Source: Halobacteria archaeon HArc-gm2
GTDB taxonomy: Archaea; Halobacteriota; Halobacteria; Halobacteriales; Haloarculaceae
Length of the DNA stretch: 64,000 bases
Reading direction: 5' to 3'
Assembly: GCA_025517465.1 (NCBI GenBank)
Contig: JAOPKE010000003.1
Coordinates: forward strand, 434,001 to 498,000
In this document: positions 1 through 64,000 of the stretch, one piece after another
How the letters are laid out: every line of letters begins with the position of its first letter
How positions within the stretch are numbered: position 1 is the first letter of the stretch
The notes under the pieces: generated by a model
Told to the model about the DNA's origin: nothing
What the model saw: the letters and a program-made list of their open reading frames with translations, nothing else
Databases searched by the model: none
Program-made: the position numbers and the translations under genes

Positions 1-340
1 GGCAAACAACATCGATCGCCCCAGAGAAATCGCGTAGCGATCCACCCGTTGCACCAGAAAATCGTGACCGCAGAACGCTGGACCGTGACAGGCAGAATCG
101 AGAAACTGCTTTCCAGAGAACCAGAAGCCACGGGAGAGACTCGATCGAGTTTCCGCACAACTGGAGAGAACTGGGCCGCCGATTCGACCGGTTAGAGCTG
201 GGGCCTGCGAACATTCGAAAGACGGCGGTTTCCGGCAAACGACGGGCCGGGACCTCGAGAATTCGAGACTGTCAGACAACCGAGAACGGCCAAAGGAGTG
301 AATCCGGCCCTGCGGTGCCCTCGGACGGCGGAATCGACTG

Positions 341-422
341 ATAGTGGTCGTTGTAAGCCCATACCGGCGTTCGACGCGGACGGTACCGGCGAACGACGGT
401 AAAAAGTTACAACGACCACTAT
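341..422. repeat. Perfect 16-bp inverted repeat with 50-bp spacer
   Basis: ATAGTGGTCGTTGTAA at 341-356 is exactly the reverse complement of 407-422. Inside, 363-373 and 390-400 pair again with one mismatch, so the whole can fold into a long stem. It could be a small mobile-element end pair, a structured RNA or a bidirectional terminator; the sequence alone does not decide. Confidence 0.75.
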
Positions 423-885
423 GAAACGAGTACGAGTTCTCGTTGCGCTCGTTCACGCGTGCACGCAATCAGGACCACTCCCATCATCGACGCGGGGAGA
501 TCTGCGTCGAGCCCGTACCCCAGTTCTGGACCGGGACAGGCCCGGCGACCCACATCGCGGACGGGAACCGTACCTCCGGACGCTTCCGGCGTAAAGTCGG
601 ACGAGCGTTCCCGAAAGTCACCCCGTGCGCTCGTGTGGCTGCCAGCCCACCCGGTAGCGGGCCAGGGCCCGGATGCCGATCCCTCGTTCCTCGGTACCAA
701 TTCGAAGCTTCGAAGCGATCGAACCCGTTCGACGCGACGTCGAGCGTTCGACGAAGGAGAGTCTCGGAGTGTCGAGCGTCAGAGAACCGGGAAGGCGGCC
801 AAAATCCCAGCGAATGCTCGATAGAAGGGTTCTCTGAGAGAAATTCTGTGTACACCGCGTTCCGAGCGAACAGAGGGGTGAATCG

Positions 886-904
886 TATTTCGCTATATAG
901 AATG
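886..904. repeat. Recurrent TATTTCGCTATA-like motif, copy 1
   Basis: TATTTCGCTATATAGAATG belongs to a set of six related AT-rich motifs found only in the first 17 kb of the window (also near 11467, 12128, 13459, 14553 and 16883). Its function is unknown; it could be a regulator site or the conserved end of a repeat. Confidence 0.55.
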
Positions 905-1064
905 TGAGTCACTGGCTACGTATCCGGACGGGCCGAGCTGTCGAGATCGGTCGATATAGTGCCCAGATCAGGCGATACCGAGCACCATTTATAAACAGAT
1001 CCAGCTTCTGTCGTCCAGCAGGTGAACCACCGGCGCCGTCGGCACACAAGCACAACCGTTTTGT

Positions 1065-1078
1065 TTAGGCTGGCCTAA
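1065..1078. promoter_or_regulatory. DtxR/IdeR-type operator upstream of the GMC pair
   Basis: TTAGGCTGGCCTAA is a palindrome with two perfect TTAGGC/GCCTAA half-sites around a TG centre. It ends 13 bases before the start codon at 1092, where a repressor would block a leaderless or near-leaderless haloarchaeal promoter. DtxR/IdeR-family metal-dependent repressors bind TTAGG...CCTAA sites. Similar sites lie before 3363 and 11312. Confidence 0.7.
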
Positions 1079-1091
1079 TCGCCGGCAATCC

Positions 1092-1637
1092 ATGGAACTG
1101 ACGCGTCGAGACGTGCTCGGAGCGCTCTCCGCGGCCGGCGTCGGTTCCGTCAGCGGCTGCTCGGACCTGCTCGAGGACGGGGCAGCAGGTGAGAGCCCGA
1201 CCGAGGACGACCCCATCACGGACCACGACGTCGAGACGCTCGTCGCCCTGGCCGAGGTCGTCTATCCTTCCGGCGTGACGGAGATCGAGTCGTTCGTTCG
1301 CGAGTACTCCGTCGTGCGCGTCCGGGAGGACCCAACCTACGCCCGCGGCGTCGGCGAGACGGTGGCGCGACTCGACGATTACGTCGCGGAGTGGCACGAC
1401 GACGCGTACGCCGATCTATCTGCATCAGCGCGTGCGGACGTGCTGGAACAGATGGCCGTGGATACGGCCGATCCGGACCCGGACGGCGTCGCCGGCGAGC
1501 GGATCCGGTACTACCTCGTGAACGAGCTACTGTACGCCTTCTACGCGTCGCCCACGGGCGCCGGGCTGTTGGGCCTGGAGAATCCCCCGGGCCATCCCGG
1601 CGGGACGACGTCCTACCGGGAGGGGCCACATGAATAG
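1092..1637 (+). CDS. Gluconate 2-dehydrogenase subunit 3-like TAT lipoprotein
   Basis: This 181-residue protein opens with a twin-arginine signal (TRRDVLGALS) and a lipobox ending in Cys (VSGC), so it should be an exported, lipid-anchored protein. The rest resembles the small subunit 3 family that partners membrane-associated GMC flavoenzymes such as gluconate 2-dehydrogenase. Its last 8 bases overlap the start of the GMC oxidoreductase at 1630, which supports a two-subunit enzyme. The ATG at 1092 places the signal peptide correctly. A DtxR-type operator ends 13 bases upstream, so expression is probably metal-controlled. The electron acceptor is not visible from the sequence. Confidence 0.8.
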   Translation: MELTRRDVLGALSAAGVGSVSGCSDLLEDGAAGESPTEDDPITDHDVETLVALAEVVYPSGVTEIESFVREYSVVRVREDPTYARGVGETVARLDDYVAEWHDDAYADLSASARADVLEQMAVDTADPDPDGVAGERIRYYLVNELLYAFYASPTGAGLLGLENPPGHPGGTTSYREGPHE

Positions 1638-3297
1638 CCAGAACGGAGCCGATCTGGACCGGACGCCGGCTGACTCCCGCAGGTCGTCACCCGAGCCCGG
1701 TCGAACTGCGTTCGACCGGACGCCATCGGACCGCGTCGACGTCTGTATCGTCGGCGCTGGGCCGTCCGGCGCACTGATCGCGGCGGAGCTGTCAGCGGCG
1801 GGCCACGACGTCGTCGTCCTCGACGCCGGCCCCCGGTTCGACCCGGCGGACCGCGAAAACGAGATGGAGAACCACCTCCGGCCGGGGAACCCCGAGCCGC
1901 TGTGGGGGATGGGCGGCAAGCGGGACGCCTACAGCGCCACGGGCGACCACCACTACCCGCTGAACGCGGCCCGCGTCAAGGGCATCGGCGGGAGCACGCT
2001 CCACTGGCAGGGGATGGTGATGCGGCTCCACGAGCAGGACTTCGAACTCGACAGTTCGGTCGGTCTGGGCGCCGATTGGCCCATCTCGTACGACGACCTT
2101 CGGCCGTACTACGCGGCCGCCGAGGAGGCGTTCTCGGTCGCGGGCGCCTCGGACAATCCCTTCTCGCCGCCCCGGGAGCAGCCCCACCCCCTGCCGGCGT
2201 TCCCGCCGTCCTACAGCGACTCGCTCTTCGCGGAGGCCTGTGAATCGCTGGGCATCACCACCCACTCGGTGCCGAACGCGCGCAACTCGGAAGCGACAGA
2301 CGAGGCCGGTGCCTGCGTCGGCTACGGGACTTGCAAACCGGTGTGTCCGTCGGGAGCGAAGTACGACGCGACGCGCCACGTCAACGTCGCAGAGGCGAAT
2401 GGCGCCCGAATAGTGGACAGGGCCCCGGTCCAGCGCCTCGAACACGACGCGTCGGGCGAGCGCGTGACGGCCGCCGTGTACGCGACGCCGGACGGCGAGG
2501 AGCATCGCCAGGAGGCCCGCGAGTTCGTCCTCGCCGCCGGTGGCGTCGAGACGCCGCGCTTGCTGTTACTCTCGGAGTCCGAGCAGTATCCGGACGGCCT
2601 CGCGAACTCCTCGGGACTGGTCGGCCGGTACTTCATGGACCACCTGTTCGCCGGCGTCGGCGGGCAGCTGGACGAGCGGACGCGCCAGAAACACGTCGGC
2701 TTCATCACGAGCGAGAGCCACCAGTTCTACGACCGGCCGGACGACTCGCGGACGGCGATCAAGCTGGAGTTCCTCAACTACGCCGGGCCCGCACCGGCCG
2801 ACGTCGCGATGACTGCGGACTCCTTCGGCGACGACCTGCTGGACGATATCTGGTCGGCGTACGGGAACCACGCCGCGATGGGGGCGCTGGTCGAGCAACT
2901 CCCCCGCAAGGAGAACCGCGTGCGGCTCGATCACTCGCGGACCGACGACCACGGCAACCCCGTGCCGGACGTCGTCTGGCGGCTCGACGACCGGACGCGG
3001 GCGACGATCCGCCGCGCGAACGAGATACAGCGCTCCGTCCTTGAAGAGCTGGGGGCGGAGATAACGTGGACCGTCGGCCCGGACGATACGGGGCCCGCGT
3101 TCCACCACATGGGGACCACCCGGATGGGGACCGATCCGTCCGAGAGCGTCGTGGATTCGCAACTGCGTACCCACGACCTGGCGAACCTCACAGTCGCCGG
3201 CAGCTCCGTCTTCGTCACGGGCGGGGCCATGAACCCGACGCTCACCATCGCAGCGCTCTCACTGAAAGCCGCAGACCACCTGGCGGCACGGCTGTGA
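1630..3297 (+). CDS. GMC-family FAD oxidoreductase (sugar/alcohol dehydrogenase large subunit)
   Basis: This 555-residue flavoprotein has the dinucleotide-binding motif GAGPSGALIAAEL near residues 42-54, a GGSTLHWQGM segment typical of GMC dehydrogenases, a Cys-rich stretch (GTCKPVCPSGAKYD), and the C-terminal active-site region HHMGTTRMGTDP near residue 493 followed by GGAMNPTLTIAALSLKAAD. The family oxidises sugars, aldonates or alcohols; the substrate here is unknown. It is coupled to the subunit-3-like gene by overlap. It has no signal of its own and could be exported together with its TAT partner. Residues 9-34 are encoded by a copy of an intergenic stem-loop repeat, so this linker is probably not conserved in relatives. 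Confidence 0.88.
   Translation: MNSQNGADLDRTPADSRRSSPEPGRTAFDRTPSDRVDVCIVGAGPSGALIAAELSAAGHDVVVLDAGPRFDPADRENEMENHLRPGNPEPLWGMGGKRDAYSATGDHHYPLNAARVKGIGGSTLHWQGMVMRLHEQDFELDSSVGLGADWPISYDDLRPYYAAAEEAFSVAGASDNPFSPPREQPHPLPAFPPSYSDSLFAEACESLGITTHSVPNARNSEATDEAGACVGYGTCKPVCPSGAKYDATRHVNVAEANGARIVDRAPVQRLEHDASGERVTAAVYATPDGEEHRQEAREFVLAAGGVETPRLLLLSESEQYPDGLANSSGLVGRYFMDHLFAGVGGQLDERTRQKHVGFITSESHQFYDRPDDSRTAIKLEFLNYAGPAPADVAMTADSFGDDLLDDIWSAYGNHAAMGALVEQLPRKENRVRLDHSRTDDHGNPVPDVVWRLDDRTRATIRRANEIQRSVLEELGAEITWTVGPDDTGPAFHHMGTTRMGTDPSESVVDSQLRTHDLANLTVAGSSVFVTGGAMNPTLTIAALSLKAADHLAARL
1664..1734. repeat. Stem-loop repeat inside the GMC coding sequence
   Basis: On the minus strand this stretch aligns base for base with 43798-43867 of the intergenic hairpin array: both read GGCGTCC, a hairpin, GGGCTCGGG, a second stem region, then GGCGTCC. 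The clearest hairpin is CCGGTC (1697-1702) and GACCGG (1714-1719) around an 11-nt loop. The insert keeps the reading frame open and codes for the N-terminal linker of the oxidoreductase. Confidence 0.7.
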
Positions 3298-3306
3298 TTG
3301 GAGGAT

Positions 3307-3347
3307 TTAGGCCGGCCGAAATATCGTCACACTTTAGGCACCCCTAA
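3307..3347. promoter_or_regulatory. Tandem DtxR/IdeR-type operators before the iron-transport operon
   Basis: TTAGGCCGGCCGAA (3307-3320) and TTAGGCACCCCTAA (3334-3347) each match the TTAGGC-NN-GCCTAA palindrome with one changed base, and their centres are 27 bp apart. An AT-rich AAATATC between them may be the TATA element, so bound repressors would flank or cover it. The second site ends 15 bases before the ATG at 3363, almost the same geometry as at 1065-1078. Confidence 0.65.
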
Positions 3348-3362
3348 ACGACTGTCCTCGTA

Positions 3363-4547
3363 ATGAGTACGCGCCAGGACGTCTGCGTCGTCGTCCCGAC
3401 GATTCGGGAGTACGAGTGCATGCGGGAGTACTTCGAGAACGCCCGCGAGCACGGCTTCGACACCGATCGACTGTTCGTCGTCCTCGTCACGGAGGACTTC
3501 TGTGACACCGACGAGATGGAGCGGATGCTCGTCGAGGAGGGCGTCGACGGCGCTGTGTTCGACGGGACCGCTCGCGAGGAGTGGTTCCGCGCGCAGGGCA
3601 TCGAAGGGTACAGCCATCTCGTGCCCGAAGCGAGCCACGCCCAGACCTCCTTCGGCTTGCTGTACCTCTGGGCCCACGAACGCTTCGAGTACGGCGTCTT
3701 CATCGACGACGACACGCGACCCCACGCCGACCAAAACTTCTTCGGCACCCACATGGCGAACCTCGACCACGAGGGCCCCGTCGAGACCGTCGAATCGGAC
3801 GAGTCCTGGGTCAACGTCCTCTACCAGAGCGATCACGACCTGTACCCACGCGGGTACCCCTACGCCGCGATGGACGAGACCGTCGAGACCGACACCACCG
3901 AGGTCGACTCCGTCGTCGCTTCCCAGGGCCTGTGGACGAACGTCCCCGACCTCGACGCCGTGCGCATCCTGATGGACGGCGATCTAGAGGGCCAGGCCCA
4001 GACCCGGACCGACGTCGAGGACTTCGACCGGGACTTCGTCGCGGCCGAGGGCCAGTACCTCACCGTCTGTTCGATGAACCTCGCCTTCCGCCGGGAGGTC
4101 GTCCCCGCGTTCTACCAGTTCCCGATGGACGACAACCGCTGGGACGTCGGCCGCTTCGACGACATCTGGTCGGGGCTGACGCTCAAGCGGGCCTGCGACG
4201 TGCTCGACAGGCAGATCTACAACGGCGGCCCGCTCTGTCACCACGACAAGGCGCCCCGCTCGACGTTCGACGACCTGGCCAACGAGGTCGCCGGCCTCGA
4301 ACTGAACGAGCACGTCTGGGAGGTACTCGACGACGCCGCCGCGGACGCCGATTCGTTCGCCGAGGCCTTCGCAGACATGGCCGACGCCCTTGTCGAGGGC
4401 GAGTTCGGCGAGTGGAACAACGGCGCCTTCCTCAACCACTGCGGCGAGTACATGCGCGACTGGCTCGACTGCCTCGCGACCATCGACCCGACCGGGATGC
4501 CAGGCCACGCCGGTGCCGAGGCCCCGGAGGTGGTCGCCGATGACTGA
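3363..4547 (+). CDS. Reversibly glycosylated polypeptide / UDP-arabinopyranose-mutase-like protein
   Basis: The 394-residue protein resembles the RGP (alpha-1,4-glucan-protein synthase, UDP-forming) family. Visible motifs are a DDD metal and nucleotide-sugar site (IDDDTRP, residues 114-120), LYPRGYPY (160-167), which matches the region of the self-glycosylated Arg in plant RGPs, and GLWTNVPDLDA (189-199). In plants the family interconverts UDP-arabinopyranose and UDP-arabinofuranose; the archaeal substrate is unknown. It is the first gene of a five-gene operon, overlaps the next gene by 8 bases and sits behind two metal-repressor-type operators. Its placement ahead of an iron transporter suggests a role in making a sugar used during metal starvation. 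Confidence 0.75.
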   Translation: MSTRQDVCVVVPTIREYECMREYFENAREHGFDTDRLFVVLVTEDFCDTDEMERMLVEEGVDGAVFDGTAREEWFRAQGIEGYSHLVPEASHAQTSFGLLYLWAHERFEYGVFIDDDTRPHADQNFFGTHMANLDHEGPVETVESDESWVNVLYQSDHDLYPRGYPYAAMDETVETDTTEVDSVVASQGLWTNVPDLDAVRILMDGDLEGQAQTRTDVEDFDRDFVAAEGQYLTVCSMNLAFRREVVPAFYQFPMDDNRWDVGRFDDIWSGLTLKRACDVLDRQIYNGGPLCHHDKAPRSTFDDLANEVAGLELNEHVWEVLDDAAADADSFAEAFADMADALVEGEFGEWNNGAFLNHCGEYMRDWLDCLATIDPTGMPGHAGAEAPEVVADD

Positions 4548-5727
4548 GCGCGACAGGGGTTCGACGCGGGAGCGTCTGCGCGGCCGTCGCCGGTTCCTCG
4601 CCGGACTCGGGGCCGCCGGTATCGGCGGACTCGCGGGCTGTAGCGGCCTGCTGGGCGAGGACGGATCGGACGGCGGCGGAGCGGGCAACGAGACCAGCGC
4701 CGGCGAGGCCGGCTTCGGCGAGTTCCGCGGCTCCGGCCCGCTGGCCGAGGACCGCGAGGAACTGCAGGGCACCCGCATCGCCGACCTCCCCGACCTCTCG
4801 GGCGAACTGACGATCTACCTGGGCGGCGGCGAGGGCGGGCTCTACCGCGACCTGCTCGCGCGCTTCCAGGAGATCTACCCCGACTTCACCGTCAATCCCC
4901 GCGAGTCGGGCACCGCAGACGCCGCGAACACGATCATCAGCGAGGGCGACGCGACGCCGGCCGACGTGTTCTGGTCTGTCGACGCCGGGTCGCTCTCCGC
5001 GGTTGCCAACGAGGGACTCACCGCCTCGCTTCCCTCGGAAGTCGTCGACCCGGTCCCGGAGGAGTTCCATCCCGACGACGCGTGGGTCGGGACCGCCGGG
5101 CGCGCCCGCGCGGTGCCGTACAACACGAACGAGCTCTCGGCCGACGACGTGCCGGACACCGTCATGGACTTCCCGGAGACCGAGGGGATGGCCAGCGCGA
5201 TGGGGTGGGCGCCGACCTACGGCGCCTTCCAGGCGTTCGTCACCGCGATGCGGCTCATCGAGGGCGAGGACGCCACCCGCCAGTGGCTCCAGGACATGGT
5301 CGACGCGGGCGTCTCGGAGTACAACAACGAGTTCCTGGTGTCGAACGCCGTCGCGGACGGCGAGTTGAACGCCGGCTTCGCCAACCACTACTACGCGCTG
5401 CGCGTACAGGCCTCGCGTCCCGACGCGCCCCTCGACCTGGCCTTTACGAGCGGTGACGCGGGCGCACTGATCAACGTCGCCGGCGCGGCCGTCCTCGGCG
5501 CGAGCGAGAACACCCAGCTGGCGAACACCTTCCTGCGCCACCTGCTGTCGGCGGAGGCCCAGGAGTTCTTCGCCACCAGGACGTACGCCTACCCGATGGT
5601 CGAGGGTATCCCGCCGGTCGGCGGCCTCCCCTCCATCGACGAACTGAACCCGCCGTCGATCGACCTCTCGGAGCTCTCTGACCTCCAGCCGACGCTCGAA
5701 CTGATGCGGGAGGTGGGCGTCCTCTGA
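4540..5727 (+). CDS. Iron(III)-type ABC transporter substrate-binding lipoprotein
   Basis: The 395-residue protein starts at the ATG at 4540, which overlaps the previous stop and is followed by a TAT signal (GRRRFLAGLGAAGIGGLAGC) with the lipobox Cys near residue 34. A Gly-, Asp- and Ser-rich linker follows. The mature part has the two-lobed fold of the FbpA/FutA and thiamine-binding group: YLGGGEGGLYRDLLARF near the start and an NHYYALR segment resembling the paired-Tyr iron ligands of ferric-binding proteins. It shares one base with the permease. Operon context and upstream DtxR-type sites favour iron over thiamine or phosphonate. Confidence 0.85.
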   Translation: MTERDRGSTRERLRGRRRFLAGLGAAGIGGLAGCSGLLGEDGSDGGGAGNETSAGEAGFGEFRGSGPLAEDREELQGTRIADLPDLSGELTIYLGGGEGGLYRDLLARFQEIYPDFTVNPRESGTADAANTIISEGDATPADVFWSVDAGSLSAVANEGLTASLPSEVVDPVPEEFHPDDAWVGTAGRARAVPYNTNELSADDVPDTVMDFPETEGMASAMGWAPTYGAFQAFVTAMRLIEGEDATRQWLQDMVDAGVSEYNNEFLVSNAVADGELNAGFANHYYALRVQASRPDAPLDLAFTSGDAGALINVAGAAVLGASENTQLANTFLRHLLSAEAQEFFATRTYAYPMVEGIPPVGGLPSIDELNPPSIDLSELSDLQPTLELMREVGVL

Positions 5728-7358
5728 TGGCCGCCGGGAGTGACAGTGCGGCCACGGCCCGTGACCGCGTCCGCGGAATCGTGCGTGACGACGACGGCCC
5801 GAGCGTCGCGCTCGTCCTGCTGGCGGGCGCCGTCGCCGCGGCCGTCCTCACGCCGCTCCTCTGGCTCCTGCTGCGTGCCTCGACCATCGAACCGTCTGAA
5901 GCGCTCTCCTTGCTGACCTCGCCGACGGCGACGGAGGTGCTCGCCAACAGTCTGGGCCTCGTCGCGCTCGTCACCGCAGCGTCGGTCGCGCTGGGCGTTC
6001 CGCTCGCGGTGCTGACGGTCCAGACGGACCTGCCCTTCCGCCGGTTCTGGACCGTCGTCGTCGCGCTGCCGCTGGTCGTCCCGAGCTACATCGGCGCCTT
6101 CGCCTACGTCTCCGCGTTCGGCCCGAACGGGGCGCTCGCCGACCTGCTCGCGCCGCTCGGGATCCCCGTGCCGACGGTGTACGGCCTGGGCGGGACGGCG
6201 CTGGTCCTGACGCTGTTCGTCTACCCCTACGTCTTCCTCACCACGCGCGCGTCGCTGCTCTCCTTCGACGAGAGCCAGCTCGAGGCCGCCCGCACCCTCA
6301 ACCACGGCTACCGGAGCGCGTTCAGGCGCGTCATCCTCCCGCAGATAGCGCCCGGCGTCACCGCCGGCGCGCTGCTGGTCGCGCTCTACACGCTCTCGGA
6401 CTTCGGGACGCCCGCCATCATGCGCTTCGACGTGTTCACCCGCGTCATCTACGTCGAACTGAACAGCTTCGGCATCGGCCGGGCGAACGCGACCCTGTTC
6501 TCGCTGGAACTGCTCGCCGTGACGGCAGTGATCCTCGCCCTGGAGTCCCGCGTCGGCGGCGACGGCGGGTCTGGCTACGGCGCGCCCGCGTCGGCGAACG
6601 CGGTGGTCCCGCTGGGCCGGTACCGCTGGGTCGCGGCGGCGCTCCCGGCGCTCGTGGCGACGTTTACGCTCGCGCTCCCGGTTGGCGTCCTCGCGATGTG
6701 GCTCGTTCGCTCCGGACCGGGCTACGCTGGCGGCGGCCTCGCCTTCCAGCCCGAGTTCGCGTTCAACTCCGTCTATGTGGCGGCGCTGGCGGCGCTGGCG
6801 ACGGTCCTGTTCGCGCTCCCGGTGGCGTACTACGCCGGCCGGTCGAATGGATGGCTCGCCCGGGCCACCGAGCGGGCGACGTACCTCGGCTACGCGATGC
6901 CCGGCGTGGTTCTGGGCCTGGCGCTGGTGTTCTTCGGCATCCACTACGCCCCGGCAGTCTACCAGACGCTCCCGCTGCTCGTGTTCGCCTACGTCGTCCG
7001 CTTCCTCCCGCAGGCGGTCGGGTCGACCCGCTCCTCGGTGCTCGGCGTCGACCCCGAACTGATCGGGGCCGCTCGCGTCCTCGGCGCGCCACCGAGGCGA
7101 GCCTTCCGCCGTGTGACGCTACCGCTCATCGCGCCGGGACTGCTCGCCGGGGCTGCGCTCGTGTTCCTGACGACGATGAAGGAACTCGACACGACCCTCA
7201 TCCTGCATCCGACAGGCTTTACGACCCTAGTGACCTACATCTGGCGAGTACAGGAAGCGGGCTACTACGGCCGGGCGGCGCTGCCGGCGCTCGTGCTGGT
7301 CCTCGTCTCGGGACTCTCGATGATACCGCTACTACGCCAGCAAGGTGACGATGCATAA
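5727..7358 (+). CDS. ABC transporter permease, fused two-domain FbpB type
   Basis: This 543-residue membrane protein has about twelve hydrophobic segments in two halves. Each half carries the permease loop that docks on the ATPase: an EAARTLNHGYRSAFRRVILP region near residue 190 and GAARVLGAPPRRAFRRVTLP near residue 450. Such fused permeases are typical of FbpB/SfuB iron(III) importers. The start overlaps the binding-protein stop in TGATG, and its end overlaps the ATPase gene, so the three are translated together. Ion specificity is inferred from the cluster. Confidence 0.87.
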   Translation: MAAGSDSAATARDRVRGIVRDDDGPSVALVLLAGAVAAAVLTPLLWLLLRASTIEPSEALSLLTSPTATEVLANSLGLVALVTAASVALGVPLAVLTVQTDLPFRRFWTVVVALPLVVPSYIGAFAYVSAFGPNGALADLLAPLGIPVPTVYGLGGTALVLTLFVYPYVFLTTRASLLSFDESQLEAARTLNHGYRSAFRRVILPQIAPGVTAGALLVALYTLSDFGTPAIMRFDVFTRVIYVELNSFGIGRANATLFSLELLAVTAVILALESRVGGDGGSGYGAPASANAVVPLGRYRWVAAALPALVATFTLALPVGVLAMWLVRSGPGYAGGGLAFQPEFAFNSVYVAALAALATVLFALPVAYYAGRSNGWLARATERATYLGYAMPGVVLGLALVFFGIHYAPAVYQTLPLLVFAYVVRFLPQAVGSTRSSVLGVDPELIGAARVLGAPPRRAFRRVTLPLIAPGLLAGAALVFLTTMKELDTTLILHPTGFTTLVTYIWRVQEAGYYGRAALPALVLVLVSGLSMIPLLRQQGDDA

Positions 7359-8496
7359 CGACGTTCGAATCGACGACCCGACGGCCGAACATTTCGAAGC
7401 GGCGCCAGCCACCGGTACGAACGCGGACGCGGGCGACCCGGTCCTCGAACTCGACGGGGTCGGCAAGCGATACGGCCCCGAAACCGCGGTCTCCGAGCTG
7501 GATCTGACCGTCCGCGACGGTGAGTTGCTCACCCTGCTCGGCCCCTCCGGCTGTGGCAAGACGACGACGCTCCGGATGATCGCCGGCCTCGAAGACCCCA
7601 GCGAGGGGACCGTCACCGTCGCCGACGAGACGGTGGCCGGCGACGGGGCTATCGTCCCGCCCGAGGAGCGCGACGTCGGCATGGTGTTCCAGGAGTTCGC
7701 GCTCTTCCCGCACCTGACCGTCGCCGAGAACGTCGCGTTCGGCCTGGATGACCCCGACAGCGAGGCCGCCGGGGAACGAGTGGCGGAACTGCTCGACCTC
7801 GTGGGCCTGGGCGAGTACGGCGACCGGACGCCCGGGGACCTCTCGGGCGGCCAGCGCCAGCGGGTCGCGCTCGCGCGCTCGCTCGCGCCCGAACCCGACG
7901 TCTTACTGCTCGACGAGCCCTTCTCCAACCTCGACGTCCGCCTCCGCGTCGCCATGCGCGAGGAGGTGCGCCGGATCCTCGACGAGGCCGGCGTCACCGC
8001 CGTCTCCGTCACCCACGACCAGGAGGAGGCACTCTCTATCTCCGACCGGGTCGCCGTCATGCACGACGGTCACGTCGAACAGGTCGGCAGCCCCGCCGAG
8101 GTGTTCGAACACCCCGAGTCGCGCTTCGTCGCCAGCTTCCTCGGCCAGGCGAGCTTCCTGCCCGCGGCGGTCGGCGAGGCCTCTGTCGAGACGATCATCG
8201 GCTCGTACGACCGGGACCTGCTGGAGGGAATCACCGAGGAGTACACCGGCGCCGACGTCGACGTCCTCGTCCGCCCGGACGACCTGCGGGCGACACCGGC
8301 CAACGAGTCCGAGGCCGACGGCCACGTCGTCCGCCGCCAGTACACCGGCCCCTCCTTCGTCTACCACGTGGAACTGGCCGACGGGACCGTCGTCCGCTGC
8401 CTGCACAACCACGCCGAGGACTTCGACGTCGGCGAACCGGTCGGCGTCACCCTGGTCGCCGACCACACACTGGCCTGGTACCCCGCCGAGCGATGA
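7351..8496 (+). CDS. ABC transporter ATPase, FbpC type
   Basis: The protein has Walker A GPSGCGKTT near residue 64, signature LSGGQRQR near 164 and Walker B LLLDEP near 187, followed by a D-loop, a switch His (VTHDQEEAL) and a C-terminal TOBE-like domain. This is the CysA/FbpC/PotA branch of importer ATPases. I chose the ATG at 7351; a GTG at 7345 in the same frame is possible. It overlaps the permease at its start and the GT39-like gene by 4 bases (ATGA) at its end. The gene powers the importer formed with 4540 and 5727. Confidence 0.88.
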   Translation: MHNDVRIDDPTAEHFEAAPATGTNADAGDPVLELDGVGKRYGPETAVSELDLTVRDGELLTLLGPSGCGKTTTLRMIAGLEDPSEGTVTVADETVAGDGAIVPPEERDVGMVFQEFALFPHLTVAENVAFGLDDPDSEAAGERVAELLDLVGLGEYGDRTPGDLSGGQRQRVALARSLAPEPDVLLLDEPFSNLDVRLRVAMREEVRRILDEAGVTAVSVTHDQEEALSISDRVAVMHDGHVEQVGSPAEVFEHPESRFVASFLGQASFLPAAVGEASVETIIGSYDRDLLEGITEEYTGADVDVLVRPDDLRATPANESEADGHVVRRQYTGPSFVYHVELADGTVVRCLHNHAEDFDVGEPVGVTLVADHTLAWYPAER

Positions 8497-10586
8497 AGGA
8501 GCGGGTCCGCTCGGGTGGTCTCCACTGGCGACCGGCCGAGGTGGACCGCTACCGCGTGGCGACGCTCGTGCTCGCCGCCATTGCCGCCGTCGTGGCCGTC
8601 CTCGTCGCCACGCGCGTCTTTCCGTACCACTCGATCAACCACGACGAGGGCGTGTACCTCCAGCAGGCCGATCTGCTCCTGGCGGGCGACCTCTTCCTCC
8701 GACCACCCGTCGAGGACGCGTTTCGTCCCTGGTTCTTCGTCGAGAACGGCGACCGGCTCTACCCGAAGTACTCGCCCGTCCCGGCCGCGGTCTTCGCGCT
8801 CGGGAAGCTCCTGGGCGGGTTCCCGGTCGCGCTGGCGGGCGTCGCTGCCGCGGTGGTCGGCCTCACCGCCGCCCTCGGCCGCGAACTGTTCGACGGTCGG
8901 ACGGGCTTGCTCGCCGGCGCGCTGGTGCTCGCCTCGCCGCTCTTCCTCGTGCAATCGGGGGTCTACCTCCCTTACGCGCTGACGGCGGCGCTGAACCTCA
9001 CCTTCGCGCTGGCCTACCTCCGGGCCGAACGTCGGGGCAGCCTCCGGGCCGCGACGGTGGCCGGCGCCGCCGTCGGCCTCGCCTTCTTCGCGCGACCGTA
9101 CACAGCGGTGCTGTTCGCCGCGCCGTTCGTCGTCCACGCCTGCTGGACGCTGGTCCGGTCCGGTGCGTGGAAAACCGCGTTCAGATCCGGCGGCGAGGGG
9201 AACCGCGCACTCCTCAGGCGACGAGTGGCGACGGCGAGCCTCGGCACCGCCGGCGTCGTCGTCGCGCTCGCCTACAACTGGGTCGTCACCGGCGACCCGC
9301 TGCTGTTTCCCTACGAAGCGTTCGCGCCACACGACGGCATCGGCTTCGGCCACCGGGAGATCCTCGGCCACGAGATCGACTACACACTGGACCTCGCGAG
9401 CCGTGCGAACGGGCAGGTCCTCCGACGACTGTTCACCGACTGGGTCGTCGCGGGCCCGCTCGGAACGGCGCTCGCAGCGGTCGGCGTCGGGGCACTGGTC
9501 CGCGACTGGAACTCGCCGGCCACGACCCGCCGTGCGCTCCTCGCCGGACTCTTCCTCACGATTCCGCTCGGCAACCTCGCCTTCTGGGGGAACTTCAACG
9601 TCCTCGGGAACCTGGCAGTACGAGGCGACGGACTGATCCACTACCTGGGCCCGTACTACCACTTCGACCTGGTGGTCCCGACCGCTATCTTCGCGGCCCA
9701 CGGCGCGCTCACCGGCGCCAGCCGCCTCCGGACGGCGCTCGACGGCCACCTGCCGGCCGCCCGGGCCCGCCGGGTTTCGACCGCAGTGCTCTTGCTGAGT
9801 GGCGTCGCCGTCGGCGCCGTCGCCGTCGACGTGGCAGCCGACCCGCTCGAACGGAACGCCGACGCGAGCGCCGAACTCGCGGCGGGGTACGAACCGTTCG
9901 CCGACGGCGCCCCTTCGAACGCCGTCGTCTACCTCCCCGACGACTACGGCCCGTGGCTGAATCACCCGTTCCAGGAACTCCGGAACGACCCGTCGTTCGA
10001 CGGGGAGACCGTCTACGCGCTCGGGGACGACGACGAACTCGCCGTCGCGTCGGCCTACCCGGACCGGGCGCTGTATCGCTACGTCTACGCCGGGTCGTGG
10101 TCGCCCACCGACGGCCAGCGCGTCGACGCCCGACTGCAACCGGTCGACCGCGTCCAGGGCGAGGCGGTCCGGGTGAACACGAAGACGACACTTCCGACAG
10201 GGACCGACGGAGTCACGCTCCGGCTCTCGACGGATACGGGCTCGACCTACGTCGTCGCGAACGGGACGGAGGAAACGCTGGACCTGACAGTCACCGTCGA
10301 CGGAGACCGGGCGACGCTCTCGGGCCCGAGCGTGCCGTCGGCCGCGAACGCGACCGTCGCGGTAGAACGGATGGACGAGGTGACTGTCGAGGCATTCGTC
10401 GCCACCGGCGGCGCCTCCGGGTTCACGTACCGGATCGATTTCCCCGTCGCTACCGGCGACGGACGGGTTCAGGCGCTCTCGCCGACGAGCGAACGCTGTC
10501 AGGTCCCGACCCGGTGTACGCCCGCCGGCATCGGCGACGTACCCGCGCAGAGCATCGAGACGACGGTCCAGAACGAGAGTGGCTGA
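8493..10586 (+). CDS. GT39/ArnT-like membrane glycosyltransferase
   Basis: This 697-residue integral membrane protein begins with a hydrophobic helix and then the motif YHSINHDEGVYLQQADLLL near residue 45, which matches the first-loop Asp/Glu catalytic motif of protein mannosyltransferase and ArnT-type enzymes. About ten more hydrophobic segments run to near residue 450; the last 230 residues are a soluble outer domain with beta-rich sequence. The family moves a sugar from a polyprenyl-phosphate carrier to protein, lipid or glycan outside the membrane. It overlaps the ATPase by 4 bases, so it is part of the transport operon. The polyprenyl-phosphate sugar could come from the GT2 at 10614. Confidence 0.78.
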   Translation: MKERVRSGGLHWRPAEVDRYRVATLVLAAIAAVVAVLVATRVFPYHSINHDEGVYLQQADLLLAGDLFLRPPVEDAFRPWFFVENGDRLYPKYSPVPAAVFALGKLLGGFPVALAGVAAAVVGLTAALGRELFDGRTGLLAGALVLASPLFLVQSGVYLPYALTAALNLTFALAYLRAERRGSLRAATVAGAAVGLAFFARPYTAVLFAAPFVVHACWTLVRSGAWKTAFRSGGEGNRALLRRRVATASLGTAGVVVALAYNWVVTGDPLLFPYEAFAPHDGIGFGHREILGHEIDYTLDLASRANGQVLRRLFTDWVVAGPLGTALAAVGVGALVRDWNSPATTRRALLAGLFLTIPLGNLAFWGNFNVLGNLAVRGDGLIHYLGPYYHFDLVVPTAIFAAHGALTGASRLRTALDGHLPAARARRVSTAVLLLSGVAVGAVAVDVAADPLERNADASAELAAGYEPFADGAPSNAVVYLPDDYGPWLNHPFQELRNDPSFDGETVYALGDDDELAVASAYPDRALYRYVYAGSWSPTDGQRVDARLQPVDRVQGEAVRVNTKTTLPTGTDGVTLRLSTDTGSTYVVANGTEETLDLTVTVDGDRATLSGPSVPSAANATVAVERMDEVTVEAFVATGGASGFTYRIDFPVATGDGRVQALSPTSERCQVPTRCTPAGIGDVPAQSIETTVQNESG

Positions 10587-10613
10587 GAACGAGCGGTCGG
10601 CAGTGTCAGATAA

Positions 10614-11312
10614 TTACAGCAGGTCGCGCTCTTCCAGGCACACCGTCACGATGGATTTGACGATTTCCGCGCCACCGGAGAAGGGATCTAGTTTCGTCTC
10701 GCCGAGTCGCTCGTCGTACTCGATGGGCTCCTCGCGAACCGCGTAGCCACGCATCACCGGTCGTAACAGGAGTTCGGCCGAGAGCCCGGTGTTTTCGGTC
10801 CACTCGATGGACTCGATCAGGTCCCCCCGGTAGGCCCGCATCCCCGTCGTCACGTCGTGGACGCGTTCGGCCATCAGAGCGCTGGCCAGCGCCGCGAAGG
10901 CGTGGTTCCCGTACCGATTGAGCGTCGGCATCGTCCGCGCGCCGTGATAGAGCCGGTCCCCGCTGACCACGTCGTAGCCATCGTTGATCAGTTCCAGGAA
11001 GTCTGGGATCCGCTCCAGCGGGTAGGTGCCGTCGCAGTCCGTCGTCACCCGGACCGGGTTCGTGGCAGAGAGCAGCGCCTCGCGGACGGCGACGCCGTAA
11101 CCCTGGGGCGGCTGTTCGACGACCGTCGCACCGTGGTCCCGGGCCAGGTCGGCCGTTCCGTCGGTGGAACTGTCGACGACGACCACTTCTGCCTCGCCGT
11201 CGGTGGCGTCGTCGATCTCGTCCAGTACCGGTCCAATTGCCTCGCGCTCGTTGTAGGCCCCCATCACCACGCTAACGTCGTCGAGGCCGTACGATCCGCC
11301 GGATTTGCTCAT
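10614..11312 (-). CDS. GT2 dolichyl-phosphate sugar synthase-like glycosyltransferase
   Basis: The 232-residue protein has GT2 features of dolichyl-phosphate mannose/glucose synthases: VVMGAYNEREAIGPVLDEI at the start, VVVVDSSTDGTADLA, the metal-binding DCDGTYPLE and DVTTGMRAYR in the acceptor loop. It should charge a polyprenyl phosphate at the cytoplasmic face, feeding a GT39-type enzyme such as 8493. I start it at the ATG at 11312; an ATG at 11357 would run the coding sequence across the operator and adds unrelated residues. It converges on the operon with a 27-bp gap. Confidence 0.85.
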   Translation of the reverse strand: MSKSGGSYGLDDVSVVMGAYNEREAIGPVLDEIDDATDGEAEVVVVDSSTDGTADLARDHGATVVEQPPQGYGVAVREALLSATNPVRVTTDCDGTYPLERIPDFLELINDGYDVVSGDRLYHGARTMPTLNRYGNHAFAALASALMAERVHDVTTGMRAYRGDLIESIEWTENTGLSAELLLRPVMRGYAVREEPIEYDERLGETKLDPFSGGAEIVKSIVTVCLEERDLL

Positions 11313-11338
11313 GACAAGACGTTCGGAAAGGAGGTATT

Positions 11339-11352
11339 TTAGGCTTGCCAAA
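11339..11352. promoter_or_regulatory. DtxR/IdeR-type operator upstream of the GT2 gene
   Basis: TTAGGCTTGCCAAA matches the TTAGGC-NN-GCCTAA palindrome with one changed base. It lies 26 bases upstream of the ATG at 11312 on the minus strand. It is the fourth such site in 10 kb, and together they tie the GMC pair, the transporter operon and this GT2 into one candidate regulon. Confidence 0.6.
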
Positions 11353-11466
11353 AACATCCAGTGATGGTCGTTTCAGCCGTATTTCTCGGCCGTTTTGACC
11401 GAGAACAGTCACCGATGATTCAGCGACAGATCTGTGGCCCGGAGATCACTCGACACACCAATTTAG

Positions 11467-11486
11467 TATAGCGAAATAGAATATAT
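11467..11486. repeat. Recurrent TATTTCGCTATA-like motif, copy 2
   Basis: TATAGCGAAATAGAATATAT is the exact reverse complement of the 20 bases at 14553-14572, 3.1 kb away. It lies 155 bases upstream of the GT2 start. A 20-base exact match in such AT-rich DNA is well above what local composition would give. Confidence 0.7.
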
Positions 11487-12127
11487 CACCCAGTCATCCG
11501 CCAAATCAGAAGTACTCTAAAAACGGCCGCATCAGCCTCAAAACGTGTAAATTCGGCGAGAGCGAGAAAGAGAGCTTGCGAAATACCGCCAGATCACCGA
11601 AATGCCGAGTACCGCTCCACCAGGAATCCAGACAAGGGGACGTGCGCCACTCACCCATCGATACGATTGGCCGACCCAGAGTCAACAACACGCACGAAAG
11701 GTTGGTTTTTCATTGCCATCCACATCGGCAATTTTATGCGAGAAATTGACTAGCAGCATCCCCAGTCAAGATACGGCGTTCGGCAGTGCCAGCATGCCAG
11801 ACGGATGGGACGCGACGATGAAGCGACGGACCCGATTTCTGTATGAGCCGTTCCACGTAAGATAATGAACGAGAACCCCAGACGAAGCACCGGAAAAGAA
11901 CCCCCTCTGGCTCCGCTGATCGCTAACCGCGACAATCGCCGTAGTCAGCCGTCTTCGGTCGCCCAGCGACCTGGAGCTCATCACCGGCTACCCGCACCAC
12001 TCAGTCGAGATGGCTGGGTGGAGCAATACCTTTGGGCCAGTGCTTCCCCCCACATATTGCACCATCGAGCATCAGCAACGAGTTTTCGGAATAGTGACGG
12101 AATTGGGCCCGATCGGTGCGATGAATT

Positions 12128-12142
12128 ATATTTCACTATACC
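12128..12142. repeat. Recurrent motif, copy 3 (diverged)
   Basis: ATATTTCACTATACC differs from the ATTTCGCTATA core by one base and lies in the same gene-free AT-richer tract as copy 2. Confidence 0.45.
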
Positions 12143-12312
12143 AAATCAGGCCAGCACCGCCACTCGCACTTGGAACGTGAAGCACGAAGCTCGCAAACCA
12201 ATGTGTAGATTACGAGTCCGGGTTCGAAAGGCAATCGCTCGGCTGGTAGGCCAACGACAGAGACGGAAGATGGACAAATCGACTGATAGCCGAAGGAAAG
12301 CGAATCGAGACC

Positions 12313-13117
12313 CTACCCGTCGAATCGTCGGTCCAGGACGTCCCAGAGCACGGTTTCACCGTCGTGCCTGACTTCGACGAGGTCTGGAATCGTCGACGTC
12401 TCGATCGACAGTTCGTAGCTGTGAGTTTCTGGCCGGGAGGGACAGGCCTTAGATCCCTCCTGCAGGACGGTTTCGATTTCGGCGGTCAGTTTCTGGCCAT
12501 CGAACGAGACGTCGCCGAGGATAGGGTTGTGACAGGTGCCATCGGGAACGATCCAGCCATCGACGACGACACTCGACTCTGTGACGCTGATCGAGGCCGT
12601 GTTTCGCGTCCCGGACTCGACGCCGACCACCGAAAAAGAGGTATCGTCGACCTGGGGATGGTGCCGCCCCCGACTCCGACCGCGGAGCTCGACCCTCGTT
12701 CGATCACGCCAGAACTGGTCGCCGGATTCCGCGTCGACGTACCTGATATCGATCGAACGCGGTCTCGTCTCGAGGCCCGAGAGCGTACCGCGATACTCCA
12801 CGGCGGTGAGTGCCTGCGTACACACCGATCCGCTACTCGTGCGTTCGACCGTGATGACCGGGACGTCTTCCTCGAATTCGACGGTTCCCGCGCGCGTCGA
12901 CACACCCGTCCGGCCCCGCCAGGGAACCGACCAGGACGAGTTCGCCATCGCGGTACGTTGCGCTGACTTCGTTGCGGACGTTCGCGGATCGGGTTCCGAT
13001 CGGTTCGAGGGCGAAGGTGCTGTCCTCGCGGCCACGCGTTCGTGCGCTGGCAGGCCCGATACCGGCCAGGATCGCCGATCCAGCAGTCACGCGCTGCAAG
13101 AAGTTTCGTCTGAGCAT
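12313..13117 (-). pseudogene. Frameshifted secreted TAT protein
   Basis: The frame from 13117 starts MLRRNFLQRVTAGSAILAG, a TAT-type signal ending near ASA, and reads sensibly to about 12900 (RDGELVLVGSLAGPDGCVDA). Another frame then continues the same kind of protein (GTVEFEEDVPVITVERTSSG) down to 12313. Moving between them needs a one-base shift near 12885-12905. Together they would give a roughly 265-residue exported beta-rich protein of unknown function with several Cys. It is either a recent pseudogene or a sequencing indel. Confidence 0.65.
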
Positions 13118-13458
13118 ACATGTTCCCTGACAGATTGGTGCTAAAAATATGTTACTAAATGATAAAATAGAACGGCTGGACGATCAAAATGAGCAACGCT
13201 CATGGCGAGTCGCAAGGGATGGTTCAGAAACCCCAGTTCAACCAGACGGAATATTCGATATCTGAATCGGAGATCGAAGAGTCGTGGCCTCGTCGGCGGA
13301 ATGTGGCAGTTCAGACGGATAGGACGGGGTTCGCCGATGGTAATTTTCCTCGAGCGCTGGTGGAACGCCGCTATGCTGGCCGCATTGCCAGAAAACAACG
13401 CCGAGACACACAGCATTCGCTGATCTCGTGTCTCGCTGGGACTGGGCCGAGTCGATTT

Positions 13459-13479
13459 TGTATAGCGAAATACAGTATG
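13459..13479. repeat. Recurrent TATTTCGCTATA-like motif, copy 4
   Basis: The stretch contains TATAGCGAAATAC followed by AGTATG. It lies in gene-free DNA upstream of the frameshifted secreted protein and shares the TATAGCGAAATA core with copies 1, 2 and 5. Confidence 0.55.
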
Positions 13480-13699
13480 TAACCGGGATGCAGTAATGCT
13501 GAACAGAAGGTGGTATTTCGCCGGAACAGGGACCAAAAGCCACCAAGACGTCGATTTCGACCGTCACGCCCATCCCAACCAACGCTTGCCTCGAGATCCT
13601 GTGCGAGCCACACGTGACGACCCTACTTCGACGTGAGCGGGATCGAACGGCAGGTGAACGGTTTAGTCCCGGGTTCGAAGTCCGAAACACCCGGTCAGT

Positions 13700-13729
13700 A
13701 CAGGTGAAAGACTGAGCGATCAGTGGGTG
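13700..13729. repeat. 30-bp dispersed repeat, copy 1
   Basis: Read on the minus strand this matches 25040-25069 at 29 of 30 positions (core GATCGCTCAGTCTTTCACCT with one variable base). Both copies sit beside degraded or repeat DNA, so it may be a leftover end of an insertion sequence. Confidence 0.6.
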
Positions 13730-13766
13730 TCGGGCTTCTAGCTCTACTCCTAGACGCAAACACGTC

Positions 13767-14273
13767 GAAAGCCCTCGGCGCGCTCGCCTCGCGCGGCTCG
13801 CTGTCGTCCGAAAATCGGAGATTTTCGTGATGACGAGAGAGCGAAGCTCTCTCGAACCACGCGCCTCCCTCCGGCCGGTGCTTACTTCGCCGTGCTTCGT
13901 CGAGCCCGCCTCGCCCTTTCAGTCCTCCAGGCTCAGCTTCGCTCGCGCTGCCTCCGGCACGCGCTCGCGGATATAGCCACCACACCTCCCCGGATTCGGC
14001 GCGTCCGCGCCGAATCACGCTTCCTTCCGCAACCGCCGGGCGGTCGGCCGGGAGCGCGTGCCCGAACGAACGTGAGGGTCGCGCGACTAGGGGAAGGGCA
14101 GGGCTGCGGCGCCTGGAGGACTGAAAGGGCGAGCGGCGGTCGAACCCTCCCGGACGAAGGTGAGCCGAGTGAAACGAGGCGAACGTCGGAAGACGAGCGA
14201 AGCGAGTCTTCCGGAACAAGCACCCACCGGAGCGCAGCGAGCCCCGGAGTGGTCGAGCGCCGCGAGGGCTTTC
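13767..14273. repeat. 507-bp element with 11-bp terminal inverted repeats (copy A)
   Basis: It begins GAAAGCCCTCG and ends CGAGGGCTTTC. Inside are nested hairpins, an inverted pair around CGCCCTTTCAGTCCTCCAGG, and a core with CTCCCCGGATTCG and CACGCTTCCTTCCGCAA shared with copies at 49749 and 60479. The whole can fold on itself. I see no transposase frame and no clear target duplication. It could be a non-autonomous mobile element or a structured RNA locus. Confidence 0.7.
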
Positions 14274-14552
14274 TGGGTCTTGCTGTCGGTATTCGTTTCA
14301 CTGGCACGACCGAGAATCGCCCGCTCACTACACATCCCCACCCATCGTGGCGCAGAGCGCGTCCCCCAGCCTCGAACGCCATCGACGAACGAATTGAGAA
14401 GAGGCCGTCAACACAGTGCGCCGATGTAGCTTCGATAGGGAGCTCCGGTTAGCGACCGACATATTTCCCGCGCTCTGACCCGAGAATTTTGAAGTAACAG
14501 AGCACAGAAGTCGTGTTCACTCGATTTGAGGATGTTCAGCCGTAAACGCACC

Positions 14553-14572
14553 ATATATTCTATTTCGCTATA
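14553..14572. repeat. Recurrent TATTTCGCTATA-like motif, copy 5
   Basis: These 20 bases are the exact reverse complement of 11467-11486. The copy lies about 100 bases beyond the 3' end of uvrB, so it is not in a consistent promoter position relative to known genes. Confidence 0.65.
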
Positions 14573-14674
14573 TCAAAACCCATTTCGCGTGGCCACCACA
14601 TTGGATACTATCGGACTACACAGACGCTATCCGCTCACAATGAACGAAAAACAAGAGCCGTGACCGAAATTCGC

Positions 14675-16732
14675 TCAGAACTCGTCTGTCGGTGCCGGGA
14701 CGCCCTCTTCGTCGTCGCCGCCGTGGAGGTCGTACTCCTGTCGGAGCTCCCGGATGCGGTCGCGGATGTCGGCGGCGAGTTCGAACTCCAGGTTGCCGGC
14801 GGCCTCCTGCATACGTTCCTCTAACTGCTCGATCTGCCGGGCGGCCTCGTCGGCGTCGCTGGCGCTGGATCCGGCGACGTCGGAGGTGTCGGTCTTGGAA
14901 CCGGGAAGGGACGTCTCGCCGATCTCCTTCTCGATAGTCGTGGCTTCGTAGCCGTGTTCCTCGTTGTACTCCTGCTGGATCCGGCGGCGGCGCTGGGTCT
15001 CGTCGATGGCGGCCTCCATGGCGCTGGAGCGCTCGTCGGCGTACAGCACCACTTTGCCGTTGACGTTCCGGGCAGCACGGCCCATCGTCTGGACGAGGGT
15101 GGTCTCGCTACGGAGGAACCCTTCCTGGTCGGCGTCGAGGATGGCCACCAGGGAGACCTCGGGGATGTCGAGCCCCTCGCGGAGGAGGTTGATCCCGACG
15201 AGGACCTGGATCTCGCCCAGGCGGAGTGAGCGGATGAGCTCGTGACGTTCGAGGGTATCGGTCTCGTCGTGCATGTACGCGACGTCGACGCCCGACTCCT
15301 CGAGAAACTCGGTGAGGTCCTCGGCCATGCGCTTGGTGAGCGTGGTAACGAGAACCCGTTCGTCGTCGGGCATCCCGTTGATCCGCTCCATGAGGTCGTC
15401 GACCTGGCCGGTGGCCTCGGCGACTTCGACTTTCGGGTCGACGAGGTGAGTGGGGCGAACGATCTGCTCGACGATCTGGTCGCTCTCTTCGCGCTCGTAG
15501 TCGGCGGGCGTCGCGGAGACGAACAGCGTCTGGCTGGCCTTCTCCTGGAACTCCTCGAAGGTGAGCGGGCGGTTGTCGTAGGCGGTTGGGAGTCGGAACC
15601 CGTTCTCGACGAGGCTGTCCTTGCGAGATTTGTCCCCGGCGTACTGGCCCTTGATCTGGGGGATCGTCTGGTGAGACTCGTCGACGACGGTGAGGAAGTC
15701 GTCGGGGAAGTAGTCCATCAGCGTGTAGGGCGCGTCGCCGGAATCACGGTCCGAGAGGTGGACGGAGTAGTTCTCGATCCCGGAACAGTAGCCCGTCTCC
15801 TTCATCATCTCCAGGTCGAACGTGGTGCGTTCCTCGATCCGCTGGGCCGCGACCAGGTCGCCCTGGCGTTCGAAGTAGGCCACGCGTTCCTCTTTCAGTT
15901 TCTCGATCTCCCGGATGGCCTGCTGGAGGGTGTTCTCGGGGATGGAGTAGTGCTCCGCCGGGTGGACGAGAACGGCCGGTTCCGTGCTCTTGACGTCACC
16001 CTGCATGGGGTCGACCTTGAGCATGCGGTCGATCTCGTCGCCCCAGAACTCCACGCGAATCGCGAAGCGGCCGTACATCGGGTAGATCTCGACGGTGTCC
16101 CCGCGCACGCGGAAGGTACCCTGCGTGAAGTCGACGTCGTTGCGCTCGTAGTTCAGATCCACGAGCTGTTTCAGGAGTTCGTCGCGGTCGATCGCCTCGC
16201 CCTGTTCGAGCCTGAGGCTCATGTCGATGTAGTTGCGCGGGTCACCCAGCCCGTAGATGGCCGAGACGCTGGCGATGACGATGACGTCGTCGCGAGTGAG
16301 CAGGGATCGAGTGGCGGAGTGGCGCAGTCGGTCGATCTCGTCGTTGATCGAGGCGTCCTTGTCGATGTAGGTGTCCGTCTGCTCGACGTAGGCCTCGGGC
16401 TGGTAGTAGTCGTAGTAGGAGACGAAGTACTCGACGGCGTTGTCCGGGAAGAGGTTCCGGAACTCCTCGTAGAGCTGGGCCGCCAGCGTCTTGTTGTGGG
16501 CGATAACGAGGGTGGGCTGCTGGATCTCCTCGATCACCCACGAAACGGTGTTGGTCTTGCCCGACCCGGTCACGCCGAGGAGCGTCTGCTTGTCCATGCC
16601 CTGTTTGTAGCCGTTCGCCAGTTGCTCGATGGCGTCGGGCTGGTCGCCCGCCGGGTCGAACGGCGCGTCGACCCGGAACGGGCGGTCGACGTCGGGCCGG
16701 TCGACGGACAGCGGGCTGCCGGAGTTACTCAT
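14675..16732 (-). CDS. uvrB: Excinuclease ABC subunit UvrB
   Basis: This 685-residue protein is a full-length UvrB. It has Walker A GVTGSGKT near residue 55, the beta-hairpin region [14 protein letters not shown] near 104, helicase motifs including [25 protein letters not shown] and QTMGRAARN, and a C-terminal UVR domain ([21 protein letters not shown]) that contacts UvrC. UvrB verifies DNA damage with UvrA and loads UvrC in nucleotide-excision repair. No uvrA or uvrC is adjacent. The 400 bp upstream carry a TATATCGC-type motif but no clear operator. Confidence 0.97.
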
Positions 16733-17141
16733 TGGGATCAGCTAGTGCTCGACGAACTTGAGAAATGCGTTCTCGGAGTGAGCGAGAATTCGGCCAGCTG
16801 CGCCTGCAAATCGCCATAATTCGACGGAAAGAAGCGTTCTTTCGGCCCACCCCAGATAGTAACGAAAGATCGTGTATAAATTGCATATCGCTATATGAAA
16901 TGTCCACAACTGCGTTCCAGCTGGCTACTATATGAGCCAAAATTGAGCACGTGTCGGTGACTAACGACGGGTATTCGACCGATACGCACGTAGAACCGTT
17001 GTACAGAGCACTGCTCGCCGATTTTGACGAAGTCCGGGTGAAGTTGTGCCCTCGCTGTGACGTCGGAACCGTCCGGACGTTCACGTCCTCCAACGAGACA
17101 GTCCTTTTACACCGTCCATTCGAATGACACGATAGTCGCCA
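16733..17141. other. Intergenic region between uvrB and a small conserved gene
   Basis: No gene is visible in these roughly 400 bases between divergent genes. An AT-rich block around 16870-16901 carries the sixth motif copy (CATATCGCTATATGAAA), about 150 bases before uvrB. A CCTTTTAC element near 17102 may be the TATA box for the gene at 17142. Confidence 0.5.
16883..16901. repeat. Recurrent motif, copy 6 (diverged)
   Basis: GCATATCGCTATATGAAAT keeps the CGCTATAT part of the motif. It lies about 150 bases upstream of uvrB. It is the only copy near the promoter of an intact housekeeping gene. Confidence 0.45.
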
Positions 17142-17495
17142 ATGAAAGTCATCTGCACCGACGGGACGACGTTCACCTGCAAGGGGTTCGAACTCACGGA
17201 GTACGGCGTCGCCCTCTACGGCCAGAACCTCGCCCAGGAGAAGGAACGGTACGACAACGAACCCGAGCAGACGGGATACGTGCCTCACGACCGGCTGTGG
17301 TACATTCTCCCCGAAAGCGTCCAGCCAGAGCTCCCGCCGCCCGGAGCCTCGCAGGGCCAGCCCGGCCAACAACCCCCGAACCCGGATCAGCAGCCACCGA
17401 CGGGTCAGTCGCCGACGGGGCAGCCGCCGATACGGCGGCTCCAGAACCAGCCGCAGCAACGACCGCCCGGTCAGCAACAACCGGGCCAGCGGTAG
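17142..17495 (+). CDS. Small conserved haloarchaeal protein with Pro/Gln-rich tail
   Basis: The first 60 residues form a compact domain (MKVICTDGTTFTCKGFELTE then GYVPHDRLWYILPE) of a kind recurrent in haloarchaea and of unknown function. The remaining half is a low-complexity Pro, Gln and Gly tail (GQPGQQPP, PDQQPPTG, RPPGQQQPGQ). The tail is unusually poor in acidic residues for this organism and is probably disordered. The gene stands alone, divergent from uvrB and convergent with the DUF106 gene. Confidence 0.75.
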   Translation: MKVICTDGTTFTCKGFELTEYGVALYGQNLAQEKERYDNEPEQTGYVPHDRLWYILPESVQPELPPPGASQGQPGQQPPNPDQQPPTGQSPTGQPPIRRLQNQPQQRPPGQQQPGQR

Positions 17496-17534
17496 GCACA
17501 GCGGAGAACGCCAAAGAACGACGGCGAACCGATT

Positions 17535-18419
17535 CTACGCGGCCGTCACGCGGCCGATGGCACGTCGTACCGCGGTGCCCCCGACGAGCGAGCAGACGAA
17601 GTACCAGACGGTCCACACCTGAATGGGCCCGAGCAGGCGCGCGGTCCAGACGACGCGGCCGACGAACGGGAACACCGTCGCCGTCGGCGTGATCGCTGCC
17701 GCGGGCGCGACGGCAAGCCAGGTGAGCCAGAGGAACACCGGCGCGGTCAGGAGGACAGTGTAGGCCATCGGCCGCAGCATGTCCGTGAACATGAGCAACT
17801 GGTCGCTCATCAGCTCTCGTTGCTCGGCCTCCAGTCGTTCGACGGCGGCCTCGTCGTCCCGTTCGCGGGCGTCGGAGAGCCGGTCACGGATGGTTCCCAT
17901 CCGCGACTTGACGCGGTCGGCCCGCTCGGTGTCGCGGAGACGACGATTGAGGACGCCCGAGGCCCCGCCGACGACGACGGCCAGCAGGGCGACGGTGACA
18001 GCGAAGGGGAGCGCCGCCTCGACGGGGCCGAGAACGGCGTGCATCGTGCTCCCGACGGCGTCGCGAGCGCCCGGAATCTGGTAGCTCGCCATCAGGGCGA
18101 GCGCACCGACGCCGGCGGCTTTGTCCTGGAGCGACCACGAAGGCTCGTCGGCCGCCTCGTCCCCGACGGCATCGGGGTCGGGCTCGACGTCGTCGAGCAC
18201 CTCGCGCGCCGCGGTCGGGTCGTCGACGACGAAGCACTCGCCCGCGTCGACGAGGAGGCCGGTTTCGAGCAGGCGGCCCCACTGTTCGGCCGGGACGTCG
18301 TCGGCGACGCCGGGCCACGTGACGGTGCCGTCCGTGGCTTCCGCGTGGTCGAGCACGGTCGAGAGTGCCGCGGCCAGCGCCTCGTCGTCGCTGAGCGTCC
18401 GGCGGCGTTCGGAGTCCAT
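17535..18419 (-). CDS. DUF106/EMC3-TMCO1-family membrane protein
   Basis: This 294-residue protein has an acidic N-terminal domain of about 100 residues, then a hydrophobic segment, a cytosolic charged helical hairpin (RMGTIRDRLSDARERDDEAA, EQRELMSDQLLMFTDMLRPM) and two or three further membrane segments. That arrangement fits archaeal DUF106 proteins, Oxa1-superfamily relatives of EMC3 and TMCO1 that assist membrane-protein insertion. The N-terminal extension is not part of the core family. Function is inferred from the family. Confidence 0.75.
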   Translation of the reverse strand: MDSERRRTLSDDEALAAALSTVLDHAEATDGTVTWPGVADDVPAEQWGRLLETGLLVDAGECFVVDDPTAAREVLDDVEPDPDAVGDEAADEPSWSLQDKAAGVGALALMASYQIPGARDAVGSTMHAVLGPVEAALPFAVTVALLAVVVGGASGVLNRRLRDTERADRVKSRMGTIRDRLSDARERDDEAAVERLEAEQRELMSDQLLMFTDMLRPMAYTVLLTAPVFLWLTWLAVAPAAAITPTATVFPFVGRVVWTARLLGPIQVWTVWYFVCSLVGGTAVRRAIGRVTAA

Positions 18420-18529
18420 ATCCCGAAATTGAACGTGGCGGCCGTATGAACATTACCCTTCAGCGTCTCGAACCGGCAGTCGGGTCGGCTTTCACAGCAC
18501 TTACCTGTCGTTGCAGCGGCCCGACAGGT

Positions 18530-18712
18530 ATGGAAGCGAAGCGTTCGCTCTTCGACCTGGTCGCTGTCGTCGCCATCATCGCCGTCGTCGTCGTGAGTGA
18601 CGACCTGCTACTCGGAATCGTTGCGATTCTGCTACTGCGGATCCTCGACGTGCTGATAGACATCCGGAATTCGCTCGACGAGCGTCCAGTGAGAGAATCC
18701 GCGAGTAGCTGA
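18530..18712 (+). CDS. Small membrane protein, about 60 residues
   Basis: Starting at the ATG at 18530 (MEAKRSLFDLV), the product is two closely packed hydrophobic stretches (VAVVAIIAVVVVS, LLLGIVAILLLRIL) followed by a short charged tail. An upstream in-frame ATG at 18446 would add a Cys-containing stretch with poor codon character, so I prefer the inner start. No known function is visible. Confidence 0.6.
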   Translation: MEAKRSLFDLVAVVAIIAVVVVSDDLLLGIVAILLLRILDVLIDIRNSLDERPVRESASS

Positions 18713-18753
18713 GTCCTCCGAGAAGAGACGGCAATCCGGTCCGGGCGGGACGC

Positions 18754-19350
18754 TCAACAGACCGGTTTGGGGTTGACGCCCAGGTCTTCGAGCGTCTCGA
18801 AGTACTCGTCGTAGGCGTCCTGGACCACCGCGTCGGCGGCCTCGCGGGCGGCGTCCCAGTCGCCGTCGTCGGCGAGTGCGTCGAGCGCCTCGTCCCGCAC
18901 GTCCTCGATTTCGCCGCGGATGTCCCGGAACACCTGCGAGGTCTGGGGGTCGGCCTGGCCGGTGAAGTAGCCGGTGAGCTGGCCGGTGGTTTCGCCGACG
19001 ACGACGGCCCAGCCGACGAGGCCGCCGAGGCGGGCGGCGGTGCCGTCCAGGTCGGCGAGGGTGTCGTAGATAACCGAGGCGTCGCCTGGCTCGTGGTCGT
19101 CGAGCTTTCCGACGATGGTGTCGTAGTGCTCGTGTTCGGTGTCGGCCGCGGTGGCGAACGCCTCGTGGTCGTCGGCCCAGTCGTCGAACGTCTCGGCCGC
19201 GTAGTACGTCAGGTCGGCCGCGCGCGCGAGGACGACGCCTTCCTCCATCTCGCCCTCGGTCAGCGCGTACAGCGACTTCGAAGAACCGAGTCGCGAGAGC
19301 GCCGTCTCGTTGGCGTCGCGGACCGACTCGGTGAATTCGGACGGGTTCAT
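18754..19350 (-). CDS. Rubrerythrin/ferritin-like family protein
   Basis: The 198-residue protein is almost all helical, with several EE and ExxH-type pairs (GEMEEGVVLARAADLTYYAA, DTEHEHYDTIVGKLDDHEP) as in haloarchaeal proteins annotated as rubrerythrin-like. A di-iron role is possible, but not every ligand can be assigned by eye. It ends in a Cys, has no signal peptide and stands alone. Downstream of its start lie the hairpin repeats at 19380-19790. Confidence 0.6.
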   Translation of the reverse strand: MNPSEFTESVRDANETALSRLGSSKSLYALTEGEMEEGVVLARAADLTYYAAETFDDWADDHEAFATAADTEHEHYDTIVGKLDDHEPGDASVIYDTLADLDGTAARLGGLVGWAVVVGETTGQLTGYFTGQADPQTSQVFRDIRGEIEDVRDEALDALADDGDWDAAREAADAVVQDAYDEYFETLEDLGVNPKPVC

Positions 19351-19379
19351 ACCTGCGTGAACGTGGGGTGGGCGTTAGA

Positions 19380-19790
19380 AAGCATCGGATAGGACGGGCC
19401 CGACCGAAGGGAGGGGCCGTCGAACAGGCGAGCGGCGGTAGCCGCGAGCAGCGGCTGGGCCCGACCGGAGGGAGTAAGGAGGTCTGAGTGGAGCGAAGAC
19501 CTCCGGCAGTCCGAACGGCGACCGAACGGGAGCCGTGAGGAGTGGCCGTCGAACAGGCGAGCGGGGTCCTGGCGAGCGAAGCGAGCCAGGGCTCGGAAGA
19601 CGAACGGAGTAAGTCTTCCGGCGAACGGTGTGACCCGCGAGCAGGCTGGGCCCTCGCTGTGCTCGGCCCCAGCTTGATAGCAAGCGGTGTGCCCAGGGGC
19701 AGGTCAGACCCCCCGACGATGAACGGTGCGGACTGTTCGAAAGTACCGGACAGCGGGCTGACAGCAGGGCCCATCCTTTTTGGACTGGCC
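19380..19790. repeat. Stem-loop repeat cluster with 11-nt loops
   Basis: At least three strong hairpins occur: 19478-19504 (GGAGGTCT stem), 19568-19590 (CCTGGC stem) and 19595-19619 (GGAAGAC stem). Their 11-nt loops read GAGTGGAGCGA, GAGCGAAGCGA and GAACGGAGTAA. The stems differ while the loops keep a GARYGNAGYRA pattern. The block from 19481 to 19540 also resembles 46118-46173. No gene is present in this 450-bp gap. Confidence 0.7.
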
Positions 19791-19805
19791 GTTTAGTCAG
19801 GACGT

Positions 19806-20777
19806 ATGGAGTACACCACACTCGGTTCGACCGGGATGGAAGTCTCGAAGATCTGTCTGGGATGCATGAGCTTCGGGGACGAGGAGCCCTGGATGCTCGA
19901 CGAATCAGAGGGACGCGAGATCATCGACCGGGCCATCGACCTGGGGGTCAACTTCTTCGACACGGCCAACGCCTACTCCGACGGCCGTTCGGAGGAGATT
20001 CTCGGGAACGCGCTGGCGGAGTACGACCGCGACGAGCAGGTCGTCGCGACGAAGGTACGGTTCCCCGTCGAGGAGGACACTCCCAACGCCTCGGGGCTCT
20101 CGCGGAAGACCATCGAGCAGGAACTCGACGACTCGCTGGACCGACTCGGACTGGACACGATCGACCTCTACCAGACCCACCGCGTCGACCCGAACACGCC
20201 GCCGGAGACGACGCTGCGGGCGCTGGACGATGCCGTCCGGCGCGGGAAGATTCGCCACGCCGGCACCTCGTCGATGTACGCACACCACCTCGCAGAGCGC
20301 CTGCGGACGAGCGAGCGCGAGGGGCTGGTGAGCTACGAGACGATGCAGAACCACTACCACCTCGCCTATCGCGAGGAGGAGCGCGACATGCTGCCGCTGT
20401 GCGACCGGAACGATATCGGCGTGATCCCCTGGGGTCCGCTGGGCCAGGGCTTCCTGACCCGCCCCTTCGAGGAGCTGGCAGAGACCGAGCGCGGCGACCC
20501 GGACAACTTCCACAACCCGACCTCGGAGTACGAACGCGGCGGTGGCCGGGAGATCAACGAGCGCGTCCAGGAACTCGCCGAGGAGGAGGACGTCACGATG
20601 GCCCAGATAGCGCTGGCCTGGCAGTTCCAGAACGAGTACGTCGACGCGCCCATCGTCGGGACGACCAGCATGGAACACCTCGAGGACGCCGTCGAAGCCC
20701 TGGAGATCGACCTGTCGGACTCGGACGTCGAGTACCTCGAAGAGCCGTACGAACCCCAGCCCGTCGTCGGAATCTGA
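19806..20777 (+). CDS. Aldo/keto reductase
   Basis: The 323-residue protein is a TIM-barrel aldo/keto reductase. It shows FFDTANAYSDGRSEEILG with catalytic Asp and Tyr near residues 54-59, Lys in VVATKVRFP, and His in LYQTHRVDP, then a C-terminal NADP-binding region (IVGTTSMEHLEDAVEAL). Such enzymes reduce carbonyls with NADPH; the substrate is not evident. Length and motifs are complete. It is separated by 106 bp from the zinc-type dehydrogenase gene downstream. Confidence 0.93.
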   Translation: MEYTTLGSTGMEVSKICLGCMSFGDEEPWMLDESEGREIIDRAIDLGVNFFDTANAYSDGRSEEILGNALAEYDRDEQVVATKVRFPVEEDTPNASGLSRKTIEQELDDSLDRLGLDTIDLYQTHRVDPNTPPETTLRALDDAVRRGKIRHAGTSSMYAHHLAERLRTSEREGLVSYETMQNHYHLAYREEERDMLPLCDRNDIGVIPWGPLGQGFLTRPFEELAETERGDPDNFHNPTSEYERGGGREINERVQELAEEEDVTMAQIALAWQFQNEYVDAPIVGTTSMEHLEDAVEALEIDLSDSDVEYLEEPYEPQPVVGI

Positions 20778-20883
20778 GGGACGACGAGGACCACGAGCAG
20801 CGACGGTCGCGTCGCCCGTCTGAATCCACCGGGACGGATTCCCGAGTCGACCTTTATTGCGGTCGCGGTTGAGCGTCTCTAGC

Positions 20884-21924
20884 ATGCAAGCCGTCCAGTT
20901 CACGGAGCACGGCGACGTCGACGTCATCGAGTACGGCGAGTTTCCCGACCCGGCAGTCGGTCGCGAGGACGTCCTGGTGGACGTGAAGGCGGGCGCGCTC
21001 AACCACCTCGACGTCTGGACGCGGCGCGGGTTGCCCGGAATCGACCTGGAGATGCCACACGTCCCCGGGAGCGACGCGGCGGGCGTCGTCCAGGAAGTCG
21101 GCGATGACGTCACACGGTTCGAACCAGGCGATCACGTCGCCGTGCTGGCGGGCGTGAGCGGTGGCGACGACGAGTTCAGCCGCAAGGGCGACCCGACGCT
21201 CGCACCCGACTTCCACATCATCGGCGAGCACGTCCGCGGCGTCCACAGCGAGTTGGCGGCGGTGCCCGAGGAGAACCTCGCGCCCGTGCCCGACGGCGTC
21301 GACTGGGAGACCGCCGCGGCCGCGCCGCTGGTGTTCCAGACGGCCTGGCGGATGTTGCGAGACCGCGGTGACCTCAAGGCCGGCGAGAAGGTCCTCGTGC
21401 TCGGCGCGTCGGGCGGCGTCGGCCACGCCGCCGTCCAGATAGCCGCCCACGCCGGCGCGGAGGTGTTCGCCACCGCCAGCAGCGAGGAGAAGCTCTCCTA
21501 CGCCGAGGAACTCGGCGCCGACCACACCATCGACTACAGCGAGGAAGATTTCGCCAGCGAAATTCGCGACCTGACCGGCGGCCGCGGCGTCGATATGGTG
21601 GTGGACCACGTCGGCGCGGACACCTGGCACGACTCGCTGAAGAGCCTCGCCAAGGGCGGTCGCATCGTCACCTGCGGCGCGACGACAGGCGGGCGACCCG
21701 AGACGGACATCAACCGCATCTTCTGGAATCAGCTCTCCGTCATCGGGTCGACGATGGCGACCCCCGGCCAGGCCGAGGAGGTTCTGGAGCTGGTGTGGGA
21801 CGGCACGTTCGAGCCGCGCATCCGCGAGACGCTCCCGATGAGCGAGGCAGCCAGGGCTCACGAGCTGCTGGAGAACCGCGAGGGCTTCGGGAAAGTTGTC
21901 GTGGTGCCGGACAGCGAACGCTAG
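20884..21924 (+). CDS. MDR-family zinc-type alcohol dehydrogenase / quinone oxidoreductase
   Basis: Starting at the ATG at 20884 (MQAVQFTEHGD), the 346-residue protein has a GroES-like N-terminal domain, the PHVPGSDAAGVV motif and a Rossmann motif VLGASGGVGHAAVQIA near residue 175. It lacks an obvious structural-zinc Cys cluster, so it fits NADPH:quinone-reductase-like members better than classical zinc dehydrogenases. It lies 50 bp before the GlpA-like gene on the same strand and may be cotranscribed. Confidence 0.88.
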   Translation: MQAVQFTEHGDVDVIEYGEFPDPAVGREDVLVDVKAGALNHLDVWTRRGLPGIDLEMPHVPGSDAAGVVQEVGDDVTRFEPGDHVAVLAGVSGGDDEFSRKGDPTLAPDFHIIGEHVRGVHSELAAVPEENLAPVPDGVDWETAAAAPLVFQTAWRMLRDRGDLKAGEKVLVLGASGGVGHAAVQIAAHAGAEVFATASSEEKLSYAEELGADHTIDYSEEDFASEIRDLTGGRGVDMVVDHVGADTWHDSLKSLAKGGRIVTCGATTGGRPETDINRIFWNQLSVIGSTMATPGQAEEVLELVWDGTFEPRIRETLPMSEAARAHELLENREGFGKVVVVPDSER

Positions 21925-21973
21925 CATTCGACCGTCGCCAGACACATCCCGCCCCGGGCCGAATTTTCCGGTG

Positions 21974-23194
21974 ATGACCATCGAAACCGACGTCCTCGTC
22001 GTCGGCGGCGGTGCGACCGGTGCCGGCGTCGCCCGCGACCTGGCCCTGCGCGGCGTCGACGTGGTCCTGACCGACCGCGGCGGCCTCGCCAGCGGGACCT
22101 CCGGCCGTTCACACGGACTCTTGCACAGCGGGGCGCGCTACGCGGAGTTCGACCCCGTCGGCGCCGAGGAGTGCATCGACGAGAACCGCATTCTGCGTGC
22201 TATCGCCGGCGAGTGCATCAGGGAGACCGGCGGCCTGTTCGTCCAGCTCGCTGGTGACGACCCGGACTACTTCGAGGAGAAACGACGGGGGTGTGAGGCG
22301 GTCGGCATCCCCGTCGAGACAGTCGACCTCGACGCGGCCCGCAAGCAGGTCCCGGGTCTCTCGACGGACGTCGAGCGGGTGATGGAAGTCCCGGACGCCG
22401 TAGTGTACCCCTCACGTCTGGTGGCCGCCAACGCCGCCGACGCCCGGAAGAACGGTGCGGCGATTCACCCGCACGCGCCGCTCGAATCGCTGACCGTCGC
22501 AGACGGGCGCGTCAGTACGGCGCGGGTGGGCGGGTCGGTCGACGACGTCGTCGAACCGGCGTTCGTCGTCAACGCAGCCGGTGCGTGGGCGGGCGAGGTG
22601 GCGGCGATGGCGGGTCTCGACGTCGAGATGCAGCCCACCCGCGGCGTGATGGTCTCGGTCGAGTACGACGACCTCGGACCGGTGCTCAATCGCTGCCGGG
22701 ACCCCGACGACGGTGACATCGTCGTCCCGCACGAGACGGAGGCCGTCCTCGGGACGACCAGCGTCGCCGTCCAGGACCCCGACGAGTACGAACGCGCCGA
22801 CTGGGAAGTGGAGAAGACCGTCGAAGAGTGCGCCGCGATGGTCCCCGCCGTCGCCGACGCACCGGTCGTCCGCGAGTGGTGGGGCGTCCGGCCGCTGTAC
22901 GCGCCCGACGAGGCCGAGAACGAGGGACGGGGCATCTCGCGGGGGTTCTTCCTGCTCGACCACGCGGCGGACGGAGTTGCGAACGCGGCGAGCATCGTCG
23001 GCGGGAAGCTGACGACCTACCGGCAGATGGCCGAAGCGACGGCCGATCTGGTGTGTGAAAGGCTGGGGGTCGAGGCGGACTGCGTGACCGCGACACAGCG
23101 CTTGCCCGGCGCCGACGACCCCGACCGACTGGACGAGTTCGTCGCCGAGTTCGACGGCCAGGGACCGACGGACGAGGACGTGGTCGGTGGCTAG
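21974..23194 (+). CDS. GlpA-like FAD-dependent oxidoreductase, short form
   Basis: The 406-residue protein begins with an FAD-binding motif (DVLVVGGGATGAGVARDLAL) and continues with GTSGRSHGLLHSGARYA and VVNAAGAWAGEVA, as in glycerol-3-phosphate dehydrogenases. It stops just after LPGADDPDRLDEFV, where full-length GlpA proteins continue into an alpha-helical and [2Fe-2S]-binding C-terminal domain. No glpB, glpC or glycerol kinase gene is adjacent. It may be a truncated GlpA or another dehydrogenase of the DAO fold. The stop overlaps the stop of the flippase gene tail to tail by 4 bases. Confidence 0.75.
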   Translation: MTIETDVLVVGGGATGAGVARDLALRGVDVVLTDRGGLASGTSGRSHGLLHSGARYAEFDPVGAEECIDENRILRAIAGECIRETGGLFVQLAGDDPDYFEEKRRGCEAVGIPVETVDLDAARKQVPGLSTDVERVMEVPDAVVYPSRLVAANAADARKNGAAIHPHAPLESLTVADGRVSTARVGGSVDDVVEPAFVVNAAGAWAGEVAAMAGLDVEMQPTRGVMVSVEYDDLGPVLNRCRDPDDGDIVVPHETEAVLGTTSVAVQDPDEYERADWEVEKTVEECAAMVPAVADAPVVREWWGVRPLYAPDEAENEGRGISRGFFLLDHAADGVANAASIVGGKLTTYRQMAEATADLVCERLGVEADCVTATQRLPGADDPDRLDEFVAEFDGQGPTDEDVVGG

Positions 23195-24741
23195 GAGTTC
23201 GTGACGCGAACCCGGACGGCGTCGGCCAGGACGGCGCGATAGCGCGCCGCGAGTTCCTCGAAGACGAGTCGGTCCCGCGGGTCGACCCCCAGCGCGTGGA
23301 GGGTACCGGCGTAGGCGACGAGGCCGACCAGTGTTCCGAGCCCCGCCGCCGGGAGGCCGTCGACCGCCGTTCGAACGGCGACCATCGCGACGACCGCGAC
23401 CGCGCCGGCGGCGAGGGGGTCGAGGAACGTCGCGTCGAAGGGCCATAGCCCCTCGAAGTGCCTGATCAGCAGCACTTGCAGTCCGTTCTGGACGCCGATC
23501 GCGAGCGACGTGCCGAGCGCGGCGCCGACGAGACCGAACTCCACGACGAAGGTGTACGTGAGAACGACGTTCAGTGCGGCGAGGAACCAGTCGAGCGCCA
23601 TCCTGGCGTACTGGTGGTCGGTCATCATCAGGAGCCAGCCGGTCGCGCCGACCGAACTCCCGACGAACACGCCGCCGAGGTAGACCACGAGCGGGACGTA
23701 CCCTTCGGCGTACGTCGGGCCGAACATCGCCAGGAGCTCTCGCCCGAACACTGCCAGCACGGCCAGGATGGGGACCACGGTCGTGAGGATGAGACGGGTC
23801 GCCGACGAGTAGACCGCGTTGAGCGTGTCCATCTCGTCCCTGGCGTAGAGGTCAGAGGCGACGGGCGGTAACAGCTGATTGAATGCCAACAGCGGGATCC
23901 AGGCTATCGACACCAGCACCAGGACGACGTTGTAGATCCCCGCGGCCACCGCCGTCAACAGGGCGCCGACGAGCAAGACGTCGACGCGGTTCTGGAACAC
24001 CTTCCCGAGGCTGCTCATCGCCACCGGTGCCGCGTACTCGTAGAACCGGCGCACGTCGCCGCGACCGACGCGGAGGGTGGGTCGGATCCCCGTTACGCCG
24101 ACCGTCCAGGGGAACCCGACGACCACGAGCGCTACGGTACAGGCGACGATGGCTCCGGCGACGCCCACGACGGAGTAGCCGAGCGCCAGCGCTGCGACCG
24201 CGCCGACCAGCCGGACGCCGGGCCGAAGGAGCTTGTTGAAGAGGACCTCGCCGCGGGCCGAGCCGGCCGCTCGAAAGGTGGCGGCGTAGATCATCACGAG
24301 CCCGGTGAGCAGGACGAGGACGCCGAACAGCCCCAGCGCAGTCGGGAACGAGGGGTACTCGACGGTCGCCGAACCGATTCGCGGCGCCAGGAGCCAGACG
24401 GCGGCCGCGATTACCGTTCCGAATCCCAGCGTCGTGGCGTAGGCCAGTCCCGTCGTTCGTGACTGGGTTTCGGGGTCGTCCTCGGCGGCAGGCAGGTATC
24501 GCTGGAGTGCCGGGACGCTGCCGAACGTGACAAGTTGAATCAGCAACTGTGCGATACGCCAGGCGAACGCGTACACCCCGTAGGCGACGGGGCCGAGTCC
24601 GCGCGCGAGAAGGAACTCGGTAGTGGTGGTGAGCAACCGCTGGGCGGAGACGCCGCCCGACGTCACGACCGCACCGTGTGCGATGGTGAGGAGCGCGTCA
24701 CGCTCGTCCTCCGGGACCGGGTCGTCGTGCCCTCGACTCAT
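23191..24741 (-). CDS. Polysaccharide flippase (Wzx/MATE-like)
   Basis: This 516-residue membrane protein has about fourteen hydrophobic segments and an N-terminal charged cytosolic start. Sequences such as TTTTEFLLARGLGPVAYGVYAFAW fit haloarchaeal oligosaccharide flippases of the MVF/MATE superfamily. It would move lipid-linked glycans across the membrane. The C-terminal coding segment 23241-23296 recurs at 24938-24993 in the pseudogene region just upstream of its start. No glycosyltransferases are directly adjacent. Confidence 0.85.
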   Translation of the reverse strand: MSRGHDDPVPEDERDALLTIAHGAVVTSGGVSAQRLLTTTTEFLLARGLGPVAYGVYAFAWRIAQLLIQLVTFGSVPALQRYLPAAEDDPETQSRTTGLAYATTLGFGTVIAAAVWLLAPRIGSATVEYPSFPTALGLFGVLVLLTGLVMIYAATFRAAGSARGEVLFNKLLRPGVRLVGAVAALALGYSVVGVAGAIVACTVALVVVGFPWTVGVTGIRPTLRVGRGDVRRFYEYAAPVAMSSLGKVFQNRVDVLLVGALLTAVAAGIYNVVLVLVSIAWIPLLAFNQLLPPVASDLYARDEMDTLNAVYSSATRLILTTVVPILAVLAVFGRELLAMFGPTYAEGYVPLVVYLGGVFVGSSVGATGWLLMMTDHQYARMALDWFLAALNVVLTYTFVVEFGLVGAALGTSLAIGVQNGLQVLLIRHFEGLWPFDATFLDPLAAGAVAVVAMVAVRTAVDGLPAAGLGTLVGLVAYAGTLHALGVDPRDRLVFEELAARYRAVLADAVRVRVTNS

Positions 24742-25160
24742 TATCGGCGTTCACCCACGGATTTCCGTTCCGGGCATTAAGTTGCCCGATACGCGGAAGG
24801 GGTGGTTTGACGCCACGCGTCCGGTGCGTTGCCCCTCGTCGAGGCGAGAAGTCCCCGCAGGCCCATGGAAGAGCAGTCACCGATACGGCAGTAGGCGACG
24901 GTCGTCTCGTCGCTACTGCTTGGTCGCCCATAGCGAGAGCGCGCCGCGAGTTCCTCGAAGACGAGTCGGTCCCGTGGATCGACCCCCAGCGCGCCGAGGG
25001 CCTTCGAGTTGTTTGACTTCGTGCGTGGAGCAACCCGGGCACCCACTGGTCGCTCAGTCTTTCACCTGTCTCGAACGATTCGTCGGCCGCTACATCGCGG
25101 TGTGAAACGCAGCGATTCATTCCGTGCAGTATTTACTGGCCACTCCGCTTTCGAGGACGT
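24742..25160. pseudogene. Mosaic of gene fragments
   Basis: Three recognisable pieces lie in a row. 24871-24913 matches the rhodanese gene at 27103-27144, encoding DETTVAYCRIG. 24938-24993 matches flippase 23241-23296 with two changes, encoding LGVDPRDRLVFEELAAR. 25040-25069 matches the 30-bp repeat at 13700-13729. The first two are oriented like their intact counterparts on the minus strand. No intact gene is present. This looks like debris from repeated recombination or insertion. Confidence 0.7.
25040..25069. repeat. 30-bp dispersed repeat, copy 2
   Basis: It matches the reverse complement of 13700-13729 at 29 of 30 positions. It lies at the junction between the flippase and methyltransferase fragments, as if it marks an insertion or recombination point. 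Confidence 0.6.
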
Positions 25161-25498
25161 CTGGACCCCGAGGACGTCCGCCGGGACTGGGCCGAGCGGT
25201 CCGGCGACTACTCGCCGTCGTACTACGCGGAGATCGGTCCCAGCGAGGCAGCGTGACCATCGCCGACGTGGTCGGCCACTACGCGCCCGGGGACGCCGCG
25301 GTTCTGGAGGTCGGCTGTGGCCGCCATCTCGAACGCCTCCGGCGCGAGGGATTCGGGAACCTCACCGGCATCGACGTCAACGACGACTTCCCGCTGTACC
25401 ACCACGACTGGAAGGAAGTGTTCTCGGAGCGGGGGTTCGCGCAGTGGATTCGGGAACCCACGTCAGGAGACGCGATTCGCGTGTTTCGAGCGGTGTGA
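25161..25498 (+). pseudogene. Class I SAM-dependent methyltransferase remnant
   Basis: A frame from 25161 reads LDPEDVRRDWAERSGDYSPS and ends at a stop near 25254. A shifted frame continues with SVTIADVVGHYAPGDAAVLE then VGCGRHLERLRREGFG and IDVNDD, the SAM-binding motif region. The text jumps directly to FPLYHHDWKEVFSERGFAQ, which belongs near the C-terminus of such methyltransferases. The gene therefore has a frameshift, a damaged motif I (GCG lacking the usual following residues) and an internal deletion of roughly half the protein. Confidence 0.7.
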
Positions 25499-25516
25499 GT
25501 GAGGTAAGACAGCGCG

Positions 25517-26428
25517 TTATGCCGCGACGGTGCGTCCGGGGTCCGAGGTTCGGATGGTCGTGCGCACCGCCTCGGCGTCGACCGGGACGAACACGTCTGT
25601 GTCAAGCACCTTCGTGGCACCGGCGCCGAGCACGCCCGCGCGACAGGTCCGACTGGCGACGTCAGCACCGTCGTCGTCGACGAGGCTGACGACGACGTCG
25701 ACCGCTGCCGGTTCGCCCTCGTTCGTGACCTGAAGTTCGACGCGCCCGATGCGGTTCCGGAGGGTCGTCACGTCGGTCTCCGTGTCGTCTTCGTCGTAGA
25801 ACGTGATCCGGTCGAGCGTGAGGTGTCTCCCGCCCTCGCTGAGATACCGGAACAGTCGCCGGGAGATGTCCTCGTAGAGCCTGTCGGCGTCGGTGTCCTC
25901 CTCGAAGAGTGCACCAATGGGATTGAGGTCGGCCCGGAGGTCGCTCGCGATGGTCGGGCGATTCGCGGTGTTGGTCTTCAACCGGAGATAGTCGTCGATG
26001 AACGGGTCGAACGCCGCCGGCAGGTCGCCGTCAAACATGTCGGCGTAGGCTCCGAGTTCCGTGTCGAAGTTGATCAGCGGCGGCAGCGGTGCAGCGGGCT
26101 CGACGCTCGGCACCCACGGTTTCGCGTCGTGCTGGCGCTCCGCTTGCTCCTCCCGGGCCGCCCGGCCCGAGGGACCGAAGTAGCCGAAGCTTTCGAGCAG
26201 CGACGCGAAGATAGCGCTGAGCACGGTGACGAAGATGACGCCGGCGGTCAGCAGGTGCGAGACTGGGTCCGGGAGCGTGAACTGGAACAGCGCGATGAAC
26301 ACGATGGTGACCATCCCGACGGTCAGCAAGAAAGAACCGAGACTCGGGTCCCGTCCCGTCAGGAACTCGATGTTGCTCAGGAACGTCGACTCGGCCGCCG
26401 CGTCGGTGGAGGTATCCGGTTGATTCAT
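25517..26428 (-). CDS. Membrane-anchored protein of unknown function
   Basis: The 303-residue protein has a polar N-terminus, two membrane segments (FLLTVGMVTIVFIALFQF and HLLTAGVIFVTVLSAIFASL), a Pro-rich stretch and a soluble C-terminal domain ending in a beta-rich region (RIGRVELQVTNEGEPAAVDV) that resembles CARDB-like or Ig-like folds. I do not recognise a family. A small membrane-protein gene lies 38 bp upstream on the same strand and is probably cotranscribed. Confidence 0.7.
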   Translation of the reverse strand: MNQPDTSTDAAAESTFLSNIEFLTGRDPSLGSFLLTVGMVTIVFIALFQFTLPDPVSHLLTAGVIFVTVLSAIFASLLESFGYFGPSGRAAREEQAERQHDAKPWVPSVEPAAPLPPLINFDTELGAYADMFDGDLPAAFDPFIDDYLRLKTNTANRPTIASDLRADLNPIGALFEEDTDADRLYEDISRRLFRYLSEGGRHLTLDRITFYDEDDTETDVTTLRNRIGRVELQVTNEGEPAAVDVVVSLVDDDGADVASRTCRAGVLGAGATKVLDTDVFVPVDAEAVRTTIRTSDPGRTVAA

Positions 26429-26466
26429 GGTCCGTTTCGTTCGCTCGGCCGTCGATTGCCCAGCCG

Positions 26467-26700
26467 TCAGTCCGCCGCCCGAAAGTCGGCATTACCGGCC
26501 GCAGCGGCACGCGAGAGGACCTGGACGAGGTGCGAGACCCAGATGCCGGCCGTGAAGCCAAAGAGCGTTCCGACGGCCGTGAGCCGAATCGGGTCCTCGA
26601 GTGGCGACAGTGCGACGGCGATACACAGCGTCCCGAAGATCAGCATGAGCGCGTACTGGACGCGCGTCGTCTGGTTCACTCGCCGTATCGCTTCGAGCAC
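26467..26700 (-). CDS. Small two-helix membrane protein
   Basis: The product of about 77 residues has two hydrophobic segments (YALMLIFGTLCIAVALSPL, AVGTLFGFTAGIWVSHLVQV). I chose GTG at 26700 because a TATA-like AGTATACTT sits at about 26730 on the minus strand, at the right distance for a leaderless start there. The longer frame from TTG at 26727 would begin upstream of the predicted transcription start. It precedes the 303-residue membrane protein gene by 38 bp. Confidence 0.55.
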   Translation of the reverse strand: MLEAIRRVNQTTRVQYALMLIFGTLCIAVALSPLEDPIRLTAVGTLFGFTAGIWVSHLVQVLSRAAAAGNADFRAAD

Positions 26701-26984
26701 GATATCCGACTTACGTGTCGACGACAATTAAGTATACTGATTGACATAATTTGCCAGATTGCTGTCCGAAGTAGCCCGGAACGTGTCGATATTGTCTTTC
26801 CATTTATCATTTTCCGTGGTCGTCGATACATCGGGCCACAGTCGAAATGGAGAAGAGTAGATACTCGTCGCTCACTGCGCAGCGCTGGCAATCGTTTGTC
26901 CCGCTCGCACTGCGAAAGCCGATCGAGATAGCTGACGCTGTCGTTCGGTGCTGTACGGCGAAAGAATATCGTAAACGAGCGCCG

Positions 26985-27839
26985 TTAGTTGCCCTTCTCG
27001 ATGGGGACGCCGACGAGGTTGCCCCACTCCGTCCAGGAGCCGTCGTAGTTGACGGCGTCGTCGTAGCCCAGCAGTTCGTGCAGGGCGAACCAGGCGACGG
27101 AGGAGCGCTCGCCGATGCGGCAGTAGGCGACGGTCGTCTCGTCGCCGTCGATGCCTTCGTCGGCGTAGAGCGATTCGAGTTCGTCGAAGTCCTTGAACGT
27201 GCCGTCGTCGTTGGTGACGGCCGCCCAGGAGATGTTCTGTGCGCCGGGGACGTGGCCGCCGCGCTGGGCGGTCTCCTGCAGTCCCGGGGGCGCGAGGACT
27301 TCGCCGGAGAACTCCTCGGGAGAGCGGACGTCGACGAGGGGGAGGTTCTTCTCGATGGCGTTCTCGACGTCGTCGCGGTACGCGCGGATGGACTCGCGCG
27401 GGCCGGACGCCTCGTAGTCGACGGCGGAGAAGTCGGGTGCCTCGTCCGTCGTCGGGTAGTCGTTGTCGACCCAGTACTCGCGGCCGCCGTCGAGGAGTCG
27501 GACGTCGTCGTGGCCGTAGTACTTGAACTGCCAGTAGGTGTAGGCGGCGAACCAGTTGGAGTTGTCGCCGTAGAGGACGACCGTGGAGTCCTCGCTGATA
27601 CCGTGGCTGCCGAGCAGGTCGGCGAAGTCCTCCTTCGTGAGGATGTCTCGCGTGGTCTGGTCCTGGAGCTGGGTCTCCCAGTTGAAGCCGATGGCGCCCG
27701 GCGCGTGGGCCTCGTCGTAGGCTTCGGTGTCCACGTCGACCTCTACGAGGCGATAGTCGGAGTCGTCGTCCTGGAACTGGTCGAGGTTGTCCTCGACCCA
27801 GTCGGCGGAGACGAGAACGTCGTTGGCGTACTCACTCAT
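26985..27839 (-). CDS. Thiosulfate/3-mercaptopyruvate sulfurtransferase
   Basis: This 284-residue protein has two rhodanese domains. The N-terminal one is inactive-like (DYRLVEVDVDTEAYDEAHAP, STVVLYGDNSNW) and the C-terminal one carries the catalytic Cys in VAYCRIGERSS near residue 240. It transfers sulfane sulfur to a thiol acceptor or cyanide. A second two-domain sulfurtransferase is divergently arranged 280 bp away. A 43-bp piece of this gene recurs at 24871-24913. Confidence 0.92.
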   Translation of the reverse strand: MSEYANDVLVSADWVEDNLDQFQDDDSDYRLVEVDVDTEAYDEAHAPGAIGFNWETQLQDQTTRDILTKEDFADLLGSHGISEDSTVVLYGDNSNWFAAYTYWQFKYYGHDDVRLLDGGREYWVDNDYPTTDEAPDFSAVDYEASGPRESIRAYRDDVENAIEKNLPLVDVRSPEEFSGEVLAPPGLQETAQRGGHVPGAQNISWAAVTNDDGTFKDFDELESLYADEGIDGDETTVAYCRIGERSSVAWFALHELLGYDDAVNYDGSWTEWGNLVGVPIEKGN

Positions 27840-28119
27840 AATCCAATCAGTCCTACACCCCCACCTCTTAAACTACCTCTCTTGACGGCGTTCCCTGCCC
27901 CTCCTCCCCTGTCCCGGCATATTCTGCCCCTACTGGCCGGCGAACCCGTGCGAAACGTCCGCATTCCACCGGACTGTCGGCGGCCACATTCACCCGAGAT
28001 GGCCGCCAGTCGACTTAAACGGTGACGAACCAGTGGCAATTATCCCCGCTATCTTCGAGTGCGGGCAGCCAGGGGGCGAGAAACACAGGTTCAAACGCCC
28101 GGGAGTGAAACTTCCGGCA

Positions 28120-28935
28120 ATGACCGACATCGTCTCGACCGACTGGGTCGCGGACCACCTCGACGGCCTCAACGTCGTCGACGTCCGCGACGCCTGGGAG
28201 TACGACGGCATCGGCCACCTCCCCGGCGCAGTGAATATCCCATTCGACTCGTTCCGGGCCGAAGAACACGCTGCCGAGGGAAGCGGGGGAACGAACGACG
28301 ACGGTTCGGCCGGCATGCTCCCGTCGGCCGAGGACTTCGAAGCGCTCCTGAGCGAACACGGCATCGCGACCGACGCCGAAATCGTCGCCTACGACGACAT
28401 GCACGGCGTCTTCGCCGCGCGCTTCCTCGTGACGGCGGAGCTTCTGGGCCACGACCCGGAAAAGCTCCACCTGCTCGACGGCGACTTCTCCGCCTGGCAG
28501 CGCGAACACGAGACGACGAGCGACGCGCCCGACGTCGAGCCCACTGACTACGTCGTCGACCCGCCCGCCGAGTCGGTCCTGGTCGACGCCGACGCGGTGG
28601 CGGCTGCCGGCGACGACCCCGAGTCGGTCGTCGTCGACACGCGCGAGGACTGGGAGTACGAAGAGGGCCACGTTCCTGGCGCAGTCCCGCTGGACTGGAA
28701 GGACCTCGTCGACGACGAGAGTCGGGGAATCCTGCCCAGGGAGGAGGCCCTGGCAGTGCTGGAGGAACGCGGCATCACGCCGGACAGGCGGATCGTGCTG
28801 TACTGCAACACCGCCCGACGCATCAGCCACACCTACGTCGTGCTCCGACACCTCGGCTTCGAGGACCTGGCGTTCTACGAGGGGAGCCTCACCGAGTGGG
28901 AGAAGCAGGGCCGACCGCTGGAAACTGGTTCTTAG
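28120..28935 (+). CDS. Sulfurtransferase, two rhodanese domains
   Basis: The 271-residue protein begins at ATG 28120 (MTDIVSTDWVADHLDG). It has two rhodanese repeats (VVDVRDAWEYDGIGHLPGAV and VVDTREDWEYEEGHVPGAVP); the active Cys is in LYCNTARRISH near residue 229. It is a paralogue of the divergent neighbour at 26985. The loop after the Cys differs (CNTARR against CRIGER), so the two probably use different sulfur donors or acceptors. Confidence 0.9.
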   Translation: MTDIVSTDWVADHLDGLNVVDVRDAWEYDGIGHLPGAVNIPFDSFRAEEHAAEGSGGTNDDGSAGMLPSAEDFEALLSEHGIATDAEIVAYDDMHGVFAARFLVTAELLGHDPEKLHLLDGDFSAWQREHETTSDAPDVEPTDYVVDPPAESVLVDADAVAAAGDDPESVVVDTREDWEYEEGHVPGAVPLDWKDLVDDESRGILPREEALAVLEERGITPDRRIVLYCNTARRISHTYVVLRHLGFEDLAFYEGSLTEWEKQGRPLETGS

Positions 28936-28980
28936 GCAGTTGCTAAGGCCGGTTCGACGCAGCTCCGGGCGAGGGGTGAC

Positions 28981-29979
28981 TCACTGTACGGCTTTCTGTC
29001 GGGGTCCACGCTCGGCGGCGAGCAGGTCCATCGACTCGACGAACAGCGCGACGACGAGCGGACCGGCGATGAAGCCCACCAGCCCGACCGACAGCACGCC
29101 GCCGGTGAAGCCGACGAAGTAGAGACTGCCCGGGATGCCGGCGGTGTAGGGCGCGAGCTGTGGGCGGACGACGGCGTCGGGGAGGAAGCCGACGAAGACG
29201 AGGCCGACGACGGTGAGCGCTATCGCGCCGGGGACGTCACCAGCGAACACGTCGGTGGCGGCGACAGTGAGGATCACCACGCTCGGGCCGATGATTGGGA
29301 TGAACTGGAGGATACCGGCGAGGGCGGCCAGCGCGAACGCGGAGTCGTAGCCCAGCAGCGTGAAGACGACGAAGGCGACGAGGAAGGTGCCCAGCGCCGT
29401 CGCGCCCTGGAGGACGTAGATGGCATAGAGGGTATCTCGGACGCGCTCGTGGAGGCGCGTGACGACGTCGTGGTAGCTGTCGGGGACAGTCCGGTAGACG
29501 ACGGTCTGGGTGGCCGTCGGCCGCAACAACAGGGCGTAGACGAGCAGTGCGAAGAGAAACAGCTTCAGGCCGAGTTCGGGCGTCTCGCCGGCCACGTCGA
29601 CGGCGATGGCGGTGACGAACTGCCGGATCGTGACGACGGCGCTGGCGAGGTCGAGGACGTAGACGGTGTCGAACAGGTCGATCTCGATGGCGTCGGGCAG
29701 TGCCCGCAGGAAGGCGAGCAACTCGGCGCGGCGCCGGTAGAGCGACCAGATCACCGGGACAGCCAGCGCCGCCGCGGCGGCGAAGGCCACCAGGGTGCTG
29801 AGCGCTGCCGCGACCCGCCGGTTGATGCCGCGGCCGACGAGAAACTCCCGGAGCGGGTAGAGGACGTACGCGACCGTGATGGCGAAGAAGACGGTCGAGA
29901 GCACCCGCGAGAGGATCACGAGCGTCAGGAGACCCGTCACGACCGCGAGGAGGACGAGTAGTTGCTGACGGGTTGGCAT
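28981..29979 (-). CDS. AI-2E family transporter (PerM/YdiK type)
   Basis: The 332-residue protein has about eight hydrophobic segments in the order typical of the AI-2E exporter family, with a central soluble stretch and the motifs GILQFIPIIGPSVVI and GVLSVGLVGFIAGPLVVAL in the C-terminal half. Some members export small molecules or act as Na+/H+ antiporters; the substrate in archaea is not known. The gene is complete and stands alone, convergent with the sulfurtransferase. Confidence 0.88.
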   Translation of the reverse strand: MPTRQQLLVLLAVVTGLLTLVILSRVLSTVFFAITVAYVLYPLREFLVGRGINRRVAAALSTLVAFAAAAALAVPVIWSLYRRRAELLAFLRALPDAIEIDLFDTVYVLDLASAVVTIRQFVTAIAVDVAGETPELGLKLFLFALLVYALLLRPTATQTVVYRTVPDSYHDVVTRLHERVRDTLYAIYVLQGATALGTFLVAFVVFTLLGYDSAFALAALAGILQFIPIIGPSVVILTVAATDVFAGDVPGAIALTVVGLVFVGFLPDAVVRPQLAPYTAGIPGSLYFVGFTGGVLSVGLVGFIAGPLVVALFVESMDLLAAERGPRQKAVQ

Positions 29980-30060
29980 ACAGTCGGGTTCGTCCCTGTG
30001 AGTAAAAGCCTTCCCCGCGCCCGAATCGCCGGACGTGACCGGTGGTTCCCCGACGATGAC

Positions 30061-30127
30061 GGCCAGGATACGACGGTGTCGGTCAGGATACGACGGTGTC
30101 GGTCAGGATACGACGGTGTCGGTCAGG
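30061..30127. repeat. Three tandem 20-bp repeats
   Basis: The unit GGTCAGGATACGACGGTGTC occurs at 30081-30100 and 30101-30120, and with one change at 30061-30080. A degenerate fourth copy, 30121-30140, is the 3' end and stop of the methyltransferase gene. The array therefore looks like a tandem duplication of the tail of that gene. Confidence 0.85.
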
Positions 30128-30803
30128 GGACGACGCCGACGGTCAGCAGCGTGCCGTACTCGCGATAGCGCTCGACCATCGACTCCCGGGTCTCCCAGTC
30201 CTCGGTGGGAAAGTCCCCCTCGGCGGGGATCTCCGTCTCCTCGTCGGGAATGCGGTCCTGGCCGGCGACGTGGAATCCCGCCTCGCGGAACGCCGCGCGG
30301 TACTCGCGTTCGCTCCAGAGCACCATCGGCACCCCGACGAGTTCCTCCCACTCGTGGGAGTAGACGTTCTCCTCCCAGCGGTTGACGGCGCAGTAGAACG
30401 TCCCGCCGGGCCGGAGCACTCGCAGCAGTTCCGCGAGGACGGCGTGGGGGTCCTCGGCGTAGTAGAAGGCCTCCATCGAAAAGCAGTGGTCGACCGAGTC
30501 GTCGGCGAAGGGGAGGTGCTCGAAGTCACCACGAAGGAACCCGGAGTGGCGGTCCTGGGTGTAGGATCGGGCGTTGTGTACCATCTCGGCCGCGGCGTCG
30601 ATGCCGTACGTCCGGCCCGCGCCGCGGGTCTCACGGAGCGCCCGCCCGGCGTAGCCACTCCCGGATCCGAGGTCCAGCACGGTGTCGCCCTCCTCGACGG
30701 GCATCTGGGAGAGGACATGTTTCGCGGTGTGCCAGTGGCGCTCCTCCATCCCCTGATCCTTCCCCTGTCGTGCCCACTCGTCGAAGGCGTCGCCGGCGCT
30801 CAT
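30123..30803 (-). CDS. Class I SAM-dependent methyltransferase
   Basis: The 226-residue protein has motif I VLDLGSGSGYAGRAL near residue 52, an acidic motif II (TYGIDAAAEM), GDFEHLPFADDSVDHCFSME and LLRVLRPGGTFYCAV, all standard for UbiE/BioC-like methyltransferases. The acceptor is unknown. I start it at 30803 (MSAGDAFDEWARQG); the frame is open to 30875 but those residues lack conservation character. Its stop lies in a 20-bp tandem repeat. Confidence 0.88.
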   Translation of the reverse strand: MSAGDAFDEWARQGKDQGMEERHWHTAKHVLSQMPVEEGDTVLDLGSGSGYAGRALRETRGAGRTYGIDAAAEMVHNARSYTQDRHSGFLRGDFEHLPFADDSVDHCFSMEAFYYAEDPHAVLAELLRVLRPGGTFYCAVNRWEENVYSHEWEELVGVPMVLWSEREYRAAFREAGFHVAGQDRIPDEETEIPAEGDFPTEDWETRESMVERYREYGTLLTVGVVP

Positions 30804-30885
30804 GTGCGAGCGATCGGTGGCGACAGTGAAAACGGGTTCGGCTGGACGGAAAGAGCTATGAGCCCTAGCTGACACGTCGTCGGTG

Positions 30886-31314
30886 ATGGCCCTCCAGCCA
30901 CCGTTCAGCGACCTCCGACCCTGGATGCTCGCGGGCTACGCGTTCGTCGCATTCATCGTCGGCCTCCGGATCCTCGTCGCCTACTGGGTGTATCGCGACG
31001 CGAGCGCCCGGGGGAGTTCGAACCCACGGTCGTGGGGAGTGTGGGTCGTAATCGTCGACCTGGTCGTCCTCTCGTATCTCTACAACCGGTGGCGGAAACT
31101 CGGGGAGCGTAACTACCCGCGGACGACGCGTGATCGCGCCGTCGAGACGACCGTCGTCGCCGGATACGGCGCGTTCATCAGTGGCGCGCTCCTCGCACCC
31201 GCCGACTTCTTCCTGACGCCCCTGTACACGGTCGGAGGGCTCGCCGTGACTCTCCCGCTCGCGTACCTCCTCGTGTACCGCGGCGGCTGGGCGCGACTGC
31301 GAGACGCGGTTTGA
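30886..31314 (+). CDS. Four-helix membrane protein of unknown function
   Basis: The 142-residue protein has four hydrophobic segments (GYAFVAFIVGLRILVAYWVY, WGVWVVIVDLVVLSYLYN and two near the C-terminus) with short positively charged loops. ATG at 30886 is preferred over the adjacent GTG at 30883. It lies divergent to the methyltransferase. I do not recognise the family. Confidence 0.7.
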   Translation: MALQPPFSDLRPWMLAGYAFVAFIVGLRILVAYWVYRDASARGSSNPRSWGVWVVIVDLVVLSYLYNRWRKLGERNYPRTTRDRAVETTVVAGYGAFISGALLAPADFFLTPLYTVGGLAVTLPLAYLLVYRGGWARLRDAV

Positions 31315-31369
31315 CCGGCCGATCACCGAGAACGCCACCGTTTAGGCCCCTGCTCCTGGAATTGCTGGC

Positions 31370-31810
31370 ATGGCTCGCGCGCCGCGGTTCAAGATCGCCG
31401 ACACCGCCCAGCAGATCGTCGGTGGCTTCCTGCTGGCCGGCCCCTTCGTCGTCACGGAGGAGGTGTGGGTGCTCGCGGCGAACATGACCTGGGCCCACGC
31501 GCTCGCCGTGGTCGGCATCGTCTTCGGCATCGGCTACGGCGCGCTCTACAAGGCCGACGACGACCGGGACCCCGACGCCGAGGCGGAGGTCGCCGGCATC
31601 CCGGTGCGGTTCGTCTCCCTGATGGGCGTCTCCTTCGGGTCGGTCGCGGTCCTCGCGCTCGCGTTCACCGCGCCCCAGACGTTCCTCGTCGAGGCCGGCA
31701 TCCTCGACGACCCCACGACCACCGACGTCCTGCTCACCACGCTCAAGGCCATCGCCGTCGGCGCTATCTTCAGCGTGGTCGGCGCCGCGACGGCCGACAG
31801 CGTGTTCTGA
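31370..31810 (+). CDS. DUF2391-like membrane protein
   Basis: The 146-residue protein has four hydrophobic segments and a conserved-looking start (IADTAQQIVGGFLLAGPFVV) that fits the DUF2391 family of putative integral membrane proteins. Function is unknown. It is 55 bp downstream of another small membrane protein gene on the same strand. Confidence 0.7.
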   Translation: MARAPRFKIADTAQQIVGGFLLAGPFVVTEEVWVLAANMTWAHALAVVGIVFGIGYGALYKADDDRDPDAEAEVAGIPVRFVSLMGVSFGSVAVLALAFTAPQTFLVEAGILDDPTTTDVLLTTLKAIAVGAIFSVVGAATADSVF

Positions 31811-31880
31811 GGGGCCAGACCTCATGGCAGTGGCCCGTTACCCGCAGAGTTAAAGCGCCTGCCCGCGCCCTATTGTCCGT

Positions 31881-32459
31881 ATGGAGTACACGCTCGCCAT
31901 CGACGGGGCGCCGGAGACCATTCCGGGCGGTACGGGCGTCCTGTTGTTGCATCCGAGTACGGGCGAGACCGACCGCATCGACACGGACTTCCTGAGTACG
32001 GACACCGACCACCTGCTGGCCGTCTCGACGCGGACTTCGGCTCGCGAGGTCGAGCAGAAACTGGAGTACTACGAGGTCGACGAGGATCGGGCGACCATCC
32101 TCGACACCATCTCCATCGAACGGGGCTACACCCGCAGGGCCTCGGAGAACCTCCGCTACGTCGCCTCGCCGGACGACTGGGAGGGCATCGTGGACGAAGT
32201 CGAGACGTTCCTGGAGAGTCACGACGGCAAACTCCGGATCAGCTTCGACTCGCTGACGGAACTGATCTACTACGCCGACGAGGACCGGGCGGAACGGGCC
32301 GCCGAGCGCATCCTCGACCTGCTGGCGACCCACGACGCCGTGGGGCTGTTCCACCTCGCGAAGGGCGTCCACGACGAGGAAACGGTCGACCGGTTCCGCG
32401 ACCTGTTCGACGGCGTCGTCGAACTCGCCGAGGACGACACGACTACCGCCGACTTCTGA
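31881..32459 (+). CDS. Haloarchaeal KaiC/RecA-like soluble protein without P-loop
   Basis: The 192-residue acidic protein has a RecA-like pattern (GTGVLLLHPSTGETDRID, a central LISFDSLTELIYYADED-type strand, and VGLFHLAKGVHDEETVDRF near the end) but lacks a canonical Walker A. Similar haloarchaeal proteins are annotated only as conserved domains, and may be regulators. I infer a RecA-fold relation from pattern only. Confidence 0.65.
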   Translation: MEYTLAIDGAPETIPGGTGVLLLHPSTGETDRIDTDFLSTDTDHLLAVSTRTSAREVEQKLEYYEVDEDRATILDTISIERGYTRRASENLRYVASPDDWEGIVDEVETFLESHDGKLRISFDSLTELIYYADEDRAERAAERILDLLATHDAVGLFHLAKGVHDEETVDRFRDLFDGVVELAEDDTTTADF

Positions 32460-32601
32460 CCGGGCCGCGGTCCGGACCGATTCTGCGCCCAGATCGTCCC
32501 AGAGCGTCGCCAGAGCACCCTAACAGCCCGACAGCGCCGTCGTGGTATCTCGTGGCACATCACCAATCATTAAGAGGATAGCTGTCCATACAGTTTCACG
32601 T

Positions 32602-32760
32602 ATGCCGGAATGCCAGAACTGCGGCAATTTTGTAACGGCTGACTACGCACGGGTCTTCACGCCCAACGGGGTCGATGCGCCGCGGGTCTGCCCGCAGTGT
32701 GAGGACAAGATCCGAGACGGGGCGAGCGTCCGGGAAGCCCGGTCCACGCGTCGCGGATAG
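32602..32760 (+). CDS. Small zinc-ribbon protein
   Basis: The 52-residue protein has two CxxC pairs (CQNCGNFV, CPQCEDKI) that should bind one zinc, around the segment YARVFTPNGVDAPRV. It is a paralogue of the 49-residue protein at 37017 with the same spacing. An ATTAAGAGGA element at about 32571 fits a leaderless promoter. Small proteins of this kind are abundant in haloarchaea; a nucleic-acid or regulatory role is assumed, not shown. Confidence 0.8.
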   Translation: MPECQNCGNFVTADYARVFTPNGVDAPRVCPQCEDKIRDGASVREARSTRRG

Positions 32761-32972
32761 CACACGACTACAGCCCGCCGTACTCGGTCCGTGCGGCCGC
32801 CGACACCGCAGGGGGTCAGTCGGTGGACGTCTCGGACGAGAAACGGCGGGTCGCGCTCGCCCGCGACCGTGGGAGGCGGTCGACGGACGTGGCGCTCTTC
32901 TTCCATCGCTGTCACTCACGCTTCACTGCCAGCACAGCACGCCACAGCGCCTGAGCGGCCAGCAGCCAGCCG

Positions 32973-34280
32973 TTAGTCCCGGCTCGCGTCGAGCAGCGAC
33001 CGCGCCCGTTCGAAGGCGTCGTCGGCCCGGGATTCCTCGCGCGCCTCGGCCGTGATCCGGACGAGCGGCTGGGTCCCGCTGGCCCGGAGGAGGAACCACG
33101 CGTCGCCCAGGTCGACCCGGACGCCGTCCAGCGTCGACACGTCGGCGAACTCGTCGGCGACGCGTGCGCTCACTCGGTCCATCACGTCTCGCTTGTCGTC
33201 GACCTCGACGCTGTCCCGGCGGATGGGGTAGTCCGGTACGTCGGCGACCCGGTCGGCCAGCGACCGTTCGGCGTCGAGCGCGACGAGTTTGCAGGCCGCG
33301 AGCGGGCCGTCGGGACACAGCGTCTCCTCTGGCCAGATCCAGGCGCCGCTGGGCTCGCCGCCGAAGGCGACGCCCGGTTCGCTGGCCGCGTCGGCGACGT
33401 AGACGTCACCGACGGGCGTGTAGCTCACGTCGACGTCGCGCTCGGCGAGGTAGTCGGCGACGGCCAGGCTGGTGTCGACCGGGACGGCGACCGCGTCCCC
33501 GGGCTCGGCGGCGTCGGCCGCGAAGATCGCCAGCAGTTCGTCGCCGGAGAGGTAGGTGCCGTCGGAACTCGCCGCGCGCAACCGGTCGGCGTCACCGTCG
33601 TGGGCGATGCCCAGGCTCGCGTCGGTGTAGCCGACGAGCGTCGACAGCGACTGGCAGTTCTCGGCAGTCGGTTCGCTGGGTCGCCCCGGGAACGAGCCGT
33701 CGGGCTGGGCGTTGAGCGTCTCGACGTCACAGCCCAAGCGCGTGAGCGCCTCGACCGTCACGCCGCCGGCGCCGTTGCCCAGGTCCACGACGACGGCGGG
33801 CGGGTCGGCCAGGTCCACGGCGTCGGTCAGGGCGGCGACGTGGCGCTCGCCGGCGTCGGCCGCCCGGCGCTCACCGACGGCGTCCCAGGCGACCAGGTCC
33901 GCCGCTTCGTCGCGGATCCGCTCTGAAATCTGGTCCCGAAGGTCGGCGTCGAACGCCTGCCCGGAGGGCTGCCAGAGCTTGATCCCGTTGTCCTGCGGGG
34001 GGTTGTGGGAGGCCGTCACCGAGACGCCGACGTCGGCCGACTCCCAGGCCACTGCACGGGCGACAGTCGGCGTGGCCGCCAGCCCCAGGTCGACGACGTC
34101 GGTGCCCGACTCGCGCAGGCCGGCCGCGAGCGCGTCCGCGAGGAACTCGCCCGACTCGCGCGGGTCCCGGCCGACGACGACGCTGTCCGCGTCGACGCCC
34201 ACCGCTCGTCCGACCGAGAGCGCGAGCGACGCGGTGACCTCGTCCCCGACCGGTCCCCTGATTCCGCTGGTCCCGAACAT
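32973..34280 (-). CDS. glmM: Phosphoglucosamine mutase-type phosphohexomutase
   Basis: The 435-residue protein begins MFGTSGIRGPVGDEVTASLA and has the phosphoserine loop VTASHNPPQDNGIK near residue 90, the metal loop GIAHDGDADRLRA near 225, the sugar-binding GGEPSGAWIW near 305 and the phosphate-binding RASGTQPLVRI near 408. It interconverts glucosamine-6-P and glucosamine-1-P or a related hexose phosphate pair. A second, differently built phosphohexomutase lies at 37553. The glmM assignment over ManB is by overall likeness to archaeal GlmM. Confidence 0.85.
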   Translation of the reverse strand: MFGTSGIRGPVGDEVTASLALSVGRAVGVDADSVVVGRDPRESGEFLADALAAGLRESGTDVVDLGLAATPTVARAVAWESADVGVSVTASHNPPQDNGIKLWQPSGQAFDADLRDQISERIRDEAADLVAWDAVGERRAADAGERHVAALTDAVDLADPPAVVVDLGNGAGGVTVEALTRLGCDVETLNAQPDGSFPGRPSEPTAENCQSLSTLVGYTDASLGIAHDGDADRLRAASSDGTYLSGDELLAIFAADAAEPGDAVAVPVDTSLAVADYLAERDVDVSYTPVGDVYVADAASEPGVAFGGEPSGAWIWPEETLCPDGPLAACKLVALDAERSLADRVADVPDYPIRRDSVEVDDKRDVMDRVSARVADEFADVSTLDGVRVDLGDAWFLLRASGTQPLVRITAEAREESRADDAFERARSLLDASRD

Positions 34281-34682
34281 GGTTCCCAGTCAGGGGGCCG
34301 GGGGAAAAGTATCCACTGTTTAAACCGGCCGAAGGCGGCCCGAATCAGCCGGATCAGACCTGTGGGGACGGTGGCGGCGAGATCGTCGACGGCCGGCGCT
34401 GCAACGTCTCGGAGAGGGCGAACTGCTCGGGGGCCATCCTCGCCTCGACGATCGTACTCAGGACCAGCGAGAGACGCCGGTCGGTCAGTAACGCCCCAGG
34501 AACCACCGAACGAGGCGCCGGCTCCGACCGGCGACCGAACCCAAACGCCACGTCGTTCGATTACGCCGACTGTAGGCCCGGCTCAGGACTTGCTGGACCG
34601 GGACTACACAGGACAGGATCCACCGGACCGACGGTGACGACCAGCCGTAGCGATTTTCTACCCGCCCGCAGAGGAGACACAC
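34281..34682. other. Gene-free region with a regulator fragment
   Basis: These 400 bases between divergent glmM and rpiA contain no intact gene. A short minus-strand stretch, 34354-34461, codes for a fragment resembling a bacterio-opsin-activator-type regulator. The rest shows nothing I can name. Confidence 0.5.
34354..34461 (-). pseudogene. Possible N-terminal fragment of a BAT/HTH-10 regulator
   Basis: The minus strand reads LSTIVEARMAPEQFALSETL and then stops within 15 residues. The pattern of a short beta-strand followed by P-x-EQFAL-ETL is typical of the N-termini of haloarchaeal bacterio-opsin-activator (HTH-10) regulators. No downstream domain or HTH follows, so at most a fragment remains. 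This is a weak call by eye. Confidence 0.4.
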
Positions 34683-35375
34683 ATGAAACAGGGCGGCTCC
34701 GAGGCGGCCAAGCGGCGGGCAGGCGAGTCCGCCGCCGAGCGCGTCGCGGACGGACAGGTCGTCGGACTCGGAACGGGGAGCACCGCGGCCCACGCCATCC
34801 GCGCTATCGGTCGGCGGGTCGACGCCGGCCTGGACGTCACCGGCGTCCCGACCTCCTTCCAGTCGCGCGAACTGGCCCGCGAGGCGGCCATCCCGCTGGC
34901 CGACCTGGACGAGGTGTCGGTCGACCTGGCCATCGACGGCGCCGACCAGGTCGCCGACGGACAGCTCGTCAAAGGCGGCGGCGCCGCCCACGCCCGCGAG
35001 AAGATCGTCGACGCGGCCGCCGACCGCTTCCTCGTCGTCGCCGACCCGACGAAGGAGGCGGACGTCCTCGACCACCCCGTCCCCGTCGAGGTGCTGCCGA
35101 GCGCCCGTACGACGGTCGCCGACGCGGTCCGCGAGCTGGGCGGCGAGCCCGTCCTCCGCCGGGCCGAGCGCAAGGACGGCCCCGTCGTCACCGACAACGG
35201 CAACCTCGTGCTCGACTGCGAGTTCGGCGAAATCGACCGACCGGACGACCTCGCGACCGACCTCTCGGCGCTCCCGGGCGTCGTCGAACACGGCCTCTTC
35301 GTCGATCTCGCGGACGAACTCCACGTGGGCACCGAGGACGGCGTCACCGTCCGACAGCTATCGGGCACCGAGTGA
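34683..35375 (+). CDS. rpiA: Ribose-5-phosphate isomerase A
   Basis: The 230-residue protein has the RpiA motifs VGLGTGSTAAHAI near residue 28, DLAIDGADQVADGQLVKGGG with catalytic Asp and the conserved Lys near 83-98, and GNLVLDCEFGEI near 178. It interconverts ribose-5-P and ribulose-5-P for nucleotide synthesis. The length is normal for the family. The gene stands alone between glmM and the DUF1931 gene. Confidence 0.96.
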   Translation: MKQGGSEAAKRRAGESAAERVADGQVVGLGTGSTAAHAIRAIGRRVDAGLDVTGVPTSFQSRELAREAAIPLADLDEVSVDLAIDGADQVADGQLVKGGGAAHAREKIVDAAADRFLVVADPTKEADVLDHPVPVEVLPSARTTVADAVRELGGEPVLRRAERKDGPVVTDNGNLVLDCEFGEIDRPDDLATDLSALPGVVEHGLFVDLADELHVGTEDGVTVRQLSGTE

Positions 35376-35450
35376 GTGTCGGGAGCCAGGACCGCATCGC
35401 GAAGCCGTCGCTGGTCGAAGTAGCGAAACGGAAAAACCGCGGAGTCAGCC

Positions 35451-35618
35451 TTACAGGTCGCGGGGCTGGACTGTCTTGCGGTCGTTCGAGTCGGCACGCC
35501 GGGCGGCGTCCTGGAGCAGTTCCTCAACTTCCTCGTCGAGCGAGTCGTAGAAGTCGGAGGCTACGTTCATGTCGTTGAGCGCTTCTTTCACGGCGGCTTT
35601 GACGATCAGGTCTGCCAT
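35451..35618 (-). CDS. DUF1931-type small histone-fold protein
   Basis: The 55-residue protein (MADLIVKAAVKEALNDMNVA, EVEELLQDAARRADSNDRKT, VQPRDL) has the short helix, long helix and terminal RDL pattern of archaeal DUF1931 proteins, which share the histone fold. A DNA- or chromatin-related role is possible but unproven. A strong TATA box (TATATAAGG, 35642-35650, minus strand) sits about 28 bases upstream, so I start at the ATG at 35618 and expect a leaderless message. Confidence 0.82.
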   Translation of the reverse strand: MADLIVKAAVKEALNDMNVASDFYDSLDEEVEELLQDAARRADSNDRKTVQPRDL

Positions 35619-35641
35619 ACACCTCCGTGTTCCCGGTGGCA

Positions 35642-35650
35642 CCTTATATA
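35642..35650 (-). promoter_or_regulatory. TATA box of the DUF1931 gene
   Basis: TATATAAGG on the minus strand is centred about 28 bases upstream of the ATG at 35618, the standard archaeal TATA distance for a leaderless transcript. Confidence 0.75.
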
Positions 35651-35715
35651 CTTTCCTGAAGCACGGCCTCCTCGCCGGTACTCACGGGGGTTTGAGCGGT
35701 TTTGGCAGTGTTTAG

Positions 35716-35726
35716 TTATATAAAGG
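35716..35726 (+). promoter_or_regulatory. Orphan TATA box
   Basis: TTATATAAAGG on the plus strand is as good a TATA element as any in the window, but no open frame with haloarchaeal character starts 25-40 bases downstream. The next gene, larB, starts 440 bases away. It could drive a non-coding RNA or a long leader. Confidence 0.55.
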
Positions 35727-35930
35727 AGGGTGTTTCGTCACGTTAGTCCGGTCGAAAACACCCGCCGAACGGTCCGCCAGGGCGCGAAACGGCCGCTCGG
35801 TGTGTCGCGCGCGGATTGGACTTTCGGGGTACGCGACCAGGCAGTCGGTGCCTTCGTCGGCGCATTCCCCGGCGAATTTCGTCTGCACTTCCCCAGACTG
35901 GACCTCGTCGGCGCCAGCCTCTGCTCACGG

Positions 35931-36122
35931 GTCGCTCCGCTCCCCGTTCGTTTTTCGTCGGGCCCTCCCTTCGGTCGGCCCCGACCTAGCTCGCGGTTCC
36001 CGGTGGTCAACGCTCGTTGTGTAGCTGGGCCGCTCGCTTCGCTCGCGCCCCAGCCTCTGCTCGCGGGTCACTCCGTTCCCCGTTCGCAATATAGCTGGTC
36101 GCTCACTTCGTTCGCGACCAGC
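35931..36122. repeat. Stem-loop repeats upstream of larB (reverse orientation)
   Basis: Hairpins at 36024-36054 (stem GCTGGGCCGC/GCGCCCCAGC) and 36094-36122 (stem GCTGGTCGC/GCGACCAGC) have 11-nt loops TCGCTTCGCTC and TCACTTCGTTC, the reverse complement of the GARCNNAGYGA loop seen elsewhere. A weaker CGGG/CCCG hairpin lies between them. They fill the gap before larB together with featureless DNA from 35750 to 35930. Confidence 0.7.
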
Positions 36123-36165
36123 CAACCTCCCAACCCTTACGACCACCCCCACCAGTACAACCACC

Positions 36166-36945
36166 ATGCGCGACATACTCGACGCAGTCGCCGCGGGAGA
36201 GATGTCCCCCGCGGAAGCGGAAGCCGCGCTCGCCGGCTACGCGACGGGCGAGGCCGGTCGATACGACGCGGCGCGTGAGGAGCGGGCCGGCGTCCCCGAA
36301 GCGATCCTCTCCGAAGGAAAGACGTCCGAAGAGGTGGCGGAGCTGGTCGAGACGGCGCTGACGACGACTGGACGAGCCATCGCGACGCGGCTGGAAGACG
36401 GCGATCCGGCGGCCATCCGCGACCGGCTCGCGGAGTCCCACCCCGACGCCACGCTTCGGTGGGACGACCGGTCCCAGTGGCTGGTCGCTCACGGTCCCGA
36501 CTACGAGCCGACGCGCCTCGACGCCAGCGTCGGCGTGGTGACGGCGGGGACCTCGGACGCGATTCCCGCCGGCGAGGCCGCGATGATCGCCAGGGAGATG
36601 GGTGCCCAGGTGTACCGGGTCGACGACGTCGGCGTCGCGTCGCTCACCCGGACGATCGACCGTCTCGACGAACTCCGCGAACAGGACGTGCTGATCGTCG
36701 CGGCGGGGCGAGAAGGAGCGCTCCCGACCGTCATCGCCGGACTGGTCGACGTCCCCCTTATCGGGCTCCCCGTCTCGACCGGCTACGGCCACGGCGGCGA
36801 GGGAATGGCCGCCCTCTCGGGGATGCTCCAGTCCTGTACCGCGCTCACGGTGGTCAACGTCGACGCCGGATTCACCGCGGGCACGCAGGCTGGGCTCGTC
36901 GCACGGCGTGTCGCCGACGCACGGCGGGACGACGGAGATACCTGA
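36166..36945 (+). CDS. larB: Pyridinium-3,5-biscarboxylic acid mononucleotide synthase LarB
   Basis: The 259-residue protein has an N-terminal helical region (MRDILDAVAAGEMSPAEAEA) and a PurE-like C-terminal half with VGVVTAGTSDAIPAGEAAMI, GREGALPTVIAGLVDVPLIG and STGYGHGGEGMAALSGMLQS. LarB carboxylates and hydrolyses nicotinic acid adenine dinucleotide in the first step of nickel-pincer nucleotide synthesis. LarE, the sulfur-inserting step, is encoded at 41926; larC and larA are not in the window. Confidence 0.92.
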   Translation: MRDILDAVAAGEMSPAEAEAALAGYATGEAGRYDAAREERAGVPEAILSEGKTSEEVAELVETALTTTGRAIATRLEDGDPAAIRDRLAESHPDATLRWDDRSQWLVAHGPDYEPTRLDASVGVVTAGTSDAIPAGEAAMIAREMGAQVYRVDDVGVASLTRTIDRLDELREQDVLIVAAGREGALPTVIAGLVDVPLIGLPVSTGYGHGGEGMAALSGMLQSCTALTVVNVDAGFTAGTQAGLVARRVADARRDDGDT

Positions 36946-37016
36946 CTAGTGGGTGTGAGAGTACTTCTATCGTGGGAACGTATGACAAACTGCCGGCGAC
37001 ACCGCCGGCTATCACG

Positions 37017-37166
37017 ATGTCCAACTGCACTCACTGCGGCGGACACGTCTCCGATCAGTTCGCGCGCGTCTTCGCCGACACCGACGGTGAAGTTCGCGCG
37101 TGCCCGAGCTGCGCCGCGAACGCGGGTATCGCGGAAGTCGCCAAGCGACGCGCGCTCGAAGCCTGA
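37017..37166 (+). CDS. Small zinc-ribbon protein
   Basis: The 49-residue protein (MSNCTHCGGHVSDQFARVFA) has CxxC at residues 4-7 and CPSC near 31. It is closely similar in layout to the 52-residue protein at 32602, with an FARVF segment corresponding to YARVF. I chose the ATG at 37017, which gives the same N-terminal spacing as its paralogue. Confidence 0.78.
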   Translation: MSNCTHCGGHVSDQFARVFADTDGEVRACPSCAANAGIAEVAKRRALEA

Positions 37167-37220
37167 CCGGCGTCGCCGTATCGCCCACAGACCACGACAC
37201 GCGTTCGGCCGGACCCGACG

Positions 37221-37487
37221 GTGGGCGACGTGAGTGACGATCACTTCGTCTACGTCCTCCGCTGTGCCGACGAGTCGCTGTACACCGGCTACACCACCGA
37301 CGTCGAGCGGCGTGTCGACGAACACGACCGCGGCGAGGGCGCGAAGTATACGCGCGGGCGGACGCCCGTCGAACTCGTCCACGTCGAGGCGTTCGACTCC
37401 CAGTCCGCGGCCATGAGCAGGGAGTGGGAGGTCAAACAGCTCTCCCGTGCCGAGAAGCAAGCGCTCGTAGACGACGACGCACCCTAG
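37221..37487 (+). CDS. GIY-YIG nuclease superfamily protein (UPF0213-like)
   Basis: The 88-residue protein consists of one GIY-YIG domain: FVYVLRCADESLYTGYTTDV with the paired Tyr motif, RRVDEHDRGEGAKYTRGRTP, then a catalytic-type Glu in AMSREWEVKQLSR. Single-domain members of this group are common and their target is unknown. The start is GTG, either at 37221 or more likely 37230 (MSDDHFVYVL). Confidence 0.85.
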   Translation: MGDVSDDHFVYVLRCADESLYTGYTTDVERRVDEHDRGEGAKYTRGRTPVELVHVEAFDSQSAAMSREWEVKQLSRAEKQALVDDDAP

Positions 37488-37552
37488 CCCGTCGCGACGA
37501 GCACCTGTCGCCGAACCGGACCTTTTTGCTCGCCCGGCGAGCATCCTCCCCC

Positions 37553-38965
37553 ATGACAGACGACGAGGCGCGGGCCGACGCCATCCAGTTCGGCACCGAC
37601 GGCTGGCGCGCGACGCTGGACGAGTTCACCGACGACCGCGTGCGGATGGTGGGACAGGCCGTCGCGACCTCCCTGCGAGACCAGGGCGAGACGGCGCCGA
37701 TCGCCGTCGGGTACGACGCCCGCGAGCACTCCCGCGGGTTCGCCGAGGAACTGGCCCGCGTGCTGTGTGCCAACGGCTTCGACGTTCTCCTCCCAGAGCG
37801 CGACACGCCGACGCCGGTGGTCGCCTGGACGGTCCGGGATCGCGATCTGGCAGGCGCGCTGATGATCACCGCCTCCCACAACCCGCCGGAGTACAACGGC
37901 GTGAAGTTCGTCCCCAGCGACGGCGCACCGGCGCTGCCCGACGTCACCGACGACGTCGTGGCGAACCTCGCCGAGCCCGAGAGCCTGCCCGACGAGGAGT
38001 GGGGCGACGTCGAGGAGACGGACCTGATCGCTCCCTACCTCGACCACGCGCTGGAATTCGTCGACGAGCTGCGCGAGGGCGGCCGGGACCTCTCGGGGCT
38101 CCGCGTCGCCTACGACGCGATGCACGGCAGCGGCCGCGGCGTCACCGACCGACTGCTCGAACGGGCCGGCGCCGCCGTCGAGCGACTCCGCTGCGAGCAG
38201 GACCCCGAGTTCGGCGGCGGCGCACCGGAACCGGTGGCCGAGCGAGCCGAACAGCTCACCGAGACGGTCACGTCGGGCGAGGCCGACCTGGGCGTCATCA
38301 ACGACGGCGACTCCGACCGCGTCGCCATCGTCACGCCCGAGCGTGGCTTTCTCGACCCGAACCTCTTCTTCGCGTCGGTGTACGACGACCTCCTGTCCGG
38401 CGCTTCGGGCGACGTCGTCCGGACCGTCTCCACCAGCAGCATCGTCGACCGCGTCGCCGAGGCCCACGGCAAGTCCGTCCACGAGACGGCGGTCGGGTTC
38501 AAGTGGGTCGCCGAGGCGATGGGCGACCACGACGCGCTGATGGGCGGCGAGGAGTCGGGCGGCTTCGGCGTCAGTGCGCACCTCCGGAACAAGGACGGCG
38601 TCCTCGTGGCGCTGCTGGCCGCGGCCGCCGTCGCCGAGGAGCCGCTGGACGACCGCGTCGACGCGCTGCTGGCCGAACACGGCGAGATCCACCAGGGCCG
38701 CGTCAGCGTGGACTGCCCGGACGACCGGAAGGCCACCGTCCTGCAGAAACTCGAAGCCGACCTCCCCGAGTCGGTGGCCGGCGAGGGCGTCGCCGACGTC
38801 TCGACGGTGGACGGGTTCAAGATGACGCTGGCCGACGGGACGTGGGTGCTGGTCCGCCCCTCGGGCACCGAGCCGAAGCTGCGGGTGTACGCCGAGGCCG
38901 GGAGCGAAGCGCGCGTCGACGAGTTACTCGACGCCGGGCGCGACGTCGTCGAACCGCTGGTCTGA
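37553..38965 (+). CDS. Phosphoglucomutase/phosphomannomutase family protein
   Basis: Starting at ATG 37553, the 470-residue protein has FGTDGWRATLDEF, phosphoserine loop MITASHNPPEYNGVKF near residue 105, metal loop GVINDGDSDRVAI near 246, sugar loop MGGEESGGFGV near 330 and RPSGTEPKLRVYAEA near the C-terminus. It is an alpha-D-phosphohexomutase and a second one in the window after glmM. Substrate preference among glucose, mannose and glucosamine phosphates cannot be read by eye. Confidence 0.9.
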   Translation: MTDDEARADAIQFGTDGWRATLDEFTDDRVRMVGQAVATSLRDQGETAPIAVGYDAREHSRGFAEELARVLCANGFDVLLPERDTPTPVVAWTVRDRDLAGALMITASHNPPEYNGVKFVPSDGAPALPDVTDDVVANLAEPESLPDEEWGDVEETDLIAPYLDHALEFVDELREGGRDLSGLRVAYDAMHGSGRGVTDRLLERAGAAVERLRCEQDPEFGGGAPEPVAERAEQLTETVTSGEADLGVINDGDSDRVAIVTPERGFLDPNLFFASVYDDLLSGASGDVVRTVSTSSIVDRVAEAHGKSVHETAVGFKWVAEAMGDHDALMGGEESGGFGVSAHLRNKDGVLVALLAAAAVAEEPLDDRVDALLAEHGEIHQGRVSVDCPDDRKATVLQKLEADLPESVAGEGVADVSTVDGFKMTLADGTWVLVRPSGTEPKLRVYAEAGSEARVDELLDAGRDVVEPLV

Positions 38966-38995
38966 ATTTAAGGCGCGACGCACCGTCGGTCAGGT

Positions 38996-39448
38996 ATGGA
39001 CACTGACATCGAGTTCGCGTACACGCGCGGACTCGACGACGAGGACGTAGAACGGTACCTGCGCGAGACGCCGACGGGCGTGCTCGCGCTGGCCGACGGC
39101 GACGAGGCCTACGCCGTGCCGCTGGTCCACGAGTACCGGGACGGGTCGCTCTACTTCCACCTGGGCGACCATCCGGGGAGCACGAAGCTGTCGTTCGCCG
39201 ACGCGACGACCACGGCGACGTACGTCGTCTACGACGCCGAACCCACGGACGACGCCGAGGCGCTGACCTCCTGGAGCGTGCTCGCCAGAGGGCCCCTCAG
39301 GGAAGTCCCCGACGACGACCCGGCCTGGGACGCGGTCGCGATCAACGAGGCGTTCGAACCGCTGCGGATCTTCGACGAGGCCGTCGAAGACGTGACCGTC
39401 GATCTGTGGGAGTTGCAGATAGAGTCCCTCACCGGACGGACTACGTGA
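38996..39448 (+). CDS. Pyridoxamine 5'-phosphate oxidase-like flavin-binding protein
   Basis: The 150-residue protein has a split-barrel pattern: VERYLRETPTGVLALADGDE, AYAVPLVHEYRDGSLYFHLG, DHPGSTKLSFADATTTATYV. It matches small haloarchaeal PNPOx-like proteins that bind FMN, heme or F420. It begins 30 bp after the phosphohexomutase gene and could be cotranscribed. The ligand is not determinable here. Confidence 0.85.
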   Translation: MDTDIEFAYTRGLDDEDVERYLRETPTGVLALADGDEAYAVPLVHEYRDGSLYFHLGDHPGSTKLSFADATTTATYVVYDAEPTDDAEALTSWSVLARGPLREVPDDDPAWDAVAINEAFEPLRIFDEAVEDVTVDLWELQIESLTGRTT

Positions 39449-39484
39449 CGTCGGACCGGCTGAACGGATCCGAGACCCAGTCGG

Positions 39485-40057
39485 TCAGACGTCGGTGCCG
39501 ACGACGTAGGTGTTCGCGACCCGGTCGCCGATGCGCTGGCCGTCGTCGCTGACGAACATGACGCCGGCTTCGACGGCGAGCCAGACGGCCATGAGGAACA
39601 TCGCGAAGAAGAACCCGACGAAACCGAACAGGCCGAGGAGCGCCATGAGGGGGAACGGCAGGAGCAGGAGCGCGGTCCGGATCAGCCGCTGACGCTTGGA
39701 CGGCGCGCCGCCGTCCTCGTCGACGACCGCGACGTCCTGGGAGCGCTTCCCGAACGTCTGGCCGGTATCGGCGTAGTAGACGAAGTACCAGATCAGCACC
39801 GCGCCGATGGCGAGCCAGAGCACACCCCGGATCACGAAGCCGAATGCCGCCGTCGCGAGGAACGCGCCGCTATCGATCGCCGATGGGTCGGCCGCGTTCA
39901 TCCCCATCCCCGCGCCGAACGAGAGCACCGAACTGATCACGGCGGAGACGATCCACAGGCCGAACGCGGCGGCACTCAGTAACGCGAAGTCGATGAGATA
40001 CGCCGCGAGCCGGTCCGACGTAGCGTCGGCCGCACGCTGGGCGATTGTTGCTGACAT
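39485..40057 (-). CDS. RDD-family membrane protein
   Basis: The 190-residue protein has the RDD-like opening TSDRLAAYLIDFALLSAAAF, with Arg and Asp in helix 1, a middle segment GQTFGKRSQDVAVVDEDGG and a C-terminal GQRIGDRVANTYVV. Four membrane segments are visible. The RDD family is small and membrane-bound, with a few members linked to ion transport. The gene is complete. Confidence 0.85.
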   Translation of the reverse strand: MSATIAQRAADATSDRLAAYLIDFALLSAAAFGLWIVSAVISSVLSFGAGMGMNAADPSAIDSGAFLATAAFGFVIRGVLWLAIGAVLIWYFVYYADTGQTFGKRSQDVAVVDEDGGAPSKRQRLIRTALLLLPFPLMALLGLFGFVGFFFAMFLMAVWLAVEAGVMFVSDDGQRIGDRVANTYVVGTDV

Positions 40058-40121
40058 GAGTTAGTTGCCTGGACGGTGCATGTTAGTGTCCGTGTATAAT
40101 CGTTTCGGCTACGGCGTCGAT

Positions 40122-40532
40122 TCAGGGGCGATCCGGCGTCCAGACGCCCCTGAATCGGTTCGTCTCGGCCGTTGGCTCGACGTCGAAGCCCAGTCGCTCG
40201 TAGAAGGGGCGGACGCCGGCGTCGAACTCGGCGACGAGGCGCTCCCGCCGGGCAGCGGCGGTCTCGGCCAGTTCGGTCCCGATCCCCTGCCCGCGACGGT
40301 TCCGACGGACCGCGACGGCGTCTATCCGGTCTCCGGCGAGGACGAGCGCGCCGAGGACGGTGGCGTCGGTGGCTTCGTCGTCGCCGCGGCTTTCGGCGGC
40401 TCTCACGGCGACCAGGACGGCGCCCGCCTCGATTTGCTCCCGGAGTCTATCGTGGTCGACCGCGAGCGCGGCACCGTCGAGGACGTTGCGGACGGCGGCA
40501 ACCTCGCCGGGGTCGGCCTCGCGGACGCGCAT
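40122..40532 (-). CDS. GNAT-family N-acetyltransferase
   Basis: The 136-residue protein has the GNAT acetyl-CoA site RRNRRGQGIGTELAETAAAR near residue 78 and a C-terminal GVRPFYERLGFDVEP. Its ATG directly follows the stop of the SAMP2-like gene with no gap, so the two are cotranscribed and probably translationally coupled. The acceptor is unknown. Confidence 0.87.
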   Translation of the reverse strand: MRVREADPGEVAAVRNVLDGAALAVDHDRLREQIEAGAVLVAVRAAESRGDDEATDATVLGALVLAGDRIDAVAVRRNRRGQGIGTELAETAAARRERLVAEFDAGVRPFYERLGFDVEPTAETNRFRGVWTPDRP

Positions 40533-40733
40533 CTACCCGCCCTTGATGAGGCGGACGACGCGGACGTGGTCGGCGTCGACCGGCTGGTCCTCGGGGACGG
40601 TGTGGCCGTCGACCATCACCGAGACCGCGTGAGGGCTCAGGTCGACGGCGGCGAGCAGGTCGGCGTAGGTGGCGTCGGCGTCGACGGCCACGTCGTGGCT
40701 GTCCTCGCCGACGACGTCGACGGTGACGTTCAT
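40533..40733 (-). CDS. samp2: Ubiquitin-like small archaeal modifier protein SAMP2
   Basis: The 66-residue beta-grasp protein starts MNVTVDVVGEDSHDVAVDAD and ends VVRLIKGG, with the C-terminal diglycine needed for adenylation by UbaA and for isopeptide or thiolation chemistry. Haloarchaeal SAMP2 conjugates to proteins and takes part in tRNA thiolation. Length and ends match that protein. It sits directly upstream of a GNAT gene on the same strand. Confidence 0.9.
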   Translation of the reverse strand: MNVTVDVVGEDSHDVAVDADATYADLLAAVDLSPHAVSVMVDGHTVPEDQPVDADHVRVVRLIKGG

Positions 40734-40776
40734 GGCCGACGATTGGCTGCGACGGCCTTGAGCGTGTCGTCACCCA

Positions 40777-41847
40777 TCAGATCGGGTCGGTAGCGGTGGC
40801 CGGCGCGGCCTCGCTCCGGTTCCGGTAGGCGTCCCAGATCCCGAGGACGAGCGCGCCGAACCCGAGCACCAGCACGACGGTCTGGACGAGCTGGCCGAGC
40901 AGGGGGACCAGTCCGACCAGCGCGACGGCGACGACGCCGACGATCAGTGCGAGCCAGCGGTTGTCCAGGCCCGCGTACGACAGCAGCCACTCGCCGAGCG
41001 CGTAGCGGCCGTACACCGAGGCGGCCCAGAGTAACAGGACGAAGAGCAAGAGCCCGGCCAGCGACAGCGGGATGCCGATGAACGTGACGAACACCAGGAC
41101 CAGGCCGGCTACGACGCCGAGTGCGACGAGCATTCCGATGCCGCCGGTCCGGACCGGCTCCGCGGCCACGCGGTCGGCGACCTCGGTGGAGAACCGGGGG
41201 AAGGCAAAGAGCAGGATAGCGCCGAACAACAGCGTCACGAGGGCGCCGTAGAGGTCGAACAGCGGCCCGCCGAGGCCCAGGTCCGGACCGCCGCCGGTCT
41301 GGACGCTCTCGTCACGGGTGACGCTCCCCCCGACTACCGACCCGTCGGCCCGGGAGAGGTCGCCGTCGTAGGTGAGGTTGCCCTCGATGCGGGCGTCCGG
41401 GCCGAGCGTGATCGTGTCGGCGCCCAGTTCCGCGTCGCCGCCGACGACCCCGTCGACGAAGATGGAGCCCGCGCCGGCCGTGAGCGAGCCGTCGATTCGT
41501 CCGGTGTCGGCGACCCGGACGGAGCCGCCGCCGGCCTCGACGTCGCCCGTGACGTTCCCGGCGACCTCGATGGAGCCGCCGGACATCTCCACGTCGCCCC
41601 GGACGGTCCCCGACTCGCCGATGCGCACGTCCCCGCCCGCGGTCGTGAGGTCGCCCTCGACGGTGCCGCGGACGACGACTGAGCCGGCGAACGCCTCCAG
41701 GTCGTCGTCGACGGTCTCGCCTTCCGCGACGACGACGGTGCCGCCGCTGCGCGTCTCGGCCGCCGCGACCGCGGGGAGGGAGGCGAGCAGTGCGACGACG
41801 ACGAGCAGCGTGAGCGCTGTGCGAGTCATTCGATCGAATTTTCTCAC
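40777..41847 (-). CDS. Bactofilin-like polymer-forming domain membrane protein
   Basis: The 356-residue protein has an N-terminal signal (LTLLVVVALLASLPAVAAAE). A right-handed beta-helix-like repeat follows, in which motifs such as VVVRGTVEGDLTTAGGDVRI and EVAGNVTGDVEAGGGSVRV recur about every 18-20 residues. The C-terminal 150 residues hold four to five membrane helices. The beta part should lie outside the cell. ATG 41829 (MTRTALTL) is an alternative start. A role in envelope organisation is a guess from the fold. Confidence 0.8.
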   Translation of the reverse strand: MRKFDRMTRTALTLLVVVALLASLPAVAAAETRSGGTVVVAEGETVDDDLEAFAGSVVVRGTVEGDLTTAGGDVRIGESGTVRGDVEMSGGSIEVAGNVTGDVEAGGGSVRVADTGRIDGSLTAGAGSIFVDGVVGGDAELGADTITLGPDARIEGNLTYDGDLSRADGSVVGGSVTRDESVQTGGGPDLGLGGPLFDLYGALVTLLFGAILLFAFPRFSTEVADRVAAEPVRTGGIGMLVALGVVAGLVLVFVTFIGIPLSLAGLLLFVLLLWAASVYGRYALGEWLLSYAGLDNRWLALIVGVVAVALVGLVPLLGQLVQTVVLVLGFGALVLGIWDAYRNRSEAAPATATDPI

Positions 41848-41925
41848 GGACCCCTATAAAATCGTGAGCGGAGTTTCCGGCGCTGAAAGCGTGCGCCACG
41901 GCGTCGAACCGCGCTCAGTCGTCCG

Positions 41926-42804
41926 TCAGTCCTCGGTCGCAGTCGGGTAGTCGGTGCCCAGCAGGTCGTCGGCCGAGGCGGGCTCGTCCTCGGCCTCGGC
42001 GGCGGGGCTCACGCTCCCGGTCTGGTAGCCGTGCAGGTCCAGCGTGACGTGGTCGAAGCCGACGTCGGCGATGTGGTCCCGGGCCGCCCGGACGAAGTCC
42101 GGATCCAGCGCCACGTCGAGTTCCTCCTCGCCCACTTCGATGCGTGCGAGGCCGTCGTGGTCGCGCACGCGGAACTGCTCGAAGCCCCACGTCCGGAGGA
42201 GGCGTTCGGCCTTCTCGACGCGGGAGAGGCGGTCCTCGGTGACCTCCAGGCCCGTCGGGATGCGCGAGGAGAGACACGCCATCGAGGGCTTGTCCGCCAC
42301 CGAGAGGCCGTACTCGCGGGCGATCTCTCGCACTTCCTCCTTGGTGATGTCGTGTTCGAGCAGCGGGGAGTAGGCGTTCAGCTCTTCGACGGCGCGGAGG
42401 CCCGGGCGGTGGCCCTCGCCGGGGTCGGACGCGTTGGTGCCGTCGCAGACCACGTCGATCCCCTGCTCGCGGGCCTCGTCGTACATGGCCGAGAGGCGCA
42501 TCGACCGGCAGTGGTAACAGCGCTCGTCGTCGTTGGCGACGAACGACTCGCTGTCGAGTTCGGAGAACTCCACGATCTCGTGACGGATGCCGATCTCCTC
42601 GGCGACGCGGTTGGCGTCCTCGAGTTCGGCCGCCGGGAGCGTCTCGCTCTTGGCGGTACAGGCGACGGCGTCGTCGCCGAGCGCGTCGTGGGCGATTGCG
42701 GCGACGACCGAGGAGTCGACGCCCCCGGAGAAGGCGATCAGGACGGCGTCACGCTCGGCGAGGTCGGCGCGAGCAGCGTCGAGTTTGGCCGCGACGGCAG
42801 TCAT
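41926..42804 (-). CDS. larE: ATP-dependent sacrificial sulfur transferase LarE
   Basis: The 292-residue protein has the PP-loop LIAFSGGVDSSVVAAIAHD near residue 22, GIDVVCDGTNASDPGEGHRP and DKPSMACLSSRIPTGLEVTE. LarE activates the biscarboxylated mononucleotide with ATP and inserts sulfur for the nickel-pincer cofactor. A CYHCR segment near residue 98 gives extra Cys residues, which may mark a cluster-dependent rather than sacrificial-Cys type. I use the ATG at 42804; the frame runs much further upstream through unrelated DNA. It pairs functionally with larB at 36166. Confidence 0.92.
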   Translation of the reverse strand: MTAVAAKLDAARADLAERDAVLIAFSGGVDSSVVAAIAHDALGDDAVACTAKSETLPAAELEDANRVAEEIGIRHEIVEFSELDSESFVANDDERCYHCRSMRLSAMYDEAREQGIDVVCDGTNASDPGEGHRPGLRAVEELNAYSPLLEHDITKEEVREIAREYGLSVADKPSMACLSSRIPTGLEVTEDRLSRVEKAERLLRTWGFEQFRVRDHDGLARIEVGEEELDVALDPDFVRAARDHIADVGFDHVTLDLHGYQTGSVSPAAEAEDEPASADDLLGTDYPTATED

Positions 42805-43014
42805 GGGCTGTCGTTCGGTACGCGGAGAGAAAAGTCCGTTGCGTCTCGCGCAGTGCCCCAGTTCGATTGACACGACGGTGTCCGCCGTGACCACGACCCC
42901 GGTTAGACGGCCGCCAACAGCCGTCTCCTCCCCGCAGATCCCGGCGACGTCCGGCGGTCCGATGACGCGCGTCATACGCACTTTTACAACCGAGAATCGC
43001 GAACTCACAGCTCC

Positions 43015-43791
43015 ATGGGGGTCTATACCATCGCGGGCGGCAAGGGCGGCGTCGGCAAGTCCACGACGACGGCGTCGCTCGGCGTCGCGTTGCACGACGC
43101 CGGCTTCGACGTCGTCCTGGTCGACGCCGACCTGGCACTGCCGAACCTCGCCGAGGTCCTCGGCGAGCCGAACGAATCGGGAATCCACTCGGTACTGGCG
43201 GGCGAGGCGGCCGTCGACGACGTCCTCCGCGCAGTCGCTGACGGGCCGGACCTGATCGCCGGCGGCCAGACCATCGAACACTTCGAACAGGCCGACCCGG
43301 CGAACCTGCGGGCGGTGATCGACCCGCTCGACGACGAGTACGACGTCGTCCTGGTCGACACCGGCGCGGGGCTGAGCCACGAGGCGCTCGTCGCGACGGG
43401 GCTGGCCGACGGGACCGTGCTGGTGACGACGCCACAGGAAGCGGCCGTCGACAACGTCGCCAAGACCGCCGAGTTCGTCGACCACGCCGAGGCGACGGTA
43501 CTGGGCGCCGTGGTGACGCGGACGACTGCGGACACCGACCTCGGCGACATCGCCGGCCGACTCGGCGTCCCCCTCCTCGGCGCGGTTCCGGAGGACGCCG
43601 CCGTCGACGCGGCGCCCGCCACCAGCGGCGCGGCGGGCGACGCCTACCGCTCGCTCGCCTCGACGCTCGCGACCTGCCACGACGGCTGGGAAGACGGTGA
43701 GGAGGGAGCCGTCGACGCCCCCGCGAGCGTGGCCCTCGACGCCCCCCAGCGGCGCGGGCCGACCGGAACCGAGAGCGTCTCGGCGGACTAG
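43015..43791 (+). CDS. MinD/ParA-family P-loop ATPase
   Basis: The 258-residue protein has the deviant Walker A GGKGGVGKSTTTAS at residues 8-21, switch I DADLALPNLAEVLG and Walker B VVLVDTGAGLSHEAL. Haloarchaeal MinD proteins influence positioning of motility and chemotaxis structures or other polar assemblies. No clear amphipathic membrane-targeting helix is visible at the C-terminus, which instead ends in a low-complexity stretch. The stem-loop array begins 8-12 bases after its stop. Confidence 0.88.
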   Translation: MGVYTIAGGKGGVGKSTTTASLGVALHDAGFDVVLVDADLALPNLAEVLGEPNESGIHSVLAGEAAVDDVLRAVADGPDLIAGGQTIEHFEQADPANLRAVIDPLDDEYDVVLVDTGAGLSHEALVATGLADGTVLVTTPQEAAVDNVAKTAEFVDHAEATVLGAVVTRTTADTDLGDIAGRLGVPLLGAVPEDAAVDAAPATSGAAGDAYRSLASTLATCHDGWEDGEEGAVDAPASVALDAPQRRGPTGTESVSAD

Positions 43792-44038
43792 TCTCGTCGG
43801 CGTCCGGCCGAACTGCGTGAGGCCGGGCTCGGGAGACGAGCGGAGCGAGTCTGTCGGCGTCCACGCGAACAAAGTGAGCGTGGGCTCGATAGACGAACGA
43901 AGTGAGTCTATCGGCGTCCTGTCGAGCGCAGTGAGACAGGGCTCATCGGATGAGCAGCGCGAATCCGATGGCGTGCGACCGGACGCGTGTGAGAGCGACA
44001 ACCCTTTTGCCGAACGGGCGGGTACCCGGTCACAGTCA
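43792..44038. repeat. Array of six stem-loops with 11-nt loops
   Basis: Hairpins lie at 43804-43826, 43834-43852, 43861-43883, 43887-43913, 43918-43940 and 43944-43970. Stems of 4-8 bp all differ, yet every loop is exactly 11 nt and starts GA and ends GA (GAACTGCGTGA, GAGCGGAGCGA, GAACAAAGTGA, GAACGAAGTGA, GAGCGCAGTGA, GAGCAGCGCGA). Linkers alternate between GGCTCG-like and TCGGCGTCC-like. The array fills the gap between minD and the MutS-like gene and stays open in one frame. Confidence 0.85.
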
Positions 44039-46114
44039 ATGGACCTCGAATCGGTCTCGGGCGTCGGCAGCAAGACGGCCGACGCCCTCGCCGAACTCGA
44101 CGACCCGGAGCGCGCGCTCCGCGAGGGCGACGTCGCCGAACTGGCCCGCGCCCCCGGGATCAGCGAGGGGCGGGCCGCCCGCATCGCTCGCGCGGCTATC
44201 CGGGACGACCACGACGACCCCGGCGGGTTCCTGGCGACCGACCGCGCCCGCGAACTCTACCGGGACGCGCTCGACCTGCTCCAGGCGCGGACCGTCACGG
44301 ACTACGCCGCCAAACGCCTCGAGACGATCTACCCCAGTTCGGTTCCCGGGCGCATCGAAGCGGTCCGGGAGTTCGCCGAGCGAGCGATGGACCGTGAGCC
44401 CGACGCGGACGTGCTGGCCGCCCTGGAGGACGTCGAGCCACTCGTCGAACCCGGCGACGTCCGCGTCAGGGACCGGTGTCTCGCGACGAGCGACGCCGAG
44501 CGCTACGCCGAGGCACAGTCCGCGATTCCCGAGATATCGGTGGAAATCGTCGACGACACCCGCCAGCTCGCCGAGCTCGGGCGCAGCTACGCGACGGTCG
44601 TCGCGCTGGACGAGTCCTTCGCCGGCGTCGAGGTTGCGGGCGACGTCCGCGTCGAACCGGACGCTCTGGAGAACCCGGCCGACGTCGTCCCCGAGCGCCC
44701 GCTGGCCTTCTTCGCGCGCAATCGGGACCGCCTGCAGGCCGCGGCGAAAGTGCATCGGGTCGCGGACCTGGAGCCGGCCTGTGATCTGGACGCCCTCGAA
44801 TCGGCGCTCGACCGCCTCAACGAGGACGGCAGCGTCCGCGACGACGGCGAACTCGACCGGCTGTCGACGGCCGTCGACGACCTCGACGCCGCGGTGTCGA
44901 CGGCCGAATCGGTGGCCAACGACCATCTGCGGGAGGCCATCGAAGAGCAGGACGTCACCATCGAGGGGACGGACCTGCTATCGCTGGTCGAACGCGGCGC
45001 CGGCGTCGACTCGCTGCTCTCCCGGGAACTGGCCGACGAGTACGACCGCGCCGTCGAGAAGGCCCGCGACCACCTCGTCGACGCGCTCGACCTCCGGGAC
45101 ACCGAGGCGACCGCCCGGCGGGCGTTCCCCGACGACCCGACCTACCCCGTCGACCACGACGAGAACGCGGTGTCGCGCCTGCGCGAGGAACTGACGACTG
45201 CGCGGGACCGCCGGGCGGCCAGGCTCAAGCGCGAGGTGGCGAGCGACCTGGCAGGCCTGCGCGAGGACGCCGAGTCGCTGGTCGACGCCGCGCTCGAACT
45301 CGACGTGGAACTGGCCGTCGCCCGGTTCGCCGAGGACTTCGAATGTACGATTCCCGCCGTAGGAGGCGTCGACGGGGAGCCGGAAGACGAGCCCGGTTTC
45401 GCCATCGAGGGCGGGCGCTCGCCGCTGCTGGACGTCCCCTTCGACGACGTCGACCGGGTCGACTACCGCGTCGAGGGGATGGCCATCCTCTCCGGGGTCA
45501 ACAGCGGCGGGAAGACGTCGACCCTGGACCTGGTCGCGCTGGTGACCATCCTGGCCCACATGGGGCTGCCCGTCCCCGCCGAGTCGGCCCGCGTCGAGCG
45601 CGTCGCGGAACTCCACTACCACGCCAAGACGCAGGGCACCCTCGACGCGGGCGCCTTCGAGTCGACGTTGCGGGACTTCGGCGGACTGGTGACGGATATC
45701 AGTTCGGACCGACCGATCATGGTGCTCGTCGACGAACTGGAGTCCATCACCGAACCCGGCGCCGCCGCGACCATCATCGCCGGCATCCTCGAAGCGCTGG
45801 GCGAGCGCAACGCCACGGGCGTGTTCGTCTCCCACCTCGCGGGCGACGTCATCGACGCCGCCGACACCGACCTCACCGTCGACGGCATCCAGGCCGAGGG
45901 GCTCGTCGAGGGCGAACTCCGGGTGAATCGCTCGCCGGTCAAGGGGACGCTCGCACGCTCGACACCGGAGCTCATCGTGGAAAAGTTGGCTGAAAGCGAG
46001 GCCGAACGCAGAGAGGCCTCGAACAGCGCGAGCGACGGGGAGCGAACGGCGGCGAACGGCGGCGAGCCCGGAGGCGGTTTCTACGATGATTTGTTGGCGA
46101 AGTTTGAGGAGTAG
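44039..46114 (+). CDS. MutS-like ATPase with N-terminal helix-hairpin-helix
   Basis: Starting at ATG 44039, the 691-residue protein has an N-terminal HhH motif (LESVSGVGSKTADALAEL), a long helical middle with coiled-coil character, and a C-terminal MutS ATPase domain: Walker A GVNSGGKTSTL near residue 487, Walker B PIMVLVDELESITEPG near 560 and a VFVSHLAGDVI switch. It lacks the mismatch-recognition domain, so it resembles archaeal MutS-domain-V proteins of the MutS2/MutS5 group rather than MutS1. A CCCTTTTGC TATA-like element is about 30 bases upstream of this start. The longer frame upstream runs through the hairpin array and is unlikely to be translated. Confidence 0.85.
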   Translation: MDLESVSGVGSKTADALAELDDPERALREGDVAELARAPGISEGRAARIARAAIRDDHDDPGGFLATDRARELYRDALDLLQARTVTDYAAKRLETIYPSSVPGRIEAVREFAERAMDREPDADVLAALEDVEPLVEPGDVRVRDRCLATSDAERYAEAQSAIPEISVEIVDDTRQLAELGRSYATVVALDESFAGVEVAGDVRVEPDALENPADVVPERPLAFFARNRDRLQAAAKVHRVADLEPACDLDALESALDRLNEDGSVRDDGELDRLSTAVDDLDAAVSTAESVANDHLREAIEEQDVTIEGTDLLSLVERGAGVDSLLSRELADEYDRAVEKARDHLVDALDLRDTEATARRAFPDDPTYPVDHDENAVSRLREELTTARDRRAARLKREVASDLAGLREDAESLVDAALELDVELAVARFAEDFECTIPAVGGVDGEPEDEPGFAIEGGRSPLLDVPFDDVDRVDYRVEGMAILSGVNSGGKTSTLDLVALVTILAHMGLPVPAESARVERVAELHYHAKTQGTLDAGAFESTLRDFGGLVTDISSDRPIMVLVDELESITEPGAAATIIAGILEALGERNATGVFVSHLAGDVIDAADTDLTVDGIQAEGLVEGELRVNRSPVKGTLARSTPELIVEKLAESEAERREASNSASDGERTAANGGEPGGGFYDDLLAKFEE

Positions 46115-46203
46115 GACGGTCTGAGCGGAGCGAAGACCGTCGAAACGACGAACGGCGACCGCAGGGAGCCGTGAGGCAGGCCGGGCCCGAACGGAGTGAG
46201 GGG
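46115..46203. repeat. Stem-loop repeats after the MutS-like gene
   Basis: The hairpin 46115-46141 (GACGGTCT/AGACCGTC, loop GAGCGGAGCGA) begins right after the stop codon. Two smaller 11-nt-loop hairpins follow: CGGC/GCCG around GACCGCAGGGA, and CCC/GGG around GAACGGAGTGA. The block resembles 19481-19540. It might act as a terminator, though it has no T run. Confidence 0.65.
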
Positions 46204-46331
46204 GCGGCTCAAGTCCAACCGCAGCGACGCATTCGAAATCGCAGGACAAAGACGGATTCGACTGTCCCGTCGCCCGCTAGCTTTACGCCATCAGGCCACC
46301 TACGTGAAATACGCTACCGTCCCACACAGCC

Positions 46332-46559
46332 ATGAACAGACAGCACCGACGACTGGCGGGGGAGTGCGCCGATCTCAGAGAGCGGCTCGCCGATACGGAG
46401 GAGCGCGTGGAACAGCTACAGAACACCCTGCAGGCCGTCGCCCGGGAGGCCGGCATCGCCTCGGTCACGCATCCCTGTCGGCGGTGCGAACAGAGCCTGC
46501 TGCTCGTCCGCGACGGGCGAATCTACTGCCCCAGCTGCCGGTACGGCCGGTCGGTCTGA
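46332..46559 (+). CDS. Small coiled-coil zinc-ribbon protein
   Basis: The 75-residue protein has an N-terminal coiled coil (LAGECADLRERLADTEERVE, LQNTLQAVAREAG) and a C-terminal zinc ribbon with CRRC and CPSC. It is unusual among neighbours in having more Arg than acidic residues. The family is not recognised; such coiled-coil plus ribbon proteins are often adaptor or nucleic-acid-binding proteins. Confidence 0.7.
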   Translation: MNRQHRRLAGECADLRERLADTEERVEQLQNTLQAVAREAGIASVTHPCRRCEQSLLLVRDGRIYCPSCRYGRSV

Positions 46560-46618
46560 CCGGGCCCGGCGAGACACCGATCGAAAGGTACCTGTCCCGG
46601 GCGGCCCGTTCCACGGGC

Positions 46619-47047
46619 ATGCGACGACGGACACTACTGGGGACGATAGCCGGGTCTTCGCTCGCTGGGCTCGCGGGCTGTAGTAGCAACGGCGGCGACG
46701 GGTCGGGCGGTGACGGCGGCGCCGAAGAGAACGAAGTCGCAGTCGGGCCCGGGGGGTCGCTGACCTTCTCTCCCGAGACGATCATCGTCTCGCCCGGGAC
46801 GACCGTGACCTGGACGTTCGAGAGCGCCTCGCACAACGTCTCCTGTAATCCCGAGCACGACAGCGCCGACGCGGTGTCGCTGCCCGAGGACGCCGAGCCG
46901 TTCGCCTCCTACGAGGGGGACGACCGGTTCGCCACCGAGGAGGAGGGCGCGACGTTCGAACACACCTTCGAGGTCGAAGGGACGTACGACTACGTCTGCG
47001 TCCCCCACGTGACCAGCGGGATGGTCGGAACCGTGGAAGTGGAGTAG
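46619..47047 (+). CDS. Halocyanin/plastocyanin-like blue copper lipoprotein
   Basis: Starting at ATG 46619, the 142-residue protein has a TAT signal (MRRRTLLGTIAGSSLAGLAG) with lipobox Cys, then a cupredoxin domain. Type-1 copper ligands are visible: His in ESASHNVSC, and Cys, His and Met in YDYVCVPHVTSGMVGTVEV. It should be anchored outside the membrane and carry electrons. Any partner oxidoreductase is not encoded next to it. Confidence 0.92.
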   Translation: MRRRTLLGTIAGSSLAGLAGCSSNGGDGSGGDGGAEENEVAVGPGGSLTFSPETIIVSPGTTVTWTFESASHNVSCNPEHDSADAVSLPEDAEPFASYEGDDRFATEEEGATFEHTFEVEGTYDYVCVPHVTSGMVGTVEVE

Positions 47048-47137
47048 CTCGAGAGTCGGCTTCTGCGAACGGAACATCCGGTGCAGCGTGTGATTGCCAC
47101 GCGTTCCCGCGATCGGCCCCGTCGCCCTCTGTCGGTT

Positions 47138-47194
47138 TCACTTTCACCGTAAGTGGTAAATCGTTAAGTGTCGGCAGCACCCCAGTGAAAGTGA
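47138..47194. promoter_or_regulatory. 10-bp inverted repeat at the orc1/cdc6 start
   Basis: TCACTTTCAC (47138-47147) and GTGAAAGTGA (47185-47194) are exact inverted repeats 37 bases apart; the right half ends on the A of the ATG at 47194. The first half is part of TTTCACTTTCACCG, faintly like the TTTCAC-type core of origin recognition boxes. It could be an autoregulatory site for the Orc protein. Confidence 0.5.
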
Positions 47195-48321
47195 TGAGCG
47201 ACGACCCCGGAGACGATATGCTCGGGTGGGACGAGTCCGTGTTCCGCAACGAGCACGTCTTCGAGATCGACTACCTCCCCGAGACGTTCAAACACCGGGA
47301 GACGCAGATGGAGACGCTCAAGTACTCGCTGCGGCCCGCGGTCCGGGGCTCCCGACCGCTGAACGTCATCGCCCGCGGGCCGCCCGGGACCGGCAAGACG
47401 ACGGCGACGCAGATACTCTTCGACGAGTTGCGCGCCCAGACCGAGGTGCAGGCGGTGCGGGTCAACTGCCAGGTCGACTCCACCCGCTACGCCGTGTTCT
47501 CGCGTCTCTTCGCCGAGATCTTCGACTACGAACCGCCGTCGTCGGGCATCTCTTTCAAGAAGCTGTTCTCCCAGATCACCGACCGCCTCGTCGAGCGCGA
47601 GGAGGTGCTCGTGGTCGCGCTGGACGACGTCAACTACCTCTTCTACGAGTCCGAGGCCAGCGACACGCTGTACTCGCTGTTGCGCGCTCACGAGGCCCAC
47701 TCGGGCGCGAGGATCGGCGTCATCGGCATCTCATCGGACCTGGATCTCGACGTCATCGACGAACTCGACACGCGCGTCCAGAGCGTCTTCCGGCCCGAGG
47801 AGATCTACTTCAACAAGTACGACCAGACCGAGATCGTCGACATCCTCAGAGAGCGCGTCGACCGGGGCTTCCACGAGGGCGCCGTCGGCCCGCAGGTGCT
47901 GGACCGCGCGGCCGAGTTCACCGAGGAGCAGGGCGGTGACCTGCGGGTCGGCATCGACCTGCTCCGGCGTGCGGGGATGAACGCCGAGATGCGGGCCTCC
48001 CGCTCCGTCGAGACCCAGGACGTCGAGAAGGCCTACGACAAGTCGAAGTACGTCCACCTCTCCCGGCGGCTGGGCGAACTCACCGACTCCGAGAGCGCCC
48101 TCGTCGAGGTCATCGCCGAGAACGACGGCGAGCGCGCCGGCGACATCTACGAGGCGTTCAACGACCAGACCGACCTGGGCTACACCCGCTACTCGGAGAT
48201 CATCAACAAGCTCGACCAGCTCGGCATCATCGAGGCGAGCTACACCAACGTCGAGGGACGGGGCCGGTCGCGGGAACTGACGCTGCAGTACGACTCTGAC
48301 GCCGTGCTGGAGCGGCTGTAG
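47194..48321 (+). CDS. Orc1/Cdc6-family replication initiation protein
   Basis: The 375-residue protein has Walker A ARGPPGTGKTTATQIL near residue 68, Walker B VVALDDVNYLFYE near 142, sensor and Arg-finger regions (VQSVFRPEEIYFNKYDQTEI) and a C-terminal winged helix (RYSEIINKLDQLGIIEASYT). Haloarchaea carry several such paralogues, some at origins and some not. No clear cluster of origin recognition boxes is seen nearby, so this may be one of the non-origin or regulatory paralogues. I prefer ATG 47194 to upstream GTG codons. Confidence 0.92.
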   Translation: MSDDPGDDMLGWDESVFRNEHVFEIDYLPETFKHRETQMETLKYSLRPAVRGSRPLNVIARGPPGTGKTTATQILFDELRAQTEVQAVRVNCQVDSTRYAVFSRLFAEIFDYEPPSSGISFKKLFSQITDRLVEREEVLVVALDDVNYLFYESEASDTLYSLLRAHEAHSGARIGVIGISSDLDLDVIDELDTRVQSVFRPEEIYFNKYDQTEIVDILRERVDRGFHEGAVGPQVLDRAAEFTEEQGGDLRVGIDLLRRAGMNAEMRASRSVETQDVEKAYDKSKYVHLSRRLGELTDSESALVEVIAENDGERAGDIYEAFNDQTDLGYTRYSEIINKLDQLGIIEASYTNVEGRGRSRELTLQYDSDAVLERL

Positions 48322-48397
48322 CACCGGCGGTGGCCGGTGTGTGGAGAAGTGCCCCGCGACGGCAACCGTTATTCCGCCAGTGTGAGCAGTCGTGGGC

Positions 48398-48919
48398 ATG
48401 CCAGGTCCTGCATTCCTCACCGGCGACCGCCTGACCCTGCAGGCGGTGACGACCGACGACTGCGAGTTCATCGCGAATCACTGGAACGAGCCGCGGATAC
48501 GGCGATACACCAGCCAGCACGACCCCCAGTCTGTGTCCGACGTGCGCGAGATGGTCGAAGAGAGCGACGATAGCTTCGTGGATTTTCTCCCCTGTCGGGA
48601 CGGCGAGCCGGTCGGGTTCGCCTGGGCGTTCAACGTGAACGACGTCAGCGGCCACGGCGAGATCGGCTACTGGATCGTCGAGTCGGAGCGCGGGCAGGGC
48701 TACGCCACGGAGACGGTCGACCTGCTGGCCGAGTGGGCGTTCCACGACCGGCAACTCCACCGGCTCCAGGCCCGCGTGTTCGCTGGCAACGAGGCGTCGA
48801 TGCGCGTCCTGGAGAAGGCCGGCTTCGAGCGCGAGGGCGCCATGCGAGAGGCCTACCGCGTCGAGGGGGAGTTCGTCGACGCGGCGCTGTTCGGCCTGCT
48901 CGCCCGCGAGTGGGAGTAG
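48398..48919 (+). CDS. GNAT-family acetyltransferase (RimJ/RimL type)
   Basis: The 173-residue protein shows the RimJ/L pattern: FLTGDRLTLQAVTTDDCEFI, HGEIGYWIVESERGQGYATE at the acetyl-CoA site, and NEASMRVLEKAGFEREGAMR near the end. Such enzymes acetylate protein N-termini or small amines. The start is the ATG at 48398. It stands alone downstream of orc1/cdc6. Confidence 0.9.
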   Translation: MPGPAFLTGDRLTLQAVTTDDCEFIANHWNEPRIRRYTSQHDPQSVSDVREMVEESDDSFVDFLPCRDGEPVGFAWAFNVNDVSGHGEIGYWIVESERGQGYATETVDLLAEWAFHDRQLHRLQARVFAGNEASMRVLEKAGFEREGAMREAYRVEGEFVDAALFGLLAREWE

Positions 48920-48982
48920 GTGTGAGCTGTTATATCCGAGCGGGGAGAAGTTACATAAAGGATCCTTCGTAATGAGTGGCTG

Positions 48983-49690
48983 ATGAGTAACTCATTCGAA
49001 CACGACGCGATGGGCGGACACGCGACGCCGTCGCTGAACCTCGGCAAGATCACCGGGATGGCCACGGCGCTGGTCGTCCTCAACGTCGTCCTGATGCTGG
49101 CGCTGGCCTACACGCCGGTGGGCCCCATCGCCGCGGGGCTGTTCTCGAACTTCTTCATCGGGATCGCCATCTTCGTCGTCACCGTCGGGGGCGGATTCTG
49201 GGTATCGAACAAGGGGATCGAGAGCGGCAGTTTCCCGCTGGCCGGCGTCGGCGTGACGATGATACAGGCCGGCTATGGCCTCTTCGGCGCGGCTATCCTC
49301 GCTGTGTTCGGTCAGCAGCAGGCACTCTGGATTCCGGCACTCGCCATCACCGCCGTCATCACGGGCCTCATCACCGCGGTCGTCGCCCTCGTCGTGTTCA
49401 AGACCGACCACTCCTTCGCCAACTGGCAGAAGTACTCCTGGGGCTTCTTCATCGGCGGGTTCGCGCTCGGTGCAGCCGGCTTCTTCATCAATCCGATGCT
49501 CATGCTGGTCGCCGGGGTGCTGTTCTTCCTCGGTTTCGTCGTCGACCTGACCTACGAGATCTGGGCCGTCAAGGCCAACCGCTACGCCAGCGACCTGCGC
49601 AACGCCATCGGCATCTACGTCGCCGTGATGGGCGTGTTCGTTCACGTCCTCCAGCTCGTCCTCCGCGTGCTCTCGATGCTGGACAACTGA
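48983..49690 (+). CDS. Multi-pass membrane protein (Bax inhibitor 1-like)
   Basis: The 235-residue protein has about seven hydrophobic segments and a short polar N-terminus (MSNSFEHDAMGGHATPSL). Topology and the last helices (LRNAIGIYVAVMGVFVHVLQ) resemble haloarchaeal BI-1/YccA-like proteins. GTTACATAAAGG about 35 bases upstream is a plausible promoter. Function is unknown. Confidence 0.65.
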   Translation: MSNSFEHDAMGGHATPSLNLGKITGMATALVVLNVVLMLALAYTPVGPIAAGLFSNFFIGIAIFVVTVGGGFWVSNKGIESGSFPLAGVGVTMIQAGYGLFGAAILAVFGQQQALWIPALAITAVITGLITAVVALVVFKTDHSFANWQKYSWGFFIGGFALGAAGFFINPMLMLVAGVLFFLGFVVDLTYEIWAVKANRYASDLRNAIGIYVAVMGVFVHVLQLVLRVLSMLDN

Positions 49691-50157
49691 TTCCGGGGCG
49701 GTTTTTCTGGACGCTCGGTGAGAGTCGACGAAAACACCGCAGACAGAGGAAAGCCCTCGGCCCGCTCCGGGCCCGCGACTCGCTGTCGTCCGAGAATCGA
49801 AGATTCTCGTGATGACGAAAGACGGCGCGCCGTCTTTCGAACCACGCGCGCTCCCTGCGGTCGCGTGCTTACTTCGTCGGGGCTCCCGGACCGAGCCTCG
49901 CCCTTTCATTCCTCCAGGGAACCTCATTGCTCGCCCGGCCTCACTTCGTTCGACCCGCGCTCACGATTGAACCACCAAATCTCCCCGGATTCGCGCCTTG
50001 CTCACGGCTACGCCGTTCGCGCGATAGGTGGTGTGGTCCGAAAATCGCGGAGCGATTTTCGTCATCACGAGAGAGCTTCGCTCTCTCGAACGACTCCGCG
50101 CCACCCCGTCCGCGCCGAATCGCGCTTCCTCCAGCACGACCGCCAGTTCGTCCTTAG
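49691..50157. repeat. Truncated terminal-inverted-repeat element (copy B) in a gene-free gap
   Basis: GAAAGCCCTCG occurs at 49749-49759 and internal hairpins, the CGCCCTTTCA segment, CTCCCCGGATTCG and a GAATCGCGCTTCCTCC core follow in the same order as in copies A and C. The matching CGAGGGCTTTC right end is absent, and the similarity stops where the DUF99 stop codon lies (50158). The two flanking genes converge on it. Confidence 0.65.
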
Positions 50158-50727
50158 CTACCGCCTAAAGTCGTCGCGGGCGAACTCGTCGGTGGCCCTG
50201 GCAGCCAGCCTGGCGACCCGGAGTGGTTCGGGACGGCCACCTTCGGGCGTGAACCCGCGGACCGCGTCATTCGCCGCGTCGTCGTCGATGCCGACGTTGC
50301 GGACGAAGACAGTCTCGTCGTTGACCGAGAGTCGCCGGCGGTCGGGCAGGTCGTGGTAGGTCGCCAGTCGGTCGCGGACGACGTCGGCGTCGTCCAGCGC
50401 CTCGCGGATGGCCGGTTCGAGGCCGAGACTCTCCTCGAAAGTGACCGAGAGCACCGGCAGGTCCGTCGCCTCGTGAATGCGATGGAGGTCGAGGACGTTG
50501 AACCAGGCGGGCGCGATGCCGGCGACGAAGAGGTACTGGAGGTCTTCCCGGTCGAGTCGGGCGACCATCTCGCAGACGGCGGCGGTCGCGTCGCTGCCGC
50601 CGACGGTACAGCTCCCGAAAACGAAGCCGTCAGTGACCCTGTCCGCTCGCACGACGCTGCCGGCGAGCGTGCTGAACCCTTCCTGGTAGGATTCGGCGAC
50701 GCCGAGGGCGCGCGCCCCGGCCTTCAT
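50158..50727 (-). CDS. DUF99 family protein
   Basis: The 189-residue protein starts MKAGARALGVAESYQEGFST and has FVFGSCTVGGSDATAAVCEM and FVAGIAPAWFNVLDLHRIHE, features of archaeal DUF99 (UPF0215) proteins of unknown function, thought to relate to endonuclease V-like folds. Its ATG overlaps the stop of the upstream DUF5786 gene by one base. The stop codon abuts a truncated repeat element. Confidence 0.87.
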   Translation of the reverse strand: MKAGARALGVAESYQEGFSTLAGSVVRADRVTDGFVFGSCTVGGSDATAAVCEMVARLDREDLQYLFVAGIAPAWFNVLDLHRIHEATDLPVLSVTFEESLGLEPAIREALDDADVVRDRLATYHDLPDRRRLSVNDETVFVRNVGIDDDAANDAVRGFTPEGGRPEPLRVARLAARATDEFARDDFRR

Positions 50728-50912
50728 TACGTGTTCTCGTCGGTCTTGATGTCCTTCAGACGGTCCAGCAACTCGTCGTTCGAGGCCGTGAACTCGTACT
50801 CGACCTCGCCCTCGTGGGTGTTCTCGGCCGTGTCGACACCCTCGTCGTCTTCGAAGTCCGTGTCATACTCCTGATTATCTTGTTCCGATTCGTCGTAGCT
50901 CCCAAACCCCAT
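50727..50912 (-). CDS. Small acidic DUF5786-type protein
   Basis: The 61-residue protein (MGFGSYDESEQDNQEYDTDF then EVEYEFTASNDELLDRLKDI) is very acidic and matches a short family widespread in haloarchaea, of unknown function. The N-terminal half is probably disordered and the C-terminal half helical. It overlaps the DUF99 start by one base, so the two are likely one operon. Confidence 0.8.
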   Translation of the reverse strand: MGFGSYDESEQDNQEYDTDFEDDEGVDTAENTHEGEVEYEFTASNDELLDRLKDIKTDENT

Positions 50913-51017
50913 ACACGAAAGACTATGAGGTTCTTATTGAAAAATCACTCGCCGGAAAAGTTGGCAACCTTACACTACTTCGCCACACTCAAGCGGCGAC
51001 CGGCCGACCACGTGTCC

Positions 51018-51629
51018 ATGGAGGTCCACACTGTTACCGACGCCGCGGAGTCGTTCACCTGCAACGCCTACCTGGTCGACGGCGAAGTCACGACGCTGGT
51101 CGACGCCGGCGCCTACCCTGGCGTCGTCAGTACGATCAAAGAGCACGTCGACGACGTCGACAGGGTCGTCCTCACCCACCAGCACGGCGACCACGTCGCG
51201 GAACTCGACGCGGTGCTGGACGCCTTCGACGCCGACCTGTCCGCCTACGGGTCACACCCGCGACGGGACCAAGGGATCGACGACGGCGACTCGGTCCAGA
51301 TCGGCGACGAGGAATTCGAGGTGGTGTACACGCCGGGCCACGCCGACGACCACGTCTCGTTCGTCTCCGGGTCCGCGCTGTTCTCGGGCGACGTCGTGGT
51401 TCACGACGACGGCGCCTTCGACGACGGCAGTTTCGGTCGAACCGACATGGCGGGTCAGTCGCGCGACCGACTCGTCGAGTCTATCCGTCACCTGCTCGAC
51501 CGCATGCCCGACTCCGTGGACCAGATGTACTCGGGCCACGGCGGCGTGTTCGAGGGCGACGTCCGCGAGGTCGTCGAGCGCGCGCTCGAGCGGGCGGAGC
51601 GCAGAGAGCCGAAGTACCCCGACGAATAG
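51018..51629 (+). CDS. Metallo-beta-lactamase-fold hydrolase
   Basis: From ATG 51018 the 203-residue protein has the zinc motif LTHQHGDHVAEL near residue 55, YTPGHADDHVSFV near 113, SGDVVVHDDGAFDDG and a final SGHGG His. It is a glyoxalase II-like hydrolase; the substrate is unknown. The AT-rich upstream region (50913-51000) probably carries divergent promoters for it and the DUF5786 gene. Confidence 0.88.
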   Translation: MEVHTVTDAAESFTCNAYLVDGEVTTLVDAGAYPGVVSTIKEHVDDVDRVVLTHQHGDHVAELDAVLDAFDADLSAYGSHPRRDQGIDDGDSVQIGDEEFEVVYTPGHADDHVSFVSGSALFSGDVVVHDDGAFDDGSFGRTDMAGQSRDRLVESIRHLLDRMPDSVDQMYSGHGGVFEGDVREVVERALERAERREPKYPDE

Positions 51630-51684
51630 GGCGACGAGAGCTGGCGCTCGCAACTCGGAGAAGATCCGAAGAGCGGCCGCAGAA

Positions 51685-51834
51685 TCAGGTCGACCGCGGC
51701 TCGCTCGCCTTCGGCCGCAGCTTCTTGTACCCGCACTTGCGGCACTTCTCGGCACCGCCGGGGTTCCGGGCGTTACAGCGCATGCAGATCTGTTTGTTGA
51801 GGAGTCGCTCCGACGCTTGCTCGAACTTGGCCAT
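51685..51834 (-). CDS. rpl40e: 50S ribosomal protein L40e
   Basis: The 49-residue protein reads [20 protein letters not shown], then [15 protein letters not shown] and a basic tail. Four Cys in two CxxC pairs form the L40e zinc ribbon of the large ribosomal subunit. The basic composition contrasts with the acidic neighbours, as expected for a ribosomal protein. The start at 51834 is fixed by the conserved MAKFEQA. Confidence 0.93.
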
Positions 51835-51996
51835 ACCCACCCTTGACGGGCCTGCGTGGTTAAGCGTTTCCGAATTCGCCGCTCAGCGAATACCGTCGCT
51901 GACGAGAAGAACAACTCGAAAGCCCCCGGCCGCTCAATCGGCGACCAGACTTCACTGGCCCACCGCCGTTAAACCCCGGCAGCCCGACGTGCGAGT

Positions 51997-53043
51997 ATGT
52001 ACGACCGGATCGCGGACCAGCCGCTTACTGTCGAGGGGTACGACCTCACCCGCCAGGAGAAGGACACCTCCAGCGGGTTCACGCGGGCGACGACCACCGT
52101 CACACTGCGCGGGGAGGGCGTCGAGGGGAAAGGTGAGGACGTCACCTACGACACCGAAGACCACGACGCGTTCGAAGCGTTCGACGCCGACCTGTCCGGC
52201 GAGTACACGCTCGATTCGTTCTCCACGTTTCTCGACGACGTCGACCTGTGGCCCGAACCGCCACAGCGCGAGACGTCACGGCACTACCGGCGGTGGGCCT
52301 TCGAGAGCGCGGCGCTGGATCTGGCCCTGAATCAGGCCGACACCGACCTCGGGAGCGCCCTCGGCCGGGAGTACGACCCGGTGCGATTCGTCGTCTCGAC
52401 GCGGCTCGCCGAGGACGAGGGCACCCCCTCGACCGACCGGGTCGACCACTGGCTCGACGTCGACCCGGGGATGGAGTTCAAACTCGACCCGACGCCGGCG
52501 TGGGACGCGGACGTGGTCGCCCACCTGGCCGACACCGACGCCGTCCGCGTGGTGGACCTGAAGGCCCTCTACGAGGACTCCCAGGTCGAGACGCCCGCGG
52601 AACCGGAGTTCTATCGCCGTATCGTGACGGGGTTCCCCGACGCTGTCGTCGAGGACCCGGGCGTCACCGAGGAGACTCGCTCGGTGTTCGACGGCCACGA
52701 GAATCGGGTGTCGTGGGACTACCCTATCACCGGCGTCGAGAGCGTCGAGGCGCTGCCGTTCGACCCCGAGTGGCTCAACTGCAAGCCCTCGCGGTTCGGC
52801 ACCGTCGAGTCGCTGCTCGACTTTCTGGCCTACTGCGAGCGAAACGGGATTTCACTGTACGGCGGCGGCCAGTTCGAACTCGACGTCGGTCGCGGCCAGA
52901 TCCAGCTCCTGGCGTCGCTGTGCTATCCGGACGGGCCGAACGACGTCGCCCCGGGCGGCTACAACGCGCCGGAACCCCAGGCAGGGCTGCCGAGCAGTCC
53001 GCTCTCACCGCCGGAGAAGCCGACGGGCTTTCGGTGGCCGTAG
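51997..53043 (+). CDS. Enolase-superfamily protein (mandelate racemase/muconate-lactonising-like)
   Basis: The 348-residue protein has an N-terminal capping domain and a barrel with Lys and Asp motifs in unusual contexts: EFKLDPTPAWDADVVAHLAD, VRVVDLKALYEDS, VEDPGVTEETRSVFDG and WLNCKPSRFGTVESLLDFLA. These follow the order of metal ligands in enolase-superfamily enzymes. Catalytic residues cannot be fixed by eye, and the reaction is unknown. It stands between rpl40e and a small gene, divergent from the former. Confidence 0.75.
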   Translation: MYDRIADQPLTVEGYDLTRQEKDTSSGFTRATTTVTLRGEGVEGKGEDVTYDTEDHDAFEAFDADLSGEYTLDSFSTFLDDVDLWPEPPQRETSRHYRRWAFESAALDLALNQADTDLGSALGREYDPVRFVVSTRLAEDEGTPSTDRVDHWLDVDPGMEFKLDPTPAWDADVVAHLADTDAVRVVDLKALYEDSQVETPAEPEFYRRIVTGFPDAVVEDPGVTEETRSVFDGHENRVSWDYPITGVESVEALPFDPEWLNCKPSRFGTVESLLDFLAYCERNGISLYGGGQFELDVGRGQIQLLASLCYPDGPNDVAPGGYNAPEPQAGLPSSPLSPPEKPTGFRWP

Positions 53044-53067
53044 ACGACCGTCTCACGCAGTACCCCG

Positions 53068-53241
53068 TTATTCGTTCCGGGGGCCCACGTAGTCGAGGTT
53101 AGGGAACGGGACGTACCCGATGTTCTCCTTGCCGTTTTGCGTGTCGTAGAGGTGGACACCGTGGTCACCCTCCTTCACTTCGTCGCAGGTCAACACTCGC
53201 TCTTCCGTCCCGACGACGTGTACTGCAAGTTTGTCTGCCAT
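53068..53241 (-). CDS. Small conserved haloarchaeal protein
   Basis: The 57-residue protein begins MADKLAVHVVGTEERVLTCD and ends NIGYVPFPNLDYVGP. It resembles the compact domain of the protein at 17142 (both end in GYVP...), and may share its small beta fold. The role is unknown. It converges on the enolase-like gene. Confidence 0.7.
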   Translation of the reverse strand: MADKLAVHVVGTEERVLTCDEVKEGDHGVHLYDTQNGKENIGYVPFPNLDYVGPRNE

Positions 53242-53571
53242 ACCGATCAGCCTCACGGAAGGGTGTAAAGATCACCGACGCGTCAGGTGGGAGCAGGGAA
53301 CCGTCGTCCGAACCGACCAGGCCCGTCAGCGGCCGGAACCAGCCTACTCGTCACGGTTCACTCGGCCGAGCAGGGCCGCCCTCTCTATCACGACCGTACC
53401 ACGAAGCGGCTGGTCAGACCGAGCGCTCGTCCGAAGCGGAGAACGCTCCCGACGCGGCAGCAGTTTCCGGGACCAGATCCGTTGTTCGAAGCCGGATATC
53501 GCGGACGTATCTGGGAGGTACCAATAGCCTTTTGGCACAATGTTTTTGCTAACATTCGGGAATGGGGTAGT
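53242..53571. other. Intergenic region before the GH9 gene
   Basis: I see no gene in these 330 bases. The last 50 are AT-richer (TAGCCTTTTGG, TGTTTTTGCTAAC) and probably contain the promoter of the cellulase gene. Confidence 0.5.
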
Positions 53572-55458
53572 ATGTCCGACGAGCGGCGGTCGTTGGCCTC
53601 TCGGCGTGCGTATCTCGCCGCGAGCCTGGGAGGAGTCACGTCACTCGCCGGGTGTCCGAGTCCGTACGACCGGCGACGCGGCGCGCCCACCGAAACCGAG
53701 ACGCCGACCGAGACAGCGACGCCGACAGAGACGCCCCAGCCGACGGTGACGGAGCCCGCGACGGTGGGCGAAGACGTGCTCGTCGACCAGGTCGGTTACC
53801 GTCCGGCCGACGAGAAGGTCGCCGTCGTCAGGACCGCCGCGGAGACGTTCGACGTCGTCGACGTCGACAGCCGTTCGGTGGTCGAGAGCGGCGAACTGGG
53901 GGCCGAAATCGACGACGAGTCCTCCGGTGACACCGTCCGACAGGCAGACTTCAGTGACCTCTCTACCCCCGGGACGTACGCTCTCAGGACCGCAGACGGT
54001 TCGGCGGGGTCGTACACGTTTACCGTCGACGAGGGGGTCTACGGCGAGGCGCTCGCGGCGACGTGCCGCGCCTACACGCTCAGGCGGTCGAACACCGAGA
54101 TCGACGACGACGTCACGGGGCTCGAACTGCGGCCCGGTCACACGCAGGACAGCGAGGCGAAGCTGTACTTCTCGGACGAGTTCCACGACGAGGGCGAGCA
54201 GATCGACGTCGCCGGTGGCTGGTACGACGCGGCCGACTACGGGAAGTACGTCCCCCTGGCCGCGGTGTCCGTCGCCCAGATGCTACTGGCACACGAGCGA
54301 AATCCCGCGGTCTTCGAATCGGGGCAACTGGGTATCGACGCGGCGCTGGCCGACGAGACGGCACCCGTCTGGCTGCCGGGCCTCCTCGCAGAGACGAGGT
54401 TCGAACTGGAGTGGCTGGAGAAGATGCAACGCGAGGACGGCGCCGTCTACCACAAGGTCGCCGGTACCGAGTGGCCATCGTTCGCCCCGCCGGCGGCGGA
54501 CACCCAGCAGCGGTACGTGTTCGGCCTGTCGACGTTCGGCACCGCCCAGTTCGCTGGCGCGATGGCGCTCGCCGCCCGCGTCTACGAGGAGTACGACCCG
54601 GCGTTCGCTTCTCGCGCTCTCGAGAACGCGGAGGCGGCCTGGTCGTTCCTCCTCGACAACCCCGATCCGTACTTCCGGCACGACGAGGGGCAGAACAGCG
54701 GTTCCAGCAGCTACCGGAATCCCGGCACACTGGGCGACGACGGAGACCGTTTCTGGGCCGCGGCGGAACTGCTCAAGACGACGGGTGAGTCACAGTACGC
54801 CGACTACCTCGAACGCGAACACGCGGACCAGTTCTCGGCCAAACCCTGGCCGGTCGAGTGGTACAGGACGTTCCCGCTCGGTCAATGGGCCTACTACACC
54901 GCCGACGCGGCCGCGCCGGACCGGCGCTCGTCCGTCGAGGACGCGATTCTCGCGTACGCTGACAGCCAGGTCCAGCAGATCCGTCGGGACGGGTACAATG
55001 TCGCACTGACGGAGGGCCAGTACTACTGGGGGTCGGCGAGGGTCGCCATCGGCGAGGCGGTCCTCCTCCTCGTGGCGAACGCCGTCGAGGCCGACGAGGC
55101 GTACGTCGACGCAGCGCTCGACCAGGTCCACTACGTCCTCGGTCGGACGCCGACCACCAGGTCCTACGTCACGGGCGTCGGCAAGAACCCGCCGGAGCAC
55201 CCGCACGACCGCCTCAGTGCCAGCACAGACGCTGACATTCCCGGCTACCTCGTCGGCGGCCCCAACAAGGACGGCGGCGACCCGGTGCTCGACGAGTACC
55301 TCGAATCCCGGCAACCGCCGCCGGCGAAGGCCTACGTCGACGACCAGGGGGCCTTCGCCGCGAACTCGGTGAGCACCGAATACTCGGCCCCGCTGGTGTT
55401 CGCCCTCTCGCATTTCACCGTCGGCGACGCCGTACGGCCACCGGAGGACGAGGAGTGA
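53572..55458 (+). CDS. Secreted GH9 cellulase/endoglucanase
   Basis: The 628-residue protein has a TAT signal with lipobox (RRAYLAASLGGVTSLAGC) and then a Thr/Pro/Glu-rich linker with TETATPTETPQP-type repeats. A CelD_N/Ig-like domain follows (EDVLVDQVGYRPADEKVAVV), then a GH9 (alpha/alpha)6 barrel. GGWYDAADYGKYV near residue 214 carries the catalytic Asp pair, and NSVSTEYSAPLVFAL near 602 contains the proton-donor Glu. A GH9 enzyme of this kind hydrolyses beta-1,4-glucan or related glycans outside the cell. No transporter or other glycosidase is next to it. Confidence 0.92.
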   Translation: MSDERRSLASRRAYLAASLGGVTSLAGCPSPYDRRRGAPTETETPTETATPTETPQPTVTEPATVGEDVLVDQVGYRPADEKVAVVRTAAETFDVVDVDSRSVVESGELGAEIDDESSGDTVRQADFSDLSTPGTYALRTADGSAGSYTFTVDEGVYGEALAATCRAYTLRRSNTEIDDDVTGLELRPGHTQDSEAKLYFSDEFHDEGEQIDVAGGWYDAADYGKYVPLAAVSVAQMLLAHERNPAVFESGQLGIDAALADETAPVWLPGLLAETRFELEWLEKMQREDGAVYHKVAGTEWPSFAPPAADTQQRYVFGLSTFGTAQFAGAMALAARVYEEYDPAFASRALENAEAAWSFLLDNPDPYFRHDEGQNSGSSSYRNPGTLGDDGDRFWAAAELLKTTGESQYADYLEREHADQFSAKPWPVEWYRTFPLGQWAYYTADAAAPDRRSSVEDAILAYADSQVQQIRRDGYNVALTEGQYYWGSARVAIGEAVLLLVANAVEADEAYVDAALDQVHYVLGRTPTTRSYVTGVGKNPPEHPHDRLSASTDADIPGYLVGGPNKDGGDPVLDEYLESRQPPPAKAYVDDQGAFAANSVSTEYSAPLVFALSHFTVGDAVRPPEDEE

Positions 55459-55501
55459 CGCTCGACCGGTTGGGGCGCTGACCGCGGCCCTGCGGTCGGC
55501 G

Positions 55502-56047
55502 TCAGGGAGACTCGCGTTCCCGGTCCGGATCGTCCTCGGCAACCAAGTAGTCGTCCTGCACGGCGACGACCTCGCTGCTGTCCGCACACTCGGCGTAGCG
55601 CCGGAGCGGTTCCTCGTTGAGTTCCAGGAAGGTGTGGCCCCAGGTGAACTTCGAGAGGATCTCCTCGGCGTGGTCGCGCTCGCCGAGGATACAGAGGGCG
55701 CCGGCGAAGGCCTCGACGGTGTTGAGCTGGAAGGCGGTGCCGTAGTTGACGGGGTTGGCGGCGACGAGGAAGGGGAGTGACCGGTGGATCCCCTCCAGGT
55801 CGAAAGCCTCGCGCTGGGCGGTCTCCCAGGAGCAATCGAGCGCGACGAGACGGTCGTGACGTTTTCCGTCACCGGGCCCCGGGGCGTCCGCGGGCGAGAG
55901 CGCCTGGTCGGCGAAAGGGTTGAGGACGATACCGGGCGGGGTCGAGCGGGTCGCCTCGTGCAACTCCGCCAGGTCGAAGCGCGCGAGTTTCCGCGCGCTG
56001 CACTTCTTCGGGTCGTCGTCGCCCTCGTAGCGCACGTGTAGGTCCAC
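55502..56047 (-). CDS. tsr3: 18S/16S rRNA aminocarboxypropyltransferase Tsr3 (DUF367)
   Basis: From GTG 56047 the 181-residue protein reads [20 protein letters not shown], then [36 protein letters not shown] and [20 protein letters not shown], all hallmarks of Tsr3. The enzyme transfers an aminocarboxypropyl group from SAM to a uridine near the decoding site of small-subunit rRNA. The frame is open to 56125 but the family normally begins at the DLHVRY segment. Confidence 0.9.
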
Positions 56048-56252
56048 GACGACCGGTAGGGTAGAGCGGGCTAAAAGCCCCACGAACGCTGATTCAGCGG
56101 CCGAAACGGGGTGCTCGCGGAGCACCGCGCGCCGTCACCCGTCGAGGGCGACCGACGCGTTCCGGTAATTGACGTTCCCGGCGACGAAAATCGACGCGCG
56201 CCGGGGATATCGGCCTCCGAATCGGCACGTACGCTTAAGTGCGGGAGCGAGA

Positions 56253-57989
56253 ATGGTTTTGCCAGTGATCCCAGCGGGAACCGACGCACCGGAGTTCGAA
56301 CTCCCGGGACTGGTCGACGGGGAACACCGCCGCGTCGCCCTCGGGGAGTTCCTCGGCGAGGACGTGGTGATCCTGGCGTTCTACCCGGCCGATTTCAACC
56401 CGGCCTGCGACTTCGACTCCGGCCTGGACGAACTCGACCTGTTCACGATGCAGAAGGACGTCGAAGTGCTCGCTATCGGGCCGGACACCCTCTACAGCCA
56501 CGCGGCCTTCGCCGACGAGTACGACCTGCACATTCCCCTCCTCTCCGACACCAGCCACGACGTCGCCGAGACCTACGGCGTCGACTTCGAGGACGACGTC
56601 GGCCAGCGCCTCGTCGAACGGGCGGTGTTCGTCGTCGACCACGACGGCGTGATCCAGTACGCCTGGAGCACGCGCGACATGGCGGAACTCCCTCGCAGCG
56701 AGGAGATCAAGGACGCCATCGCCGACACCGGCGGCGACGACACCGCCTTCGCGCGCTACCGGGTCGGCCACGCCCACTACACCGAGGGACGGCGGGCCTT
56801 CACGAGCGCGATGGGGTCGTACCGCGACTCGGAGTGGATGGTCGCCCAGTCGGACTTCAAGCGCGCCCGCGAGGAGTTCGAGGAGGCCGCCGACCACCTG
56901 GACAGTTCGGCCCGGTTCGTCGACGACGAGACCTTCGAGACGTACTACGAGCGCGCCCAGGAGAAAGCGACGGCGCTGTGGCAGGCCGCCGACTGGCTGA
57001 GCAAGTCAGCCAGCGAGTACTCCAGCGGCCGCGGCGCGGAGGGCCAGCGCCTGCGCGACGACGCCGAGGGACCCCTGGAGACCGCCCGCGACCTGGGCGA
57101 ACCGGTCGACCCCGACGACTGGCCGCCCGACGAGGACGCCGACGACGAGCGCGAGAGCTTCCTCCCGCAGGACGACGAGAGCGACAGCGCGCTGGCGGTC
57201 GACATCGACGAGGCGGCCGAGAGCGACGACGGAGTCGACGCGGAATCGAGCGCCGGGGACGGCGTCGAGGACGGCGAGGAAATGGACTCCGACGAGATCG
57301 ACGACGCCGAACTCGAAGAGATCGAGGCCGAACTCACCGCGAGCCAGCCCGAGAACCCCGAGGGCGAGGAACTCGAGGAGACGCCGACGAGCATGGTCGA
57401 CGCGCCGCCCGAGCGGACAGGCGAGCAGGGCGACGGGAGTGATGTCGGAGGCGGCGACGGCGCCGAGGACGCTGGCGACGACGAAATCGACGACGACGAC
57501 CTGAAGGAACTCGAGGCGGAGATGCAGGCGAGCCAGTCCGCCGCCGAGGCCGCCAGCCAGGCCGCCGCGGACGAGAACCCGTCCGACGACGGCGAACAGG
57601 CGCCCCTCGACGACGGGGGCGGCGAACTGGACGGGGATGCGGACGGGGCGGACAACGGGGTGGACCCGCTCGCCGAATCGTCCGGCGACGCACCGGCGGA
57701 CCCCGACGCCGACCTGTCGAGCGGGGGTTCGCCAGCGCCCGGCGCGTCCCGGTCGCTCGAACCCGAGAGCGGTCCCACTGTCGGCAGCGGCGACCAGCCT
57801 GTCGACGGCGATACCATCGATGACACAGCCGACGACGAACTCGGCGCGGACGACGTCCTGGACGACGAACCCCAGGGCGCCAGCGACGAGGACCTGGCCG
57901 ACATCCCGACGGCCGAGGATCTGGCGGCGGACGAGGACGGTGGAGACGAGGCTGACGAACCGAGCGGCGAGAACGGCGGCGGCTACTGA
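56253..57989 (+). CDS. Peroxiredoxin-like protein with long acidic tail
   Basis: Residues 1-150 form an AhpC/TSA thioredoxin-fold domain: FYPADFNPACDFDSG carries a Cys in the peroxidatic position near residue 51. Residues 165-270 are a helical domain of tetratricopeptide-like character (YRVGHAHYTEGRRAFTSAM, QSDFKRAREEFEEAADHL). The last 290 residues are disordered and extremely acidic (Asp, Glu, Ser, Gly). Two near-copies of a helical motif recur there, IDDAELEEIEAELTASQ near 349 and IDDDDLKELEAEMQASQ near 411. The start is ATG 56253. The tail may be a docking region. Confidence 0.82.
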   Translation: MVLPVIPAGTDAPEFELPGLVDGEHRRVALGEFLGEDVVILAFYPADFNPACDFDSGLDELDLFTMQKDVEVLAIGPDTLYSHAAFADEYDLHIPLLSDTSHDVAETYGVDFEDDVGQRLVERAVFVVDHDGVIQYAWSTRDMAELPRSEEIKDAIADTGGDDTAFARYRVGHAHYTEGRRAFTSAMGSYRDSEWMVAQSDFKRAREEFEEAADHLDSSARFVDDETFETYYERAQEKATALWQAADWLSKSASEYSSGRGAEGQRLRDDAEGPLETARDLGEPVDPDDWPPDEDADDERESFLPQDDESDSALAVDIDEAAESDDGVDAESSAGDGVEDGEEMDSDEIDDAELEEIEAELTASQPENPEGEELEETPTSMVDAPPERTGEQGDGSDVGGGDGAEDAGDDEIDDDDLKELEAEMQASQSAAEAASQAAADENPSDDGEQAPLDDGGGELDGDADGADNGVDPLAESSGDAPADPDADLSSGGSPAPGASRSLEPESGPTVGSGDQPVDGDTIDDTADDELGADDVLDDEPQGASDEDLADIPTAEDLAADEDGGDEADEPSGENGGGY

Positions 57990-58061
57990 CCGCCGACGGA
58001 TTCTGACCAGCGACGGACGCTGACCGCCGGATTGTAGTCGCTGGCCTCCGTCGTCGCTCGC

Positions 58062-58388
58062 ATGGACCGGACGGCGATGGCGCGAGCGTACTACGAGGCG
58101 CTCGACGACGGGGAGTACGACCGCCTCACCGACCTGCTGGCCCCCGACTTCTCGCAGTCCCGGCCGGACCGGCGCTTCGACGGGCGCGACCGGTTCGTCG
58201 GGTTCATGCGCGATGAGCGACCCGAGAACGACACCGCTCACCCCGTCGACGCCGTGTTCGAACGGTCGGACGGCGTGGCCGTCGAAGGACGACTGCTGGC
58301 GAGCGACGGTGACCTGATCGCAGCCTTCGTCGACGTCTTCGCTTTCGACGGCGACCAGATCGCCGAGATCCGCACCTATACGCAGTGA
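58062..58388 (+). CDS. NTF2-like/SnoaL-like protein
   Basis: The 108-residue protein (ARAYYEALDDGEYDRLTDLL, VAVEGRLLASDGDLIAAFVD, GDQIAEIRTYTQ) has the cone-shaped NTF2 fold pattern common to polyketide cyclase-like and stress-related small proteins. No catalytic residue is obvious. It lies 72 bp after the peroxiredoxin gene. Confidence 0.85.
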   Translation: MDRTAMARAYYEALDDGEYDRLTDLLAPDFSQSRPDRRFDGRDRFVGFMRDERPENDTAHPVDAVFERSDGVAVEGRLLASDGDLIAAFVDVFAFDGDQIAEIRTYTQ

Positions 58389-58455
58389 ACGGGAGTGAAG
58401 ACGGCTAGCGTGCTCGTGGCCGCGTGACGCCCATCGTCACTGAACCGACCAGTTG

Positions 58456-58466
58456 TTTTAATTACT
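58456..58466 (+). promoter_or_regulatory. TATA box of the PRC-barrel gene
   Basis: TTTTAATTACT centred about 27 bases upstream of the ATG at 58487 matches the archaeal TATA position for a leaderless transcript. Confidence 0.6.
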
Positions 58467-58486
58467 CTTCGGCCGCAGTCCGGATT

Positions 58487-58756
58487 ATGCGACAGGTCCT
58501 CGCAACGAAGCTCTCCGACAGGCCAGTGATGGGCGCCGACGGCGAACGCCTCGGCACGGTGCACAACGTCACGATGAATCCGACGACGGGCGAACTCGTC
58601 TCTGTCGTCATCAATCCCGAGGGGGACCTCCACGGCTTCGACCGGACGGACGCGGGCCGCGTCCGCCTCCCCGCCTCCAGCATCCAGGGGCTCGACGACT
58701 ACCTCGTCGTCAATCCCACGCGCGAGACGTGGAAGGGAAGCGAGGCCGAGTCGTGA
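58487..58756 (+). CDS. PRC-barrel domain protein
   Basis: From ATG 58487 the 89-residue protein (VLATKLSDRPVMGADGERLG, GELVSVVINPEGDL, VRLPASSIQGLDDYLVV) is a single PRC-barrel, a small beta domain often involved in RNA processing or photosystem assembly. In haloarchaea such genes frequently neighbour tRNA or ribosome genes; here serS is 230 bp away. The role is unknown. Confidence 0.87.
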   Translation: MRQVLATKLSDRPVMGADGERLGTVHNVTMNPTTGELVSVVINPEGDLHGFDRTDAGRVRLPASSIQGLDDYLVVNPTRETWKGSEAES

Positions 58757-58780
58757 GCGCGGTCGAGGTGAGGACGCTCC

Positions 58781-58963
58781 TCAGTCGAGTGCCGTAAACA
58801 GCACCACGGTGACCGCCGCGACGGCGGCCATGGCGACCGCCCAGCCCAGTCGACCGGCGAGCCCGTCGGACATCGACGTCGCGAACGAGACGATGCCGAT
58901 GCCGACGGCTGTCCCAAGAGCCAGCTTCAGTTCGTCGCGCTCTACCTGCGAGAAATCGAACAT
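58781..58963 (-). CDS. Small two-helix membrane protein
   Basis: The 60-residue protein has a short polar N-terminus (MFDFSQVERDELKLALG) and two membrane segments (TAVGIGIVSFATSM, GWAVAMAAVAAVTVVLFTAL). An in-frame GTG at 58975 is an alternative start. Its start is 19 bp beyond the serS stop on the same strand, so the two may be cotranscribed. Confidence 0.65.
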   Translation of the reverse strand: MFDFSQVERDELKLALGTAVGIGIVSFATSMSDGLAGRLGWAVAMAAVAAVTVVLFTALD

Positions 58964-58981
58964 CGGAATCGCCACTCGTCG

Positions 58982-60364
58982 CTACTCCCCGTCGCCTTCA
59001 CCCACAGCTGTCTCGCCGATGGGATCGTGACCTTCGATGACCTCCTGGCCGCCCATGTAGGGCTGGAGCGCCTCGGGCACGTCGACGGTGCCGTCCTCGT
59101 TCTGGTAGTACTCCAGGATGGCGACGATCACTCTGGGCGCGGCGACGCCGCTGCCGTTGAGCGTGTGAAGGTACTCCGCCGACTCGTGGCGCTCGGGCCG
59201 GTAGTGGATGCCGGCGCGGCGGGCCTGGAAGTCCTCGAAGTTGGACACCGACGAGACTTCGAGCCAGCGCCCGCCCTCCGCGGGGCCCTCGTCCATGTCG
59301 TCGCCGGGGGCCCACACCTCGACGTCGTACTTCTTGGCCTGCGTGAACCCCATGTCGCCGGTGCACATGTCGAGCACGCGGTAGGGGAGTTCCAGGCGGT
59401 CGAGGACTTCGGTCGCCTCGTCCAGCAGTTCCTCCATCCGCTCGTAGCTCTCCTCCGGCCGGACGAAGTTGACCAGTTCGACCTTGTTGAACTGGTGGAC
59501 GCGGACGTAGCCCCGGGTCTCGGTCCCGTGCTCGCCGGCCTCGCGACGGAAGTTCGGCGAGAAGGCCTGGTGTTTGACCGGCAGGTCGTCGTCCAGCAGG
59601 ATCTCGTCGCGGTACATGTTGGTGACCGGCACCTCCGCCGTCGGGAGGAGCCACAGGTCGTCGTCGTCGTAGTCGTCGCCGTGGCGGGCGCCGACGCGGT
59701 AGGCGTCCTCGTCGAACTTGGGGAGCTGGCCGGTCCCGCGCATCGACGCGCTGTTGACCGGAATCGGCGGCGAGACCTCCACGTACTCCTGCTCGCGGTG
59801 GACGTCGAGCATGAACTGGATCAGGGCGCGTTCCAGGCGCGCGCCGTCGCCCTTGACGAACTGGAACCCACCGCCGGCGACCTTCGCGCCGCGCTCGAAG
59901 TCCAGGATATCGAGTTCCTCACCCAGGTCGTAGTGGGGGACGACGTCGTCGGGGATGTCCCGCAAGTCGTCGAACCCCACGCGGGAGCGCTCGACGTTGT
60001 CCGACTCGTCCTCGCCGACGGGGACGGAGTCGTGGGGGACGTTGGGAATTTCGAGGAGCCGGTCTTCGAGTTCGGCTTCGAGCTCGTCGGCCCGGTCCTC
60101 GACGTCCTGGAGTTCCGCCTTGATCTCCGAGGAGCGCTCGATGGCCTCCTGGGCCTGCTCCTCCTCGCCCTCGCGCTTGTACTCACCTATCTGGCTGGAG
60201 ACCTCGTTGCGCTGGTGGCGCAGGTCGTCGCCGTGGGCCTTCAGCTCCCGCCACTCCTCGTCGATCTCGAGGATCTCGTCCAGGTCGACGCCCGTGACGC
60301 CCTTGTGCTCGATGGCGTCCCGCACGACGTCGGGGTTCTCCCGGACGAACTGCCTGCTCAACAT
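58982..60364 (-). CDS. serS: Seryl-tRNA synthetase
   Basis: The 460-residue enzyme starts [20 protein letters not shown], has the N-terminal tRNA-binding coiled coil (residues about 30-115), and class II motifs: [20 protein letters not shown], motif 2 [20 protein letters not shown] and motif 3 [20 protein letters not shown]. It charges tRNA-Ser. The length is normal; no frameshift. The start at 60364 is fixed by the typical [10 protein letters not shown]-like beginning. Confidence 0.96.
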
Positions 60365-60990
60365 GGTTCGGGGTAAACGGGGGCTCTCCGTATACGTGTC
60401 GATGCTTCGTGGATGGCTGGCATGGGGATGGAACGGTGAGTCGGATACCCGATCATGAACTGCAACTACCAACAGCCAGAAAGCCCTCGGCCCGCTCGCC
60501 TCGCGCGGCTCGCTGTGCGCGCTCACTCCGTTCGCGTGCTTGCGTCGCCGTGCTTCGGCCACCGGGCATCGCCCTTTCAGTCCGCCAGGGCTGCATAGCT
60601 CGCGCGGCCTTCGGCACGCGCTCGCGAGTGACTCCACCACACCTCCCCGGATTCGCGGCGTCCGCCGCGAATCACGCTTCCTTCCGCAATCGCACAGCAG
60701 TTGGCCGGGAGCACGTGCCCGAACGAATGTGAGGGTCGTGCGACCAGGGGAAGGGCAGGGCTGCGGTGCTGTGCTGACCTGGTGGATTGAAAGGGCGAGG
60801 CGGGCTGAACGAAGCACGGGCCCGTAAGCACCGAACGGAGTGAGGCGCGCAGCGCGGTCCGCGCGAGTTCAGCACGTCGAGGGCTTTCCCTTGTTTGAAG
60901 TCTCGTTCTCTAGCTCAGCTCCCATCGAAATTACTGATCGAATCACTACTATACGAACGTTTAACCGAGTTACACCCGCTCCTGCTAGAC
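60365..60990. other. Gene-free gap upstream of serS holding repeat copy C
   Basis: No gene is present. From 60479 to 60888 lies the complete inverted-repeat element; the rest is promoter DNA for the divergent serS and the hydrolase at 60991, with an AT-rich ACTACTATACGAACGTTTAAC block at 60946-60966. Confidence 0.55.
60479..60888. repeat. 410-bp element with 11-bp terminal inverted repeats (copy C)
   Basis: The ends are GAAAGCCCTCG (60479-60489) and CGAGGGCTTTC (60878-60888), exact inverted repeats. Inside, CGCCCTTTCAGTCCGCCAGGG on the left pairs with CTGGTGGATTGAAAGGGCG on the right. A core with CACCTCCCCGGATTCG and GAATCACGCTTCCTTCCGCA is nearly identical to copy A. No transposase or clear target duplication is seen. 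Confidence 0.75.
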
Positions 60991-61899
60991 ATGGCAATCG
61001 GGGACGTCACGCACGCGAGCGAGGTGCACGAAGACCTGTGGTACGTCGACACCGGGATGTACGGCGTCGAGGAGTACGGCTCGGTGTACGTGATAGACGC
61101 CGAGCGTCCCGCCGTGGTCGACACGGGCCTGGGGACGAACTACGAGCGCGTGCTCGACGCCGTCGAGGCGGCGGGTATCGACCCGGAGGACGTCGAGGTC
61201 ATCGCGGCGACGCACGTCCACCTCGACCACGCGGGCGGGGCGGGGTTCCTGGTCGAGGAGTTCGAGGACGCGGCGGTGTACGTCCACGAGATCGGGGCGC
61301 CGCACCTCGTCGACCCCGAGCGGCTCTGGGAGGGAACGAAGGCGGCGGTGGGCGACCAGATCCAGTACTACGTCGAACCAGAGCCCGTGCCGGAGGACTG
61401 GATCGTCGAGATCGAGGACGGCGACCGGATCGAACTGGGCGATCACTCGCTGGCGATCCACCACGCGCCCGGGCACGCGCCCCACCAGGTCGTCTTTCAC
61501 GACCCCGAAATCGACGGGGTGTTCACGGCCGACGCGGCGGGCATCTACAGCCCGTCCACCGACGAGGTCCACGTCACCAGCCCGCCGTCGAACTTCGACC
61601 TGGATCGGGCGCTGGACGACGTCGAGACGCTCGAAGCGATCGGCCCCGAGTGGCTGCTGTACGGCCACTTCGGCCCGGCGCGGACGGCCGACCGCCTCGA
61701 CACCTACGCCGAGATCCTGTCGGCGTGGGTGGCCGACGTCGAGGCGGCCCGCGACGAACTGGGTGACGACGACGCCGTCATCGAACGGTTCCAGGAGACG
61801 GTCGAGACACCGGAGATCTGGGGCGAGGAGAAGTCGACGGCCGAGGTGGCGATGAACGTCCGCGGCGTGTTGACGTATCTGGATCGGCGGGAAACGTAG
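60991..61899 (+). CDS. Metallo-beta-lactamase-fold hydrolase
   Basis: The 302-residue protein has the zinc motif AATHVHLDHAGGAGFLVEE near residue 70, GHAPHQVVFHDPEIDGVFT, FTADAAGIYSP and a late YGHFGPA His. It is a larger glyoxalase II-like hydrolase with a helical C-terminal region of about 80 residues. The substrate is unknown. It precedes the antiporter gene by 78 bp. Confidence 0.88.
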   Translation: MAIGDVTHASEVHEDLWYVDTGMYGVEEYGSVYVIDAERPAVVDTGLGTNYERVLDAVEAAGIDPEDVEVIAATHVHLDHAGGAGFLVEEFEDAAVYVHEIGAPHLVDPERLWEGTKAAVGDQIQYYVEPEPVPEDWIVEIEDGDRIELGDHSLAIHHAPGHAPHQVVFHDPEIDGVFTADAAGIYSPSTDEVHVTSPPSNFDLDRALDDVETLEAIGPEWLLYGHFGPARTADRLDTYAEILSAWVADVEAARDELGDDDAVIERFQETVETPEIWGEEKSTAEVAMNVRGVLTYLDRRET

Positions 61900-61938
61900 C
61901 CTACTCAGGGCAGTAGAGGCGGGCTTGCCGCGAGTGAA

Positions 61939-61950
61939 TGTATTTATACC
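61939..61950 (+). promoter_or_regulatory. TATA box of the antiporter gene
   Basis: TGTATTTATACC ends 27 bases before the ATG at 61978, so transcription should start a few bases before the start codon. Confidence 0.65.
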
Positions 61951-61977
61951 GCCCCGTTGCTTTGGGCCAGACACACG

Positions 61978-63858
61978 ATGGCGGCCACAGACCTGATATT
62001 GCTCGTCGCCGGCATCATCGCGATCGGTGTGCTAGCACAGTTGCTGGCCGACCGGTTGCAGATCCCGAGCATCATCTTCTACATCGCCGCCGGGCTCGTG
62101 CTCGGACCGATATCGCCGTACATACCGCTGGTGAACGGGCGGATCATCGACCCGGCGTCGTTCGGGGACGCGCTCCCCGCGATCGTCGGGCTCGCGGTCG
62201 CCATCATCGTCTTCGAGGGGGCGTTCCACCTGAAGATGGAACGGATCCAGTCGGCACCGTCGGCTGCCGTCCAGCTCGTGACCGTCGGGGCGGTCATCGC
62301 CCTCGTCGGCACGAGCGTCGCGGTCCGGTTCGCGTTCGACACCTCGTGGTTCCTCGCGCTGACGATCGGGTCGCTGCTCGTCGCCACCGGGCCGACCGTG
62401 GTGACGCCGATCCTGAAGGTCGTCCCGGTCAGGGACCGCGTCGCCGCGGCGCTGGAGACCGAGGGTATCGTCAACGACGTGACGGCGGCCATCCTCGCCG
62501 TGGTCTTCTTCGAGGCGGTAAGCCCCGAGACCGTCTCCAACGGCCTCGTCGAGGGGTTCATCACCCGCCTCGGCGTCGGGCTGCTGTTCGGCGTGCTCGT
62601 CGCCGCGGTCGTCTTCTACCTGCTGCGATACGTCGACCTCTCGCCAGGTGACGCACCGCGCAACGCCCGGTTGCTGGTGCTGGCCGGCGCACTCATCGCG
62701 TACGCGGCGGCGAACGCCCAGGCGAGCGAGGCCGGCGTCGCCGCGGTGGCGACGGCGGGATTCCTGCTCGGCAACGCGGACATCCCCTACGAGGAGGACA
62801 TCGAGGACTTCAAGGGGGACATCACGCTGGTCGTCCTCTCGTTCGTCTTCATCGCGCTGGCCGCGCTGCTGGACCTCAACGCGCTCCGGCAGGTCGGCAT
62901 CCCCGGCCTGATCGTCGTCGTCGCGATGGCGCTCGTGATCCGGCCGGTGCTCGTGTTCATCTCGACGGTCGGCGACCGGTTCACCCTGCAGGAGCGGACG
63001 TTCATGAGTTTCGTCGGACCGCGCGGGATCATCCCGGCGTCGGTCGCGACGCTGTTCGCCGTCGAGTTGCAGGCGCTCGGTCGGATCGAGGAGGCGAACA
63101 TCATCCTCGGGACCGTCTTCCTGGCAATCCTGCTGACCGCCGTGTTCGAGGGCGGCTTCGCCCGCAAAATCGCGGAATACCTGGACGTGATACCAATGAG
63201 AGTCATCATCGTCGGAGGCGGGAAGGTGGGCCGGTCGCTCGCCGAACGCCTCGAAGACCGTGGCGAGAACGTCGTCATCGTCGAAGAGAGAGAAAGCGTC
63301 GTAGAGACCGCCCGGAACGCCGGGTTCACGGTGCACAGCGGCGACGGCACCGACACCGAAGTACTGCGCTCCGCCGGGGCGGAGAACGCCAAGACCGTCG
63401 TCGCCGCCACCGGGGACGACGACGCCAACCTGCTGGTCGCCCAGCTGGCCAACTCGAAGTTCGACGTCGAGCGGGTCATCGCCCGCGCGAACAACCCGGA
63501 CAACGTCGAGGCCTTCGAGGACCTGGGCGTCAGCACTATCTCCTCGGCCATGGCGACGGCCTGGGCCATCGACAACCAGATCGAACGCCCCGCCATCGCC
63601 CACTGGATGACCGACGTCGGCCGCGTCGGTGACGTCCAGGAGATCGAGGTGACCAACCACGACATCGTCGACAAGCCCGTCAGCGAGGTCGGCCCGATGC
63701 TTCCGGACGCCTGCCTCATCGCGCTCATCACGCGCGACGGGGAGACCGACGTCCCGACCGCCGACTTCGTCGTCGAGCGCGGGGACATGCTGACGCTGCT
63801 TGGCCGGAACGATTCGGTCCGCGAGGGGATGGCGTTCGTCAACAGCGACGCCAGCTAA
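61978..63858 (+). CDS. CPA1-type cation:proton antiporter with TrkA domains
   Basis: The 626-residue protein has about twelve membrane segments (residues 1-400) with PSIIFYIAAGLVLGP, an exchanger-like EGIVNDVTAAILAVVFF segment and SFVGPRGIIPASVATLF. The soluble TrkA_N domain begins near residue 410 (RVIIVGGGKVGRSLAERLED) and binds NAD or related nucleotides, followed by a TrkA_C domain. It should exchange Na+ or K+ for H+ under nucleotide control. The start is ATG 61978, just after a good TATA box. Confidence 0.92.
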   Translation: MAATDLILLVAGIIAIGVLAQLLADRLQIPSIIFYIAAGLVLGPISPYIPLVNGRIIDPASFGDALPAIVGLAVAIIVFEGAFHLKMERIQSAPSAAVQLVTVGAVIALVGTSVAVRFAFDTSWFLALTIGSLLVATGPTVVTPILKVVPVRDRVAAALETEGIVNDVTAAILAVVFFEAVSPETVSNGLVEGFITRLGVGLLFGVLVAAVVFYLLRYVDLSPGDAPRNARLLVLAGALIAYAAANAQASEAGVAAVATAGFLLGNADIPYEEDIEDFKGDITLVVLSFVFIALAALLDLNALRQVGIPGLIVVVAMALVIRPVLVFISTVGDRFTLQERTFMSFVGPRGIIPASVATLFAVELQALGRIEEANIILGTVFLAILLTAVFEGGFARKIAEYLDVIPMRVIIVGGGKVGRSLAERLEDRGENVVIVEERESVVETARNAGFTVHSGDGTDTEVLRSAGAENAKTVVAATGDDDANLLVAQLANSKFDVERVIARANNPDNVEAFEDLGVSTISSAMATAWAIDNQIERPAIAHWMTDVGRVGDVQEIEVTNHDIVDKPVSEVGPMLPDACLIALITRDGETDVPTADFVVERGDMLTLLGRNDSVREGMAFVNSDAS

Positions 63859-63964
63859 CGTTCTCCGGCCGTACCGTCTGTCGGCCTCGTCTGCAGGCTC
63901 GACGGCCTCCCGGCCGATCCGAGCGGCGAAGGTTTTTGTTCGAAGGCGCGAGAGTCGCGATAGC

Positions 63965-64000
63965 ATGAGTTTCCGGGGGCTGTGGGGCGCGGTGGGTACC
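63965..64000 (+). CDS. Start of a gene cut by the window edge
   Basis: An ATG at 63965 opens a frame reading MSFRGLWGAVGT to the last base. TTTTTGT near 63933 could be its TATA element. Too little is present to identify it. Confidence 0.4.
   Translation, partial: MSFRGLWGAVGT

What the first reader, a model, noticed from the sequence alone, without database searches (positions are those of the whole stretch)
43804..43970. Array of six hairpins with variable stems but constant 11-nt GA...GA loops
Stem sequences differ and are compensated, which shows selection or copying of structure. Loops keep the consensus GARCNNAGYGA and linkers alternate between GGCTCG and TCGGCGTCC types. The same loop occurs at 19478-19619, 46115-46141 and, reversed, at 36024-36122. 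This is a structured repeat family that could be bound as DNA or RNA.
Basis: seen in the sequence. Interest (0 to 1): 0.7.

Follow-up and report, generated by a model that had tools for sequence, protein, structure and literature searches.

The report
Mobile double-hairpin repeats in haloarchaea
The six hairpins are three back-to-back copies of a 57-base repeat made of two hairpins; it is scattered through almost all salt-loving archaea tested, inserts cleanly into genes and gaps between genes, and keeps an unusual fold that only one DNA strand can form.

Summary
The six hairpins are three tandem copies (43803-43859, 43860-43916, 43917-43973) of one 57-bp unit: TC-stem5-loop-stem5'-GGCTCR-stem6-loop-stem6'-YGGYG. 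The '11-nt loop' is not open. It fits a GA/GA internal loop, two covarying base pairs and a triloop, usually GNA, and only one strand can form it. A covariance model finds the unit in 99 of 117 Halobacteriales genomes; in a phylum draw all 21 genomes with hits lie in the order. Comparison with a 92.6%-identical congener, and filled versus empty sites in a MITE, azf and tnpB, show precise 48-58 bp insertions without target-site duplication. The right end is conserved (GGYG in 46/51) and the left flank is drawn from the target (23/51), often the same motif, which explains tandem arrays. Hairpins are mostly intergenic without sense-strand bias. Best reading: a REP/IS605-miniature-like family moved as single-stranded DNA by an enzyme acting in trans. 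The expected Y1 transposase (PF01797) is not linked and is absent from several unit-rich genomes; the mover is unidentified. New variant of a known kind.

The parts
43799..43802 (+). left target motif GGCG of the array (preceded by TCTCGTC, possibly a relic of an older unit end)
43803..43859 (+). unit 1: 57-bp two-hairpin element (TC-CGGCC-GAACTGCGTGA-GGCCG-GGCTCG-GGAGAC-GAGCGGAGCGA-GTCTGT-CGGCG)
43860..43916 (+). unit 2: 57-bp two-hairpin element
   Evidence: C12:477860-477916, 79.4 bits
43917..43973 (+). unit 3: 57-bp two-hairpin element
19567..19623 (+). single 57-bp unit, inserted after the first base of the loop of another hairpin (GCGGG-G^AACGGTGTGA-CCCGC); absent from the orthologous place in congener G006
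46109..46114 (+). GAGTAG target of the second family; its TAG is the stop codon of the gene upstream
46115..46141 (+). second family, hairpin 1 (GACGGTCT-GAGCGGAGCGA-AGACCGTC)
46152..46172 (+). second family, hairpin 2 (ACGGC-GACCGCAGGGA-GCCGT)
35932..36113 (-). tandem second-family hairpins on the minus strand (loops at 35932, 36034, 36068, 36103)
14186..14214 (+). isolated hairpin TCGGAAGAC-GAGCGAAGCGA-GTCTTCCGG of the same fold
43015..43791 (+). flanking gene: MinD/ParA-like ATPase, ending just before the array
   Evidence: translation (GGKGGVGKST motif)
44040..46114 (+). flanking open reading frame with an N-terminal helix-hairpin-helix-like sequence, downstream of the array (coordinates within a base or two of its ATG)

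Best explanation
The array is three tandem copies of a non-autonomous mobile repeat of haloarchaea. Each 57-bp copy carries a left and a right hairpin, both formable only on the same strand (GA/GA internal loop, RC.GY pairs, triloop often GNA). It inserts 3' of a short motif resembling its own right end (YGGYG) without duplicating the target. Because each inserted copy recreates GGYG at its right end, further copies can land there, giving head-to-tail arrays with alternating linkers. This is the logic of IS200/IS605 miniatures and REP elements: excision and insertion as folded single-stranded DNA by an HUH-type or other strand-specific transposase acting in trans. Shown: repeat unit, fold covariation, dispersal, precise insertions, polarity of the ends, target preference, occurrence inside genes. 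Inferred: single-stranded DNA intermediate, sheared geometry of the GA pairs, and the transposase, which was not found.
For: Unit and ends: 25 full 57-bp units in the sampled G000 and G006 sequence with fixed TC...YGGYG ends; CM hits are mostly 57 nt long across the order. Covariation. Insertion polymorphism against G006: 58 bp at C12:504764, 57 bp in G006, 57 bp at window 19567, all with the same ends. Filled versus empty: MITE CCGGCG^TTCGACG; azf-like gene ...GGCA^TCTCAGAC, with the intact gene beside the filled duplicate in five genomes; tnpB RTP^IGVD with a 16-codon in-frame insert against a 79%-identical tnpB without it. No TSD: left and right tetranucleotides agree in only 19 of 51; right end GGYG 46/51, left 23/51, background 1.9% per position. 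Identical or near-identical units at several places in G079, in the same TCCTGGYG^GACTGAAAGG repeat. Strand-blind placement relative to genes. Post-divergence compensation: in 48 orthologous hairpins, 14 double paired changes against 3 double broken (6 of the 14 outside the array), and loop positions G1 A2 G10 A11 nearly invariant.
Against: No transposase is linked. None of 30 Y1_Tnp loci and essentially none of 30 TnpB loci carry this hairpin, and unit-rich genomes (G036: 36 units, G018: 31, G015: 18, G028: 17) have no PF01797 match. No longer, gene-bearing version was found in 1.46 Mb of the genome. The left target is loose (GGYG in about half). About three quarters of the hairpins in aligned regions are shared with G006 (53 of 69), so movement is not frequent at present. 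Single strandedness was not tested; the DNA folding z-score is modest (-2.5).
Confidence: 0.66

Rival explanations
1. RNA elements: the hairpins act in transcripts as terminators, stabilisers or protein-binding sites and are kept for that.
For: The folded RNA of the + strand is very stable (-86.4 kcal/mol, z -4.8, 0 of 200 shuffles) and reproduces the inner GA/GA structure; hairpins are enriched between genes (84 of 100); some lie right after stop codons (46114).
Against: Orientation relative to genes is not biased towards sense (18 sense, 26 antisense), yet only one strand can form the GA fold; copies lie between divergent genes and antisense inside tnpB; no U-tract; no Rfam match.
Confidence: 0.12
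2. Chromosomal DNA-structure sites (binding sites for a nucleoid, recombination or replication protein) under selection, whose mobility is secondary.
For: Strong fold conservation and compensatory change after divergence; two sequence families share the fold; wide retention in the order.
Against: Copy number ranges from 0 to 51 listed units among haloarchaeal genomes, and some good-quality genomes have none (G069, G102, G115); positions are polymorphic between congeners; insertions fall inside genes.
Confidence: 0.14
3. No transposase: units spread by template switching and slipped or microhomology-mediated copying during replication, and quasi-palindrome correction keeps the stems matched.
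For: Array units are exchanged between G000 and G006; partial gene duplications carry a unit (azf-like gene); stems are corrected; no transposase found.
Against: Constant 57-bp ends at unrelated places and precise empty sites in a MITE, the azf-like gene and tnpB need an end-recognising step.
Confidence: 0.1
4. Classical MITE moved by a DDE transposase with a 4-5 bp target duplication (GGYG).
For: GGYG lies on both sides of many copies.
Against: Left and right copies differ in 32 of 51 units; the left flank is loose while the right is fixed; no terminal inverted repeats.
Confidence: 0.04

Closest known systems
Bacterial REP elements / BIMEs / REPINs (GTAG- and CGTC-tagged palindromes; PMC3733652, PMC3116915)
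   Same: Short high-copy hairpins, mostly intergenic, in doublets and clusters, with a tag 5' of the stem (GGYG|TC here resembles the CGTC/TGTC tag; GAGTAG of the second family resembles GTAG and can supply a stop codon); insertion inside genes and inside other palindromes; CGTC REPs also lack a known transposase.
   Different: Archaeal; the two hairpins are head-to-tail, always on one strand, at fixed 57-bp spacing (bacterial doublets are mostly head-to-head); 11-nt loop with GA/GA and inner pairs instead of the short loops of most REPs; no RAYT (archaea have only the IS200-type Y1 subclass 1.1, PMC6006769).
IS200/IS605 miniatures, PATEs and SMRs of Haloquadratum (PMC3119063)
   Same: Sub-terminal palindromes, no inverted repeats, no target duplication, insertion next to a short motif, preference for other mobile repeats.
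   Different: Only 48-58 bp; hairpins unlike those of the genome's own IS605 element (L052: CCCACGGC..GCCGTGGG type); not linked to tnpA or tnpB.
Rickettsia palindromic elements (from memory, and as cited in PMC3733652)
   Same: Palindromic units inserted in frame in genes.
   Different: Sequence and host unrelated; here most copies are intergenic.
Extraordinarily stable d(GCGAAGC)/GNA-triloop DNA minihairpins (work named from memory: Hirao, Yoshizawa)
   Same: The core C-GNA-G of the loop is this motif in 64 of 89 hairpins.
   Different: Known mainly from in vitro work, not as a genome-wide repeat; stability was not measured here.

Membership tests
REP (GTAG/CGTC-tagged) | high-copy short palindrome, mainly extragenic | tested here: met
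   619 motif hits against 149 control in the genome; 84 of 100 intergenic
REP (GTAG/CGTC-tagged) | conserved tetranucleotide at the 5' foot of the hairpin | tested here: inconclusive
   YGTC at many copies but only about half have GGYG on the left
REP (GTAG/CGTC-tagged) | stem closed by a short loop (2-5 nt, or a long hairpin with a bulge; CGTC class 4-5 nt) | tested here: not met
   GA/GA internal loop, 2 bp and a triloop
REP (GTAG/CGTC-tagged) | associated RAYT (GTAG class) | tested here: not met
   Y1_Tnp loci lack the hairpin; unit-rich genomes lack Y1_Tnp
IS200/IS605-derived element (PATE) | sub-terminal hairpins, no TIR, no TSD, insertion 3' of a short motif | tested here: met
IS200/IS605-derived element (PATE) | ends match those of an autonomous tnpA element | tested here: not met
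IS200/IS605-derived element (PATE) | single-stranded circular intermediate cut by TnpA | not testable with these tools
   needs biochemistry
MITE (DDE) | terminal inverted repeats and target duplication | tested here: not met
Known RNA family (Rfam 15) | match at gathering score | tested here: not met

The most novel reading that the evidence does not exclude
Haloarchaea harbour a separate single-stranded-DNA transposition system whose recognition code is a hairpin fold (GA/GA internal loop plus GNA triloop) shared by at least two sequence families with different target motifs (GGYG and GAGYAG), moved by an enzyme that is not a Y1 IS200 transposase.
Probability: 0.3. Interest if true: 0.82.

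Novelty: new variant of a known kind. Interest (0 to 1): 0.62.

Why it matters
REP-type elements and their enzymes have been described in bacteria; the two surveys read here report no REPs or RAYTs in archaea. An order-wide archaeal family with a fixed two-hairpin unit, a strand-specific non-Watson-Crick fold, in-frame gene insertions and no evident transposase makes a clear search problem (find the mover). It also supplies natural examples of a stable DNA hairpin motif and a ready covariance model for annotating haloarchaeal intergenic DNA.

Tried and rejected
Rfam (no hit). tnpA and tnpB as linked mover: no matching ends. The one Y1_Tnp near units (G003, L231) proved coincidental: the units there sit in duplicated azf-like 3' ends. 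Replication-strand bias: an apparent one-sided run in the first hit list vanished on reading the sequence (35 against 27). Comparison of G036 with G048 to see movement without Y1_Tnp: too diverged to decide. K-turn/K-loop idea (GA..GA as an L7Ae site): disfavoured because positions 3 and 9 form a covarying Watson-Crick pair. My simple gene caller mis-called the MinD-like gene on the wrong strand (41926-43872), so single gene calls are approximate. First alignment of L053 with L054 used the wrong strand and was discarded. Literature: ten searches found no description of this family, but only open-access papers were searchable.

Full report
Observation. The array at 43803-43973 lies between a MinD/ParA-like gene ending at 43791 and the open reading frame starting near 44040. 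All six hairpins are real. Hairpins with a GARCNNNGYGA loop and a stem of 4 or more number 13 in the window against 0.64 in Markov-randomised windows. A scan that did not assume the motif (5-bp stems, intergenic DNA) finds GA..GA in 89 of 632 hairpins with an 11-nt loop and almost nowhere else. In those 89, positions 3-9 are GC 45, AT 30, GT 6, CG 5, positions 4-8 are CG in 76, and the triloop is GNA in 64. The 'loop' is therefore a GA/GA internal loop, two base pairs and a triloop. The complementary strand (TC..TC) cannot form it, which argues against a double-stranded palindromic operator.

The unit. A BLAST of the region against the genus showed many partial copies with shared edges. Reading them gives a 57-bp unit: TC, stem 5, loop 11, stem 5', GGCTCR, stem 6, loop 11, stem 6', YGGYG. 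The finding is three such units in tandem, so the two linker types alternate because one is internal and the other is the unit junction (YGGYG|TC). Shorter forms (about 48-50 bp) have a shorter second loop. On 25 distinct units, 95.5% of cells pair, 94 cells have compensated double changes (shuffles 27.8, none of 500 as high), and sliding by one column destroys it.

Distribution. A covariance model of the unit matches 99 of 117 Halobacteriales genomes at E 1e-3 or better, mostly at 57 nt. In an even draw of 148 genomes of the phylum, all 21 genomes with a match belong to the order. The plain loop pattern exceeds its reversed control in nearly all relatives. Named hosts of plasmid copies are Halovenus salina, Halalkaliarchaeum sp. 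AArc-CO, Halomicrobium urmianum and a Natrialbaceae archaeon.

Mobility. 504 kb of the genome was compared with the collinear part of congener G006 (92.6% identity). Of 69 hairpins in aligned segments 53 are shared and 8 absent, with the reverse similar. Absences are clean: 58 bp TCCACGC...TTTCGGTG in CCCCT^GGTCG; 57 bp in CTGGAG^GAATG; 57 bp at window 19567. Filled and empty sites are also seen in a MITE (CCGGCG^TTCGACG), in a duplicated 3' end of an NAD-dependent epimerase (azf-like, named from memory) gene with the intact gene alongside (GGCA^TCTCAGAC, five genomes), and in frame in tnpB. The right end is GGYG in 46 of 51 copies; the left neighbour is GGYG in 23 of 51 (background 1.9% per position) and equals the right end in only 19. 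This is not a target duplication but the asymmetry expected if the left motif belongs to the target and the right to the element, as in ISDra2-type IS200/IS605 insertion (from general knowledge). It explains tandem arrays.

Level of action. 84 of 100 hairpins are intergenic. Between co-directional genes 18 are sense and 26 antisense, with 20 each in convergent and divergent gaps. In orthologous hairpins the GA positions hardly change, while stems show 14 double paired and 3 double broken changes; eight of the 14 lie in the array, where whole units were exchanged, leaving six elsewhere. Outside the array the 3-9 pair changed in 17 of 46 hairpins: 7 double paired, 3 single paired, 7 broken, so the inner pair is conserved but not perfectly. 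Compensation may reflect selection, unit exchange or quasi-palindrome correction; these are not separated here.

Second family. Units GAGYAG|hairpin 1 - (spacer)GCGA-ACGGG-loop-CCCGT-GAGC AG share the fold, have another target and can repeat with a 67-69 bp period. In its second hairpin a further GA..GA step lies outside the stem. Two unrelated sequences sharing one fold suggests that the fold itself is recognised; this is inference.

Mover. The genome's single Y1 transposase element has unrelated end hairpins. Y1 loci across the order and TnpB loci in three congeners lack the unit, and several unit-rich genomes have no Y1 match. A published survey found only the IS200-type Y1 subclass in archaea (PMC6006769). 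The mover is thus a trans-acting IS200 enzyme with relaxed ends, a lost one, or an unknown enzyme.

Verdict. A real, order-wide, REP-like mobile double hairpin. It works like REP or IS605 miniatures; membership in either is not claimed because the loop architecture and the link to a transposase were tested and not met.

Noticed in passing
G000 C12 near 111680-111760 and several other places; G006 counterparts: A separate MITE of about 82 bp with inverted repeats ATAGTGGTGGTTGTAA...TTACAACCACCACTAT, polymorphic between G000 and G006 (clean presence/absence); it serves as a landing site for the 57-bp unit.
   Followed up: partly
L181, L186, L190, L193, L231: Downstream of an intact azf-like NAD-epimerase gene lies a duplicated 3' end of the same gene carrying a 57-bp unit in frame, in genomes of two families; L231 has two such duplicates.
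   Followed up: partly
G000 C12 about 221800-222000, 317600-317960, 469767-470097 (numbering, add 14000 for contig): Long mosaic intergenic repeats bounded by GAAAGCCCTCGG...CCTTTCAGTCC with many nested palindromes; favourite hosts of the unit (TCCTGGYG^GACTGAAAGG).
   Followed up: no
L173, L174, L176 (tnpB region on haloarchaeal plasmids): A 48-bp short-loop unit forms a 16-codon in-frame insert in tnpB, antisense to the gene.
   Followed up: yes
C12:258654 and 258815 (numbering); C1:364081, 767048: Further hairpin types with the same GA-loop (CACGCCC-GAGCACYGCGA-GGGCGTG followed by a T run; ACGGC..CTTCTCGC doublets) may be more families.
   Followed up: no
window 5349-5436 (-): ARAGORN reports a doubtful tRNA with a four-base anticodon; probably spurious, inside a coding region.
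   Followed up: no
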